Assembly (NCBI RefSeq): GCF_025698545.1
Contig: NC_068569.1
Location: 4,340,001-4,404,000, forward strand
Length of the DNA: 64,000 nt
Source: Gossypium raimondii
Taxonomy: Eukaryota > Streptophyta > Magnoliopsida > Malvales > Malvaceae
Direction: 5' to 3'
The first letter of the stretch is position 1. Each line of letters opens with the position of its first letter. The notes beneath the pieces are model-generated. The model saw only the letters and a program-made list of their open reading frames with translations. It made no database searches and was not told the DNA's origin. Made by a program: the position numbers and the translations under genes. This document shows positions 1-64,000 of the stretch, piece by piece.

Positions 1-1721
1 AGCTGCATCCCGAAAATTGAAAATACTGAAACAAAAAGTAGAGTTGCATAAATAAATCCACTAACAAACCGTAAACTTTGGAAAAAAGAAGAAAAAATTC
101 CAAATCATTGAGACTTACACAATCCAAGAAATGTCAATACAAGCATGATAGCAGCTATAACAATAAGAGCCACTCTCCTATAAGAACATTGAAATGCAGC
201 TTTAATGAACAAAGTTTTACTTGGCGTACACTAATATATATATAGGTGAATATCATAATCTCACTTACACAGAATCTAGGAGGTCTCGAATATCATCCGA
301 ATTATCCACTGTCTTGTCAGCTAGAGTGCTTGCAGAAGAATTAATTTTCGTTCCTATCTCATCGATATCAGTTTGGACATTAGAAGGTAGAAAAACTTTA
401 TCGACTCCGACCTGTTTAGCTGTCGCTAGAGAGTCAGACACATCCTTTAGTTTCCTGACGGTCATATCTGCTTGATTTACGACATATTGTAATGTTTTTG
501 TAGTGCTACTATGAAACCTATCCTGACCAACATATAGGACAATGCAGCCAAGTCTGAAACAAAAAACAAACATTAGCACGTAGAACAAGCATGACTTTAA
601 TATTCAACATGAAAACGACAAGAGAGAAGAAGATGCATTTACATTGCAGCAATTGTGAACAACGCGAGGAATACGAGAGAGGTAGCATAAGCAATTTGGT
701 AATATCCATACGGCTGCCTTTTACAGCAGAAATAAAAGATACAAACAAGCAATAAGCAAAGCCCAAAGCCAACAAACCAGATAGCAGCAATTGCAAATAG
801 GGGAACTGCTGTATAAGCCACAGACTGCACTTGCACAATAATGGAAATGATTAGTCAGGAATCAGGTCATAAATCTTAAACTAATAGGTAGTCGAATACT
901 GCCATGCTTTATTTTAGAATAGAAGGAAATGGTTAGTTCCGATTCATGTTATCTAAAGATTCGTTGAAAGAAACTTGTCCTTTCTTCCCCTAGTTACATT
1001 AGAAAGCAAATATTTGTCACGTATCTAAATAACTTAAACTAATAAATACGTCAGATGCACCAGATATCTGTCTATCTTAGGAAGGTTTTACGTTAAAGAA
1101 TTTATTAGTTGAAAATGTTTGGTAGCATTAATTACTGGTATAAATCTTGGGTTTGGATAAACTTACAGCCCAGTAATGTCGCTCCCTAATATCCCATCCT
1201 CCTGTGTATCTCTTGAACCCATTAAGAGGATCTTTTCTGTAAGTCCTTTCAGCAGCCAAAGCAAGGGATGAAGTAGTGACCTCCAATGGCGGCAGAGGTT
1301 GACCGATCGGCACCTCTACCACAGACCTCCTTGTGATCCCCCATGAAAGTTCCACCCCACTCTTTGCCTCACTTCCATTTACTTTCCCTGAAAATGAATG
1401 TTAAAATAAGTAATAAAATTACAGTCACATTCATTTTTTTTTTCAGCCCCATTGCTTAAAAGCGTTATGCGTTTACTGTTTCTAGTAAACTTTTCTTGTA
1501 GTATTTTCTTTTCGAAACCAGACAAGAATGAACGAGAAAAAGACGGGGTAGCTGACAGAGAACTGAACGAGTGAAGTACCTGAAGTGAGCTGTTGTGCGA
1601 GGGGTGTGGGAGAGAGAGAAACAGAAACTCCATGGGAGAATGTTAAGAAGGTTGAGAGGAAGAGGAATGTGATCAACACAGGAGTAAATGATAGTAAACT
1701 CCAAGATAAATTCATCACCAT
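1..1721 (-). CDS. multi-spanning plant membrane protein (At2g12400/At1g80540-like), 3' end outside window
   Basis: Six exons on the minus strand: 1721-1580, 1387-1167, 824-643, 553-269, 177-119 and 25 to beyond position 1. Every junction has GT-AG signals and keeps frame. The start ATG at 1721-1719 opens a hydrophobic signal peptide (about residues 5-31). Exon 2 carries the family block LNGFKRYTGGWDIRERHYWA. Exons 3 and 4 give a long membrane segment plus a second one ending ILGCIVLYVGQ, then a hydrophilic region with helical, possibly coiled-coil character (VVNQADMTVRKLKDVSDSLA). Exon 5 and the start of exon 6 form another membrane segment. This matches a plant-specific family annotated only as transmembrane or plasma-membrane fusion protein; its biochemical role is not known to me. 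The AGT repeat upstream (1814-1847) would lie in the promoter or 5' UTR. The C-terminal part is missing only because the window ends. Confidence 0.85.
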
Positions 1722-1813
1722 TGTTGCTTGGGGAAAAAAAAAGAGAAATTAACAGCAGAAAGAGACAGAAAAATGACAGAAAATTAAAGAGAGGGAAGGA
1801 TTAAGGAGTGTAC

Positions 1814-1847
<34 letters not shown>
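1814..1847. repeat. (AGT)11 trinucleotide microsatellite
   Basis: Eleven uninterrupted AGT units (ACT on the minus strand). It sits about 93-126 bp upstream of the start codon of the minus-strand membrane-protein gene, so it is probably in that gene's 5' UTR or core promoter and may vary in length between individuals. Confidence 0.95.
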
Positions 1848-4011
1848 AATAGTTAAGCTTTGTTGGGGAAGAGCAAGGAAAGATAAAAAGCATTGGATAC
1901 TTCACAAATGACAATGGCAGACATTTTTACAGATTAAACACTTTGTACTGTCATCCTTCATTGTATTTGAAAAAGGCAATTGAGACAGAAATACCCTTGC
2001 GGGTTCGTAAATCCTAATGTAGATTTAGTTTTGTTTTTCAGGTATTACATTTAGTACTGCTTATTAACCTTACATACAGAACTATTCGTTTAATAACTTG
2101 TTTTTATAGTTAAAGAGAATTTAGATTTTAGAAATGATATTTAAGAAATTAAAAATAATACCAAAAAAATTAAGAAATTAAGGCTCCTAGTTTTATTTAG
2201 ATCAGAAATAATATTTAAGTAACTTAATAACGATAACTCAAAAGTATAGTGTTCTCAATCAATCAAACATAAGGGGGATTGATTGCTTTGCAATGAATGT
2301 GAAAAACTGGTAAAAAAGTGGGCAAAAAGTCAAGGAAAGAAGAAAATGGAATGGACCCAATAAACGCGTAATAAGAGAGCTCGCTGCCCAAGGAAAAGGG
2401 ATTAGCCTTTGAGTTTGTCCGTGGCGAGTGGCCACCCTAAAAGCATATCATATTTTAATTTTTATGGAGTCCAACTATTGGAAGGACACCACAATTTCCG
2501 CTTACTTCCTCTTTTTATGCTTGTTCGTGTTCCCCCCTCTCTTTTTTTCTCTTTTTTTTTTTTGTAACCTAATCTTTAAAATTAAATTTACGAAATGTCA
2601 TGTCAATTAGTAATGGTTGTAATTAAATTTGACGAATTGCCTGTCTAATTGCTGATTAGAATATAAATCAGATATCCCCCAACAAAGAGGGAAAAAAAAC
2701 AGTTTGTTTCGGGGAGTGTATTGTGTTGGGCTGTATAAGGCCCAAACATGTAATTGCAGTTCCGCTTATGCGGGCTTCATATAGCTGTTTAGATTGTTGG
2801 GCCCATTCTTTTACAGTAAGTACCTAACCACTGACGGATTGAAGGCAACACGGTAGTGACACCAAAATACCAAAAGGCCAAATCCATTCGCCTTTCACTT
2901 TAATCAGATCGCGGATGGGTCCATGCATTGCAGCCTTAACTCAACCCACGGATTGGCCACGTTAATATTTTCACTCCATTGACAAAGCCATTTCTCCTAC
3001 ACTCTGTTTCTGGTTTCTACACTTGTCTCCGCCTACTTAAGCAGCAATACGGAGTCGACGCTTGATAAGGACAATCCAAGGCAAATATTTAATGCACATA
3101 TGACTTCCTAAAGTTGACCAATTAAAAGTGTATCATCATGAATTCATGTCAGACACATTGGAGTCGGTAATGGGATACTTTGTAAGAGGCTGAGTTTACT
3201 TTAAAGTTTAATGTTGTAAACCATCTCAAAACATGTAGATTGTGGACTATTATTGAGCAAAACTTAATCGCTTCTTGCAAATTTCAGTTATAGTTTCAGC
3301 AAACTGTCAAGCTTCATTGTTAAATAAAACTATAGAATAAATTTCTAATTAAATTGGTGTAAAAAATTAATCAATATTAAATTAATTAAAAATTATTAAA
3401 AATTAATTTTTTATAAAATCTATAGAAATTCATACATAATAAAATTTAAATTTAGAAAACTCTACCAAAGCAATTCATTTTGTTCTTAAATTAGCTTTTA
3501 ATAAATATACTATTTACATTTATTTTTTCATCCATATTATGAGTGTACTATACCATAACAATGTATATATGTCATAGGCCATGAATCTAAGCCCATTACG
3601 ATTGCGTACTTAACTTCCATAGGGGTCAATTGATTAAATGAGGCTCATTTGATTAATTTAAAGTTACGATTTATTAGATTAAAATTTTAGCCATGTGAGG
3701 AACACTTAAAAATAATTTATTTGTCTTAATTACTTAATCAACCCTGAAACTCTCACACGATTGTTGGTTTTAATTAACACAAAAGCAATAAGGCCACGCA
3801 CATCCCACGGTTTTTTCGTCACTCACCAGCCAACTAAAGTCGAGTCCTTATCCCCTCCTACATATACCCCTAACTCTCCATCTATTTCAGTATCCTAAAA
3901 ACCAAATTATCAAAAAAAAAAAAAATTTGTTTTCCTCGATCGAAAACCAGAATTTACAACGATAGCTACAAATTTTCCTTTTCATTGCCAAGAAAGAGGA
4001 TTAAGGAGAAG
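1848..4011. other. intergenic region without a recognisable gene
   Basis: AT-rich sequence between two divergently transcribed genes (minus-strand gene to the left, plus-strand gene to the right), so it holds both promoters. Frames are short and none shows a known domain. The part from about 2690 to 3090 is less AT-rich and may hold promoter or conserved non-coding elements. I see no repeat with clear boundaries. Confidence 0.6.
3861..3868 (+). promoter_or_regulatory. possible TATA-like element of the small gene
   Basis: The sequence CATATACC lies about 150 bp upstream of the ATG at 4012 and is followed by a pyrimidine- and CA-rich stretch that would suit a plant transcription start near 3890-3900. 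The match to TATAWAW is imperfect, so this is a weak call from position and sequence only. Confidence 0.25.
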
Positions 4012-4380
4012 ATGAAATCCTCGATCTCCTGCTTTGGTTGGACGCCATACATTGAAATCTCTGTTGCCATGGGCCAAATAGAGGAGGAGGTGAAGAAGAC
4101 AAGGACGCCGAGAACGCCTCACTTGAAGGAAAAGTGCAAAAGCTTCATCACTAGGATTGGGAAAGGAGGGCGTAAGCAATACAACTCCTCGGATTTCAGT
4201 TACGACCCCCTGAGCTACGCGCTGAATTTCGAGGATGAGACACACCTAGCCGACGAGCTTCAGAATAACATTATCAACTTTACGTCCCGGCTTCCTCCCA
4301 CACCTGATAGAGCTCCAGTCATTAAGCCCTTCCAACCGAAGCCGGTATCCATAAGGAGAGAGCTCTTTGCGCACTGTTGA
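4012..4380 (+). CDS. small plant-specific protein of unknown function (YDPLSYALNF motif)
   Basis: A single-exon frame of 122 residues from ATG at 4012 to TGA at 4378-4380. The frame is open a little further upstream but without another ATG, so 4012 is the start. Residues 63-73 (SYDPLSYALNF) match a motif I recall from small uncharacterised plant proteins, followed by an acidic stretch (EDETHLADE) and a Pro-rich C terminus (SRLPPTPDRAP). A basic segment (residues 38-56) precedes the motif. There is no signal peptide or membrane segment, so it is probably soluble, nuclear or cytosolic. Members of this type are often stress- or light-responsive in annotation, but I cannot assign a biochemical role. 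The codon pattern and intact frame support a real gene. Confidence 0.7.
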   Translation: MKSSISCFGWTPYIEISVAMGQIEEEVKKTRTPRTPHLKEKCKSFITRIGKGGRKQYNSSDFSYDPLSYALNFEDETHLADELQNNIINFTSRLPPTPDRAPVIKPFQPKPVSIRRELFAHC

Positions 4381-7143
4381 TCAGGAAAAAAACGGATGTA
4401 ACGTCGAGTTATAGTAACCACCCAATCGATAATGCACATAAATATAAAATTAAAATTGTGAAGGTATCTAAGGATTGTCAAATCATGCAATGCACATTTT
4501 CTCCCGTGGTTTTGTATTAAAAAATGTATATTTCAATTTAGACGTTTACTTTTTATTTAATATATAAAAGTTGTGGGAAATTCACATAGCTTTTATAGAT
4601 TATGTGAATTTCACCAAGGAAAAATTATATAAAGTCAACACAGATGATGGTTCAACTTGCATCCACATAATCTTAAATCTCTCAATTTATTTATCCACCC
4701 ATTTTATTTTCTATAAAGTAGTTTAATTATTTAATAAAAATAAAACTATTAAAAGATATAAATACACTTGTAATATATAATTTGTTGTTTTTAAAATTTC
4801 TGATTTTTAAGTTATTTTTAATGAAGTTGGTGTCCGATTGACTCATGATATCAATTTAAACTTAAATATAATATAGATTAAAAAGTATAGAATTATTGAA
4901 AGACATGAACATCCGTATAATATTTTTTATTTTTAGAATGTTATTTTTGTTAATTTAATGTTGACTTATAACATCAACTTAAGAAATAACTTAAATATGG
5001 TATAGATACAGTTAATTTTAAATTTTGGTATTTACGTTTTGCATTAAATAATTAAAAAAAATATTGTAATCGTTACTCGAATGAACCAAAAATCAATCAA
5101 GATAAACTAAATCGTTGAATTGAAACAATTTAGGGAGAATTAGTTTGCATGACCTTGGGTTCTCTTGACTTCAATGTTCGCCGACCTCCACTTGATGGAG
5201 ATGGTTTTCCTTTGTTGTTTGGTGTGCTCTCCCCTCTCCTCTCTCAATCTGGGTGGCAGCTCTCTTTAGACCGACGGTGAGATTAAAAATAGCAATTACA
5301 TTGAGATAACTTATTGTAGTAGTGAAATTAAACACAATAACAGTGAGATCACGAACATTTGTGAAATATATGTTTGGATTCAATTACGAGAATGAGAGTA
5401 AAATGGAAGTAAAAAATAACCATAAAGGACATTAAATTGAGTGTATAAATATCATAAAAGTAAAAAAAAAATATTAAAACCATATCCATATCAAATAATT
5501 AAATATAAAATAAAATAATTTTAATGTTAAAGAATAGTTAAAATACTAAAATTATATATTAATGTTAGAAAATTTTAAATTTCTATATTAAAGTGATATT
5601 TTTTCATATATATTATAGTTTTTTAAATAGATTTATTATAGGTTTTGATCATATTTATTCTTTTCACACGATGCCTAGAAGTATTCATAGCTTTTAAAAC
5701 CATAAATAAAAGATAAAACACTTTAGCACACTTGAATCGGTATAGCAATACCAATTGAGCTAAAACATAGTTATATTGATGTTTACGTAAAAGAGAATTA
5801 CATATACCTTTTTAAATAATTAATAAAATATAGAATTTAAAAGTAGAATGATGTTGGGAAAAAAAGAGATAAAAAGAAGTAAATTAGGTTGAAAATAAGC
5901 TCAAAGATCTAGGGTGGGTTTGGATGGGTGATTGGGTGCGGTGCGGTGCGTTTAGCTTAAACGCTTACTTTTTGTCTCACGCTACAGTATCACTACAGTA
6001 TCTAATCTCACCGCCACCGCTGTTTTTATACTAAACGCAAGTAAACGCACCGCCCATCCAAACTCACCCCTAGTAAAAAGAACTCTAGCAAACTATGAAC
6101 CATAATTGCGTTTGTATCCCTTGAGTGACGAGTTCCTTCAAGGATCGGGTTAGGGTCCATTAAGACCCATTGCATTTCCAAATATATAACCTTGTTAGTT
6201 GTTCCTTGTATATGCGTTTTGACAGTTTCTTTAAAGTGAAAATTTCGGAGGAAATTCAATTAAATTAAAATTAAGTCCTGCTATGTATCTATTATAGATA
6301 AGAGTAGGTAGCTTTTGTGTTATCACCACTGATTCTACTTTTGTGAAGTTTGTCTAATATATGTTGTTGCTCTTGTGGACTTGGAAAAGGAATAGGGAGC
6401 AGGAGGCAGTCAGTCATTTTCTTGGAAAATTATAGGACCAAATGCCCATGTGATGGGACCCACCGTACTGCAACCATTTGATTGAAGGACTTTTGAATTG
6501 TATGTAACAAATATATACCACAAAAATGCCCTTGCCTCAAAAACAAAACCATAATATACATATATTGCTTCAATTCGTATTGTTGCCAAGACATCTCTAA
6601 ATGGCAGTACTTAACGAAGGTCACATTTCATTATGGCTCATTAATAGATAAAAGTACGAAGCAGAAGAAGGGATTTAGGCAAATATTATTTGCAAATTTT
6701 ACTATGTATTAGAAGCCTAAAAAGCTAAAATGATCATAATATGACCGTGAGTTTATTACACAGTAGACTGGCAATATCTTACCATCCTTATTCACAGATA
6801 TGAAGAGACAAAATAATAATAATAATAATGTACCAATCTGAAAATGGAATTAATCCTATAAAAAAGTAACGGTAACTTACTTTCTAAACTTTCTAACAGT
6901 GTAGCAAGGCCTGCATATATCACCAAACTGGCGTGCCTCGAACTACGCCATATCTTCAAGATGGCACGATTAAATTACAATCTCGTACTCTGTGTTGCCC
7001 TTTTTCTCATATTGAAACCAAAAATCTGTTCCACTTTAAAGCCTATATGGTTGCAAATTCAACGATGTTGTGGTTTAACCATTTACATGAACCTCTGCTG
7101 CATTACTTATTTGCAAGGACGACAAGGCATGCGTTATTTACCT
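4381..7143. other. intergenic region between two convergent genes
   Basis: AT-rich DNA downstream of both the small plus-strand gene and the minus-strand KNOX gene, so both 3' UTRs and polyadenylation signals should lie at its ends. It contains one MITE at 5912-6069 (listed separately). A patch near 5150-5290 is less AT-rich but has no coding pattern. Confidence 0.6.
5912..6069. mobile_element. Tourist/PIF-Harbinger-like MITE, copy 1
   Basis: A 158-bp element with terminal inverted repeats: the left end begins GGGTGGGTTTGGATGGG and the right end finishes CCCATCCAAACTCACCC. It is flanked by CTA on both sides (5909-5911 and 6070-6072), a 3-bp target duplication of the kind made by PIF/Harbinger transposases. 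A second copy with the same ends lies at 15704-15853. It is too short to encode protein, so it is non-autonomous. Confidence 0.85.
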
Positions 7144-8784
7144 TTACTTCTTCCGTTTGTTCTTCAAGACAGTTGAAGTTGATGGATTGCTATGCCAGTT
7201 CCTCTTCCTCTGATTTATGAACCAATTGTTTATTTGTTTTAATTGTAAACCTGTTTCCTGTACCAACTTTGCCTTATCTTCCTCCTGAAAATTTGTTACG
7301 TAGATATTTAGTAGTTGGAACAGAAATCAAAGCTTTGATACTATTTTGTGCTTTGGAGGTCGGGAGTTGCATATGCTGAGATTCAAATCTCAGACCACTC
7401 GCTGCCACCTCTCGGGTTCGGAGTGATACTTACAGTGGGGTATGGCCACTTGGAATGTGACTGCCACCAAGCTTTTAAAACCGAAGTGGTGTCACCAGGA
7501 AGTTTTCCTGCCCTTCTCTTGCGCAAAATTTCCTCCCTTATGTCAACAATCTTCTCCTTGTAACCCTGTTAAAGATTCCACAAGTTTGTAAGTAACCTTT
7601 AAATCTCAATACGGAAATCTCTACAATTGAGTACCTGTTTGAGTTCATGTTTGAGTTCTTGCCTCACACGCTCCATCAAAGACCTTTCACTCTCTGTTGG
7701 AACCAGAGGCCCAAATCCCAATGAATCTGGACCCTCCATACTTCCATCTAACAAATTGGCATCACTGTCTATTTGCTCTTCATCATCATCCGACATTGTT
7801 GCACCTGTTCCTTCCCCTAGAGAAACTCCTGTTCATACGTCCAAACAGGATATCAAAAAACTTTTCCAAGTCTAAGCCAAATTAATGTACAGCGTAATGC
7901 AAATTAATATAGACAACTACCTGTTAAGCTCTGTAAAGATTGCTCAATTTCCCAGCAAGCCATAACCGCTTCCATTGCATGGACCCGAACATGTTGTTGC
8001 AGTTGCTCTTTAAATGAACATAGCAACAGAACATAATGTGTCTACATAATCCAGGGGAAAAAAGGGTCACTTCTTTTTTAGCTAGTTGCTTAAGTTATTT
8101 GTAATTTCATGTGTGCTATGGCAAAATTCCATAATTTGCAAAACATGTGAGAATGATATAGCAAGATTCAAGATAATTAAGCCTAGAAATATATTTCTTC
8201 GAAAAGGGTTTATAAAGGTCGCAATTCATTATCCATTTATAACTACAAAATAATGAAGACAAAGAAGATGCGTAGAGAAATAGCACAAGTTTTTCACATT
8301 CCTGAGAATGGGGGTTGGGACTTCCCATTCTTGGTTTTGGAAATGTCCCATCCCATTCATCAAATCAAAAAGAAATAAACGACCTATTCATTTATATCAT
8401 CCTCATATTTTCTCGATTTAAGTCTCATGGCAGCCAACTATTTGTAATCAAAGCTGTCCCACTCAGTTTCTTGATCACAAGTTATTTCGTAACAACCACG
8501 ATTTTATTTTCCTTTGAAACACGAACAAATTTCCTCTCTAGCTTCCAAAAAGAAACCCCTAATCTATATATGCCTGCAATTGAATTGCAAACTTCGTATT
8601 CCAACTTTTTGAATGCACTTGTTAATCAACTTATCTTTATTAAACCAAAATAAGAATAAGAGGTGATAAAAAGTTGTGGAAGTGCACTTGTTAATCAGAT
8701 ATTATCATGCTAAAACTGTGATTTTATAGCTAAGAACCACCGTTGTTATGTCAAAATTTTCTTTTCACAAAGGAGAAAAAATGG

Positions 8785-8821
<37 letters not shown>

Positions 8822-9809
8822 TTATTCAATCTGAATAATGGTTGCATGAACATGGTCATGGCAAAAGGAAGGTTTCTGAAAGATTTGGTTCGGAAAATTC
8901 AGATAGCCTTAAATAGCAACGATTGTGGAGATGTCAGAGAAGCAGTTAATCTTCTAATTTCTCCACCCAAGTGCCAAGGATAATTTTTTTTGGGGGGGGG
9001 GGGGGGGATATCAAAACTGGCAGTGGAAACAATAACAGTATAACGGTTCAAATTTTAAAGAAAAAGTAGGAAAAGTAGTATAATAATTTGCAGGTACGAG
9101 TAATAGTAGCGGAGCATACCATGAACTGATCGAGCTCTTTGTCATCACCAACCAAGCCTTGGGCCCCACCACCCAGAGCCGAGTACTTAGCCACCACATG
9201 CAGTGACTGAGCCAGCTGAGCGTCGATCCGCGGTAGCTGATCCACAGGCGTGGCGATCCTCAGGCACGCCACGTGTGCAGACAATAGTTGCTCGTATAAC
9301 GGGTGGGCTAGTACCTCCGCCTTGTACCTTGCATTCTGCCAATTCACAGCCCCATCACCTCCTCCTCCGCTTTCCACTGCTAAACCTTCGCTCTTGTTGT
9401 TGTTATTCATTGACTCGCTGTTGCTGCTCTTCAATTCTCCCGATTCCACGGTGACCATGGTTTCCATACCAACTCCTCCTCCTCCTGCTGCCACCGCTGC
9501 CACGTCGTCGACGACGCCACTGTGATTACGTTGAAGACGCGAAGAGGATGAAGGGGAGAGCCACTGGTTGGGAGCTTGGGAAGCCGAGGTTGACTCGGAA
9601 GCGGTTGTAGCAGTATGGAGGTTAAGGAAGTTAGGGTCTGAGAAGTGAGCATGGGGTTGCGTTGGTTGAGACTCCTGCTGGGAACGGAGGAGAGCTATGT
9701 TTAACCAATTGGGAGCTGTGGTTCCCGGTAGTTGGTTCGTTTGTTGTTGTTGGACGGTGAAGTGATGAAGAGGAAGGTCTTGAGAAAGATGGTTGGGGTG
9801 AAACGCCAT
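7144..9809 (-). CDS. KNAT3: class II KNOX homeobox transcription factor, KNAT3-like
   Basis: Five exons on the minus strand: 9809-9120, 8041-7921, 7828-7635, 7565-7434 and 7284-7144, together 1278 nt and 425 residues, close to Arabidopsis KNAT3. The start [12 protein letters not shown] matches the family N terminus. KNOX1 lies at about residues 157-200 ([20 protein letters not shown]), KNOX2 at about 215-270, ELK at about 325-350 (ELKHELKQ then [12 protein letters not shown]) and the TALE homeodomain at about 350-413, with the three-residue PYP loop extension and recognition helix [13 protein letters not shown]. An intron splits the homeodomain just after PYPT, as in KNAT3. Class II KNOX proteins are nuclear, pair with BELL proteins and act in organ differentiation. 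Intron 1 (1.08 kb) holds an AT microsatellite and a G run. All catalytic and DNA-contact positions look intact, so the gene should be functional. Confidence 0.97.
8788..8819. repeat. (AT)16 microsatellite in KNOX intron 1
   Basis: Alternating AT for 32 bp inside the first intron of the KNAT3-like gene. It is likely to vary in length between accessions and is a ready marker. Confidence 0.95.
8992..9007. repeat. 16-base G run in KNOX intron 1
   Basis: Sixteen consecutive G residues directly preceded by eight T residues on the plus strand, about 110 bp inside intron 1 from its 5' splice site (a C run in the transcript). Homopolymers of this length are prone to replication slippage and to assembly error. 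Confidence 0.9.
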
Positions 9810-10060
9810 GTAGCCCTCTTTACCTTCTTTCTTTTTTCTTTCTATAAAACGTATTCGAAAGAGAGATACGATGAAGAAGCTGATGAAGACGACGATGATT
9901 ATGAACTCATGGCCTGATTAATTGAAAGAAAGAGAAAGAAAGGGTGGAAAATAATAGTCTCTTTTAAGAGTCTCGAGTTGTGGAGTTCAAGAAATATTTT
10001 TGGCATTCCTACTTCCTAGAGTGGGTGTTGGAGAGCAAACAAAGGTGATGGATTTAAGGA

Positions 10061-10074
10061 TATATATTATAAAG
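10061..10074 (-). promoter_or_regulatory. probable TATA box of the KNAT3-like gene
   Basis: On the minus strand this reads TTTATAATATATAT-like sequence about 255 bp upstream of the start codon. The interval from there to the ATG is rich in GA/CT tracts, as is common in plant 5' UTRs. The call rests on motif and position only. Confidence 0.4.
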
Positions 10075-13000
10075 GCTTAAGAGATATGAGGGAGTTTATA
10101 AGTGTTAGTTGCTATAAGAAACGTGGTAAAGATCATAAGACTTCACATAAAGCGATAGAGAGAGAAACTCATAGAAGAGGAGACAGAAAGCTGTTTCTGA
10201 AAGAAGTGGTTTTCAGGTGAAGCTATTGGCTTTTTTTTTATGAAAATGGTGGAGGAGGTTTATTATGAGAGGGAGGGAGCGGGTAGGGGAGGGGACCATT
10301 TTCATTTTCAGTTTATTTATTTTGTTCGAATAAACCATTTCATTGTAATAAAAAAACTACAGCGAAATAACACAGGTGTCCCATACAAAAATCACTAATC
10401 CAACCACAGCAAGGTGAGAAAACCAGTTGAGGACTTCAGTCCGATACACGACAAAGATCTGAAGGGTTAACCCTATCACTTCATGATGCAAAATATAGAT
10501 ATCTATTGCTTGAATCATGTCTCCCCATCGACAAGAGCAAAGAGAAATCTCAGTATGATACGTTGGCGGTTACCATCAACGTGAACAGAATCTTGATGCG
10601 GCATGTCTCTTTCCAAATCTTTGGCTTTGTAGCCGTAGAAACATCTTTGAACGTACAGCAACAAATGCAATAGACATCTAAAAAATTTGAATCCCTACGA
10701 ACTCAATTAACAAAATCACAAGTAAACACGAATCGTCAAGGACTAGGAAGGCCGAAAGCCACCACCATGTGGGGCCTGGTTAAGGCCAAACCCATGGCCG
10801 AAACTTCACTCCAAAAGATCGTGCCCCTTCATGCTGGAAAATGACCGATGACGGATAACATGGTAAAGTGCAAAATCAACCGTAGAGATGACGACCGATT
10901 GCTTAACGGCCAAAATATACAAATATCTATAAATATTATTATTTCTGAGTTGTTGAATTAGAAATATTATTATTTTAATGTTCCATTCTTTTTGATATAA
11001 TTACAACTTATTATTGCTAATAATCTCAATTTTTTACATCTATTTTTTATTAGATGCTACTTGATTGAATATACCTAATTACTTATGTTATTTTTAAACT
11101 AAAGTTAAATTTTATATGGTATCTAACTCCAATACTAATTAGGTGATAATTAATATGTTTGAGTTCTATTCAATTTAAATTTATTTTATATGAATAAAAT
11201 TAGTACAAAATTAAAAGGTAAAAAAATTATAATAATGCCAAAATTAAGGTATCTTTGTTTTAACTAATAATTGTAAAATAAATTATAACTATAATTATCA
11301 CAACTTGTTCTTATATCTTATGCTTAGAGTTTTATTCTAGGAATAATTCTATTACAAAATTAGTAAAACTTTTTAAATAATTACTGTAAATTAAATTATA
11401 ATTATTTTAAATCTGTAATTATCACAATTTTATTTTACATCAATTTTTAATTAATAATTTTAAAATAAATACTATAATTATTTATTAGTTTTAAGTTTTG
11501 TGAAATTATTTATATTAAATGTTGATTTGATTTAAATTTCACAAATTATTAACATATTTATTGAATATAAAATATAAGAATGTATTTATTTCATTAAATA
11601 CACATACTTGAAACAAGATCAAAGTGTCATATATACATTTGAACCATAATCAAAATTTTACGCATAATTACACCAAACCAAAGTTGATGTACCAAATTGT
11701 AAATTTGATCGAAGTCGTATTCCAAATCATAATTATTTGACTTTTTGTTAGTAGAATATGTGTGCTTTCATGAAAGACATTCCGAGTGAGATATGCTAAT
11801 CATTTTCTAATTATTATTGATGAATTTAGAAAACATTAACTAATGTCTAGTGATATTAACAATATAAACATGTCATTAATCCACCTCCTTTTATTGAAAA
11901 AATATATTAAACTTTCTTAAATTAAAATTTGAATAACTTTAGCCAGTGTTTACAGATACAAATTAAATGATTTTTATTATTATTTTTATAAAAGAAATTT
12001 AAAATGGGTATGAATTACAAATACTAAATGTTCAAACTTAAAACTAGTAATTAATAATTTATTGAAGCAATTGCATTAAAAATAGAGGCAAATTTCAATG
12101 AAAAATAATTTCACCGTTATTTGTAAAAAAAGTAATTTTTTAAGTATTTCTTTCATTAAATAAAAATTCTAAGTTAATTTACAATTTTAATATTTAAATT
12201 TTTCTTATAAAAATATATTTTGAAATCATCAAAGTGGTAAATTGTAATTAAAAATCAACAAATGTGTGAGGTAAATTTAATTCCAACAGAGTAGGGGAAC
12301 AAAACTACAAGAGTACCAAAAAGTCTATGAAAACATTGCGTGGACCATCCTAGGTCGTTTGTTGATGGAAAGGTGTTGATTGATTTTTGATCTGACGGTG
12401 GAAACTTTTTTTGCAAATGCGAGTTGGATTCATACCGAATGTCCGAAACTATACTTAAAATAATGTACATAAGACGTTGATTTTACTTAACTTAATAGCG
12501 ATATTAGTATGATAATCAAAACAACATGACACGCTTAAAAGGTATTTTTCTTTTGATTTATGGTTTGCATAAATATAAATATGGATTAATATGTCTTTTT
12601 TTTAATATTATACTATACTCCTATGGAATATTTGTCAATCACGTTCCTTGAAGAATCTTCAGTGGTGATGTATCAAATATTATTCCTATAAATATGTAAT
12701 TTATTTTTGTCTCTATTTTACCAAAATTGATTAACAGTCGTGAAAATATTTAAAGACTAATCTGATCTAATTCCTAGAGTAGAAGGATTTTAGCAAGTGC
12801 ATTTACTGATTTTCAACCAAATAAACAAAATTAAATCAACAATATGTATTTGTTTTGAGTTTTTCTTTCTTTTTAATTCAAGATTTGTGCTTGCTCTTTA
12901 ATATTCGAATTTATATTCTATTCTTTTGGTGTGTAACGTGCTTTACCATTTATTTCGTGATTTAAAATATAATTAATATATGTTTTAGAACTTAATAATG

Positions 13001-14028
13001 TATTGAATAAAGAAAACTATGGCATTTAAAATGTAATTAATGTAATATAATTTAGATATACAACAACAACAAAAAAAAAAGGCAAAAAAGTTGAAATGAA
13101 TTCGCATGGATTTAATGGATCGATAACGAAGCCAAAACAGTAACAGTTTTTAGTAGGGCTTGAAATTATTGAAATAGCGTTCCCATAGGGTTTGAAATCA
13201 ACAGTAACCGCTAATCAATTCTGGCAGTAGTTATCAAAACTATGATATCAGTAATTAGGGATAAAGCCATATTGAAGTGTATTTTAGAGGATCAAAATGT
13301 AATTTTATTATTATAGTAACTTATAATTTTATAATTTGTAGAGGATGAAATTAATATTTTACCATTTTGGTGAGGTGAGAATTAAATTACACGTTTTTTG
13401 AAGAGGGCAAAATGCAATTACACAATCATATTAACCTACAACATTATAAATTTGAAGGGACTAAACAAATATTTCACCAATATTTGGGTGATCTAGTAAT
13501 AAATAGTGAAAAAGTGAACTCAACCAAACGTGAAGACTAGGCAAAATTCTTAAAAGATGTGATAAGGAAATTACGGGGAAAAAGTCTGAAAGAAACATTT
13601 GAATGAAAAGCATTGTTGTTGGTTAGCTATAGGAATTCTTATTTGATTTTTTCTTTTTTCTTTTTTCGTTTTGCGTACGAAAAATGAATAACTCAAGACG
13701 CGTAATGCCTAGCGTACGATCCTCGTAAAAGTGCTTACAAACAACAAAGTACATCATCGTATCTAGAAAAACACATTTGTTGTAGTTATTGTGTAGGAAG
13801 CATTTGTGTGTTCAAACTGTAAGCGTGCTTTCCATGTCATTCGGTGTTGGCGCGACAAAAGTAAGAAGCTGCCAGAATAGGAAACAACCAGCAGTCAAGG
13901 AAGACGATTTGATGTCTTGTATCGGAAATTACAGAATTGATTCGGTTTATCAATGGGAGTGTTACCGGTGATAGGCGGTGAGTGAAGCAAGCCTCCTGTG
14001 GATAAACAGAATTGGGAGGTAGCGGGGA

Positions 14029-14185
14029 GTGGGACCATAAATTACGCCACTAGCGGGACGGTCGTCGAGAGAAGGCGTTTTAATTGGACCACAAGTGGTC
14101 CCCAGGTTGAAGCATGCGCCAAGGTTAAAGCGTATCAGGCAGGCTCGTTATTTTTTAGGGGAAGAAGAAAGGAGTTGGGACCACC
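14029..14185. promoter_or_regulatory. candidate cluster of TCP-type binding sites
   Basis: Three matches to the TCP factor core fall within 157 bp: GTGGGACC at 14029-14036, GTGGTCCC at 14095-14102 and its reverse GGGACCAC at 14178-14185. The middle one is part of a perfect inverted repeat, GGACCAC-AA-GTGGTCC (14086-14101). The patch is clearly more GC-rich than the surrounding 12-kb desert, which is why it stands out. It lies about 4.2 kb upstream of the KNAT3-like start codon, so a distal control element is possible but unproven. Confidence 0.3.
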
Positions 14186-15703
14186 GGGAAATTTCTCATC
14201 CCAGGCAGCCGCCGGCTTAATCAATGCAACCCGTATATAGCTGATGGTCCAAAACTTTTTTCTTGAAAAAAAATAGTCGTGGGGCCGTAAAATAAAATAA
14301 AAAAACTGTTCGGTGTTTTATGGAAACTATCCTACAAGGAGATGAGCTCGATTTTTTTTAAAAAAAATTCAAGTTATTTGATTTTTCGATTAATTAAATT
14401 TATAATTTAAATAATTCGATTAATTTAAATAATAAATTAGTGTACATATGAATTAGTTTTTCTCAATAAAAATAATATAAAATTTTAAAGTATTTATAAA
14501 ATTTCAAATTTTCATAATATTTTAAAATGTAAAAAACTAAAATAATAATTTTAAGGATTATAATTTAAATTTATCATACTAAAGTATATTATTTTTCTCT
14601 TATTTTACTTTAAAAGATTTATCATATAAAGAATTTACTCGATTCGATAACGTTAAACTAGATTAATGGCACTAAAGGGTATTATTTATAATAAATATTT
14701 AACGTATTTTTCACGAATCATAATTTACAAACTCTTAAAATTAATTGGTTTGTCTACGCGTGGAAACGTCACTTTCTTTTTTGTGTATCTTTTTTTTCTG
14801 AAAGCTTTTGTTTATCTTTTTTAATTGAAAGTCTACAATCAGTCTAAATATATTGATTGATTTTTTGTGTAGACAAAAAGAAAAGGAGTACCATTTTTTT
14901 AGTAGTTGGGATTGGTTGACAATTCATCTTACTTTCCTTGTTATGCTTTTTTGTGTGTGTGTGTGTGTGTATGCTGCTACTGCATGATAATGATATTTTT
15001 GTTCATATTATGGAATGAGTATTTATTAGTTAGTGTTAAAAATAACGTACAACTAACCTTAAATATCTTCGGTGTTAAATTGTAAATGATTTTTCTTTAA
15101 ATAGAATATAGTGATAATCACTTAATTATAAAATATATATATTTTAAATATTTAAAATAAAAAATTACAATTTAAGCACACATGTCTATATATGTATATA
15201 GTTTAATCATTTTGATCACTCTAGTTAAAATTATAAACGGTAAATTTGACATAACAATTAAAAATTAGTTTAATAACAAAATTAACCCTCAAAATTTACA
15301 AATAGTTTCAATTTTATTTCAATTCTAAAAAATTTAAAGAAGTATATCAATATATTAAAAATATAATAATAAATTTAGATTTTATATTAATATTAAATGA
15401 AATAAAAATCCTTCCACCTCCGTCACTCTCCCTCTCCGTCTCCCCTCCTCCACCGAACCTCCCCCGTCCCCCCTCCCTCTCTGCTGCTGCAAATTACATT
15501 GACTCCAAAATATTTTGGCAGCATTTGTTGTCATGTTGAAAACATGGTCTCTTCGCCAAAAAGGACTGGCCATGTTCAATGATTAATAATCCAAAATGGA
15601 GTTGGTCAGTTTTCGAATACTTTAGTATCTCAGTGGACGTAAATTTAAGCCGGCACGCAAAATGATGTGGTGAAAAATTCGACGTAGAGGTTATATTATC
15701 TTA

Positions 15704-15853
15704 GGATGGGTCTGAATGGGTGATTGAGTGCGGTGCAGTGCATTTAGTTTACTTTTTGTCTCACGTTATAGTATTGTTATAGTGTCTAATCTCACCTCCA
15801 CCGCTATTTTTATACTAACCGCAAGTAAATACACCGCTCATCCAAACTCACCC
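15704..15853. mobile_element. Tourist/PIF-Harbinger-like MITE, copy 2
   Basis: A 150-bp relative of the element at 5912-6069: similar internal sequence (GTCTCACGTTATAG, ATCTCACC, CCGCTATTTTTATACTAA) and ends GGATGGGTCTGAATGGG and CATCCAAACTCACCC. It is flanked by TTA on both sides (15701-15703 and 15854-15856), again a 3-bp target duplication. It has diverged noticeably from copy 1, so the two insertions are not recent duplicates of each other. Confidence 0.85.
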
Positions 15854-17542
15854 TTAGAATAAATTTCTAGTTCCAACTGCTATTATTGGAGGGATGGATT
15901 CGATGTAATTTGCTGCAGCAGCGGAGAGGGATAGGGATGGTGAGAGGGTGAGGGACGGGGTGGAGATTTTAATTTTATTTAATATTAATATAATTATATT
16001 TATTTAATATTAATATTAATATAAAATTTAAATTTATTATTATATTTTTTGAAAATATTTATGTATTTTATATATTTATTTAAATTTTTAGAATTAAGAT
16101 CAAATTATTTATAAATTTTAAGTATTAATTTTTTACTAAAATTAAATTGATTATGAAAATATCCCACTTAATTTAATAAATTAAAATGAAGTATGGCACG
16201 TGGAGCCGTGAAAATTGGAAGTAGATAAATATTTTGTGGTTGAGGAGAGTGTATTCCACGCGATTGAAAGAAGAGATTGGAGGCCTTAACTCCATCAAAA
16301 ACTAAGCAAACAGTTAAAAGTGAATGGTTTATTTAACGAATACGTGTCAAACTCCAAACGCACAGAAACTGGACAAATCCTGTGAGGCGCGGCCTATGTT
16401 TCGTCCAGCATCCCATATAATACGATTCACGGTTCCGTAGATCTGTTAAAAGAGTTAAATTGACTTGCACGTTTTAGACACGACTGCCAGAAATAATTAC
16501 TTTGTTCAGTGGATAATTATTTTGTTCGTGGAACAAAAGAAATTATAATTAAATTCGGGATGTCGTTAAATATTTTTCATTTTATTTCTTAATATAGTAT
16601 AACAACACTAAACATATTGGAGATTCTTCTTTTATTTCACTATGGATTTACCAAATAATCATTTATAGTTTTTTTGTTTGTGTTAGAATTAAATTGCATA
16701 TTTTTGTGATAGTGAAAATATAATTTTATCATTTTAGTAGTCTATATTTTTATATTTTTTAAATGATTTAATCAAATTTTTATTATTTTTGGGAGGTTAA
16801 AGTACAATTTTATCATTACTAATTTAAAATTTGATAAATTATAAATTACCTAAATGAAAAATTTTCCATTTTAGGGGGCTAGGGCCCCTGCTAGCTCCCC
16901 TTGGCTCCGCCACTGCCACTGTCTATAACCAATATAAAGTTATTAAATTGTAGAGAAATTTGGAATTATTTTTTTAAAAAAATAATCTTATTATAGGTTC
17001 TGATCATATATGTTCTTTTTGACATAATATCTGGAACTATCCATAGCCCCTTTCGAACTCATATATAGGAGGATAATACACTTCAACGCGCTTGAACGCA
17101 CGTCCTTCTACATTGGTAACAATGCTCATGTCAATCAAATTAAGACTCAATCAATGGAATTATATTTTTAAATAATAAAAAATAATGTTATTTAATTCGT
17201 TCAATTTCACTTTATCTCTTTTAAACTTGGCTTTACTTGATAGAGTGAATAAAATTAGAAAAAAAAATGAAAGGTTAGAAAAATAGAAAAATGAAAAAAA
17301 AAATTATTCCATCTATTATTTGATAGAGTTGAAAAATGAAAGAAAATAAAATAAAAATTTGAAATGCATACTTTTGAACTAATATACAAATCTCTTTCAT
17401 TCTCTCTTTTAATCATTTCAATTCAGAAAGATTTATTCTTATACATTAAGAGAAAAATGATCCTCCCTACTTTTTTTTCCTCAAATTTCTTCCTAAAAAA
17501 TACATTCAAAATTTATTTTCTTTTTATTTTCCATTCAACCAA

Positions 17543-17546
<4 letters not shown>

Positions 17547-17574
<28 letters not shown>
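17547..17574. repeat. (AT)14 microsatellite
   Basis: Fourteen AT units in intergenic DNA. Confidence 0.95.
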
Positions 17575-17578
<4 letters not shown>

Positions 17579-18152
17579 AGTACTCTTAAGTGCGCTTGAA
17601 CCCATATTTCTAGTTGATGTAATAGTAAAATGTCAATTGATTTAATGTTTAATTAAGTTTGATTTTATTTTAAACTTCACAATTAAGAGGTTTTAAATAT
17701 AAAAATTATTTTAACAAAATATTAGTAATAGAAGATAAAATTTAAACCAAGTATGATTTAGAAATAGTAATTAATATAAGTTACATTTTTGAAAAGGAGT
17801 GGAACAAAATGTATTCTTTATAATAATAATAAAACTGAAAAAAGGTGCGAGATTGATGATAGGAATATCTGTGAGATTCCAATTTTATGAGAGAAATTGA
17901 GTACATTTTGGATGTGTTTTGACCGGTCCATTCAATTTCAATTCCAATTTCATTTATTCATCCTTTTTTTGGCCATGCATTATGTTTATCAACACTAATT
18001 AAACAAACAATTTTTATTGAAGGAGAGACTTTTTTATCATTTAAATTTTGGGAAAGAGATGATTGACGTACAACAAGTAATTATTTTATTACTTTAATTA
18101 TGACGCCGTCAACTTAAATAATAAAGAAAAATGGCTTAGTCCAAGCCAACTT

Positions 18153-18164
18153 GGGGGGGGGGGG
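18153..18164. repeat. 12-base G run
   Basis: A G homopolymer in AT-rich intergenic DNA. Confidence 0.9.
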
Positions 18165-19079
18165 TCTAATAGCATTTAGTGAAGTGGGATACAATTTATG
18201 AAAGATGCAAAGCAATATAGTTGATATTTGGAATATGAACCTAACATGTTAATTGACAGGTATAGCTGAATTTTGGTTTAACTTCAAGCTTGACTAAGAA
18301 ACCTCATTTTCAAGTAAAATGGGGCCCAATAGAAGCAAGCAATGGTTGGCTTTTTCTTAACTTTACACAAGGTGTGGTGAAAGAATCAATGAATAGACAA
18401 ACTTCAAATCATCAACTTTCGCTATGCAAGAAGAAAAGTTACTAACATTGAAATTATTTAAAAAAAAACTTTTTGTCATTTCCCCCTTTTAATGGATCAA
18501 GATTCAATGAAAGGAAGACATGGAAGGAACTGTCAAATTTTCGTTACGCGTGACAAAGGGTTATTGTCTTTGCCCCCACCAAACCGATGTGATTCGCCTT
18601 ATCCATAATCATGAGATGAGATGGTTATGTTTGGTGCTGAAGATATATTAGCTTTGCACTTATTGATGTACTCTTTCCAAGGTGCACTTGTCATTCAAAC
18701 AATCGAGCAATGTTAGAAAGAAAATTGGGTATCTAATTTGGGAGTCGGGACAATTGTAGAGTGGAAATTGGGCTAAAAAAGAAAAGGTGGTTGGTTCTTC
18801 CAAGAAAATGCTTAATGTTTAATCATTTGGGGTATGTAGCTGTGTTTGATTGAATAAGATGCTCTATTTTTCTTTCTTATTTTCATGGCTTTCCCATCAT
18901 CAATTGGCAAGATCTTACCCTAAGTTTTATCGTGTCGAATTTTTAATTTTTGGTTTGCCATTATATTTGTCCAATTTTTGGAAGGTTTTGATAGTGATGA
19001 TGATGTGCCTGGACGTGGATGAGTTTGTGGCAAGGTGGCTTTCATCCCTTTCTCACATATTGTTCGCTTAGCCAACTGT

Positions 19080-19093
19080 CCCCCCCCCCCCCC
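19080..19093. repeat. 14-base C run
   Basis: A C homopolymer followed by a CT-rich tail in intergenic DNA. Confidence 0.9.
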
Positions 19094-22009
19094 TCTCCCT
19101 CAAAATTAGGCTCTGTTTCTTCTTCATGGCCATGGACCACAACAAAGCAATCCTAAGCCACTCTTCATGGTCCACAATGCCACTTGCAACTCCACTCTTC
19201 ATCTCTATAATTTACTCTATGATGTTTTCGTTTTGCTGTGTATAATCTTACTGGCTCTGAATCATCAATGTAAAAGGTACAAGTTTTTCATTTTTTTTTC
19301 TTGATTTTTACCGAGCAACATACATTCATTATCCTTTATTTATTTATTTTTATTATTATTATTATCAATTATTCGTCGTTGTTCTGGCTACAAATTATAA
19401 CCTTCTTTTTTAACTTGAAATGTACTATTACTTTTATACACCTTTATTGAAATAGTGAAGTAATTTGTTTGGTGTCACACCATTTTGTAGCATGAGGAAA
19501 CTCAGAGTTTTCGTGGTCGACAATTATTGTTGATGAAAGCTGATTTTCGCTATTCATTGATGTTGATGTAACCACGCAAACTCTCACCCACATGGAAAAG
19601 CCATGGAAAGAGATGGAATAACAGTAATGTATCTGTTTCAATCTAATTATTAAATTTTTAGAATGTGTAAAGGTAGAAAATATAAATGCTATTTATCATA
19701 TTTGTGAACAAACTCATAGATTATCACCAAAGTTTTCTAGCAAAGGTTTCTTCAACAGTGTTTTACGATAGGAAGACAATAAGAATAACTGGAATTAATG
19801 GCAAAGAGAAGAGCATAGCGTTGGCTTTGGCTTTGGTATCGGTATCTGAAGTTGAGATGTGTAGGTTTGGCAGTGAAGGAAAGGTTCGAAACATTCACAT
19901 GCTTGACAGAAACTCGGGATAACAAAAATTAGATAAGTTTAACAACAATGAATGATATCGGTGGTGAACTGACACAAGAAGAATCAAACACTATCAAAAT
20001 CAATATTTATAAAAACAATTAAAAACACGTGGTAACTAGAAATGTCGATGTCAGGTTAGTAGGGGTAGAGGAGTACCCATCACTGAAAGGTTAAACATGT
20101 TGGGTAACAATCATAGTTATTTGCCATTTATATCAATCCAAACATGTGAGGTTCAGTGACCCAAATATTTGCATCTGCTAATAATCCTGTATGTATATAT
20201 AATTAATGTAAATCCCTCTCAAAATTATAATTCTTAAGTTTTTTTTTTTTTTTCTATAATTTCGCTTTCTGTATGTTCCCAAGGTCTTTGCATCATCTTC
20301 ATACACGATTTTCATGTTGTTGTTGTTTTTTTTTTGGTTTTTTTTTTTGGGGGGTTCAGTTGTGAACTGGAGGTTCATGGTCAAGCATAGTGATGTTTCC
20401 TTGACCCCCAGATGGCATCTGAATAACCACCAAGAGCCCCAATTTTTGGTTTCCACCATTTAGCAAAAAAACTTAAAAACTTGAAAGGGAGACTAAACAA
20501 ATAACCAGCTAACGTTCTCAATATCTGACATCGAAAACAGTGTAAAGGTGGTAGCAGGAAAGAACTCAGGAATTCATGTAGGAAAGTTTTTTGTTGGAGG
20601 GAAGAAAAAAGACAAAAGGAAGCTATAGGTAGCAGGAAAACCAAAAATGGTTTGTTCAAACAATCAACATAATGTTATTCTCGTTTATAAATTCCTAGGA
20701 CCGGTAACATCCTATTCGAAAACAACAGGTTCACGGTATCACGTGGCATCCTCATTTTGCAGGCATCATAGATTTAAATTGTCAATAGGAAGTGATGGAA
20801 TACCATCCAATGATCCTGACAATTATTAGATGATGATGTAAGAACAATATTTGTATTATACAATTTACAATCTTCTTCTACGAAATATATTACTAGTAAA
20901 CAAGATTAATTAAAGATTTCTAATGGATCTTGAAAGCCAAAAGGAAAACTCTTCTAAAACAACCCTACATTCGTTGTAGCTGTTGGTGCAGTCGGTCTTT
21001 TGTTTCTTTTCTTTTTTTTACTTTTCCTTTTGTTTTTCTTCACTTCCGACACGATAAAGTTCCGACCTTGCCTTCTCTTTTTCCGGCTTTTCTTCGACCG
21101 TCTTGTGCAAGCTTCCCCCTCTTTTGCCCACGGCATCAGGCTTGGTTTTTCGGCTTCTCACCGGCAACCTATATCCTTTGTATGGCTGGCCTTGCTGCCC
21201 CTATGGTTGGAGCTTGAGGAGCTTAGGATTTGCCGCTGTAGCTTTGTTTACGAACAAAAAGATTCGGGCTCCAAAAATGTGCTTTACCAAATAATATTAA
21301 ATTCATTTAAAATATAAGCTTGATTCTTGTTCGAATATTCAAAAACCAAGTTCGATTTATTTGATTTTTTAAATTTATAATAAATAAAAATTAAAATTAT
21401 ATTAATATATAATATTATAAGATAGACATTAAAAAATGTTAAGGTGTATATATATAATTTTATTTAATGGAATATATATAATTATTAAATTAAAAATAAT
21501 TTAATATTTTAAAAATAGATAAATATAAAATGAATTTGGTCCGACGAATTTAGATAAAATTGTTATGGGTTGTTTAAAAATATATTTATCATGCATAAAT
21601 TTAACCCATGAAAACCTCTGTTCTTAACTAGCTTCTCAATGGTCGAGGATGCATCTTTTTGGGTGTTAGTCGAAGCATGGTCTGCCTTCTCTAGCACTCT
21701 TTGGGGCTCTCCCTCTCTCCTTTCCTAGCATTGGCGATGGTGGTGTATAGGGGCTAGGGTTTTGTGATTTATTGCGGTTGAGCTTCTCACTCATTTTAAG
21801 CATGTGGTTCTCTTGTTGTATGTGTTTGAGCTTTTTTTGTGAACCAATTTATACTGATCTCTTTCGTAATGAAAGCTAGATGTTTGTCAAAATAAAATTT
21901 ATACATTCCTCACATTTTTGTAAGTTAATTCGATCACTTATTTAATTAATTACCTCTGAGTATGTGCGGCTAAAATTATCTATAAATAAGAAGAAAAAAA
22001 TAGCCTTAC

Positions 22010-22339
22010 TGTAAAAATAGAACATTAGTAATGACAATATATCGCAAAGAAAAGAGAAATAAAGAACATACAGATTTTTACGTGGAAACCTTTTCGAGAA
22101 AAAAACCACAGGCAGAGGAGAAGAAAATTCATTATGTCTTTGAATGATTACAAGAGGATTTTCGATTACATCTATCTATAGGTTGAAAAAACCTAATTCT
22201 AATCAAAGTCAAATATATGATGCTAATAAATGCTAAATATATTATACTCATAAATACTAAATCTTCTAGAAAGAAGATATATTTTGTTTAACTTGACTTG
22301 CAAGCAATCTCTTAGAATTTGGGTCACACAACTCTAACA
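22010..22339 (-). repeat. 3' LTR of the copia element
   Basis: A 330-bp segment that on the minus strand starts TGTTAGAGTTGTGTGACCC and ends TTTTTACA, so it has the TG...CA termini of an LTR. It lies directly after the polypurine tract AAGGTGGAGAT. No second LTR was found in the window, so its pair is lost. Confidence 0.8.
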
Positions 22340-24218
22340 ATCTCCACCTTGACACGAATTCTTAACGAACAAAATTTTCACCTCTTCCATAAAACCTCTT
22401 AAGGGTTTAACTTCAACAATGAACACCAACCAAGTCTAAGTAATGTTCAAACTTGGTTATAGGAAGTGACTTAGTCATCATATCTGTCGAATTTTTATGA
22501 GTACTAATTTTGCTTACAACAATATCACCACGAGCAATTATATCACGAACAAAATGATACCAAACATTAATGTGTTTTATTCTCTCATGAAACATTTGAT
22601 CTTTTGTAAAGAAGATGACACTCTGACTGTCACAAAATACTATACTGATTTAAAGGTCTTTATTGAGTTCACTAAAGAGCCCCTTCAACCAAATAGCTTA
22701 TTTACAAGCCTCAGTAATCGTCATGTACTCAACTTCAGTGGTAGACAAAGCAACTATAGTTTGCAAAGTGGCTTTCCAACTGATTGCACAACCTCCGATT
22801 GTAAGACATAACCTGTGAGAGATCTTCTGCTATCAAGGTCTCCAGCAAGATCAACATCAACATACCCAATGACTTCATCTCTAATTCTTTCAAACTGTAA
22901 GCACACATCAGTAGTACCTCGTAAGTATCTTAAAATCCACTGAACTGCTTTCAAATGTTCTTTACCGGGATTCGCCATGTATATGCTAATTGCACTGACT
23001 GCATATGATAAATCTGGACGTGAACAAACTATAGCATACATGAGAGATCCCACTGCACTAAAGTATGGAACATGTGACATGTACTCAATCTTATCATTTG
23101 ATTGTGGAGACAAAGCCGATAAAAGCCTGAAATGGGATGCTAAAAGAGTACTAACAGGCTTAGCACTTTGCATATTGAACCTGCTAAGAACTTTCTCAAT
23201 GTAACCCTTTTGACTTAGATACAATTTACTTGCTTTTCTATTTCTAAGAATCTACATACCAAGTATCTTCTTTGTTGGTCCCAAATCTTTCTTATCTCAA
23301 ATTCTTCACTTAGTTGGGTTTTGACCTTTCTTATCTCTACTTTATCTTTTGCTGCTATCAACATGTCATCAACATAAAGGAGTAGGTACACAAAAGAACC
23401 ATCATTATTTTTCTTAAAGTAAACACAACTATCAAAACTACTTATTTTGAAATCATGAGTAGTCATAAAGGAATCAAAACTCTTGTACCACTGTCTTGGT
23501 GATTGTTTCAAACAGTAAAGGGACTTTTTCAGCAAGCAAACATAGTCCTCTTTTTCTAAGACTGTAAAACCCTCTGGTTGTTACATGTAAATATCCTCCT
23601 CAAGTTTTCCATGCAAAAATGCAGTTTTTACATCTAACTGTTCAAACTTTAAATCATTTATGACCACAATACCAAGCAAAGCTCGAATCGAACTATGCTT
23701 CACAATCGGGGAGAACATATCTGTGAAGTCTACTCATGGAATTTGACTGTAACCCTTTGCAACAATCCTTACTTTATATATGGGTTCTTCAACTCCTGGA
23801 CTCACTTCTTTCTTTCTAAACACCCATTTACAACGAACCGTCTTTTTACCTTAAGGAAGTTTCACAAGATCCCATGTTCTACTTTTATGGAGTGATTCCA
23901 TCTCCTCTTACATAGCAAACATCCACTTTTCTGAGTCTTCATAGGTAACCGCCTCAGAATAATTAGATGATTCTTGGTTTGCATCTATATCTTCAGCCAC
24001 ATTTAAAGCATAAGCAACTAGATCAGCCTCGACATACTTCTTTGGAGGTTTAATTTCTCTTCTAGTTTTGTTTTTGTCGATAGAGTATTGTGGTAAAGAA
24101 GCAACTTTATTCTAAATTTTTGTACTGGCTTGAGGAGTTGACTCTGTTGTAGATTCTGGTTTAATCTGATGCTCCACCTGCTTTTGATTTTCTTTATTGG
24201 AAGAGTCTTTAAGAGATA

Positions 24219-26963
24219 TGTAATGGCCCAAATTTGAGGTTATCGGAACAGTGGTTTCGGGACCACAAATCCGATGAGAAAAATTTTATTTTTCTTATAT
24301 TTTTATGGTCTACAATTTTACAAAATGATTTCGTGAAAATTTCGTTCGAAAATTTCGACGTTTGGGCACTCAATTTAGTCAAAAGGACTAAATTGTAAAA
24401 GTGCAAAAGTTGAGTTCTACATGTTAGAGGAGTCCAATTGTTATGAAACTTTAAATTGGAGGTCCTTATATGGTAATTATACCATTGGTAACTTGGTAGA
24501 CAAAATGGACATGAGATAAGTGAAATAGAAAATTTTTAAGTTAGGGCAATTTGGTAATCTAGTAATTAAAATGAATTAAAAGGAAAAAGATGACAAATTA
24601 TGCTCATCTTCTTCATATGAACGAAATCAGCAAGGGGAAGCCATAGTTAGGGTTTTCAAGCTTCCAAGCTCCATAGTAAGTGATCTCAAGCCCGTTTTAA
24701 TGTTCTTTACGTTTTGAGATCCCTAGCTTAATTTAGCTTATTCTAGCAATAATTTAACCTAGGGTTTATATTTGCAAAAATACCCATAGGTGAAAAGTGT
24801 TTATTTTGATGTTTTATGATAGAATATGAAGCTAGAAATTATGTTAAACAACTTTTGCTAAGCGATTTTAAGTGCAAACGAGTAAAACGACATAATCGGT
24901 AAAAATACCTAATGTTCATAAGTACATGTTAGAGTGGGAATTTGATGTTGCCATAAAAGGAAAAATGTTCAGAATGTTATAAAACATAAGAATAAGAGAT
25001 GAAGTTTAATTTCGAGCCTTGGGGAAAAATGTAATTATGTAAAGTTTAGGGCAAAATTGTAATTTTGAAAAGTTAGAGTCAAGGGCTGTTTTGTTGAATG
25101 TGAGTATTAAATAAGTTAAATTTACTATTTTAGATCAAGAAGTACGAAACTCGAGGTTAGACAAAGGGAAGAATAAAGTTGAAGACTAAGTTGGTGAATT
25201 TGGCTATAATTGGTACCGAGGTAAGTTTACGGTAAATAAATGCAATATTTCAATATTTATTATCAATGCTGTTATTTTCCAGCAACTATGAATTTATTTT
25301 ATGAATTTATTTGATGATGATCTAAGCATGAAATGATAGAGAATTAAAATTTAAAAGTCCAGTTGATACATAAGGATGGTCTTGGATACGAATGTCATGA
25401 CATTTGGGTAAAAGATCCCATGTAAGACCATGTCCGGGACATGGCATTGGCATCCTTAAGATCATAAGAGGTCCCTGTAAGACCATGTGCGGGACATGGC
25501 ATGGGCACCGAGACGAGAGGTCCCATGTAAGACCATGTCAGGACATGGCGTTATAATCAGATGAGAGGTCCCTATAAGACCATGTGCGGGACATGGCATG
25601 GGCACCAACATGAGAACATCCCATGTAAGACCATGTCTGGGACATGGCTTTGGCATGTTATTATCGAAGAGACCCGAGTATCCTTATTATTCCAATGTAG
25701 CTCAACGGGCTTGTAAATGAATCATGTTCATGAAAGTTCGTTTAAAGCATAAATGGCAAGCTCGGTAAGTTGTAAGACTTAAAACTTATTATACTATCAA
25801 TTGATGTTCAACGATGCAGCAAGGATTGAGTAAGTTATGCACACAAGTATTCTAAGTAAACAAGTAAGAGAACTAGTATGAGATTAACTAAAGAGTAAAC
25901 TAGAGATATAGACATTGAGTTTAATTATTTAAGTTAAATATTGTTATTTATTTGCTAGTAAACTTACTAAGCTTTATGCTTACTTCTTTTATTTCTCTTT
26001 CTCTTATAGTATTGCAAAGCTACTTCAAGGATCCTAAAGAAGTCGGAGATCGTCCACACTATCAACTACAACTGCTTTCGGTATTTTATATCGAAACACG
26101 TTTGAGTTATGGCATGTATAGGGATTTAGTTATTTTGTATGTTTGTAATGATGATTTTGCTAATGAGTGATGTGTAAGTATTTGATGATGTATGGTCATT
26201 AAAATGGTTAAGGATGAAGGTGTTTGTTGTTATGAAAGATTAGGTGATAAATTATGTATGGAAATCATGAAAGGATAAAATTTTGCAAAGAAACAGAATT
26301 CAGGCAGCACAGTGACGTGAATTTGAAAAATCACCCAAGATAGTATAAAATGAATTAGAGGGTGAATGATATATGGAATTAAAGCTTGTTGAGTCTATTT
26401 TCATAGAAAAATAACGGTGTAGCAAAAGGAAATTTATATTTTAAGATATGTGAATTTTAGTAAGATAGGGTCAGAACTGTTTTTGGTGTCCCCTGTTTTG
26501 AGTTTAGAAAATCATTAAAAATTGTACAAAAATGGTTATGAGTTATAGTTTATATGTATAGATTTCTCATTGAGTTTATTTTCTGTAGAAACAAGTAAGA
26601 ACTTCATATGAAAATCCTACAGTGAGAAAACTTATTTTTAGTGACTAGAGGTCAGGGCAGTCAGGTGGTGAAACAGGGGAGACTTTAACTAATAAACTGT
26701 ACTAATTGGCTGAACCAAAAATTCTAAAAATTTTATGGTGAGTAGATATATGAGTCTAGTTTTAGGGAAAATTTACGGAATTAAATTTCGAGTTCTGTAG
26801 CTCAAGTTATAATTAATTTAGTAACTGCTGCGCGATTGGACAGATTTGCTGTAAATAGTGAAATAAATTTTCAAACCTAGTTTTTATGCTCCGAATTGGT
26901 AAGATAAGCTAAGTAATACCTCGTGCTCGACTCCGGAAACGGTCTCGGGTAAGGGGTGTTACA
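24219..26963 (+). mobile_element. 2.7-kb solo LTR nested in the copia element
   Basis: A 2745-bp element starting TGTAATGGCCCAAATTTG and ending AAGGGGTGTTACA, with TGTAA/TTACA ends and a perfect 5-bp target duplication AGATA on both sides (24214-24218 and 26964-26968). There is no coding region inside, so it is a solo LTR left by recombination between the two LTRs of a larger element, or an LTR-only non-autonomous insert. Its ends and several internal blocks match the LTR of the gypsy element at 58488-61335, so it belongs to the same broad family. It splits the copia element between integrase and reverse transcriptase, so it inserted later than the copia element. Confidence 0.9.
25413..25657 (+). 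repeat. five-unit tandem repeat with palindromic core inside the solo LTR
   Basis: Five units of about 45-55 bp, each with the words GTAAGACCATGT and GGACATGGC. ACCATGT and ACATGGC are nearly complementary, so each unit can fold into a short hairpin. Units alternate in their spacer (GCGGGACATGGCATGGGCACC in units 2 and 4), which suggests duplication of a two-unit block. Confidence 0.9.
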
Positions 26964-27406
26964 AGATAAGTTAGGTAGCATAACAGTTTCATCAAATACA
27001 ACATCTCTGCTAATCATAACTTTTCTATTTTCAAGACACCATAACTTATACCCTTTTACACCAGCTTTATAACCAAGAAAAATGCATTTAATAGATATCG
27101 GTTCCAATTTTCCATTATCAGTATGAGCATACGCAGGACACCTAAAGATCTTTAAATCAAAATAGTCAACAGGATTACCAGACCATACCTCTTATGGAGT
27201 CTTTTTCTCAAAGGTAACGGATGGAGATCGGTTGATCAAAAAATATGCATTAAATGCTGCTTCGGCCCAAAACGACTTTGGTAAGTTGGCATTTGACAAC
27301 ATACATTTAACCTTCTCCATGATCGTTCTGTTCATTCGTTCTACAACATCGTTTTGCTGTGGAGTATGACGAACTGTCAAGTGTCTCACGATCCCTTCTG
27401 ACTTAC

Positions 27407-28220
27407 ATTAAATATTTCAATTTTTACTCAATATTTGCCTAAATTTCAATTTAGTCCCTAAACCGAGACTAACTTTTTTTCTCAAAACTAATTTCATATT
27501 TTCATTCCATTCCCACTTTAAACTAATTTAACTCTCTAATTTCACCATAAATCTCTAATTTTGAAATTCTCTCAATTTAGTCCCTATTAATTCAAAACTT
27601 ATGTTTTATTTTACAAATCAACCATTTACTAACTTCTAACTTGAAATTCAATCAATTTAACCCCTATTTCATCAATTAATTCAGCATAACTCATGTCTAA
27701 AAATCAACTATCTTTCAAAATTTCAACATAAATCATGACATATTTTGTTCTAGAACTCCAAAAACTCAAAAATTACAAAAAAAAGTGGATTAAATTAACT
27801 TACCAATTGAGCTTGGAACTTCAAAACCTCAAAATTCCCTTTTCTTTCTTTCTTTTCTTTCTTTCCTTTCTCCTTCTCTGTTGCGTTTTTCAATTCTGTT
27901 TCTTTCCTTCTTTTCTATTTGTTTTATTTATATAATAATATAATATTATAACGATATAATTAATATAATACTTATTTATTAAGTAAATAAATATAATATA
28001 TATTAACTAAAATATCTCATATATTTCTTTAGGTATGCCGTTCAACTTTATAAAAAGGCATAATTGTCTATTTGGTCCTTTTAACTTTTCTTTAATTTTT
28101 AATTAAACTTTTATCTCTATTGCAATTTAATCCTTTTCATAATTAACCTCAATTTAGACAAATTCACCTAATTAAAACTTAATTAACTACACAACTAACT
28201 TTGTAAATATTTATCATCCA
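27407..28220. mobile_element. LTR-like repeat fragment beside the copia element
   Basis: AT- and CT-rich sequence without coding potential, with recurrent phrases of the kind CAATTTAGTCCCTA that are typical of the non-coding part of plant gypsy LTRs read on the minus strand. It sits between the cut end of the copia integrase and the first exon of a pseudogene. I could not fix its ends or find a target duplication, so the call rests on style and context. Confidence 0.35.
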
Positions 28221-28226
28221 ATTTAC

Positions 28227-29022
28227 CGAAATGGAGTCTCAGCGCCAGATTCATCTTCAACAAGCATCATATTCAGATCAGACAGTAAGGCCTTTCCGAT
28301 AATGCAAGAATCTAACACGGCTTTGCAATCATCAATGGCATGTGAGGGTAAAGTTGACATAACATATTCAATAGACGAGGGTACACTTGGATGGGGTTGA
28401 CAAGAAGGTACTTCCTCAGGTTAATTCTTTGCAGTGCTCAAGTTCAAATCGGGCTGCAATAAATATAAGTTTACATCAAACAATGAGGGCAGCAGAAGAG
28501 TATTTCCCAATAAAAAGTAGTTAGTTTTGGCCAATTATATGCCTAAGATATTGATCAATGAATTGCCAAATTAGTACGCTAAAGTTATTACAGAGACATT
28601 TTGCTGACCTTGATTCTTTTCAAGTTCTCATTCCTGGCTCTCTATTCTTTGCAAGTAGCACGCATTGATGCTATCTCCTATTCAACGAATAAGAAAATGA
28701 TAGTAAGATCATCTAGCTGTAAGCTGCAATCAACAGCACATGATGAATTATGTAAAATACCATGACGTAGAACCTTCAGCTCACCTTTTTCAAATAACTC
28801 ATTTCCTTCACAAGCAGACTCTCCTCTTCCTTAAGTTCAGCAAAAGTCTGAAAAATGACGGATTCTTCCAGTTAATAATAATACCCATGAATGAATCATC
28901 TTCGGATTTTCTTTCATAAAACATTTCCCACCAAAAACATGAATCAAAAAGATCAATCACTTTACGTTCTTTCTTCTCGATCTCTTCGTGGTTGTGCTAG
29001 TGGTTTCATTAGCAGCAACGCC
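28227..29022 (-). pseudogene. broken gene fragment encoding a putative coiled-coil protein
   Basis: Four exon-like blocks on the minus strand with good splice signals and continuous frame: 29022-28966, 28847-28785, 28677-28609 and 28453-28227. They read in part TTKRSRRKN (basic, nuclear-type), TFAELKEEESLLVKEMSYLKK and EIASMRATCKE (a heptad-like coiled coil), then a C-terminal block with IDDCKAVLDSCIIGKALLSD. Two in-frame stops interrupt it, a TAG after CKE in the third block and a TAA early in the fourth. The last block runs into LTR-like DNA, so the downstream exons have been displaced or lost. The exon pattern resembles an uncharacterised plant leucine-zipper-like protein that I cannot name. 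The conserved splice sites show it was a normal intron-bearing gene, not a processed copy. Confidence 0.65.
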
Positions 29023-31046
29023 CTGCAAAATACATCAACTGATCAATATAATTTTAAACGCCCACAACAAGAACCAACAAATTGAAAAAAAAAATGCTAT
29101 AGGATAATTTGGAATACTAGATGGATAAAAATAGTAAATTTCAAAAGTGTATAAACAATTGAACAAAAGCTTGGAGATTTGGTGGCAGCCCACCTAAAAC
29201 CCAGGCACAATTAAAATCTAATTTTGATAATAAGCTTTCAAGGGTGTTCCAATGGCGGGTTTGGAGATATTTGTGTATGACAGCGGCGTAGAAATTGGGA
29301 AGCCAAAGCCAGTCCACTAACCCAGCCGCTCCTACTCACGGAAGTGGGCCAATAGTAACACGGTACGCCACATTACCAAAGATGTTAACACATGATTGAA
29401 TTTAAACCTTATATCCATCCATTGTATTTCAACTGTTCAGGTCACCTGTATAAGCACTTGCATTCCCATTTTGTCTCCCAGTTGTATTTCCAACTAATTA
29501 TCACTGTTCATTCTACCTTCGCCTTTTTCATTCCTTTTCCAGCTTTCCATCGCCACTATTCAAAGATTAGATTTCATAGCTTCTCAATCTTATCTCAAAG
29601 AATCTATAATTAAGATGCTCGCGGCCACAATTAATTAAGGTTTAGGGGGTGGGGAGTCGATGGGCCTTGGGAAGTTAGATTAGCATTTCCTCCATCATTT
29701 ACCCCCTAATGATCCAATAAACCAACCAACCCGCTCTTTTTTCTTTTCCATCGCTTTTGGTTCTTTGGGTACTTCCATATACTTAGTTTATCATTGTGGC
29801 TGATAAAATAACAAGAGATTGACACGTGATGTGCCACATATACCACATGTTGACATATGAGATCGGTTTTTAAAAATAAAAATAAATAATTTTTTTAACA
29901 GAAGGATCATTGTGCTCTTGGATTTAATATACATAGACTAATTTGACCATTTTTTGAATAGAAAAACAATATGCAATTTATGCAATTTTTCATAAATTGT
30001 AATTGCAGAAATGAGAAAGTAATAATATTGGGTTTTGCAGATATATATCTTTGGGCCTGGTTTCGGCCTTTGGAAAAGTTCATAAGTTTCATTTTCTGCT
30101 GAGACCGTGGGCTTATGAAGGTTCAAGGAATAAAAAATTTAAACCCGTTTTTAAGCTATATTTTGTCTGTAATTAATCAATTTCAGTGTCAAATTCAGTG
30201 CTGATTAAGTTGCATACGAAAAAAAGATTTTTTAAGTATAAATATAATAAAATATAATTATAAATACATATTTAAATAATTATAAAATATGATAAATCAA
30301 TACAAAGAACAAAGAAACACTAAAAAACATATATAATCCAACAAAATCCATATATGACAAAGTAAAAAGTACCGCAGAGATCCTTATACTAAAAAGTCAA
30401 ATTTTGTGTTGTCTCCTCTACTAAAAAGGACAAATTAATTTATGTATATTAAATTAAAGAGCAAAATAATTTGTCTGTTATCTTTATTATTGAAAATTGA
30501 TCTCATAAAGCAGACGTAGCATGTCACGAGTAAATATTTAATTATCCTGTCACACCACTTTTTAGCAATAGAATTAAATAAATCTGATTTATGGGAATTA
30601 ATTTTTTTTTAAATTTACTCACATTACAAATATAAAACCTAAAACTTAAAAACTTAACTTTTGCCAAAGATATAAAATTGATTAACAATTGACTTACTGT
30701 GCATATATTTGTTTCTGGTCTTTTAATAGGCTCATGTGTGACCCAATATTCAATGTAAGTCGACCCAACTGCCACACTTGAGTGGTCTACATTTAATAAA
30801 GAAATTGGGTTTTGACTAAAAATATGCCCAAAATTTCGAAAAAAACTTGATTATGCTTTTCTTGCATCCTTGTATAAATTTCAACCTCATCATCCACATG
30901 GTTTTCGCTTCTTGATTTTAATACTCGAAACCTTGTCGGCACAACTACTTGTATATTTTATTTGGAAGGTGAGTACATATAAACTACTTGTATATTTTTG
31001 GATCATACCCTAAGAATCTTACAATCAAAATGATCCAAAAATTTAA

Positions 31047-31049
<3 letters not shown>

Positions 31050-31082
<33 letters not shown>
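31050..31082. repeat. (TA)16 microsatellite
   Basis: Alternating TA for about 33 bp in intergenic DNA. Confidence 0.95.
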
Positions 31083-31450
31083 GAAGTAGGGTCATTTACT
31101 CAGTGTGATATGTTTCTAGGTATTAATGTTGTGCATGTCTAATCCGAAAATGTTGTTTAGACGATCCATAATATAGCCATGTGACTACTTGTCTAATTTA
31201 GTTTTATTGTTGTTAGCACTATTATCATTTTTAATTAAAAAGAAAAGAAAAGAGATATAGAGGGTCTCATGTCCTAACTTAAATGAATGAAATAGCTTTT
31301 ATAATACCATATAATATGTTTGATGCACTATTTCATAAATGGGATTGAAGTATTTATTTATTTTACTTAAATTCTGAAAAGTTAATAGAACAACAATTTA
31401 GACCAATTTTTTCCAGGAAAATTAATAGCATTCTCTGGAAATGAAAGGAA

Positions 31451-31768
31451 AAAGACTATTGAAGACTCAAAATTGATATTTATTTAGGGTTTTAACTTTT
31501 AATATAGTAAAACAACATGCCAACAACATCCCTTGACGAACATTTTCACATACTAATTCTTAGCATATTTATTAGGAAAGCGTAAAGCATCGAATTTTAC
31601 AATAAATGAAAAGACTATTGAAGACTCAAAAATTGATATTTATTTACGGTTTTAACCTTTTAAGATAGTAAAACAACATGCCAACAACATCCTTTGACGA
31701 ACATTTTCACATACTAATTCTTAGCATATTTATTAGGAAAGCGTAAAGCATCGAATTTTACAATAAAT
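31451..31768. repeat. 159-bp tandem direct duplication
   Basis: Two head-to-tail copies, starting AAGACTATTGAAGACTC and ending TTTTACAATAAAT, with period 159 bp and only a few differences (for example AGGGTTTTAAC against ACGGTTTTAACC). No coding sequence or terminal repeat is visible in the unit. The high identity suggests a recent duplication. Confidence 0.9.
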
Positions 31769-32495
31769 TTAAGGGTTTTTTTTTTTTTAATTTGCCTTGC
31801 TTGAACCTTGTCAAAGTGAGAGTCCCATGAAAACGAAAGAATTCCGTCCTTTTATTTGGGGTTAATGATGTTAAGAACCCTGGGAAAACGACCACTTGCT
31901 TTCATTTTGTTTAAACTAATATTTTTTAATAATAGTCTCTACTTTTCAATTCTTTGTTCATTGCCATAATTTTTGACAAGAAGGAAGACCCAAAATTTGT
32001 TTTTGTTTTTTTCCTGATATATTTTGTTGACGAGGGAATTTTGAACATCTGATCATGCAAGTGGAGTAGAGAAAAAAAAAAGACACTATGAACAGGTTGA
32101 TGAAAGTAGATCAATGGTATTATTTTAAAAAGGCTGCCCACATGATTGTATTGCGAGCTTTGCCTCTGCCCCCACTCCCAACATAAACAGCTTTCCTCTG
32201 CATTCTTTTGATTCCTTTTTTGCTTTTCTTTTCCCTACTTTTCAAGATAAAAGACAGTTAAAAGAAGAGCAACGCAAAAGCCTAGACCCTAGAAACCATA
32301 GCCTATACAATTCTACAACATCCAAATTCCCAAATATAGTCTCTCTTTCTCTTGTCAGTCATATTTGAATTGAACCCACAAATACAAAGCCTGGGACTTT
32401 GCTTCTATTCATCTCTCTTTTCTTCATGTTTTCCTGAAAATTTGTTGTTACTATCAACAGTAAAAAGGTATTATTATTGTTTGAAGAAGGAAGAG

Positions 32496-35440
32496 ATGAA
32501 GAAGCTTCTACAGCTGTTTCTTTTCCTCGTTTCACTTATTTTTACTCATGAAAACATGATTGTTGTAGCCGTACCAGGCCCTCTTGCTTCCTCTTTATCC
32601 CCCGTTTCATCGCCCTTTTCTAGTCCCATCTCTGCTTCAATGTCTGCCTTTTCTCCAGGTAGTACTACTTCATTTTTGGTCATGAATGTAACTGCCCATT
32701 TCCTTCCTTTTTTTTTTTTTTTGTTTCTAGTCTGTCAACTAGTGGACATAAAACACTTGTTTTTTTTCGACCGGCTAGTTAAACGACGGTCTTATCACAG
32801 TTCAAATTTCCATTCGGTGCATTTAATATTATTTTGAATGTGGACAGTGTTCGTTTTGCTTCATGGAAATCTTACCCAGTTTATAAACAACCTTTTTTTT
32901 AAAAAAAGAAAATATTTTTGAACTTGGTGGAAGCTTTCCTTTTTTTGTTGTTTGATATCCTAAAAAAGTTGTATTTTTGACTCTATGAAGTGGTTAATGG
33001 GATAGCAGGATTTCAACTGGGAAGTGAAGAACACACAAAGAAGGATCCACCCAATAAAATGTTAATCGCTATCATTATTGGTTGTTGTTCCTTGGGTGCA
33101 ATTATCTGTTCGTTGTTTTGTTTATGGATTTATTACAGGAAGAACTCGCACAAGTCCACCACAAACGATGCTAAGAACTCAGGTAACAGCCCATACCCTT
33201 TCAGTTTTTCTTCATAGTTCTGGAACCATGAGAGCTTGGGTTTAGGACTGATAATTTCCCCTGCTTCTTCGTTGTGGTCTTAAATTTGAAGATGCTGAGA
33301 AAGGGAGTGGTTTGGCACCATTTTTTGGTAAATTCAAGGCTACGAGGACGGTTTCTAAAGAGGGTTCTGCTTCATTTATGGAGTATAAGACACTTGAAAA
33401 ATCTACAAACAAGTTTCATCAATGTAATATTTTGGGTGAGGGTGGATTTGGGTGTGTTTACAAGGCTCAATTCGATGTTGGTTCTTTTGCTGCTGTTAAG
33501 AAGTTGAACTGTGCAAACCAGGATGCAAAAAGAGAATTTCAGGTATTATTTTTTATGGAATTCTTTTCTTTTTTTTTTTCTTTAAAGAAATTTATTAGTT
33601 CCTTTTATGTGTTGAGTTATTGTATGGAATTGCAGAATGAAGTGGATTTACTATGTAAATTTAAGCATCCCAATATAATTTCGCTGTTGGGTTTTAGTAG
33701 TGAAAACGAGATGAGGTTTATTGTATACGAATTGATGCCAAATGGTTCTTTGGAAACACAATTACATGGTAACTTTTTTCTCTCCCCTTACTCTCATAAA
33801 CAACTTAAGAAATCAACACTACAAAAAAATGTATTAATTTTGTTTCTGGAAAATTTTAAATTATATCGCAGGACCTTCACGTGGATCGTCATTAACTTGG
33901 GATATGCGGATGAAAATTGCTTTGGATACAGCAAGGTAAGGCTTTGTTTTGAATTTTCACTTATTCCTCTTAGATAATGAGTATATTCTTTAATAAATTT
34001 TAAATGTTGACCAGAGGATTAGAGCATCTGCATGAACATTGCAATCCACCAGTCATCCATAGAGATCTGAAATCATCTAATATTCTTTTGGATTCAGCCT
34101 TCAATGCTAAGGTAATAATTGTAGTGTAAATCATTAGACCTCCTACACTTTTTTAGTATACTTTGCATTATTATTATTATTATTACTGCTGGACGTTCAT
34201 TACTAATGCCCTATATTAAGCCTATTGAAGCTCACATTCTGTCATTATGGCTCCATACAGCTTTCGGATTTCGGACTTGCAGTAACTGATGCAGCCCAAA
34301 ACAAGAATAATTTGAAGCTTTCGGGAACTTTAGGCTATGTTGCTCCTGAATACCTTTTAGATGGTATACTCTCTGCACTAATTAGCTCTCATTTTCTGAT
34401 CTTAATAAATATATGGGCTATAAGACAGCTGCACTAATTTTTATTTCTCTTTCATACTATTGGCTTCAAAGGGATCTGGGAATGGCATATCAGCACTCAT
34501 TTCACTTTCAGTATGAGTGAAATGAAGTTCATAACTCTTTTCATAAGAAGCTTAAATGCATTATCTGGTTTTGTAGGTAAATTAACAGATAAGAGTGATG
34601 TGTATGCTTTTGGTGTTGTGCTGCTGGAACTTATATTTGGAAGAAAGCCTGTAGAAAAACTGGCACCAGCTCAGTGCCAATCTATTGTCACATGGGTAAG
34701 TATGCCTTGCTCTTATGTTAGTTCAGGTTAAAAAAAGAAGAAGAAAGAGATTAAATGTTTGAAAAGCCATATTATTATTGAATGCAGGCTATGCCTCAGC
34801 TTACTGACAGATCTAAACTCCCTAGCATCGTGGATCCTGTGATACGAGATACAATGGATCTAAAACACTTGTATCAGGTTGGTAAGCTGCTAGTGAAAAA
34901 AATGTACTGTGAGTGTCATTACTTGGTTGGAAACTTGATTTTTATTCTAAAACCCAAATTTGACTTTATTTTGTTGTCTGCTGTGTCAGATAAGTCTTAC
35001 TGGTTAGGTTAGGTAGGAACGAGTGAACTGAGAAACACCCATTCTTTCAGTTTGGAGACTGATTTTCTTTATTTTGCTTAATTTGACTTTGTACCCCTTT
35101 AGAATGAAGATTCCTGAGCAAGCAATCACATAGAAAAATTTGTCCATTGCTCTTATTAGGCTTGACTATGCATGTCCTTGGGCTGAATTATTGCCCTCCA
35201 TTCTGAAAAAGAAAAGATGAAAGGTTGTAGCTTTCAGTCACTATCACTAAAGATCTGCTTAATGCTTTGCTAATTACATAGTGGAATCGTGATATGCAGG
35301 TCGCTGCTGTGGCTGTGCTATGTGTGCAACCCGAACCAAGCTATCGTCCATTGATAACTGATGTGCTCCACTCGCTTATCCCTCTTGTTCCTATGGAGCT
35401 TGGAGGGACTCTAAGAGTTACACAACCTGCAACACCTTAA
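32496..35440 (+). CDS. receptor-like protein kinase, At1g80640/At5g11020-like
   Basis: Ten exons: 32496-32658, 32991-33182, 33292-33542, 33636-33768, 33872-33935, 34015-34111, 34261-34363, 34577-34695, 34788-34877 and 35300-35440; 450 residues with frame kept throughout. Residues 1-25 are a signal peptide, 26-54 a Ser/Pro-rich short ectodomain, 78-103 a membrane helix, and the rest a cytosolic Ser/Thr kinase. Key residues are present: glycine loop GEGGFG (167-172), Lys188, HRD with catalytic Asp285, LKSSN with Asn290, SDFG with Asp303, and APEYL. It should therefore be active at the plasma membrane. The ligand is unknown; the ectodomain is too short for LRR or lectin folds. The exon 3 acceptor appears shifted by 3 nt compared with the downstream paralogue. 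Confidence 0.92.
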
Positions 35441-36602
35441 CCCTACAAACTTCCTCTCGTGTGTCGACTGTCTCCAAATCAAGTATTTGATGATTCCATG
35501 TAATCCCGGGCTTTGCCTCAATTAAATCACACATGCACATCAGTTCCATTGCCCAGATTTGATGATAATTTATACCGCAAAGTGTAGTCGGTCGAGCTGG
35601 TGTGGAGGATTTTCTGATTGTTGTTGATATCCTTTGTAAATTGCACTATATTCGGAATGCTTTCTTTATACAGCAATTTTAGATTCATGCAACGATAATT
35701 TAACAAAATTTTGCCTTTGCTGTCCAAATCAATTGAATATGGCTAAAAGGATCGGTAAATCTACAAGGAGCAGAGGAGATATGATGATGTAAGCGTTAAT
35801 TTAGTGCATATTAGGTACACCTGCATGGGAATTGAAAGGCAAAAGAAGAAGAAAAAAGTATTTTGTGGAAATTAATGGGTTATTTATTTTATTTTTATGG
35901 CTCCCACAACTACAAAGGTGACGAGATTTGCAACGTAAACGTGTGCATTAGTTACTAATCGCCATATTAAATCAAATCACCATAGTGATTTAATATAGTG
36001 ATTTGATTTCTTCATCACTATGGGTGGGAATGGGATGTAATTAATAAAAACGTGTTGCATTGATATCACCATTGATGGGATGCAATAAACACAAACAGCA
36101 ATTAAATGGAATTGAGAGGATATTCTTATAAAATCTTTGATTGACTAATTGCTGCAAAATAAAATAAAATCTTTACTTGTTGTAAAAGAGAAAAAAAAAC
36201 CCAAAATTTATGGACTCTTATATAGTCTCTGGTTCTAATTCTTATCCTTGTGTCTTTAATTTAATGGCGGCTTTCTCTTGAGGCGCGCTCTATTTCTTTG
36301 ATTCCCTCTAATATCGTGCTTTATTTCTGGAAGGAAAATGGCTGCCTAATCAATCAAGTTTCCTTTAATATGTATTTGAAATCTATTATACGCTGGCTGG
36401 ATGAGAAAAGACTTGGTTTCCTTGATTGTATTCCATAAATGGATCAAATCCCAGTTTATTCTCTCATAATTGTTGGAGATTTCACCTCTTTTATCTCCGA
36501 AATATTAAATTTACTCGGATTTCAAAAGGCATTTTCCTGGAAAATTTCACCCTTTAAGTTCATATCCTTTGGCAAGTTTCATCTTTTGAGTACTGAAAAA
36601 AA
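35441..36602. other. spacer between the two tandem kinase genes
   Basis: About 1.2 kb with the 3' UTR of the first kinase gene and the promoter of the second. It contains a short inverted repeat, AAATCAAATCAC (35969-35980) and GTGATTTGATTT (about 35998-36009). No gene is visible. Confidence 0.6.
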
Positions 36603-38573
36603 ATGGATCCAATACGCAAGAAATTGCTCATAGCAGCATTTACTATACTTTGTTTTTCATTTACTGCAATTTTATTGTCTTTGGTTTGCTTGTGGAAGAT
36701 TCATAGGAAGAAGAAGAAGAACAATTCAGAAAAACTACTTACTCAGGCTGATGACCACAGCCTTGGTATGTGTTATTAGTCAAAATTAACGTTTGATTTG
36801 TATTATATTTTGTGAATGTTATTATTATTATTATTATGGTCTAATTACTTCATGTTTTGGTAGAAGATGCTGAGAAGGGGGTTGCATTATCACCATCATC
36901 ATTCTTTGCTAAATGCAATTCATTGTGTACACTGTCACTCAAAGGATTTGCTTCATTTATTGATTATAAAATGATTGAGAAAGCTACTAAAAATTTCGAT
37001 AAAATCAACATATTGGATGAGAGTGGATTTAAACTTGTTTACAAGGCCATACTTGATAATGGTACTGAAGTTGCTGTGAAGAAGGTGTTTTGCTTAACTA
37101 AGGGTATACAAAGAGAATTTGAGGTATTACTATTGAACTACTTTTTAAAACATTTAGAACCCTTTTTTGTTGTTGTTTTTCTGATTATGCTGTAATGCTT
37201 GCAGAATGAGGTGAAATTATTGAGCAGATTTCATCATTCCAATGTAATTTCTTCTTATGGATATAGCATCGAAAATGAAACAGGGTTTGTTGTGTATGAA
37301 TTGATGCACAATGGTTCCTTGGAAACTCAATTGCATGGTACAAAAATTTTCCACCTTTGTTTAGGAACTCCTTTTTTTTTTTTTTTTACTAACCCAATTC
37401 TCCCTCTTGATTTTAGGACCATCTCGTGGTTCTCAGCTAAGTTGGCATAGGCGACTGAAGATAGCTCTTGATATAGCAAGGTGAACATTGGGCAGTGAGC
37501 TTTCTAGATTTTACTTATTATAATATGATTTTAAATAATGTTTAATATCTTGACTTGTTTGCTCAGAGGATTACAGTATTTGAATGAGCTCTGCATCCCA
37601 CCCATCATCCATAGAAATTTAAAACCCTCGACTATACTATTGGATTCCAACTTCAATGCTAAGGTAAACAATGTCAAATGGTGTAAAACAAAATCAACTA
37701 TTGAAATGTGTGAGTGTAAATTTATTTGTGCAGTTGGTACTAAATTCTTGGGTTTGCATTAAGATATTGCATTGATATTTTGGTGAGCTTTGGTTTCTTT
37801 CTCATCATTTGTATGGGATCCAGATCTCAGACTTTGGTATGGCCGCTGTTGTTGCTGGTGGTGGTGGTGGCAAGGAAGGCGGGCTTAGTAGAAGTCTTAA
37901 CTTTTTGGGCAAAACAGGCCCAATAGCTCCAGAATCCATTTTGAATGGTATGCTCGTAAAATTAATTTTCATTGGTTCTTCATAATCTTTCGACAAGATA
38001 CTATAATTACAAAAATTTGTCACATTTGCTGCTACTGTACAATGATCTTGTTAGGTGAGACGCTTACCTGTTTTTCCAGGTATATTAACAGATATGAACG
38101 ACGTTTATGCTTTTGGTGTTATACTTTTGGAACTTGTATTAGGAAGAAAGGCTTTAGAAATGTCGGAAGTATCAGGGCAGGAATGCCTTGTAAGATGGGT
38201 ATGTCCGCGCCTGCTCCTACATTTATTCGCTGTAAGAATGTCTGGATTTTAGTACATTTAATATTGTCATTTATGAATCCAGGCCAGGGCTGTGCTCACC
38301 GACAGACATGTCATGCCCAATGTTGTGGATCCCGTGATCAGAGGCACCATGAGTGTCAAACACTTAAACCAGGTTGGCCTAAAAGTTAAATTTGGTGCTA
38401 TCAAAATTCATCCAGACCGAGCTGATATCATATATGCTTACTACATTCAGGTTGGGGTGATAGCTTATCTATGCCTTGAAGACGAGCCAAAATATCGCCC
38501 ATTGATAACCGACATTTTGAACTCTCTGGTCCCTCTTGTTCCCGTGGGGCTTGGAGGGACATTAATAGTTTAG
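36603..38573 (+). CDS. tandem paralogue of the receptor kinase, predicted pseudokinase
   Basis: Nine exons: 36603-36765, 36864-37123, 37205-37337, 37417-37480, 37567-37663, 37824-37947, 38080-38198, 38283-38372 and 38451-38573; 390 residues, frame intact, no internal stop. It matches the upstream kinase gene exon by exon but lacks the signal peptide and ectodomain exon; instead residues 7-32 form a membrane anchor followed by a Lys-rich stop (HRKKKK). Active-site changes are severe: the glycine loop is DESGFK (106-111) instead of GEGGFG, the HRD Asp is Asn224 (HRNLKPST) and the metal-binding Asn is Thr229. Lys127 and the DFG Asp242 remain. A seven-residue Gly-rich insertion follows DFG, and APEYL has become APESI. 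An open frame with these changes suggests a scaffold or regulatory pseudokinase, though slow decay of a redundant copy is also possible. Confidence 0.85.
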
Positions 38574-39119
38574 CTGCGACTCTTTTCAAAGTAGGTTTAG
38601 TTTCTGAATTATCTCCATGCATTTGATCCTGAACTTAATATATGTAGAGGATAATCTACTTGTTTATAAACATCTGCATTTTTGTATGTTGCAATGTGTT
38701 TTGTGAGACGCTTTGTACGGCACTTAATCTTTTGCTCTCACACAAAAAATCAATCCTTGATAATCCCAAGATTTAAACACAATTATTTAACATATGAAAA
38801 TAACATTACACAACAAATTATGAAATCTAAATTACGACAGTTATCTCTATCATCAGTCAGGAACTCTATTGTAGGAGGCAATCTTATAATAAACAAGCAT
38901 GCGTTCTAGATTTGCTGGAAAACTACACCAGTTTCCACATCCAGCAAAACAAACTAGAGGATGCAAATTGCCTCTATCAAAACTTGAAATATATTAGTGT
39001 TTAACGCCTAGTTAACACACGTTATTACAAAATCCTTTTCGTAAAATCACTTCACTTATGGTTTTCGGTTCAAATCAACTAAAATTCCAAGCTACCATCA
39101 TCCCAGCTTTTCATTTATT
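38574..39119. other. short convergent intergenic spacer
   Basis: It lies between the 3' ends of the plus-strand pseudokinase gene and the minus-strand aminotransferase gene and should hold both polyadenylation regions. No gene is visible. Confidence 0.6.
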
Positions 39120-42260
<3,141 letters not shown>

Positions 42261-43642
42261 CTGGAAATCTAACAACAAGAATGTCAGTCAGATGAGTAGT
42301 TGATTGAACCCTAAACTTTAACAATGTGAATTTGGGAGGGAGAAAGGAGATGAGTGGGGTTGGGTTCGAAAGGAGGTGAGCTCTCACTTAAGAACGATCT
42401 TAGAGGAATAAAGGGGCGATGAGTTCGAAGCGAAAGCTCGTGATGATCAAAATTCAAAACTGGGTCTATTTATTATTTATTAAGCTAAAAAAAAAAATAG
42501 TTAAAACCGTGAAATGGTGTTGGAATAGGAAACCGCATGCGTGCTGTCACTAGCGAGATTGTGATTTGTGAAGGGGTAGTAGACTTAACAGTGGGGCATA
42601 GTCATTTGCCACATGTCATTTGATAGGAAGGTTATATCGTTCACCCGGATCAGATCTGAATGGTTCAAGATTGATGATCGTGTCCGATGATGGATTCATG
42701 ATGTCTACAGAAACAACAAACTCCAAATGTTAATTGGCACAATGACTGTTTTTTACGCCCTTTTTATTTCGATTTGTTATTTGATATGCTGGTGAACGGG
42801 ATTAAAATATAATCATATATCTCATTTATTTATTTATTTTTAAAATATCAATTAAGTACATTTTGGTGGTTCCTTTATGAAGAAAATATCACAATAATTG
42901 AATAAATAAAAAATCCTAATCTGGGTTTTCTTTGTAGTCTAAATCAGCGAGAGCTGTTGGAATTGGAATCCATAGGATATAGAGACCGTGTGCTCTGATG
43001 ATAATATGATGCTGATATCGTGACCTGACTCAGACATGAATGGTTCAGATTTGACGATACTGTCTGATGTTGGAGTCACAAAAACTACTATAAATGTCTA
43101 ATCTGCCACTGATTCATACATGGAACTGATGACGGTAAGCATCATGCAATATCAACAACGATAAAATGCCCAACATCTGTAACCAATGACCTCTCTCAAG
43201 TTTCTCACAAAATAGCTACCGACAATGCACCATTCATCAAGTAGCACGTTCGTGATTTCAATTACAACATAAAGAACACAATGCCATCTCTGGCGACGTC
43301 ATTTTGATCGACTACGATCATTCTCATACTTCACCAGGCAAAAGAAATTGAAACAAGCGACCATGATTATGCTTAAATCATCCTAGAATATCCCATGATT
43401 TCCTACTCAAACCAAAACTTAAATCCAGAACTCTTTAAAAAGAACTCATATAGTTGAAACAAAACCTGAATTCAAAAGATTATCTTTAAACCTAACCCAT
43501 ACAAGTTCCTCACACAAACTGGAATTTACTTCATTCAAATACAAACCCACAAGTTGTGGATAATCTATTTCTTTAACTGTAACCAAGTAAACTAAAATTA
43601 GTCACAAATCAAGCTACGAAACACAAACAACAACCAAGAACC
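42261..43642. other. intergenic region upstream of the aminotransferase gene
   Basis: About 1.4 kb between the ASP5 start and the 3' end of the RPL39 pseudogene, both on the minus strand. The first 200 bp is the ASP5 5' UTR and promoter. Words such as GATCGTGTCCGATGATGG near 42677 and TGACGATACTGTCTGATGTTGG near 43052 recur with the phrase CTGAATGGTTC or GAATGGTTCAGA, suggesting an old degenerate direct repeat. No gene is visible. Confidence 0.5.
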
Positions 43643-44029
43643 TCAAAACCCGAGCTTTGTACGACGCCAGTGCCTGCGCTTTGCATTATACCTAAAAAAA
43701 AACGATAAAAATTAAAATCCGAAAAGAACAACTAGCAAGAGATCAAAAAATAAAAATAAAAATAAAGGAAACCTGATGGTATTATCGTGCGCATTCGGAT
43801 CCAGTGAGGGATAGGCCTATTTTACCTCTTCTTCTTGGCCAAGTTCTTCTTTATTATGAATGTCTTGTGCGACGGCTATTCATTTCGGTTCCGTTTACCA
43901 AAATCAACATCAGATTAAATCAAAGAACTAATCTCAAAAGGAAAAATATCAAACCAAACAATCAGCATGTATATTAACTCATAAACTTATCGCAAGATAG
44001 AGAGAAAGGAAATAATATCAAAGTACCAT
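43643..44029 (-). pseudogene. RPL39: 60S ribosomal protein L39 gene with broken frame
   Basis: The normal three-exon RPL39 layout is preserved on the minus strand: a first exon that ends with the ATG (44029-44027), then 43875-43773 and 43691-43643, each with good GT-AG signals. The peptide begins with PSHKTF and finishes YNAKRRHWRRTKLGF plus stop, as in L39. Exon 2 is damaged: the codon before NRPIPHWIRMR is TAA where the family has CAA (Gln), and one base is missing after RMRT, shifting the frame before the exon 2/3 junction. Several substitutions also occur at otherwise near-invariant positions. L39 is a 51-residue protein of the large ribosomal subunit exit tunnel. Because introns are retained, this is a decayed gene copy and not a retrocopy. 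A double sequencing error is the alternative. Confidence 0.85.
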
Positions 44030-47000
44030 TTTGGTTTTCTTGTTCTTTCGATCGGCTGCTCTGACCGACGACCGAAAAATCCCTGATTATAAGAAAAGAG
44101 ACAGAACCCTGGGAAGACGGAATTGAAATCGGCCCTAATTTATATGAAGACCGAGTTTGACCGCCAATTAAGTTTGGGGCTCCGAATCCTAATGCACTTT
44201 CGTAAAGAGAAGTATATTATTCTTCCGAAGAGGCCCAAGAAATGTGAAGAAGTTGCTGATACAAATGGGCCGAAGATTCAACTCAAATAATCCGATTAGA
44301 GATTGTGCGCTATATTCCAGTGGATGGGCTCTAAGCCTAAAACAAATGGATCCTCAAAGGTATTGCAAAGCCCAAAATCTTGAAAACAAGAAGGATTTGT
44401 TTTTTATGTGCTGTTATAGATTTGTACACCATATAACCTTACAATATCACCTCATTAAAACTCTTTAATACTTCACCATAAATCCTTACCAGGTATCATT
44501 TTACGTGCTTTTAGGGTTTTGCGAATATTTTGGTCGGTTTTAGAGTAATATTTAGCTATTGATATTCCGATTAGTAATAATTCTTTGTGAAATCGATATA
44601 TTATACTACTTATAACATTAATACATGTATTTATGTGTACAATTTTCGATCAACAATCATACTAAAAGCTTTTAAGGTAATCAAAATATTATTGATAATG
44701 TTACAACTTGCCACAAAACTCATATATTCATGTAATCAAATTAGAAGACATGATGGTCTTCATTTTAATTGGCTGGAATTATAAAATCAACTTTGGATAA
44801 ATTACCTTTAAGAATTAAAACTAAAAGAAATTTATTGAGAGTGACCATCGAAAATCTTTCGAACCGTATCACAAATATCTTCCATCATCACACTTCATTA
44901 GGGTTGATAAAATTCATCTCACCTTGAAATTTTAAGTGATCACCTCTCAAACAATCACTCATTGCAATTTTGGAAAATAACTACCTAGCAATAGCCTCAT
45001 CTTTGATTGTTTGCTCATCATAGCATCAATCCCCATTGTTCACTCATCCAATTTTGTTTCCTGTGAAAATATTTTGTGTTGTTTTCATCAAATTCTAACC
45101 ATTTTAAATTTTGTTGACGAGGTAACATTTTTAATTCAAACCACAAATTTGATCCAAGAGCAATAATGTAATTACGTCAATTCTTTAATTCCCTTCCATT
45201 TTCTATTAACTCATCTATTCCTATTTGTAATGCATTTTATATTGAGGATATATTTTGATGAAAAACAGAACATACAATGAACATGGCATGAATATAGGTC
45301 AGAAATAGTTTGTTTTTTTTTTAAACTCTAGCTTGAAAGATTAATATATCTAGTAGGAAGAGGAAGAAGTGGGAAACAAAGCAACACATGATCTTTCCAA
45401 TTAAATACATAGTTAATTACAATACATATAGCAATATTCCTATTCCAGCCACATGATTTTCTTCAATCAACCATCACGCATATGAAGTTAACTTACCAAC
45501 ACATGTGCTTCTGCTTCATCAATCACCAACTTCTTTTTGTACCTACAATTTTTTTAATTTATGTTTTCATTTCTCCACTAAATTTCTTGTCTTTCTCGTT
45601 TCCTTACCTACCAAGTTAGTTTGATTCAATATTTTGGTTGGATTTGGCTTTACACTGTGATTGGAAAACAAAAATAAGCAATCTCAAGTGTTATTTTTAA
45701 TTATTTTATCATTATACAAATAGCATAATTCTAAATGGGTTTGAATGATGTACAAAATAATAATTAAGTCTATTGTTTTAAAATTTTAAATTCTAATATA
45801 TATATATATATATATTTGTTTAAATTCATTACAGTAGTAATCAACGTATATATGGTAGCTAAAAGGGTCAGAGAAACAAAACAGTGACATGATCACATGG
45901 AGATTATGGGATATCATTTTCATGTCAAAACTAATGATGGGATAAGTGGTATGGGGTTTCCAAAAAATTCAAAGAACCAGCCTGGCTAGCTGACTGCCTA
46001 AATCCCTTAGACTGCGGCCTGCTTCACGAACACAACATATTCCTATCACATCATCTTCCTCTCCCTTTTTCTTCTCATCTCATCAACCCTAATCAAACTA
46101 AACCACTCCCAAATATAGAGAATAAGAAACTAGTTTCAATTTCCTACGTTCATAGCTGTGAGCATGATTTAGCAGTCTCTAATGGTAATTGGATATGTAT
46201 AAACAAATGTGATTAGGAGAATCTATAAGACAAGGCAAACAATAAATGTGGGTTTTTTACCTATATATTATAAAATAAAATAAAAATTATTAAAATGGCA
46301 TGTTTACAAAATTATGTATCAAAATAGTATATTCAAACGGGTGAGGGTAGTGCATAGGCGGCACTACCCTAAAATTTTAACAAATTTGACTGAAAAAAAA
46401 AAAAATTGGCAAAGGTAACTTAATAGACGGCACCTAAAGAAAACACGGGTCTATTACAATAAGTGGTGCTGCTGTTAATTTGGCTGGACAACGTGGTGCC
46501 GCCTATTACTTTAGCATCACTATTAAAATAATAATATTATTATTTTTAACTGAAATATGTCAGAATTCTAAGATAGTGCCGCCTATGCACCACCCTCTTT
46601 TTTTTAGATGTACTATTTTGGTACAAAATCTTTTTAATATACTATTTTATTATTATTTTAATTTTATAATATATAGGTAAAAAACCCAACAAATGTTTGA
46701 AAATGATAGGTGTTCTTATCCCAACAAAATTTTTCTCAAACAAATTCTATTTCGTTCAATCAAGAGTGTGAGTGGGCGAGTTGAAGGGAAAAGAAGCTGT
46801 GAAAATAGACAGAAGCGTGTATTGTCAGTTAATAGGGTGGGCGGCTGAGGCTTCACCTTGAGAAAGATTTTATGGATACCCACACAGGTTGGATATGAAA
46901 CGACAACCATATCCATCACCTTTCATCGCCCATGTTTTATGCTTTCTTTTTTTTAATTTTCTTCTTTTTGGATTCATCTTAATACGCGTCTGCGTGGGTC

Positions 47001-48404
47001 CTCTCATTTTGTTCTTTCTTTCCAATTTAGGCCTTAATTAATATTTTGACTTCTCTGAACATAGAATTTATGGGTTAGGTTTAGCTGTAAACCAAGTGTG
47101 AGACCAACTTTTTAAATGTTTTTCTATCCAATTACATGCTGTTTTGCTGCTGTGGCTTTTTTTTTTTTTTGTATTTACATCCGTGAAAGAACTTGCAATT
47201 GCAAATGTCTGTTTATTATACATACATATGTGCTGTTCAAAATAAATAAATAAAAGGGGTCTGTTTTTGGATATTTAGGGTTAAATTGAAACATGTAAGA
47301 GTCCAAAAATAGAGCATAAAAACAAACACCAAGTTGCCAACATTTGCTGTAGAAATGTATGAAAAAGTTAAAACAGGACCCCGTCTTATTGTCTGATTTG
47401 GTTATTCATGAATCAAGCAAGTTAATGAGTTAGAAATAGCGGCTAAGAAAGAAGCAACCCCAGCAATTCTTGCTTACTTGCTTGCAACTGTCTTTTAACG
47501 TGTCTTTCGCTTTGCATATTGATATATGCATTAATAAGCTTTTTAATCATAGTGACATAAAACATAAAATTTTCATCGGTTATATATGTTAAAGGAAAGG
47601 GGAAAATCCCAATATCTCCAGGATTTAAAAGAAGGGGGGAAAATTGAGCTGATAAATAGTGAATGAGAGAAAAAGGATGAAATCATTTAGATTTGTAGGG
47701 TAATTATGGCAGTCCAAGATTACATAGGATTGACTCAATCATTTAGGCAACAATTTGCTTTGCTGGTTTTATTACATAAAAATAATAATAATCTGCTCAA
47801 ACTTCCACATGAAACACCAAATGGTTCCAACAACATAATAATACGAAAATTTTAAGATTCTTTAAAATATTATCATCACAAAATTGTCTAATAAAATGGT
47901 TTTTGTGATATGTTGAAAGATTTTTTTAGAGTTGAAACCAAAATTATAAGCTTTTGTATTCTCTGCTGTTTTCTTTTTATGGAGCAACTTGTAGTTTCTG
48001 CACTTAAGTCATTATGATCTGAATTTAAGAATCTATGGGGATTTGACCTTAGAATTTCAATATTCTAGATTTATTTTTTGAAACATGATGTATTGTTATA
48101 ATAAGTTCATAAGCATGTGAATTGAAGTTTGAAATTTCGCTTCTCCTATATATTTATTCAACAATCATCACCAGGCAAATGTAACTAAATAGGTAGATAA
48201 AAAAAGAACAAAAGATAGAAGACCCTTGAAACCCTGTGGGACCCACCAATTTTTCAAGTTGCATGACAGTGGATTTCCCCATGTCTGTCCTCTACAAAAA
48301 GGCCCCTCCCTCCCTCCCTCCCTAGCATCATCACTCTCATTCATTAGCTCATTCAGGCATTTCCGCAAACACTTTCTCAAAAGAAACGTTTCTTTTACAC
48401 TAAC
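44030..48404. other. intergenic region between the RPL39 remnant and the SHINE gene
   Basis: AT-rich with a Mutator-like MITE at 46250-46687 (listed) and a short TA tract near 45797-45813. A CCCT run at about 48305-48323 lies just upstream of the SHINE start codon, probably in its 5' UTR. No other gene is visible. Confidence 0.6.
46250..46687. mobile_element. Mutator-like (MULE-type) MITE
   Basis: A 438-bp element with terminal inverted repeats of about 30 bp or more: left GGGTTTTTTACCTATATATT, right ATATATAGGTAAAAAACCC. It is flanked by a 9-bp target duplication with one mismatch (AATAAATGT at 46241-46249, AACAAATGT at 46688-46696), the size made by Mutator transposases. The interior repeats the word GTGCCGCCTAT or its reverse ATAGGCGGCAC four times or so, in both orientations, so the single strand could fold on itself. 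It encodes nothing. Confidence 0.8.
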
Positions 48405-49062
48405 ATGGCTAGACCGCAACAACGATATCGAGGTGTCCGACAAAGGCATTGGGGTTCTTGGGTTTCTGAAATTCGCCATCCTCTTTTGTAAGTTAACTTG
48501 TGTTTCGTGAACCCTGAACATTACAGCTCTTCAGGCATGGGTTTTCTCTTCCTTATGGGTACTAACAGAAGCGTTTGGTTTATGCAGGAAAACTAGAATT
48601 TGGCTGGGAACATTTGAAACGGCAGAAGACGCGGCTCGTGCCTATGATGAAGCTGCAAGGCTTATGTGTGGACCCAGGACTAGAACTAACTTCCCTTACG
48701 ATCCCAATGCACCTCAGTCATCATCATCCAAGCTGCTCTCAGCAACTTTGACAGCTAAACTACATAAATGCTACTTGGCTTCACTTCAAATGACCAAACA
48801 ACAATCAGTGCAGGAGCCAAAAAGTGAGCCACCGACTCCACATATCATCACCAACAATGGCATTGCAGATAGAGGTAGTGAGACGGGAGTTCGCCTGCTG
48901 GAGAAGAGACCATTGCCAGTTCAAGAGACAGAGGCCAATTGGGTTGTCAAGAAAGCTCAAGTAGAAAGAACCCAGCCGTTCAAGTCTCTTGAAGAGGATC
49001 ACATTGAACAAATGATTGAGGAACTGCTTGACTATGGCTCCATTGAAATATGCAATGTCTAG
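48405..49062 (+). CDS. SHN: AP2/ERF transcription factor of the SHINE (WIN1/SHN) clade
   Basis: Two exons, 48405-48487 and 48588-49062; 185 residues. The intron falls within the AP2 domain after HPLL, a position typical of this clade. The AP2/ERF domain spans about residues 7-65 and has [39 protein letters not shown] and TNFPY. The middle part ([20 protein letters not shown]) and the acidic C terminus ([19 protein letters not shown]) match the conserved SHN motifs. SHN proteins are nuclear activators of cuticular wax and cutin genes. Length and C terminus fit Arabidopsis SHN2/SHN3 better than WIN1/SHN1. Both motifs and frame are intact, so the gene is probably functional. Confidence 0.96.
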
Positions 49063-51228
49063 GCCAAACCTTTCTTCTCTTTTCTCCCTTTCACCGGTCA
49101 ATGAAAAGTTGGGTTGAGGTTGATAAACTGCGTTGCCAAAGCAAACATTGGCCTTAAGGAGTTAAGGCTGGCTTGGTATTTTACATTTTCTTCCATGCCA
49201 ATGGCATTGATTCGCTAATTTAACCCATTCTTCGCAACCTTGAACCTTCCCACATATTATTTTCCAAGTGTTGTAGATCTGTAGGTTCTAGTGTCTTACC
49301 TTGTGATGGTGTACATTAAGTTCTGTTATGATATATGTTACTATGATATTATCACCTGCTCTGTCTCTTACTATTCAGTAATGGATTCGGAGGATGAACC
49401 GTAGGAGTTTTCTCTTTTCATTCTTCTCTCTTCTGCTAGCAATGTTGCAAAGTCATGTATGATAAATTACTTTCATTGCTTTATTTTCACAATTCAAATG
49501 GTCGTAGCTATGTAGCTATCTGCCAAGATTAGGCAAGTCATGCTAGTGTTTTTCAGAGCAACAATAAAACCGTCATCTTTCGTTTATTTTCAAGGTTTCC
49601 ACACCAAACGGTCGAGCTACACGCCCATACCAATAAAGAAAAACGTCACTGTCATAGGGTTTTCCGTGATGGGCGGATCTTCTTTTAGTGATTTTTCTTC
49701 TTTCTTATAACATGTAATTCACAAGGTTTTAGTATAATATGATAGAAACATCTCTGCCTTTGTTTCTTGGCAACAGTCTTTTGTAGTTGATGAGGAAGCA
49801 TTAACATGATTTATTCATCAAGAATTCGGACTTGTGAAATACTAATGTTTTGGAAATTAATCAATGATCATCAAATGAACATTATTGATTCAGAACAAAA
49901 ACTAGAAAACTTATTAATGAAGAAAATATTACATGCCATAAGAGGATCACTCAAAAGTCAAGGATTTTCACAGTTTTTAAGATGCTTTAGCAATGCACAT
50001 CATGAAGCTCCCTTGTGAGGACCATGGATGATGAAATTACTGACCTTTTTTTTCCTTTGTTAGGTTTGAAAGGGGAGGGGATGGAGGGGGGGGGGAGTTA
50101 GGTTCCATTTCAACCAAGCGCAGCTTTTAGCTGGGGATTGCCGCTGCTAACGATAAAGGAAAGGAACACTGAATGTGATTGAGTGGGTATTCTAATGATT
50201 TTCGTAGGCCCATCTTTCATATCCTCTTCTCTCTCTCTGATGATTTTCAGGTCAAGAAGGCATGTTAATTATCTTAGGCAATATGATCATCAGACATAGC
50301 TTCGGATCCTGTCAAGCCAAACCCACACTCACTGTAAGACAAGCAAATTCTTTTCTATCTTCATTCCCCCACACTTTAATCTCCACATAAAGTAAGCTGG
50401 CGAGCACTTCCTACCATTATTCTAAGTTTATCAAACAGTATAGCTAAAAATGGTAGCCTTTTTCACTTTCTAAATTAGGTAAGACAACAAATGAAACAAC
50501 CCCATGAATGAGGAAACAAAACTAGAGCATTAATTTAAAACAACAGTTTCTAACTGATGTAGTCTTAAAGCATAAGCAGGGATTCCCCTGCTTTTTTGGA
50601 TATAGAGAGACCATTTAACTTGATCCAAAAGAAAATAAAATCCCTTGTAAACAGCTCTACGAGCAATATAATTCAACCTATTTTTCAATGATTAAGTTGC
50701 ATGGATGGTTTATTTTAAGTATTAAAAATGAATGTTTGCTTTTTGGTTCTTGGTGTGTAGTCTCCATCAATGAAACTTCATGATGGTTCACCTGTTTGGG
50801 AATTGATTTTGCTCCCCACAACCATTAAAATAAAGTTGTTTTTATTCTCATTATATTGTTCTTACTTTTGATTCAGCAAAGGTGATTAAATCATGGCATG
50901 ATAGTGAGTTTACTATCATTAAAAGTTTGAACTTTTGTCACCTTTGGCCTCTCGACATTTTTAACCTGACCTACCAATTTCCTTATCTCAATAAACTTGA
51001 TGCAATTCCCACCAATTACAGCATTGCCCTGCTACAATCATTTTCATATATTCGCTTGGTAAACTGCTTAGAGACAGAGTGTAATTGCACTTTATTATGA
51101 ACTGATCAATTTGCCTGATAAGTTTGCAAGTTAGCTCTTTAACTTATCTATCTTTATTAAGAGTAGTAGAATCCTATTTTACCCTGATATTTCTGTATAT
51201 GTATGTGTTGTATAATCTTTCAAATCAA

Positions 51229-51341
51229 AGGTTTGAGTCAGTTTTGGCTCTTATGGGCAAGTTCAAATTTCATACAAGTACAATAATCTGGCAACCTGTA
51301 TGAAATTTGAACTTGTCACGAGCCAATACTGTCTCAAATCA
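51229..51341. repeat. long imperfect inverted repeat (hairpin, about 45-bp arms)
   Basis: Left arm about 51229-51276 and right arm about 51297-51341. The inner 19 bp pair perfectly (CAAGTTCAAATTTCATACA with its reverse complement), and the outer part pairs with a few mismatches and a 3-nt bulge (GTTTGAGTCAG with CTGTCTCAAATC, TTTGGCTC with GAGCCAATA). The loop is about 20 nt. It could be a small MITE or a small-RNA precursor. Confidence 0.8.
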
Positions 51342-52005
51342 ACTAAAACTTAGAAAAAAAGAAATGTTGAAACAGTTTGGCGAGTTTTAGCAGGATGGTC
51401 TGTTATAAGATTTCTAATCAAAGAGTTGATGCCAAATGGGCCTGTTGGTAATTGATGTTGAAAAGCAAGTTCTGAGTTGAACATAACCGAGTTTGTCTGG
51501 TCAAATAAGTGGAGTGCTCCATGTCACCAACCTAGTAAAAAAAAATTCGTACAAACTCAAAGTGAAAGGTTTGCTTTGAATCACACATCTTAGTGAAAAA
51601 AAGAGGGAAGAACACAAGAGTCAAGGATGAGATCTTCCTTAGAAGAAAAGTGGTCAAAAACCAATCATGGTGTACAGAATCTCGTGAGGAACTGTTGGGG
51701 ATAGAGGCAATCATATGGCCTTAAAACCCTTTCCAGAAATCACCCATTATTAGTGCTGAGATTGTCTTCCTAATGGGATATTATCTTCATTTTAAATGCG
51801 GTGTAGGAAATGAGTCATGCAAAAATCCAAAAGGCTAAAACATATTTTTCAAGAGTGCTACCAAAAGGTAGTTGGCCTACACCCTGAAAAGGCCAAAAAC
51901 TACTTTCAACAAGTTCTCTAGCATGAACTCTACCTTTAAAATTTCTCAAGGAGAAGCTCATCTTTTTGTATGTACTGGTAGGACCTATAACATCATGGTG
52001 CAGTG

Positions 52006-52035
52006 CATGCCATGCCATGCCATGCCATGCCATGT
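52006..52035. repeat. (CATGC)5 pentanucleotide repeat
   Basis: Five perfect CATGC units followed by a variant CATGT, inside intergenic DNA. Confidence 0.9.
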
Positions 52036-55000
52036 CATGGTCTTCCCCTTTTCTCCATTCTGTTCACATGGATGGTTATGTGAATGCCAACATGCATATG
52101 GTTCAGCTCTTAAATCTCCATTTATTTATGTTAAAAAGACAAGACAAAAAAGAAAGAGGACCCTCTTGTTCTTCTTCCTTTCCATCGTTCATTCCCTACA
52201 CCCTTTCTTACTCTTGTCTTTTGCTCTTTTCCATTCATAAATCATGCTCATATTTATTATTAAGAATCTTTAATGTAATTAATTATGCATCAATTGATTG
52301 TAAGTATCATTTTCTTCACCTAGTGGCATCACCGCCAGTATCATTGAAGCACTTATATTGAAACCTCTCTTAAGCAATACCTGCCCTGTAATCTACTAGT
52401 ATCAAATTTCAATTCCCTGAAAGACTTAATGAAAAATACAACCGACAATAGTTCAAATGTTGGATTTTCAATTTCAATGGTTAGAGGTGCAAATCTGATC
52501 CAAACTTGAAAATTTATATATATGTATATAGAGATTTATGTGTATTATTCGTTTAACATTCGGAGTTTGGAGGTTTGATTAGATTCCATTTTGATGGTGA
52601 CTGCTTTTTTCTATAGCATTTATTAGCACGGTTCATTTCAATCAGTTATCAATGACTGCGATACAGTATAGTTGAAGATGGTAAGGAAAATTGGAGGCAT
52701 GTCACTTTATAGATGATTTTTCAAGATTAGGTAAACTGTAAACAGTTTTATGTTAGCTTGGCAGGACATAGGAGCGAGCCATTGATGAAGAATGCATTGG
52801 GGCACATTCTTTTGCTGATTCATTTGCTACCCCACTATCAGACCAAGCAAGAGTTACTTTAGAGCTGACAGAAAACACTTTGTTTCAGCTCCACTGCCTT
52901 GTCTTAATGTCCAGTACTTAATGGTATATTACTAATAACAGCTTATCTTTCAGCACATTATAAAGACATGTTTTGGAAGTAGCTAACTGCTACTCCAACA
53001 GAACACGGATGTGTAAGTTCTGACAGCTATTGCCACTGTTTAAAGACGCCAAAAGAAAAGGATGAGATTAAGTGATAATTGTTGAGAGAAAAGACATACT
53101 CTAGTTTACCTTAGACCCTATGCTAGAAGTGATATTCTTTATCTTTATACAAATGATTTGCCATTAATTAATACAGCAAAATACTAAAAAAACCAGTCAT
53201 GGCGTGGCGCCTAGTTAATGCCTTAATGGGTGGCCCGGCCTGGTATAATAAGTCATGATTGCGGATTAGGGCTGACAGCCTTTCAGTAAGGATTATATCT
53301 TCCAAGTTCAAACCCACTTTCGGATGTTAAAGTTGGGCTCAGCCTTATTTCCCACTGAACAAGACTAGTAGAGTTCATATGCCAGATAAGTCGGCTTTGC
53401 TCTTTACTGTACAACTCCAACATGCTTTGGAATCTTGCAGCATAAAATTATTTCTGTCACAAAAGAAAAACAGAACATTATATATGTTCAGAAAAATAAA
53501 TTATGCTAATAATAATTAAGGAGATCTTAATTAAAAGTGTTATCAAAATAAAAATTAGAAACTTTTTTGGAATTTTGCATGTTGTCCATGTTCAAGGGTC
53601 ATAGCTGCCCCTCTTAATAATGTCACTTCTAAGATTTGAATCTACATCTCCTATCGAGAATGCAATGCACCTTAATGCTACGTCCAACATTGGTTGATAA
53701 TAAACATCTAGAATGACTAAATATAAATTTAGCATATACTAAAAAAATGTATGGTATTTGAAGAATATAAAAAAATCTAGGGGGCTAAACATAAATATTT
53801 GAAGAAAGAGATTAAAATTCTAGAAGGGGCAAAACATAAATATTCCTTTTCTGAATGGAGGTAGGTGCCAAGCCCCCCTTCAGCTGCTACGCCCCTGAAA
53901 AGATGGGCTTATTGCCAAGGGTTAAAGCCAGCTCCAACATTTGCAAAACTTGGATGATTATGTGTTCTTAACACATGCAAATATGCAATAATATAGAAAT
54001 TGGAGGTTTATATAATATTAGGTTTGTTGTTAGTCCCTATACTTTGATAAATTTTGAGATTTAATTTGGAATTTTTTATTAGACTATCCTTATATGGCGT
54101 GACATATGATAAGTAGAAAATAAATATGTTAAATTGATAAATTTTGATAGAAACTACCAATTGAAAAAGTAAAAAGATTGAGTTTTTTAACTTTTAAAAT
54201 ACAGGGACCAAATATAAAATTCTATGCAAGTACAGGGACTAAAAGCAGACTTTAACCATAATATTCTCATGAAATTGTAAGATTAAAATTTATAACAATT
54301 TCTCAGTTTAGCTTTAGCAGCAGCCACACTTGAAGAATAAAAAATTTGAGGGCAAGCCCATTCATACACTGGTTAAAGACAAAATTGTATTAAGAAAAAA
54401 GAAGAGGAATCCCAAATCTTATTGATGGAAGAGTTCAATAGTCATATATTGGTCGCTCGCTCGCTCGCTCACTCACTTACTCACCAACTCCATTGTTATG
54501 GGGATCAGAAAGATTGAGAAACACCCTAATAAATTAAAGTAGTTTTAACATTGACTTAATTAATAAGCGAGAAATACAAAGGCATCTGTTGGGTAGTGTA
54601 GTAGCTGGCATATGTAGCAGCAGGAACAAGCGTTTGGAGAATATTTAGGTAATGAGTTAGCTTTGGAGTTTGGATGTGTTATATTAAACTATCATGGACA
54701 GAACCTTCCCCGCTTTCACAAATCAGTAAATTAATTATAAAGTTAGCAGGTAGCTAGGTTTTGAACGAAAAACCTAAGGCCATTGATTTTTGAACCATTG
54801 TGTGTTTGATGTTAATATAATTAACTTTGACTTTCTTTTTATGCCCAGCAAGCTGTTTGGTATGAACAAAATTCACAAGGGATCTTTTCATTTATCTTGG
54901 GTCTGTGTTTCTGCTGCAAATTGCTTCTTGGGTGGGGCAGAAATAGATTCAACTTTGATCATCAAAGTGTTCAACGCCTTTACTTGAGTCTTGTGGTCAA

Positions 55001-56873
55001 CTTTCTCTCTTCTTTACTTGACAATTTACTTTGACAAGCCACCTGGTTTAAGTCTTCTACACTTCAATCGTTAATTGTTCCGTGGATTAGTTAATTTGTA
55101 TAATAAAATCCCTTCTAGTTTCCCAATGATCCAGGATTCAACTTCTCACTTGGGAAAAGTAAAGAGTTTGGGCGATTCTTTAATTTTAGTTTGGGTTAGT
55201 TCCCTTGACTAACAACATTCCTAGTCTCGAAAGGAAAGTGAATTCGTTCTTTGCAAGAATTGAAAAGTCAGTGGCGAAAAACAAAAGTGCTTAGAACTGA
55301 TCAAGTTTAACCCAAACTTGTAACGTTATATTAAAGGGTCAATTTAGACATCCAATTGTATCAATCCATGGGATGCAGGCTGACGCGGTCTAATATTATA
55401 AAAGATCATACACACATCTTCCGTCCCGCACACATTGACTTGTTATTTACAGCTACGTACCTACTTCCATGTTGCTTCTACTTGCGTTCTTTTCTTTTTC
55501 GGTTCATCTGATTTTTGAGTTCGTTGGTCAATTTTGCCTGTTAACTGTCATTGTATGGTTTAATCCCATTACAACACTAATTTATGACCATCTGCTGAAG
55601 AGTGAAATGAAACCACAAAATTAAGAGTGGAGGAACATTGTCCATTGATCCACACTCATGCTAATATCCCTCAAATCAGTTGCGGATTTTTGGTGGAAAA
55701 GTAGGTCAGTTTGAGGATCTGCCGAAGAGAGACGAGCAGACCTAACACCGCCTAATGCAAATACATAAATAATTAAATAAATTAGGTCTTTTAATTTTTT
55801 TCGTACATAATTTGTTAATTTAACCAAATTTATAGCGTTCAATAAAATAACGTATCATGTTTTCATGATATCATATTTTACCAGATACCTAAGTCAATAT
55901 AATTTGATCCATAAATAAAATGGTCTGACACAGTAAATATTCTGAAATTTTGGTTGGATAGCATTTGTTTATTATACACGTGTAGGATAAGAATGCAGTA
56001 TAATGAATGTGGTAAAAACCTATTAAGTGTAAAGTCTAGGGATAACGCTGGATATAATAAAATCAAGCAAGCCTTGAAACATTTTCCTGGAAACTTCACC
56101 GATCGACTCCAGCAAATTAGGCCGTGGGAAATTGTATTTTGGTGACGGAAGGATTGCAAATTTACAACCTAAAAGGATATAAAAATAAATAAATGGTCCA
56201 ACACAACTGCAAGTACATGGATGTACCAGCTGTCCGAATTAAAAGCAAGTAGGGGACACCGAGCAACCGAGGAGACAATCCCAGCTTCGCTGGTAGAGTT
56301 ATCCGGTAATGGCTAGAAATAAATAAATACGATGAATGGCTGGGACACGGCTGCTTCTTACCTTGCGGACCATCATTTCCATCACTCCATTTTCGATGAC
56401 CCTACTTCACTTAACAAATGTTGAACAATTAGGTGACCTTTTCTTTAATGAAAGAGCAAGTTATAAATCAAACAGTTTGGGATGTCTGTTTGAAGTAATT
56501 TCTGTTTCCATTTCCAGCATCATACTTGGTTAACAACACGTGTTATGTTCCGAAAACTAATAAGAGAGTATGTCCCCTTCGTATTAAAGTAAAAATCTAT
56601 CCTTTTATGGTATGTTCGGATAATATGGAGTAATTGAATGAAAATATAATTATACTCTTTTATAATTAAAAAGAATTACAATTTTTTTAGACATGTTTAG
56701 TTGACAGTGTATTATAATTTCTTATGTTATGTTCAGTAATACAAATTATTATTACACAGTTACATAATTTATATTTAAAGAAAATATTAATTACTATAAA
56801 AATTATTAGCATGGTAAAAAGATTTCTAAATAAGTTACAAAAATTAAAATCAAATCATCAGATGTATTACGTT

Positions 56874-58487
56874 TGTAACAGACCGTTTTCAGTGAAACCG
56901 GAACAGTGGTTTCGGGACCACAAATCTGAGGTCGGAAGAAAATTTATTTTAATATTATTTTATGATTTTCATTATGATAGAAATATCGTATGAAAATTTC
57001 GTTAAGAAGCTTTTACCGATTACATGTTTAATTTGATGACAAGGACCAAATTACATAAAATGCAAAAGTTGAATTCTAGTAGCTAAAGGTACCAAATAGC
57101 TATGAAATTCAAAATTTGAGGTCCTTATATGGCAAGTAGATCATTTAGAGGAGTTAGTAAATAAGAATGATTATTCATCATTGGAAAATTTAATAAAGAA
57201 AAGAATTAAATTGGAAAGATGATAAATGAATTAAACAATAAAATATCATCATTTTCATCATCTTTCCTAAAATAAGACATAGAAACCTAAGCTCAAGCAA
57301 ACTTATTTTTCTTATTTAGGTAAGTATTCTTGTCCCTTTTTCATGATTTTATGTTTCCAAGATCGTAATAGCTTAATCTAGCTATCTTGGGGATTAATTT
57401 GCAAAACTATTAAAGTATTAGAGTTTTTCCATGGATGAGTATGCATGAATTTTGAAGTTTTATGGTAGAAAATGAAAGGTTGTTAATAGATAAACAACTT
57501 TTTAAAGAGAATTTTGATGAAATTATGATTTAGGGACTAAATTGAAAAGATGGAAAATTTATGAAAAACTTCTAAATTTTATGAAATACATGCACTGCTG
57601 TTGTTATATATGAAAATCAGTTAGGCTTGGAATAAGGATTAAATTGTATGAATTTCATTTTCCGAGCCTAGGGACAAAATCATAATTAATTAAAAGATAG
57701 GGGCAAAATAGTAATTTTTCCAAAGTTGTGTATTGGACTGAATTGAATATGAATTGTATTAAATTGAGTTAAATTCATTCATATAGATCCAGATAGACAC
57801 AATACGGAGTTAGATCAAGGAAAAGGAAAAATATCAGATTAGTAGCTTTTGTGTACACGAACACTTGTCAAGGTAAGTTCATGTAACTAAATTGTATATT
57901 TATATGTTTTAAATTGAATGTTATGTATTTGAAATGTATGAGTTATTATATGAATTACATGACTAACATGCTTGATGAGGATATGTTTTTAGGCATTTGG
58001 TCAAATTGATTTGAGCATGTTTAGTTTGCTTACCTTAAATGTGAATTAAATGGTAAGTTAAATTCCATGTTATACAAACTTACTAAACTTGAAAGCTTAC
58101 TCTGTTTATTTTCCCTGTTTTATAGTAATTCGGAAGCTCGTTAGGTTGGAAGCTCGGTAGAAATATCTCACACTATCCATCAGCTCATTTCGGTATAAAT
58201 AGTAAATTAATTTTTGTTATAATGGCATGTATATGTTAATTTGGCCACTATTAGCATAAGTTTGTTGGATCTAGTCATTTGTATGGCTTGTGGTGAATAT
58301 ATTCTGCTGTATAAAAGTGGTTTACCATGTTTGTTGTAAGATTGAAATGGTTGGATGATGATAAACCTATAAGTATATTAATGTTTGTTTTGAGGTAGTA
58401 AGTTTGATATAAATAAGCATATATGTTTATATGGTCAATTAGGTAATATTGAATACTTGGATATATGTGGGGTGTTATGACATGTAT
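56874..58487 (+). mobile_element. LTR cut by a later gypsy insertion
   Basis: It starts TGTAACAGACC and matches the solo LTR at 24219-26963 over its first part (GGAACAGTGGTTTCGGGACC, GAGGTCCTTATATGG and others). It runs 1.6 kb in the plus orientation, but its end is missing: the opposite-strand gypsy element begins at 58488. The rest should lie beyond the right edge of the window. The base pairs just before it, ACGTT, are the candidate target duplication. Confidence 0.75.
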
Positions 58488-61335
58488 TGTAACACCTCTT
58501 ACCCGAGACCATGGCCGGAGTCGAGCATGAGGCGTTACTTGACTTAACTTAAAAGTTCGGGGCATAAAAATTTACTTTCAAATTTAATTTCATCATTCAT
58601 AATAAAGCTGTCCTCCTGTACAGCAGTCACTAAAATAATTATAATTCAAGCTACGAAACTCGAAATTTAGATCCGTAAATTTTCCATAAAACTAGACTCA
58701 TATATCTATTCACCATAAATTTTTCAGAATTTTTGCTTTAGCCAATTAGTACAGTTTATTAGTTGAAGTCTCCCCTGTTTCACTAATCGACTATCCTAAC
58801 CACTCATCACTAAAATTTAATTATCTCTTATTAAAGGCTTCATATGGTGATTAAAATTATTTCTACTGAAAATAGACTCATTAATGAGTCTATACATATA
58901 AATTATAACTCAAAATTCCTTTTGTACAATTTTAATGAATTTCTAAAGTCAGAACAGGGACTTCAAAACATTCTTGCCCTGTTTCACTAAAATTCAAATA
59001 TCTAAAAGTATATAATTCTTTTGCTTACTCCACTTCTTTCCTATGAAAGTAGACTCTTTCAGCTTTAATTTCATATCTCACTCAACTTCTAATTCTATTT
59101 CCACTATTTTTGGTGATTTTTAAAAGTTACATCAATGCTGCTGTCCAAGAACTGCTCCATTGCAATTTTTAAAAAAAATTCAATATAACCCCTTTATAAT
59201 TGTCTAACCTTCCCTGCAAATTTCAAATCACAACCAATTCCAGTATTTCATCTACTTCATTTAAATACTAATGAAGTTCAACCAATCAACCATTTCAAAC
59301 TAAAAACATGTATATATTTCGATATCTAACGCAACCGTAACATTCAAATTTACTTTTACTTCAATTCCCTATACATGCCATATAAATCCAAAAAGTTGCT
59401 TAACATAAACTACCGGAGTATATCTGGGTAGTGTGATTCTTGATGTAGATCCGATCCTCCGAATGTATAAATACGTTAATCTACAAAAACAATAAACACA
59501 CACATGTAAGCTTATAGAAAAGCTTAGTAAGTTCATAGGCATAAAACATAAATCTTACCAAACACTTGTACACTTATACAATATACACCATTACTAAATT
59601 TACCATCAACCACAATCTTTGGTGAGTTCCTTGGTATAAACTCACTACTACTTATTCTTTACCATAATTCCTTTGGGCCCATTTGCCACTTACCATCCTT
59701 GATCAAAATTAAGGAGCAGTTATGGAAATTTGAGTACTTCACTTTCACTTTGCCATATGACCTCTTATCACTTGTCCTTGATCGATAAGTGTAGCTAGGC
59801 TACCACTTATCACTTTACCACTTGATCGAGATAAGTGTAGTGAAGCTACCACTTATCACTTTATCACTTGATCGATAAGTGTAGCCACTTATCACTTTGT
59901 TTCTTGATCGGATAAGTGTAACCACTTATCACTTTGTTTCTTGATCGATAAGTGTAACCACTTATCACTTTGTTTCTTGATCAGATAAGTGTAGCTAAAA
60001 CTACCACTTATCACTTTGTCACTTGATCGAAGTACTCAAATCCGAAGCGTTCCACTTAATTTGATTATTTATTCGATTTTCACATTTTTATTTTATTCTC
60101 ATTTCAACAATAAATACATTTCACCATACATTGTATAATTCATGAAATTAACATTTAATCATTAAATTTCAGCCATATGAACTTACGGATCGATTTGCGA
60201 ATTTGTAAAAGTTCGGGACTAATCGGCTACTTTTTCTTTTCCTCGACTTGTTTCAAGTTCTCGATCTAAAATGCAAATTTATTCATTCATCAGCATTTAA
60301 TTCAATTCTAATTCATTTCACAATTTATGCCCTTTAATTTTCGAAATTACACTTTTACCCCAAACTTTACAGTTTTACAATTTGATCCCTACTCAATTAA
60401 CCCTCAATTGATCTAATTTTCTCAATTAACACCTTTTCCAACTATTTTAGACTACTACATAGCCTTTCATACTCAAAACCGCAACACCAAACCTTAATTC
60501 CCAACTTTTTCACAATTAGGTCCCTAAAATCAATTTCTATCAAAATTACTTAATAAAATCATCATATAACAAAATTAAAGCTTCAATTTCATGTTTATTC
60601 ATCATAAAAATCCAACACTAATCAATGGTAACTTTCAAAATCAGCCATGGAATCAAAAACTAATGAAATAATTAGTTGGACCTAATTGTAAAAGTATCAA
60701 AATCACAAAAATTAGAAGAAATAATCAAGAATTAAACTTACATGATTCAAAAATATGAAAAACCAGCTTATTCCAGACCTCCTATGGCGTTTTTGCTGAT
60801 TAATTGTGAAGAGATCTCTAGATTTTTCACTTTTGTCTTTGTTTTAAATGTTTAATTTGTTAAGTTTCCAATTTTGCCCCTGTTTCTCCTTACATTCTGC
60901 TGATTTTTCTTACCCAACCGTCCAGCCCATATAATTTGGGCCTAATAGCCTTTTAAATCCCTCCACTTTAGTCACTTAAGCTATTTAATCACAATTTAAC
61001 AAATTTTACACTATTCCCAATTTAGTCCTTTTTAGTTAATTAACTATCCAAACGTTAAAATTTTCTAACGAAACTTTAATACCAACTCAATGACACTCTA
61101 TAAATATTTCTAAAAATATTTATGGCTCGGTTTAAAATCTTCGAGGTCTCGATACCTCGTTTTTTATTTTAATTATTTTAATATTTATTCCTAGTACACT
61201 ATTCACTATTTCAAAAATTTTCCTAACTTCACATTTAACTTATACTTACTAAATTTATAATATTTTCTACTCGTTTGTCAGATTTAGTGATCTCGAATCA
61301 CCATTCCGACACCACTAAAAATTCAGGCTATTACA
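58488..61335 (-). repeat. 3' LTR of the gypsy element (2.85 kb)
   Basis: Minus-strand start TGTAATAGCC (at 61335) and end GGTGTTACA-type (at 58488; plus strand TGTAACACCTCTTACCC), so TG...CA ends. It is homologous to the solo LTR at 24219-26963, clearest near both ends (for example GAGTCGAGCATGAGG here against CTCGTGCTCGACTC there). Unusually long for a plant LTR, which matches a known class of large gypsy LTRs in cotton. Confidence 0.88.
59779..60027 (-). repeat. six-unit tandem repeat with palindromic core inside the gypsy LTR
   Basis: Six units of 36-46 bp, each starting TTGATCGATAAGTGTA-like and ending CCACTTATCACTTTG-like (plus strand). GATAAGTG and CACTTATC are reverse complements, so each unit forms a hairpin. 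Units 3-5 are nearly identical (about 36-37 bp); units 1, 2 and 6 have a longer loop. Confidence 0.9.
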
Positions 61336-61336
61336 A

Positions 61337-61351
61337 CTCTCCCCCCCTTTT
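61337..61351 (-). other. polypurine tract of the gypsy element
   Basis: AAAAGGGGGGGAGAG on the minus strand, one base before the TG of the 3' LTR. This is the expected site for priming plus-strand DNA synthesis and fixes the LTR boundary. Confidence 0.85.
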
Positions 61352-64000
61352 AGGAAATTTCGTCCCCGAAATTTCGTACCTGGAAATAAATTCGGATACT
61401 GAAATCTCATCAATTCCTCCGTTTCCCAGGTTGCCTCCTCAGATCCATGTCGATTCCATAACACCTTAACTAGTGGTACACGTTTATTCCTCAACTCTTT
61501 AACCTCCCGAGCTAAAATTTTCACCGGTTCCTCTGAATAAGTCATGTCAGGTTGGAGCTCTATTTCCGTATGAGGAATTACATGTGATGGATCTGATCTA
61601 TACCGTCTCAACATAGACACATGAAACACATTATGAATATTTTCAAGTTCCCGGGGCAAAGCCAATCTATAAGCTACCGGACCGATTCTTTCAATGATTT
61701 CATACTACCGATAAATCGTAATGAGTTTTCCTTTCTGCCGAACCGCAAAACTTTCTTCCACGGTGACACTTTCAAAATACACGATCACCCACACTAAACT
61801 CTATATCCCTTCTCTTCAAATCTGCATATGATTTTTGCCGATCGGAGGCGACTTTTAAACAATCTCGAATAATCTGAACTTTTCTTGATTTCCGAATCAA
61901 GTCCACTCCCACCGTTTGATTCACTTAATTCAGTCCAATATAATGGAGTTCTACACTTTCTTCCATACTGAGCTTCAAGCGGTGCCATTTTAATACTAGT
62001 TTGATAACTATTATTATAAGCAAATTCGCTAAAGGTAAATACCTTTCCAATTGCCACCGAACTCAAGTATACAACACCTTAACATATCTTCTAAAATCAA
62101 TCACTCGCTCGATTGCCCATCCATGCAGGGATGAAAAGTCATCTTGAAATTTAATTTGGTGCCCAGAGCCTCCGTAATTTACTCCAAAATCTCGAGGTAA
62201 ATCTCGGATCTCGATCCGAAATAATAGATATCGGTACCCCATGTAACCTCACTATCTCGAGACACATATAACTCCGCTTAACTTTTCAAGTCGATAACTG
62301 CTTACATTGGAATAAAATGTGCCGACTTAGTTAACCGATCAACAATCACCCATATCGAATCTTTCTTCTTCGGAGTTACTGGTAATCCAGATACAAAATC
62401 CATCGTGACATGTTCCCATTTCCACTCTGGAATCATAATGGGCTGTAACAACCCTGTCGGCACTTGATGCTCAGCTTTCACCTGTTGACAAATCAAACAT
62501 CTTGCTACATATTCACAGATTTCTCGTTTCATTCCAGGCCACCAATACATTTTCTTCAAATCACAATACATTTTTGTACTCCCCGGGTGAATAGAACACA
62601 TACTACTGTGAGCCTCTGATAAAATATCATTTTTCAAGTCTAAATTATTTGGAACACATATTCTATTACGATAATATAACATACCATTTTCATCAATGGA
62701 GTATTCTGAGCTTAACTCATTTTGAACCATCTGTCGTTTTAGCATCAATTTTGGGTCTTCATCTTGTAATTCCGAATCCGTTGAAAGAACACGGTTTAGC
62801 TTTTAATTCGCTAGTATAGAACCATCCTCATTAATAGATAAATGAGCACTCAATGCCCGTAATGCAAATAATGATGATTTCACTAAGTGCATCTGCTACG
62901 ACATTTGCTTTCCCCGGTGATAGTCAATGACAAGATCATAATCTTTCAAAGAACTCTAACCATCGTCTCGTCTCAAATTTAACTCTTTCGAGTCATTAAA
63001 TACTTCAAGCTTTTATGATCGGTATACACGTAACACTTCTCACCATATAAGTAGTGTCTCCATATTTTCAAAGCAAACACGATCACGCCAATTCCAAATC
63101 ATGTGTAGGATAATTCTTCTCGTGCGGTTTCAGGTTGTCGGAAGCATATGCCACCACTTTTCCTGACTGCATAAGTACACAACCCAAACCACTCAGAGAC
63201 GCATCACTATATACTACAAACGGTACGCCCGATTCTGGTTGAGTCAACACTGGAGCCTCTGTCAACATCTTTTTCAACTGATCGAAACTCTGCTGACATT
63301 CGTCTGACCATATAAATTCAACATTCTTTTGTAGTAATCGAGTCAACGGTAAGATAATCATTGAGAAATCTTTGACAAATCGGCGATAATAACCTGCCAA
63401 TCCTAGAAAGCTCCGTACTTCAGTAACATTCTTTGGAACTTTCCAATTTACCACTGCCGCTATCTTACTTGGATCCACTCTTATTCCATCAGTTGATACC
63501 ATATGACCCAAAAACGCAACTTCCTGAAGCCAAAATTCACATTTGCTGAATTTCGCATATAACTGTTTCTCTCGCAAAGTCTGTAATACAATCCTTAGAT
63601 GTTGTGCATGTTCGGACTCTGTCTTTGAATAAACCAATACATCGTCAATGAACACAACCACAAATCTATCCAAATATGACTGAAAAATTCTATTCATCAA
63701 ATCCATAAAAGCAGCAGGAGCATTGGTTAAACCAAATGGCACCACCAAAAATTCATAATGACCATATCGAGTTCGAAAGGCAGTTTTGGGCACATCACAC
63801 TCTTTAACTTTCAACTGATAATACCCAGATCGAAGGTCTATCTTGGAAAATACTGCAGCACCTTTCAACTGATCAAACAGATCATCAATACGAGGCAAAG
63901 GATATTTATTCTTTACCGTTACCTTATTCAACTGCCTGTAATCTATACACAGTCTTAAAGAACCGTCCTTCTTTTTCACAAACAAGACAGGTGCACCCCA

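Follow-up and report, generated by a model that had tools for sequence, protein, structure and literature searches.

Adjacent receptor-like kinase genes in Gossypium raimondii, one encoding a predicted membrane-anchored pseudokinase under net purifying selection

Of the 1005 predicted kinases of Arabidopsis, 168 have been counted as pseudokinases (cited in PMC6907349), and the working mode of plant pseudokinases is described as little known (PMC11259431). Among the closest described systems are ARLPK1 and ARLPK2 of Arabidopsis, which are presented as membrane-anchored proteins without an ectodomain and without kinase activity, in which the glycine loop, the VAIK motif and the HRD motif are altered while the DFG aspartate is kept. 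The active kinase AKIK1, which has an ectodomain, associates with ARLPK1 and not with ARLPK2, and the ARLPK genes (At5g61570 and At5g07620) are separate and are not described in that account as tandem neighbours of AKIK1 (PMC4848489). EFR is reported to activate BAK1 without catalysis (PMC11259431). ZED1, which carries an asparagine in its HRD motif (N173), belongs with the other ZRKs to a cluster of eight cytoplasmic RLCK XII pseudokinases, and ZED1, RKS1 and ZRK3 work with ZAR1 (PMC6634424). The BRASSIKINs BKN1 and BKN2, described as restricted to the Brassicaceae, are tandem-linked, lipid-anchored RLCKs, both of which are predicted to be inactive and have lost the glycine loop, VAIK, HRD and DFG (PMC6907349). 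Tandem kinase-pseudokinases such as Yr15/WTK1 carry a kinase beside a pseudokinase, as after duplication, in one polypeptide (PMC6170490). Beyond plants, the animal receptor pseudokinase HER3 (ErbB3), in which asparagine replaces the catalytic aspartate, allosterically activates its kinase relatives (PMC4718504).

The locus compared here with these systems lies in a window of 64,000 nucleotides (NC_068569.1, positions 4,340,001 to 4,404,000) of the 751-Mb Gossypium raimondii genome, which contains the gene pair and three further intact family members elsewhere. The pair occupies positions 32496..38573 of the forward strand, running from the gene 1 start to the gene 2 stop, as initially annotated. 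Gene 1 (32496..35440) encodes a canonical receptor-like kinase of 444 amino acids in ten in-frame exons (32496-32658, 33009-33182, 33292-33542, 33636-33768, 33872-33935, 34015-34111, 34261-34363, 34577-34695, 34788-34877 and 35300-35440) separated by GT-AG introns. The model is backed by a paralogue in collinear position on contig 7, the protein matches the Pfam Pkinase family (3.9e-47), and every catalytic residue credited to it is indeed present (GEGGFG, AVKK, HRD, N, DFG and APE). By hydropathy, exon 1 (32496..32658) encodes a signal-peptide-like stretch followed by an ectodomain that is itself merely a short Ser/Pro-rich stretch. We take the family to be the At1g80640/At5g11020 group of Arabidopsis, whose members are probable receptor-like kinases with short ectodomains. 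In a literature search these two tags were absent from titles and abstracts and appeared in full-text mentions only, and a described function for this short-ectodomain family was not found; in a table of a cotton salt-tolerance screen, GH_A10G2054 is entered with AT5G11020 as its best match.

Gene 2 (36603..38573, forward strand) begins 1,162 bases beyond the gene 1 stop codon (35438-35440) and encodes a predicted pseudokinase of 390 amino acids in nine in-frame exons (36603-36765, 36864-37123, 37205-37337, 37417-37480, 37567-37663, 37824-37947, 38080-38198, 38283-38372 and 38451-38573), with GT-AG boundaries at all eight introns. The two genes were said to share exon structure and sequence, and both likenesses are evident: gene 2 exon 1 corresponds to gene 1 exon 2 and gene 2 exons 2-9 to gene 1 exons 3-10, five of these eight later pairs being identical in length (133, 64, 97, 119 and 90 bases), and the proteins align over 389 columns at 54% identity (BLASTP E 9e-137). 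Both proteins pass the Pfam kinase cut-offs; gene 2 scores 117.2 bits against PF07714 (PK_Tyr_Ser-Thr; cut-off 23.1, E 1e-33) and 102 bits against PF00069 (cut-off 31.7), as expected of a plant protein kinase fold, and its top solved relatives are SymRK and RIPK among the best 60 of 2162 matches.

The motif changes listed in the initial annotation are all present in gene 2. Specifically, DESGFK (residues 106-111; 37016..37033) stands where gene 1 has GEGGFG, and the catalytic loop reads HRNLKPST (residues 222-229; 37610..37633), with Asn224 for the catalytic aspartate and Thr229 for the metal-binding asparagine. All three signature glycines, the aspartate and the asparagine are thus gone from gene 2 and kept in 4/4 intact members (gene 1 with its three paralogues). 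The seven-residue glycine-rich insertion is also real and lies about 10 residues past DFG in the activation segment (37866..37886, a placement that is arbitrary within the glycine run); because it abuts a (TGG)5 array (37856-37870, the lowest score listed in the repeat scan), replication slippage is a simple origin for it. In the segment preceding APE, 10 residues are replaced by 10 others. The beta-3 lysine (VAVKK), HR-LK, the alpha-C segment, DFG and APE are kept, as are 135 of the 201 columns invariant among the four intact members. Losses at these invariant columns are denser in the glycine loop, catalytic loop and activation segment (20/42) than elsewhere (46/159; Fisher p 0.027, for regions picked after viewing the alignment). 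Pseudokinases are defined bioinformatically by the loss of at least one of the glycine loop, VAIK lysine, HRD aspartate, Asn171 and DFG aspartate; gene 2 has lost the signature glycines, the HRD aspartate and Asn171, and has kept the lysine and DFG. Its kinase domain is accordingly predicted to be unable to transfer phosphate by the normal route.

The ectodomain of gene 2 had been thought to be replaced by a simple membrane anchor. The ectodomain is apparently absent, no counterpart of gene 1 exon 1 having been found at gene 2, but the membrane exon is no replacement: gene 2 exon 1 (36603..36765), predicted to encode a membrane anchor and a basic juxtamembrane stretch, is homologous to gene 1 exon 2. 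Its start methionine aligns with an internal methionine (KMDP) in exon 2 of the contig-7 paralogue, and an in-frame TGA (36594..36596) lies just upstream of the ATG. Hydrophobicity peaks at 2.43 near residue 12, and a second window above 1.6 begins within the kinase domain, near residue 370. Searches of the spacer (35441-36602) yielded no convincing upstream exon for gene 2, the best matches to gene 1 exon 1 having E 1.1 for protein and E 0.029 over 28 bases for DNA. The sequence just 5' of the ATG was considered as a remnant of exon 2 and rejected, its alignment being no better than chance (matched by 353/1000 shuffles against the contig-7 copy and 453/1000 against gene 1). Scans for bacterial-type promoters and terminators and against Rfam gave nothing beyond expectation. 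HER3, by comparison, has an ectodomain.

Elsewhere in the genome, a collinear block on contig 7 contains the gene 1 copy and lacks gene 2. Within the corresponding 16.4-kb interval, the search for a gene 2 remnant gave a best protein match of 21.6 bits (E 0.59), where a reversed-sequence control reached 20.8 bits (E 1.2), and a best DNA match, uncontrolled, of 24 bases of upstream spacer (E 0.001); out-of-order matches between window and contig 7 (near 11.5, 16.7, 17, 22, 24 and 56 kb) were discounted as probable repeats. About 50 kb further along contig 7 lies a weakly similar kinase, 40% identical to gene 1 and 31% to gene 2. No second gene 2 was found among the matches scored for an N-lobe query (57 matches; 150 of 743 candidates scored). 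Among these, the best outside gene 2 itself were the contig-7 copy (48%) and gene 1 (50%), followed by loci on contig 8, on contig 5 at 1.98 Mb and on contig 7 at 52.38 Mb; the loci on contig 8 and at 52.38 Mb were rejected as gene 2 copies, having intact motifs and being of another kinase type. A whole-protein search (106 of 2074 candidates scored) was dominated by single-exon kinases, and the last exon of gene 1 has eight matches in the genome (29/29 candidates scored).

Codon analyses covered the 324 codons common to five genes: gene 1, gene 2, the contig-7 copy and paralogues on contig 5 at 9.49 Mb and on contig 6. For the three paralogues, only exons 3-10 were reconstructed, with a script admitting stop-free exons near reference length, so that their openness is partly by construction. 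These five genes account for five of the eight last-exon matches; the other three, on contigs 10, 11 and 13 (63-67% identity, different exon layout), served as protein outgroups only. Synonymous divergence is about 1.0 between gene 1 and gene 2 and 0.35 between the block copies, and gene 2 is therefore probably older than the block duplication. The trees lean the same way without settling the placement: codon support for the older position is 0.78; among protein trees the best one joins the contig-7 copy and gene 2 (bootstrap 50), and all four placements compared survive the AU test. Of the 58 four-fold sites that the five genes have in common, 30 differ between genes 1 and 2, as many as between gene 1 and the older pair (29 and 29), and synonymous sites are thus near saturation. 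On the synonymous scale the gene-2 branch is about twice its sister path (2.2 vs 1.07).

On the gene-2 branch omega is 0.34 (branch model; profile 95% about 0.23-0.51), a figure that covers time as an active kinase as well as the period since the motif losses; it is 0.30-0.31 under two other codon topologies. A dN/dS near 1, named in the initial annotation as evidence against selection, is rejected within this one genome (p 3e-6 vs 1). Gene-2 omega is higher than the family value of 0.14 (p 8e-5), and constraint on gene 2 has therefore been relaxed. Across 390 codons and eight introns gene 2 has no stops, frameshifts or broken splice sites. This intact frame had been offered as an argument for selection; alone it is weak, and it gains force from a calculation of neutral decay. 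Raising omega from 0.14 to 0.34 by neutral drift takes about 0.5 substitutions per codon (arithmetic), after which the probability of no stop is 6e-5 to 1e-4; this probability is about 0.004 or less at 0.3 substitutions per codon or above, and 0.14-0.16 or more at 0.10 or below, as after a recent release. Gene 2 thus shows neither of the marks of a pseudogene, a frame-breaking change or an omega near 1. Net purifying selection has acted over the gene-2 branch taken as one, and the earlier proposal of a pseudokinase under selection is supported by branch omega and decay calculation alike.

Set against the described systems, gene 2 resembles the ARLPKs in its degenerate glycine loop and HRD, its kept DFG aspartate and its predicted N-terminal membrane segment with no ectodomain exon found. 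It departs from them in its VAVK, which is intact where VAIK is altered in the ARLPKs, a comparison made by description (PMC4848489); gene 2 may nevertheless work like an ARLPK, though it is not filed as one. With BKN1 and BKN2 (PMC6907349) it shares tandem linkage, the lost glycine loop and HRD and a predicted hold on the membrane, and it differs in having an apparently active neighbour, a kept lysine and DFG, and a predicted membrane segment where those RLCKs have a lipid anchor. The pair recalls Yr15/WTK1 in placing a kinase beside a pseudokinase, but as two genes 1.16 kb apart, gene 1 ending in its own stop and a TGA standing in the gene 2 frame at 36594.

Weighing these data, we tentatively prefer, at a probability just short of even, the reading that gene 2 encodes a retained, ectodomain-less, membrane-anchored pseudokinase, probably the non-catalytic partner of an active kinase. 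It is unlikely that gene 2, having lost catalysis and its ectodomain exon, is instead slowly drifting, its frame intact only through recent release. Such decay would agree with the rise in omega from 0.14 to 0.34, the missing exon 1 with a TGA just upstream, the slippage-type insertion and, if gene 2 predates the block, the dispensability of one copy implied by its absence from contig 7; it sits poorly with an omega far below 1, with the unbroken frame and splice sites, and with the slim chance of escaping a stop once drift reaches at least 0.3 substitutions per codon.

Two further alternatives concern what a retained protein might do. Decidedly unlikely is a role in immunity as a decoy that mimics effector-targeted kinases, or as an adaptor that couples them to an immune receptor in the manner of ZED1 and RKS1 with ZAR1. 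The clustered ZED1 and ZRK pseudokinases supply the precedent (PMC6634424), and the 135 family-invariant columns kept by gene 2 would suit mimicry; the ZRKs, however, form a cluster of eight cytoplasmic RLCK XII members, whereas gene 2 has an N-terminal hydrophobic segment, a predicted anchor, and the matches scored include no further copy of gene 2. Very improbable is an atypical kinase with residual nucleotide binding or weak activity by virtue of its beta-3 lysine and DFG aspartate. Although VAVK, HR-LK and DFG are kept, and HER3, with the same Asp-to-Asn change, autophosphorylates weakly and has an affinity for ATP of about 1 uM, the metal-binding Asn171 retained in HER3 and in JAK2 JH2 (PMC4718504) is Thr229 in gene 2, its three signature glycines are gone and the segment before APE is rewritten.

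If gene 2 is a retained non-catalytic partner, it would have arisen long ago by tandem duplication of gene 1, probably before a block (presumably whole-genome) duplication copied gene 1 to contig 7. Loss of the signal-peptide exon, with the start shifting to a methionine internal in a paralogue, would then have left a cytosolic kinase-fold domain preceded by an anchor and a basic juxtamembrane stretch. Such a protein would act most likely through binding rather than catalysis, pairing with an active receptor-like kinase, for which gene 1 and its contig-7 copy are the first candidates, and altering the activity or complex formation of that partner without reaching the cell exterior. The role of scaffold or dominant partner to gene 1 that the initial annotation suggested for gene 2 has a close precedent in ARLPK1 and AKIK1 (PMC4848489); the evidence does not favour gene 1 over another kinase. 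We infer production of the gene 2 protein, its fold, membrane topology, partner and direction of effect.

As plant pseudokinases go, gene 2 is a good example though not an unusual one, a useful case that brings no new principle. A more ambitious proposal, which we consider unlikely, is that it is a lineage-retained, built-in regulator that forms an obligate heterodimer with its active sister and tunes the short-ectodomain receptor-kinase family; if so, one of the paralogous gene 1 pair would adjoin its regulator and the other would not. The likely sister and candidate partner of gene 2 is the adjacent gene, and of the three further intact members one sits in a collinear block that lacks gene 2; the locus therefore offers a clean natural comparison for asking whether active relatives are regulated by a catalytically dead copy.

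Rebuilding both gene models from the raw sequence revealed that the canonical receptor-like kinase gene (gene 1; 32496-35440, plus strand) is composed of 10 exons encoding 444 amino acids, and the adjacent predicted pseudokinase gene (gene 2; 36603-38573, plus strand) of 9 exons encoding 390 amino acids. In each model all introns are bounded by GT-AG and no internal stop is present; five of the eight exons common to both genes are identical in length, and the encoded proteins share 54% identity across 389 aligned columns. Both are recognized as kinases by Pfam, with PF07714 scoring 156 bits for gene 1 and 117 bits for gene 2. The catalytic motifs of gene 1 are complete; gene 2 retains VAVK, DFG and APE and carries DESGFK as its glycine loop, HRN in place of HRD, Thr229 where the metal-binding Asn is expected, and a rewritten segment ahead of APE. 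The coordinates and residue calls made for both genes in the initial annotation are correct. The Gly-rich insertion of gene 2 adjoins a (TGG)5 run, making slippage a simple explanation of its origin. Approximately 0.7 kb upstream of gene 1 lies a 161-base unit present as two tandem copies that are 96% alike (31450-31768).

The proposal that gene 2 acquired a new membrane anchor did not hold, as its exon 1 is a homologue of gene 1 exon 2, encoding the membrane and juxtamembrane region. A search of the 1,162 intergenic bases for a counterpart of gene 1 exon 1 returned nothing convincing, the best protein match having an E value of 1.1 and the best DNA match, over 28 bases, one of 0.029. The gene 2 start Met aligns with an internal Met (KMDP) of an intact gene 1 paralogue on contig 7. 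An in-frame TGA begins nine bases upstream of the gene 2 ATG; since the upstream bases align no better than chance, this codon is not claimed as a remnant of the old exon.

The window corresponds to contig 5, 4,340,001-4,404,000, of an assembly that totals 750.8 Mb and comprises 281 contigs; seven of the large ones span 53-63 Mb each. Within this assembly, eight matches to the last exon of gene 1 were identified. Among them are three paralogues with the same exon pattern and with motifs intact over exons 3-10 (contig 7 at 50.16 Mb, contig 5 at 9.49 Mb and contig 6 at 57.93 Mb), these being the only exons rebuilt, by a script that admits stop-free exons only; the remaining three matches differ in exon layout and served as outgroups only. 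Including gene 1, the family therefore consists of four intact members and one pseudokinase, and no second gene 2 was found among the 57 matches that a search with its N-lobe gave when 150 of 743 candidates were scored. Both copies in the contig 5 (9.49 Mb) and contig 6 pair read GEGGRG instead of GEGGFG, placing Arg at a glycine-loop position that is usually aromatic.

A comparison covering 140 kb in fourteen stretches that surround the paralogue on contig 7 demonstrated a block collinear with the window. Its shared elements, alike in order and orientation, are genes at 4 kb and at 9 kb (9048-9917, minus strand), the 28.6 kb segment, gene 1 itself and a gene at 48 kb (48511-49062, plus strand); some further matches are out of order and look like repeats. 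The 9 kb and 48 kb genes we take to be of KNOX-type homeobox (KNAT3-like) and AP2/ERF-type (SHINE-like), respectively. Open pieces on the minus strand at 22754-23580 and 61315-62802 resemble, by eye, retrotransposon polyproteins, presumably Copia-type and Gypsy-type, respectively. Neither gene 2 nor the gene adjoining it tail to tail (39471-42287, minus strand), whose exons we take to be aspartate-aminotransferase-like, was found in the contig-7 block. Searching the expected interval with the gene 2 protein gave a best score of 21.6 bits, barely above the reversed-sequence control (20.8 bits), and the one DNA match there, of 24 bases, falls in the spacer upstream of gene 2. Two aminotransferase-like exons likewise lacked any match within the 140 kb, and this gene may have been lost from contig 7 together with gene 2.

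By Nei-Gojobori estimates, dS is 0.35 between gene 1 and its contig-7 copy and 0.53 and 0.56 for the neighboring KNOX-type and AP2/ERF-type pairs, as compared with 1.03 between gene 1 and gene 2 and 0.97 between the contig-7 copy and gene 2. This higher divergence favors a gene 2 that predates the block duplication and has since disappeared from contig 7. Trees speak less firmly for this: under the codon model, bootstrap support was 0.78 for a gene 2 lying outside the gene 1 pair, 0.21 for its grouping with the contig-7 copy and 0.009 for its grouping with gene 1. In the best protein tree, gene 2 and the contig-7 copy form a pair at a bootstrap of 50, and none of four placements was rejected by the AU test. 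At the 78 four-fold sites common to the three genes, differences number 25 between gene 1 and the contig-7 copy, 33 between that copy and gene 2, and 40 between the two tandem genes. Such sites are near saturation, since at the 58 common to all five genes gene 1 differs from gene 2 at 30 and from the older pair at 29 and 29. At synonymous scale, too, the branch of gene 2 is approximately twice as long as its sister path (2.2 vs. 1.07), despite similar GC3 (0.37, others 0.32-0.38).

Selection on gene 2, as initially proposed, is supported by a pairwise dN/dS against gene 1 of 0.25-0.28 and by a branch model (324 codons, five genes from this genome) in which omega on the gene 2 branch, combining the periods before and after catalytic loss, is 0.34 (95% profile interval approximately 0.23-0.51), as compared with 0.138 elsewhere (p 8e-5) and with 1 (p 3e-6). 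Were gene 2 a normal kinase that later drifted freely, arithmetic from the branch estimates requires approximately 23% of the branch to be neutral, some 0.5 substitutions per codon, over which the probability of no stop arising is 6e-5 to 1e-4 before frameshifts and splice sites are counted. A recent release from selection, at most 0.1 substitutions per codon, would pass, the corresponding probability being 0.14-0.16 or more. The four intact genes agree at 201 columns, of which gene 2 keeps 135. In a leave-one-out control, any three intact genes agree at 209 to 215 columns, and the fourth retains 201 of them. Losses in gene 2 affect 20 of the 42 invariant columns that lie in three regions (glycine loop, catalytic loop and activation segment) and 46 of the 159 outside them (Fisher p 0.027, for regions picked after the alignment was seen).

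Four Arabidopsis locus tags, belonging to what we assume is the gene 1 family, are absent from the titles and abstracts of the literature found, and one of the papers uses the tag for another gene. Within the part of the cotton literature mentioning pseudokinases that was covered, titles and abstract openings name no such gene. Pseudokinases are cited as 168 of 1005 Arabidopsis kinases, approximately 17% (in PMC6907349), and given this high share, duplication can be expected to yield tandem pairs of an active kinase and a pseudokinase relative.

Retention of the fold signature and membrane anchor, together with loss of the phosphate-transfer residues, points to a binding role for the predicted gene 2 protein. 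Its nearest precedents in the literature covered are the Arabidopsis receptor-like pseudokinases ARLPK1 and ARLPK2, reported to be without an ectodomain, to have a membrane segment overlapping the predicted signal peptide, to retain DFG alongside a degenerate glycine loop and HRD, and to be located in the ER with no autophosphorylation detected; the active kinase AKIK1 associates with ARLPK1, not with ARLPK2 (PMC4848489). HRN alone is reported not to abolish ATP binding in HER3 (PMC4718504); however, the metal-binding Asn, lost from gene 2, is still present in HER3, making nucleotide binding by gene 2 possible but less likely. EFR is described as activating BAK1 without use of catalysis (PMC11259431), a mechanism that would be open to a domain like that of gene 2, and BIR2, with the opposite sign, as competing for BAK1 (PMC10868138). 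Gene 2 is a further predicted pseudokinase of a type already known in plants, and by analogy with EFR and BIR2 its effect on a partner could be of either sign.
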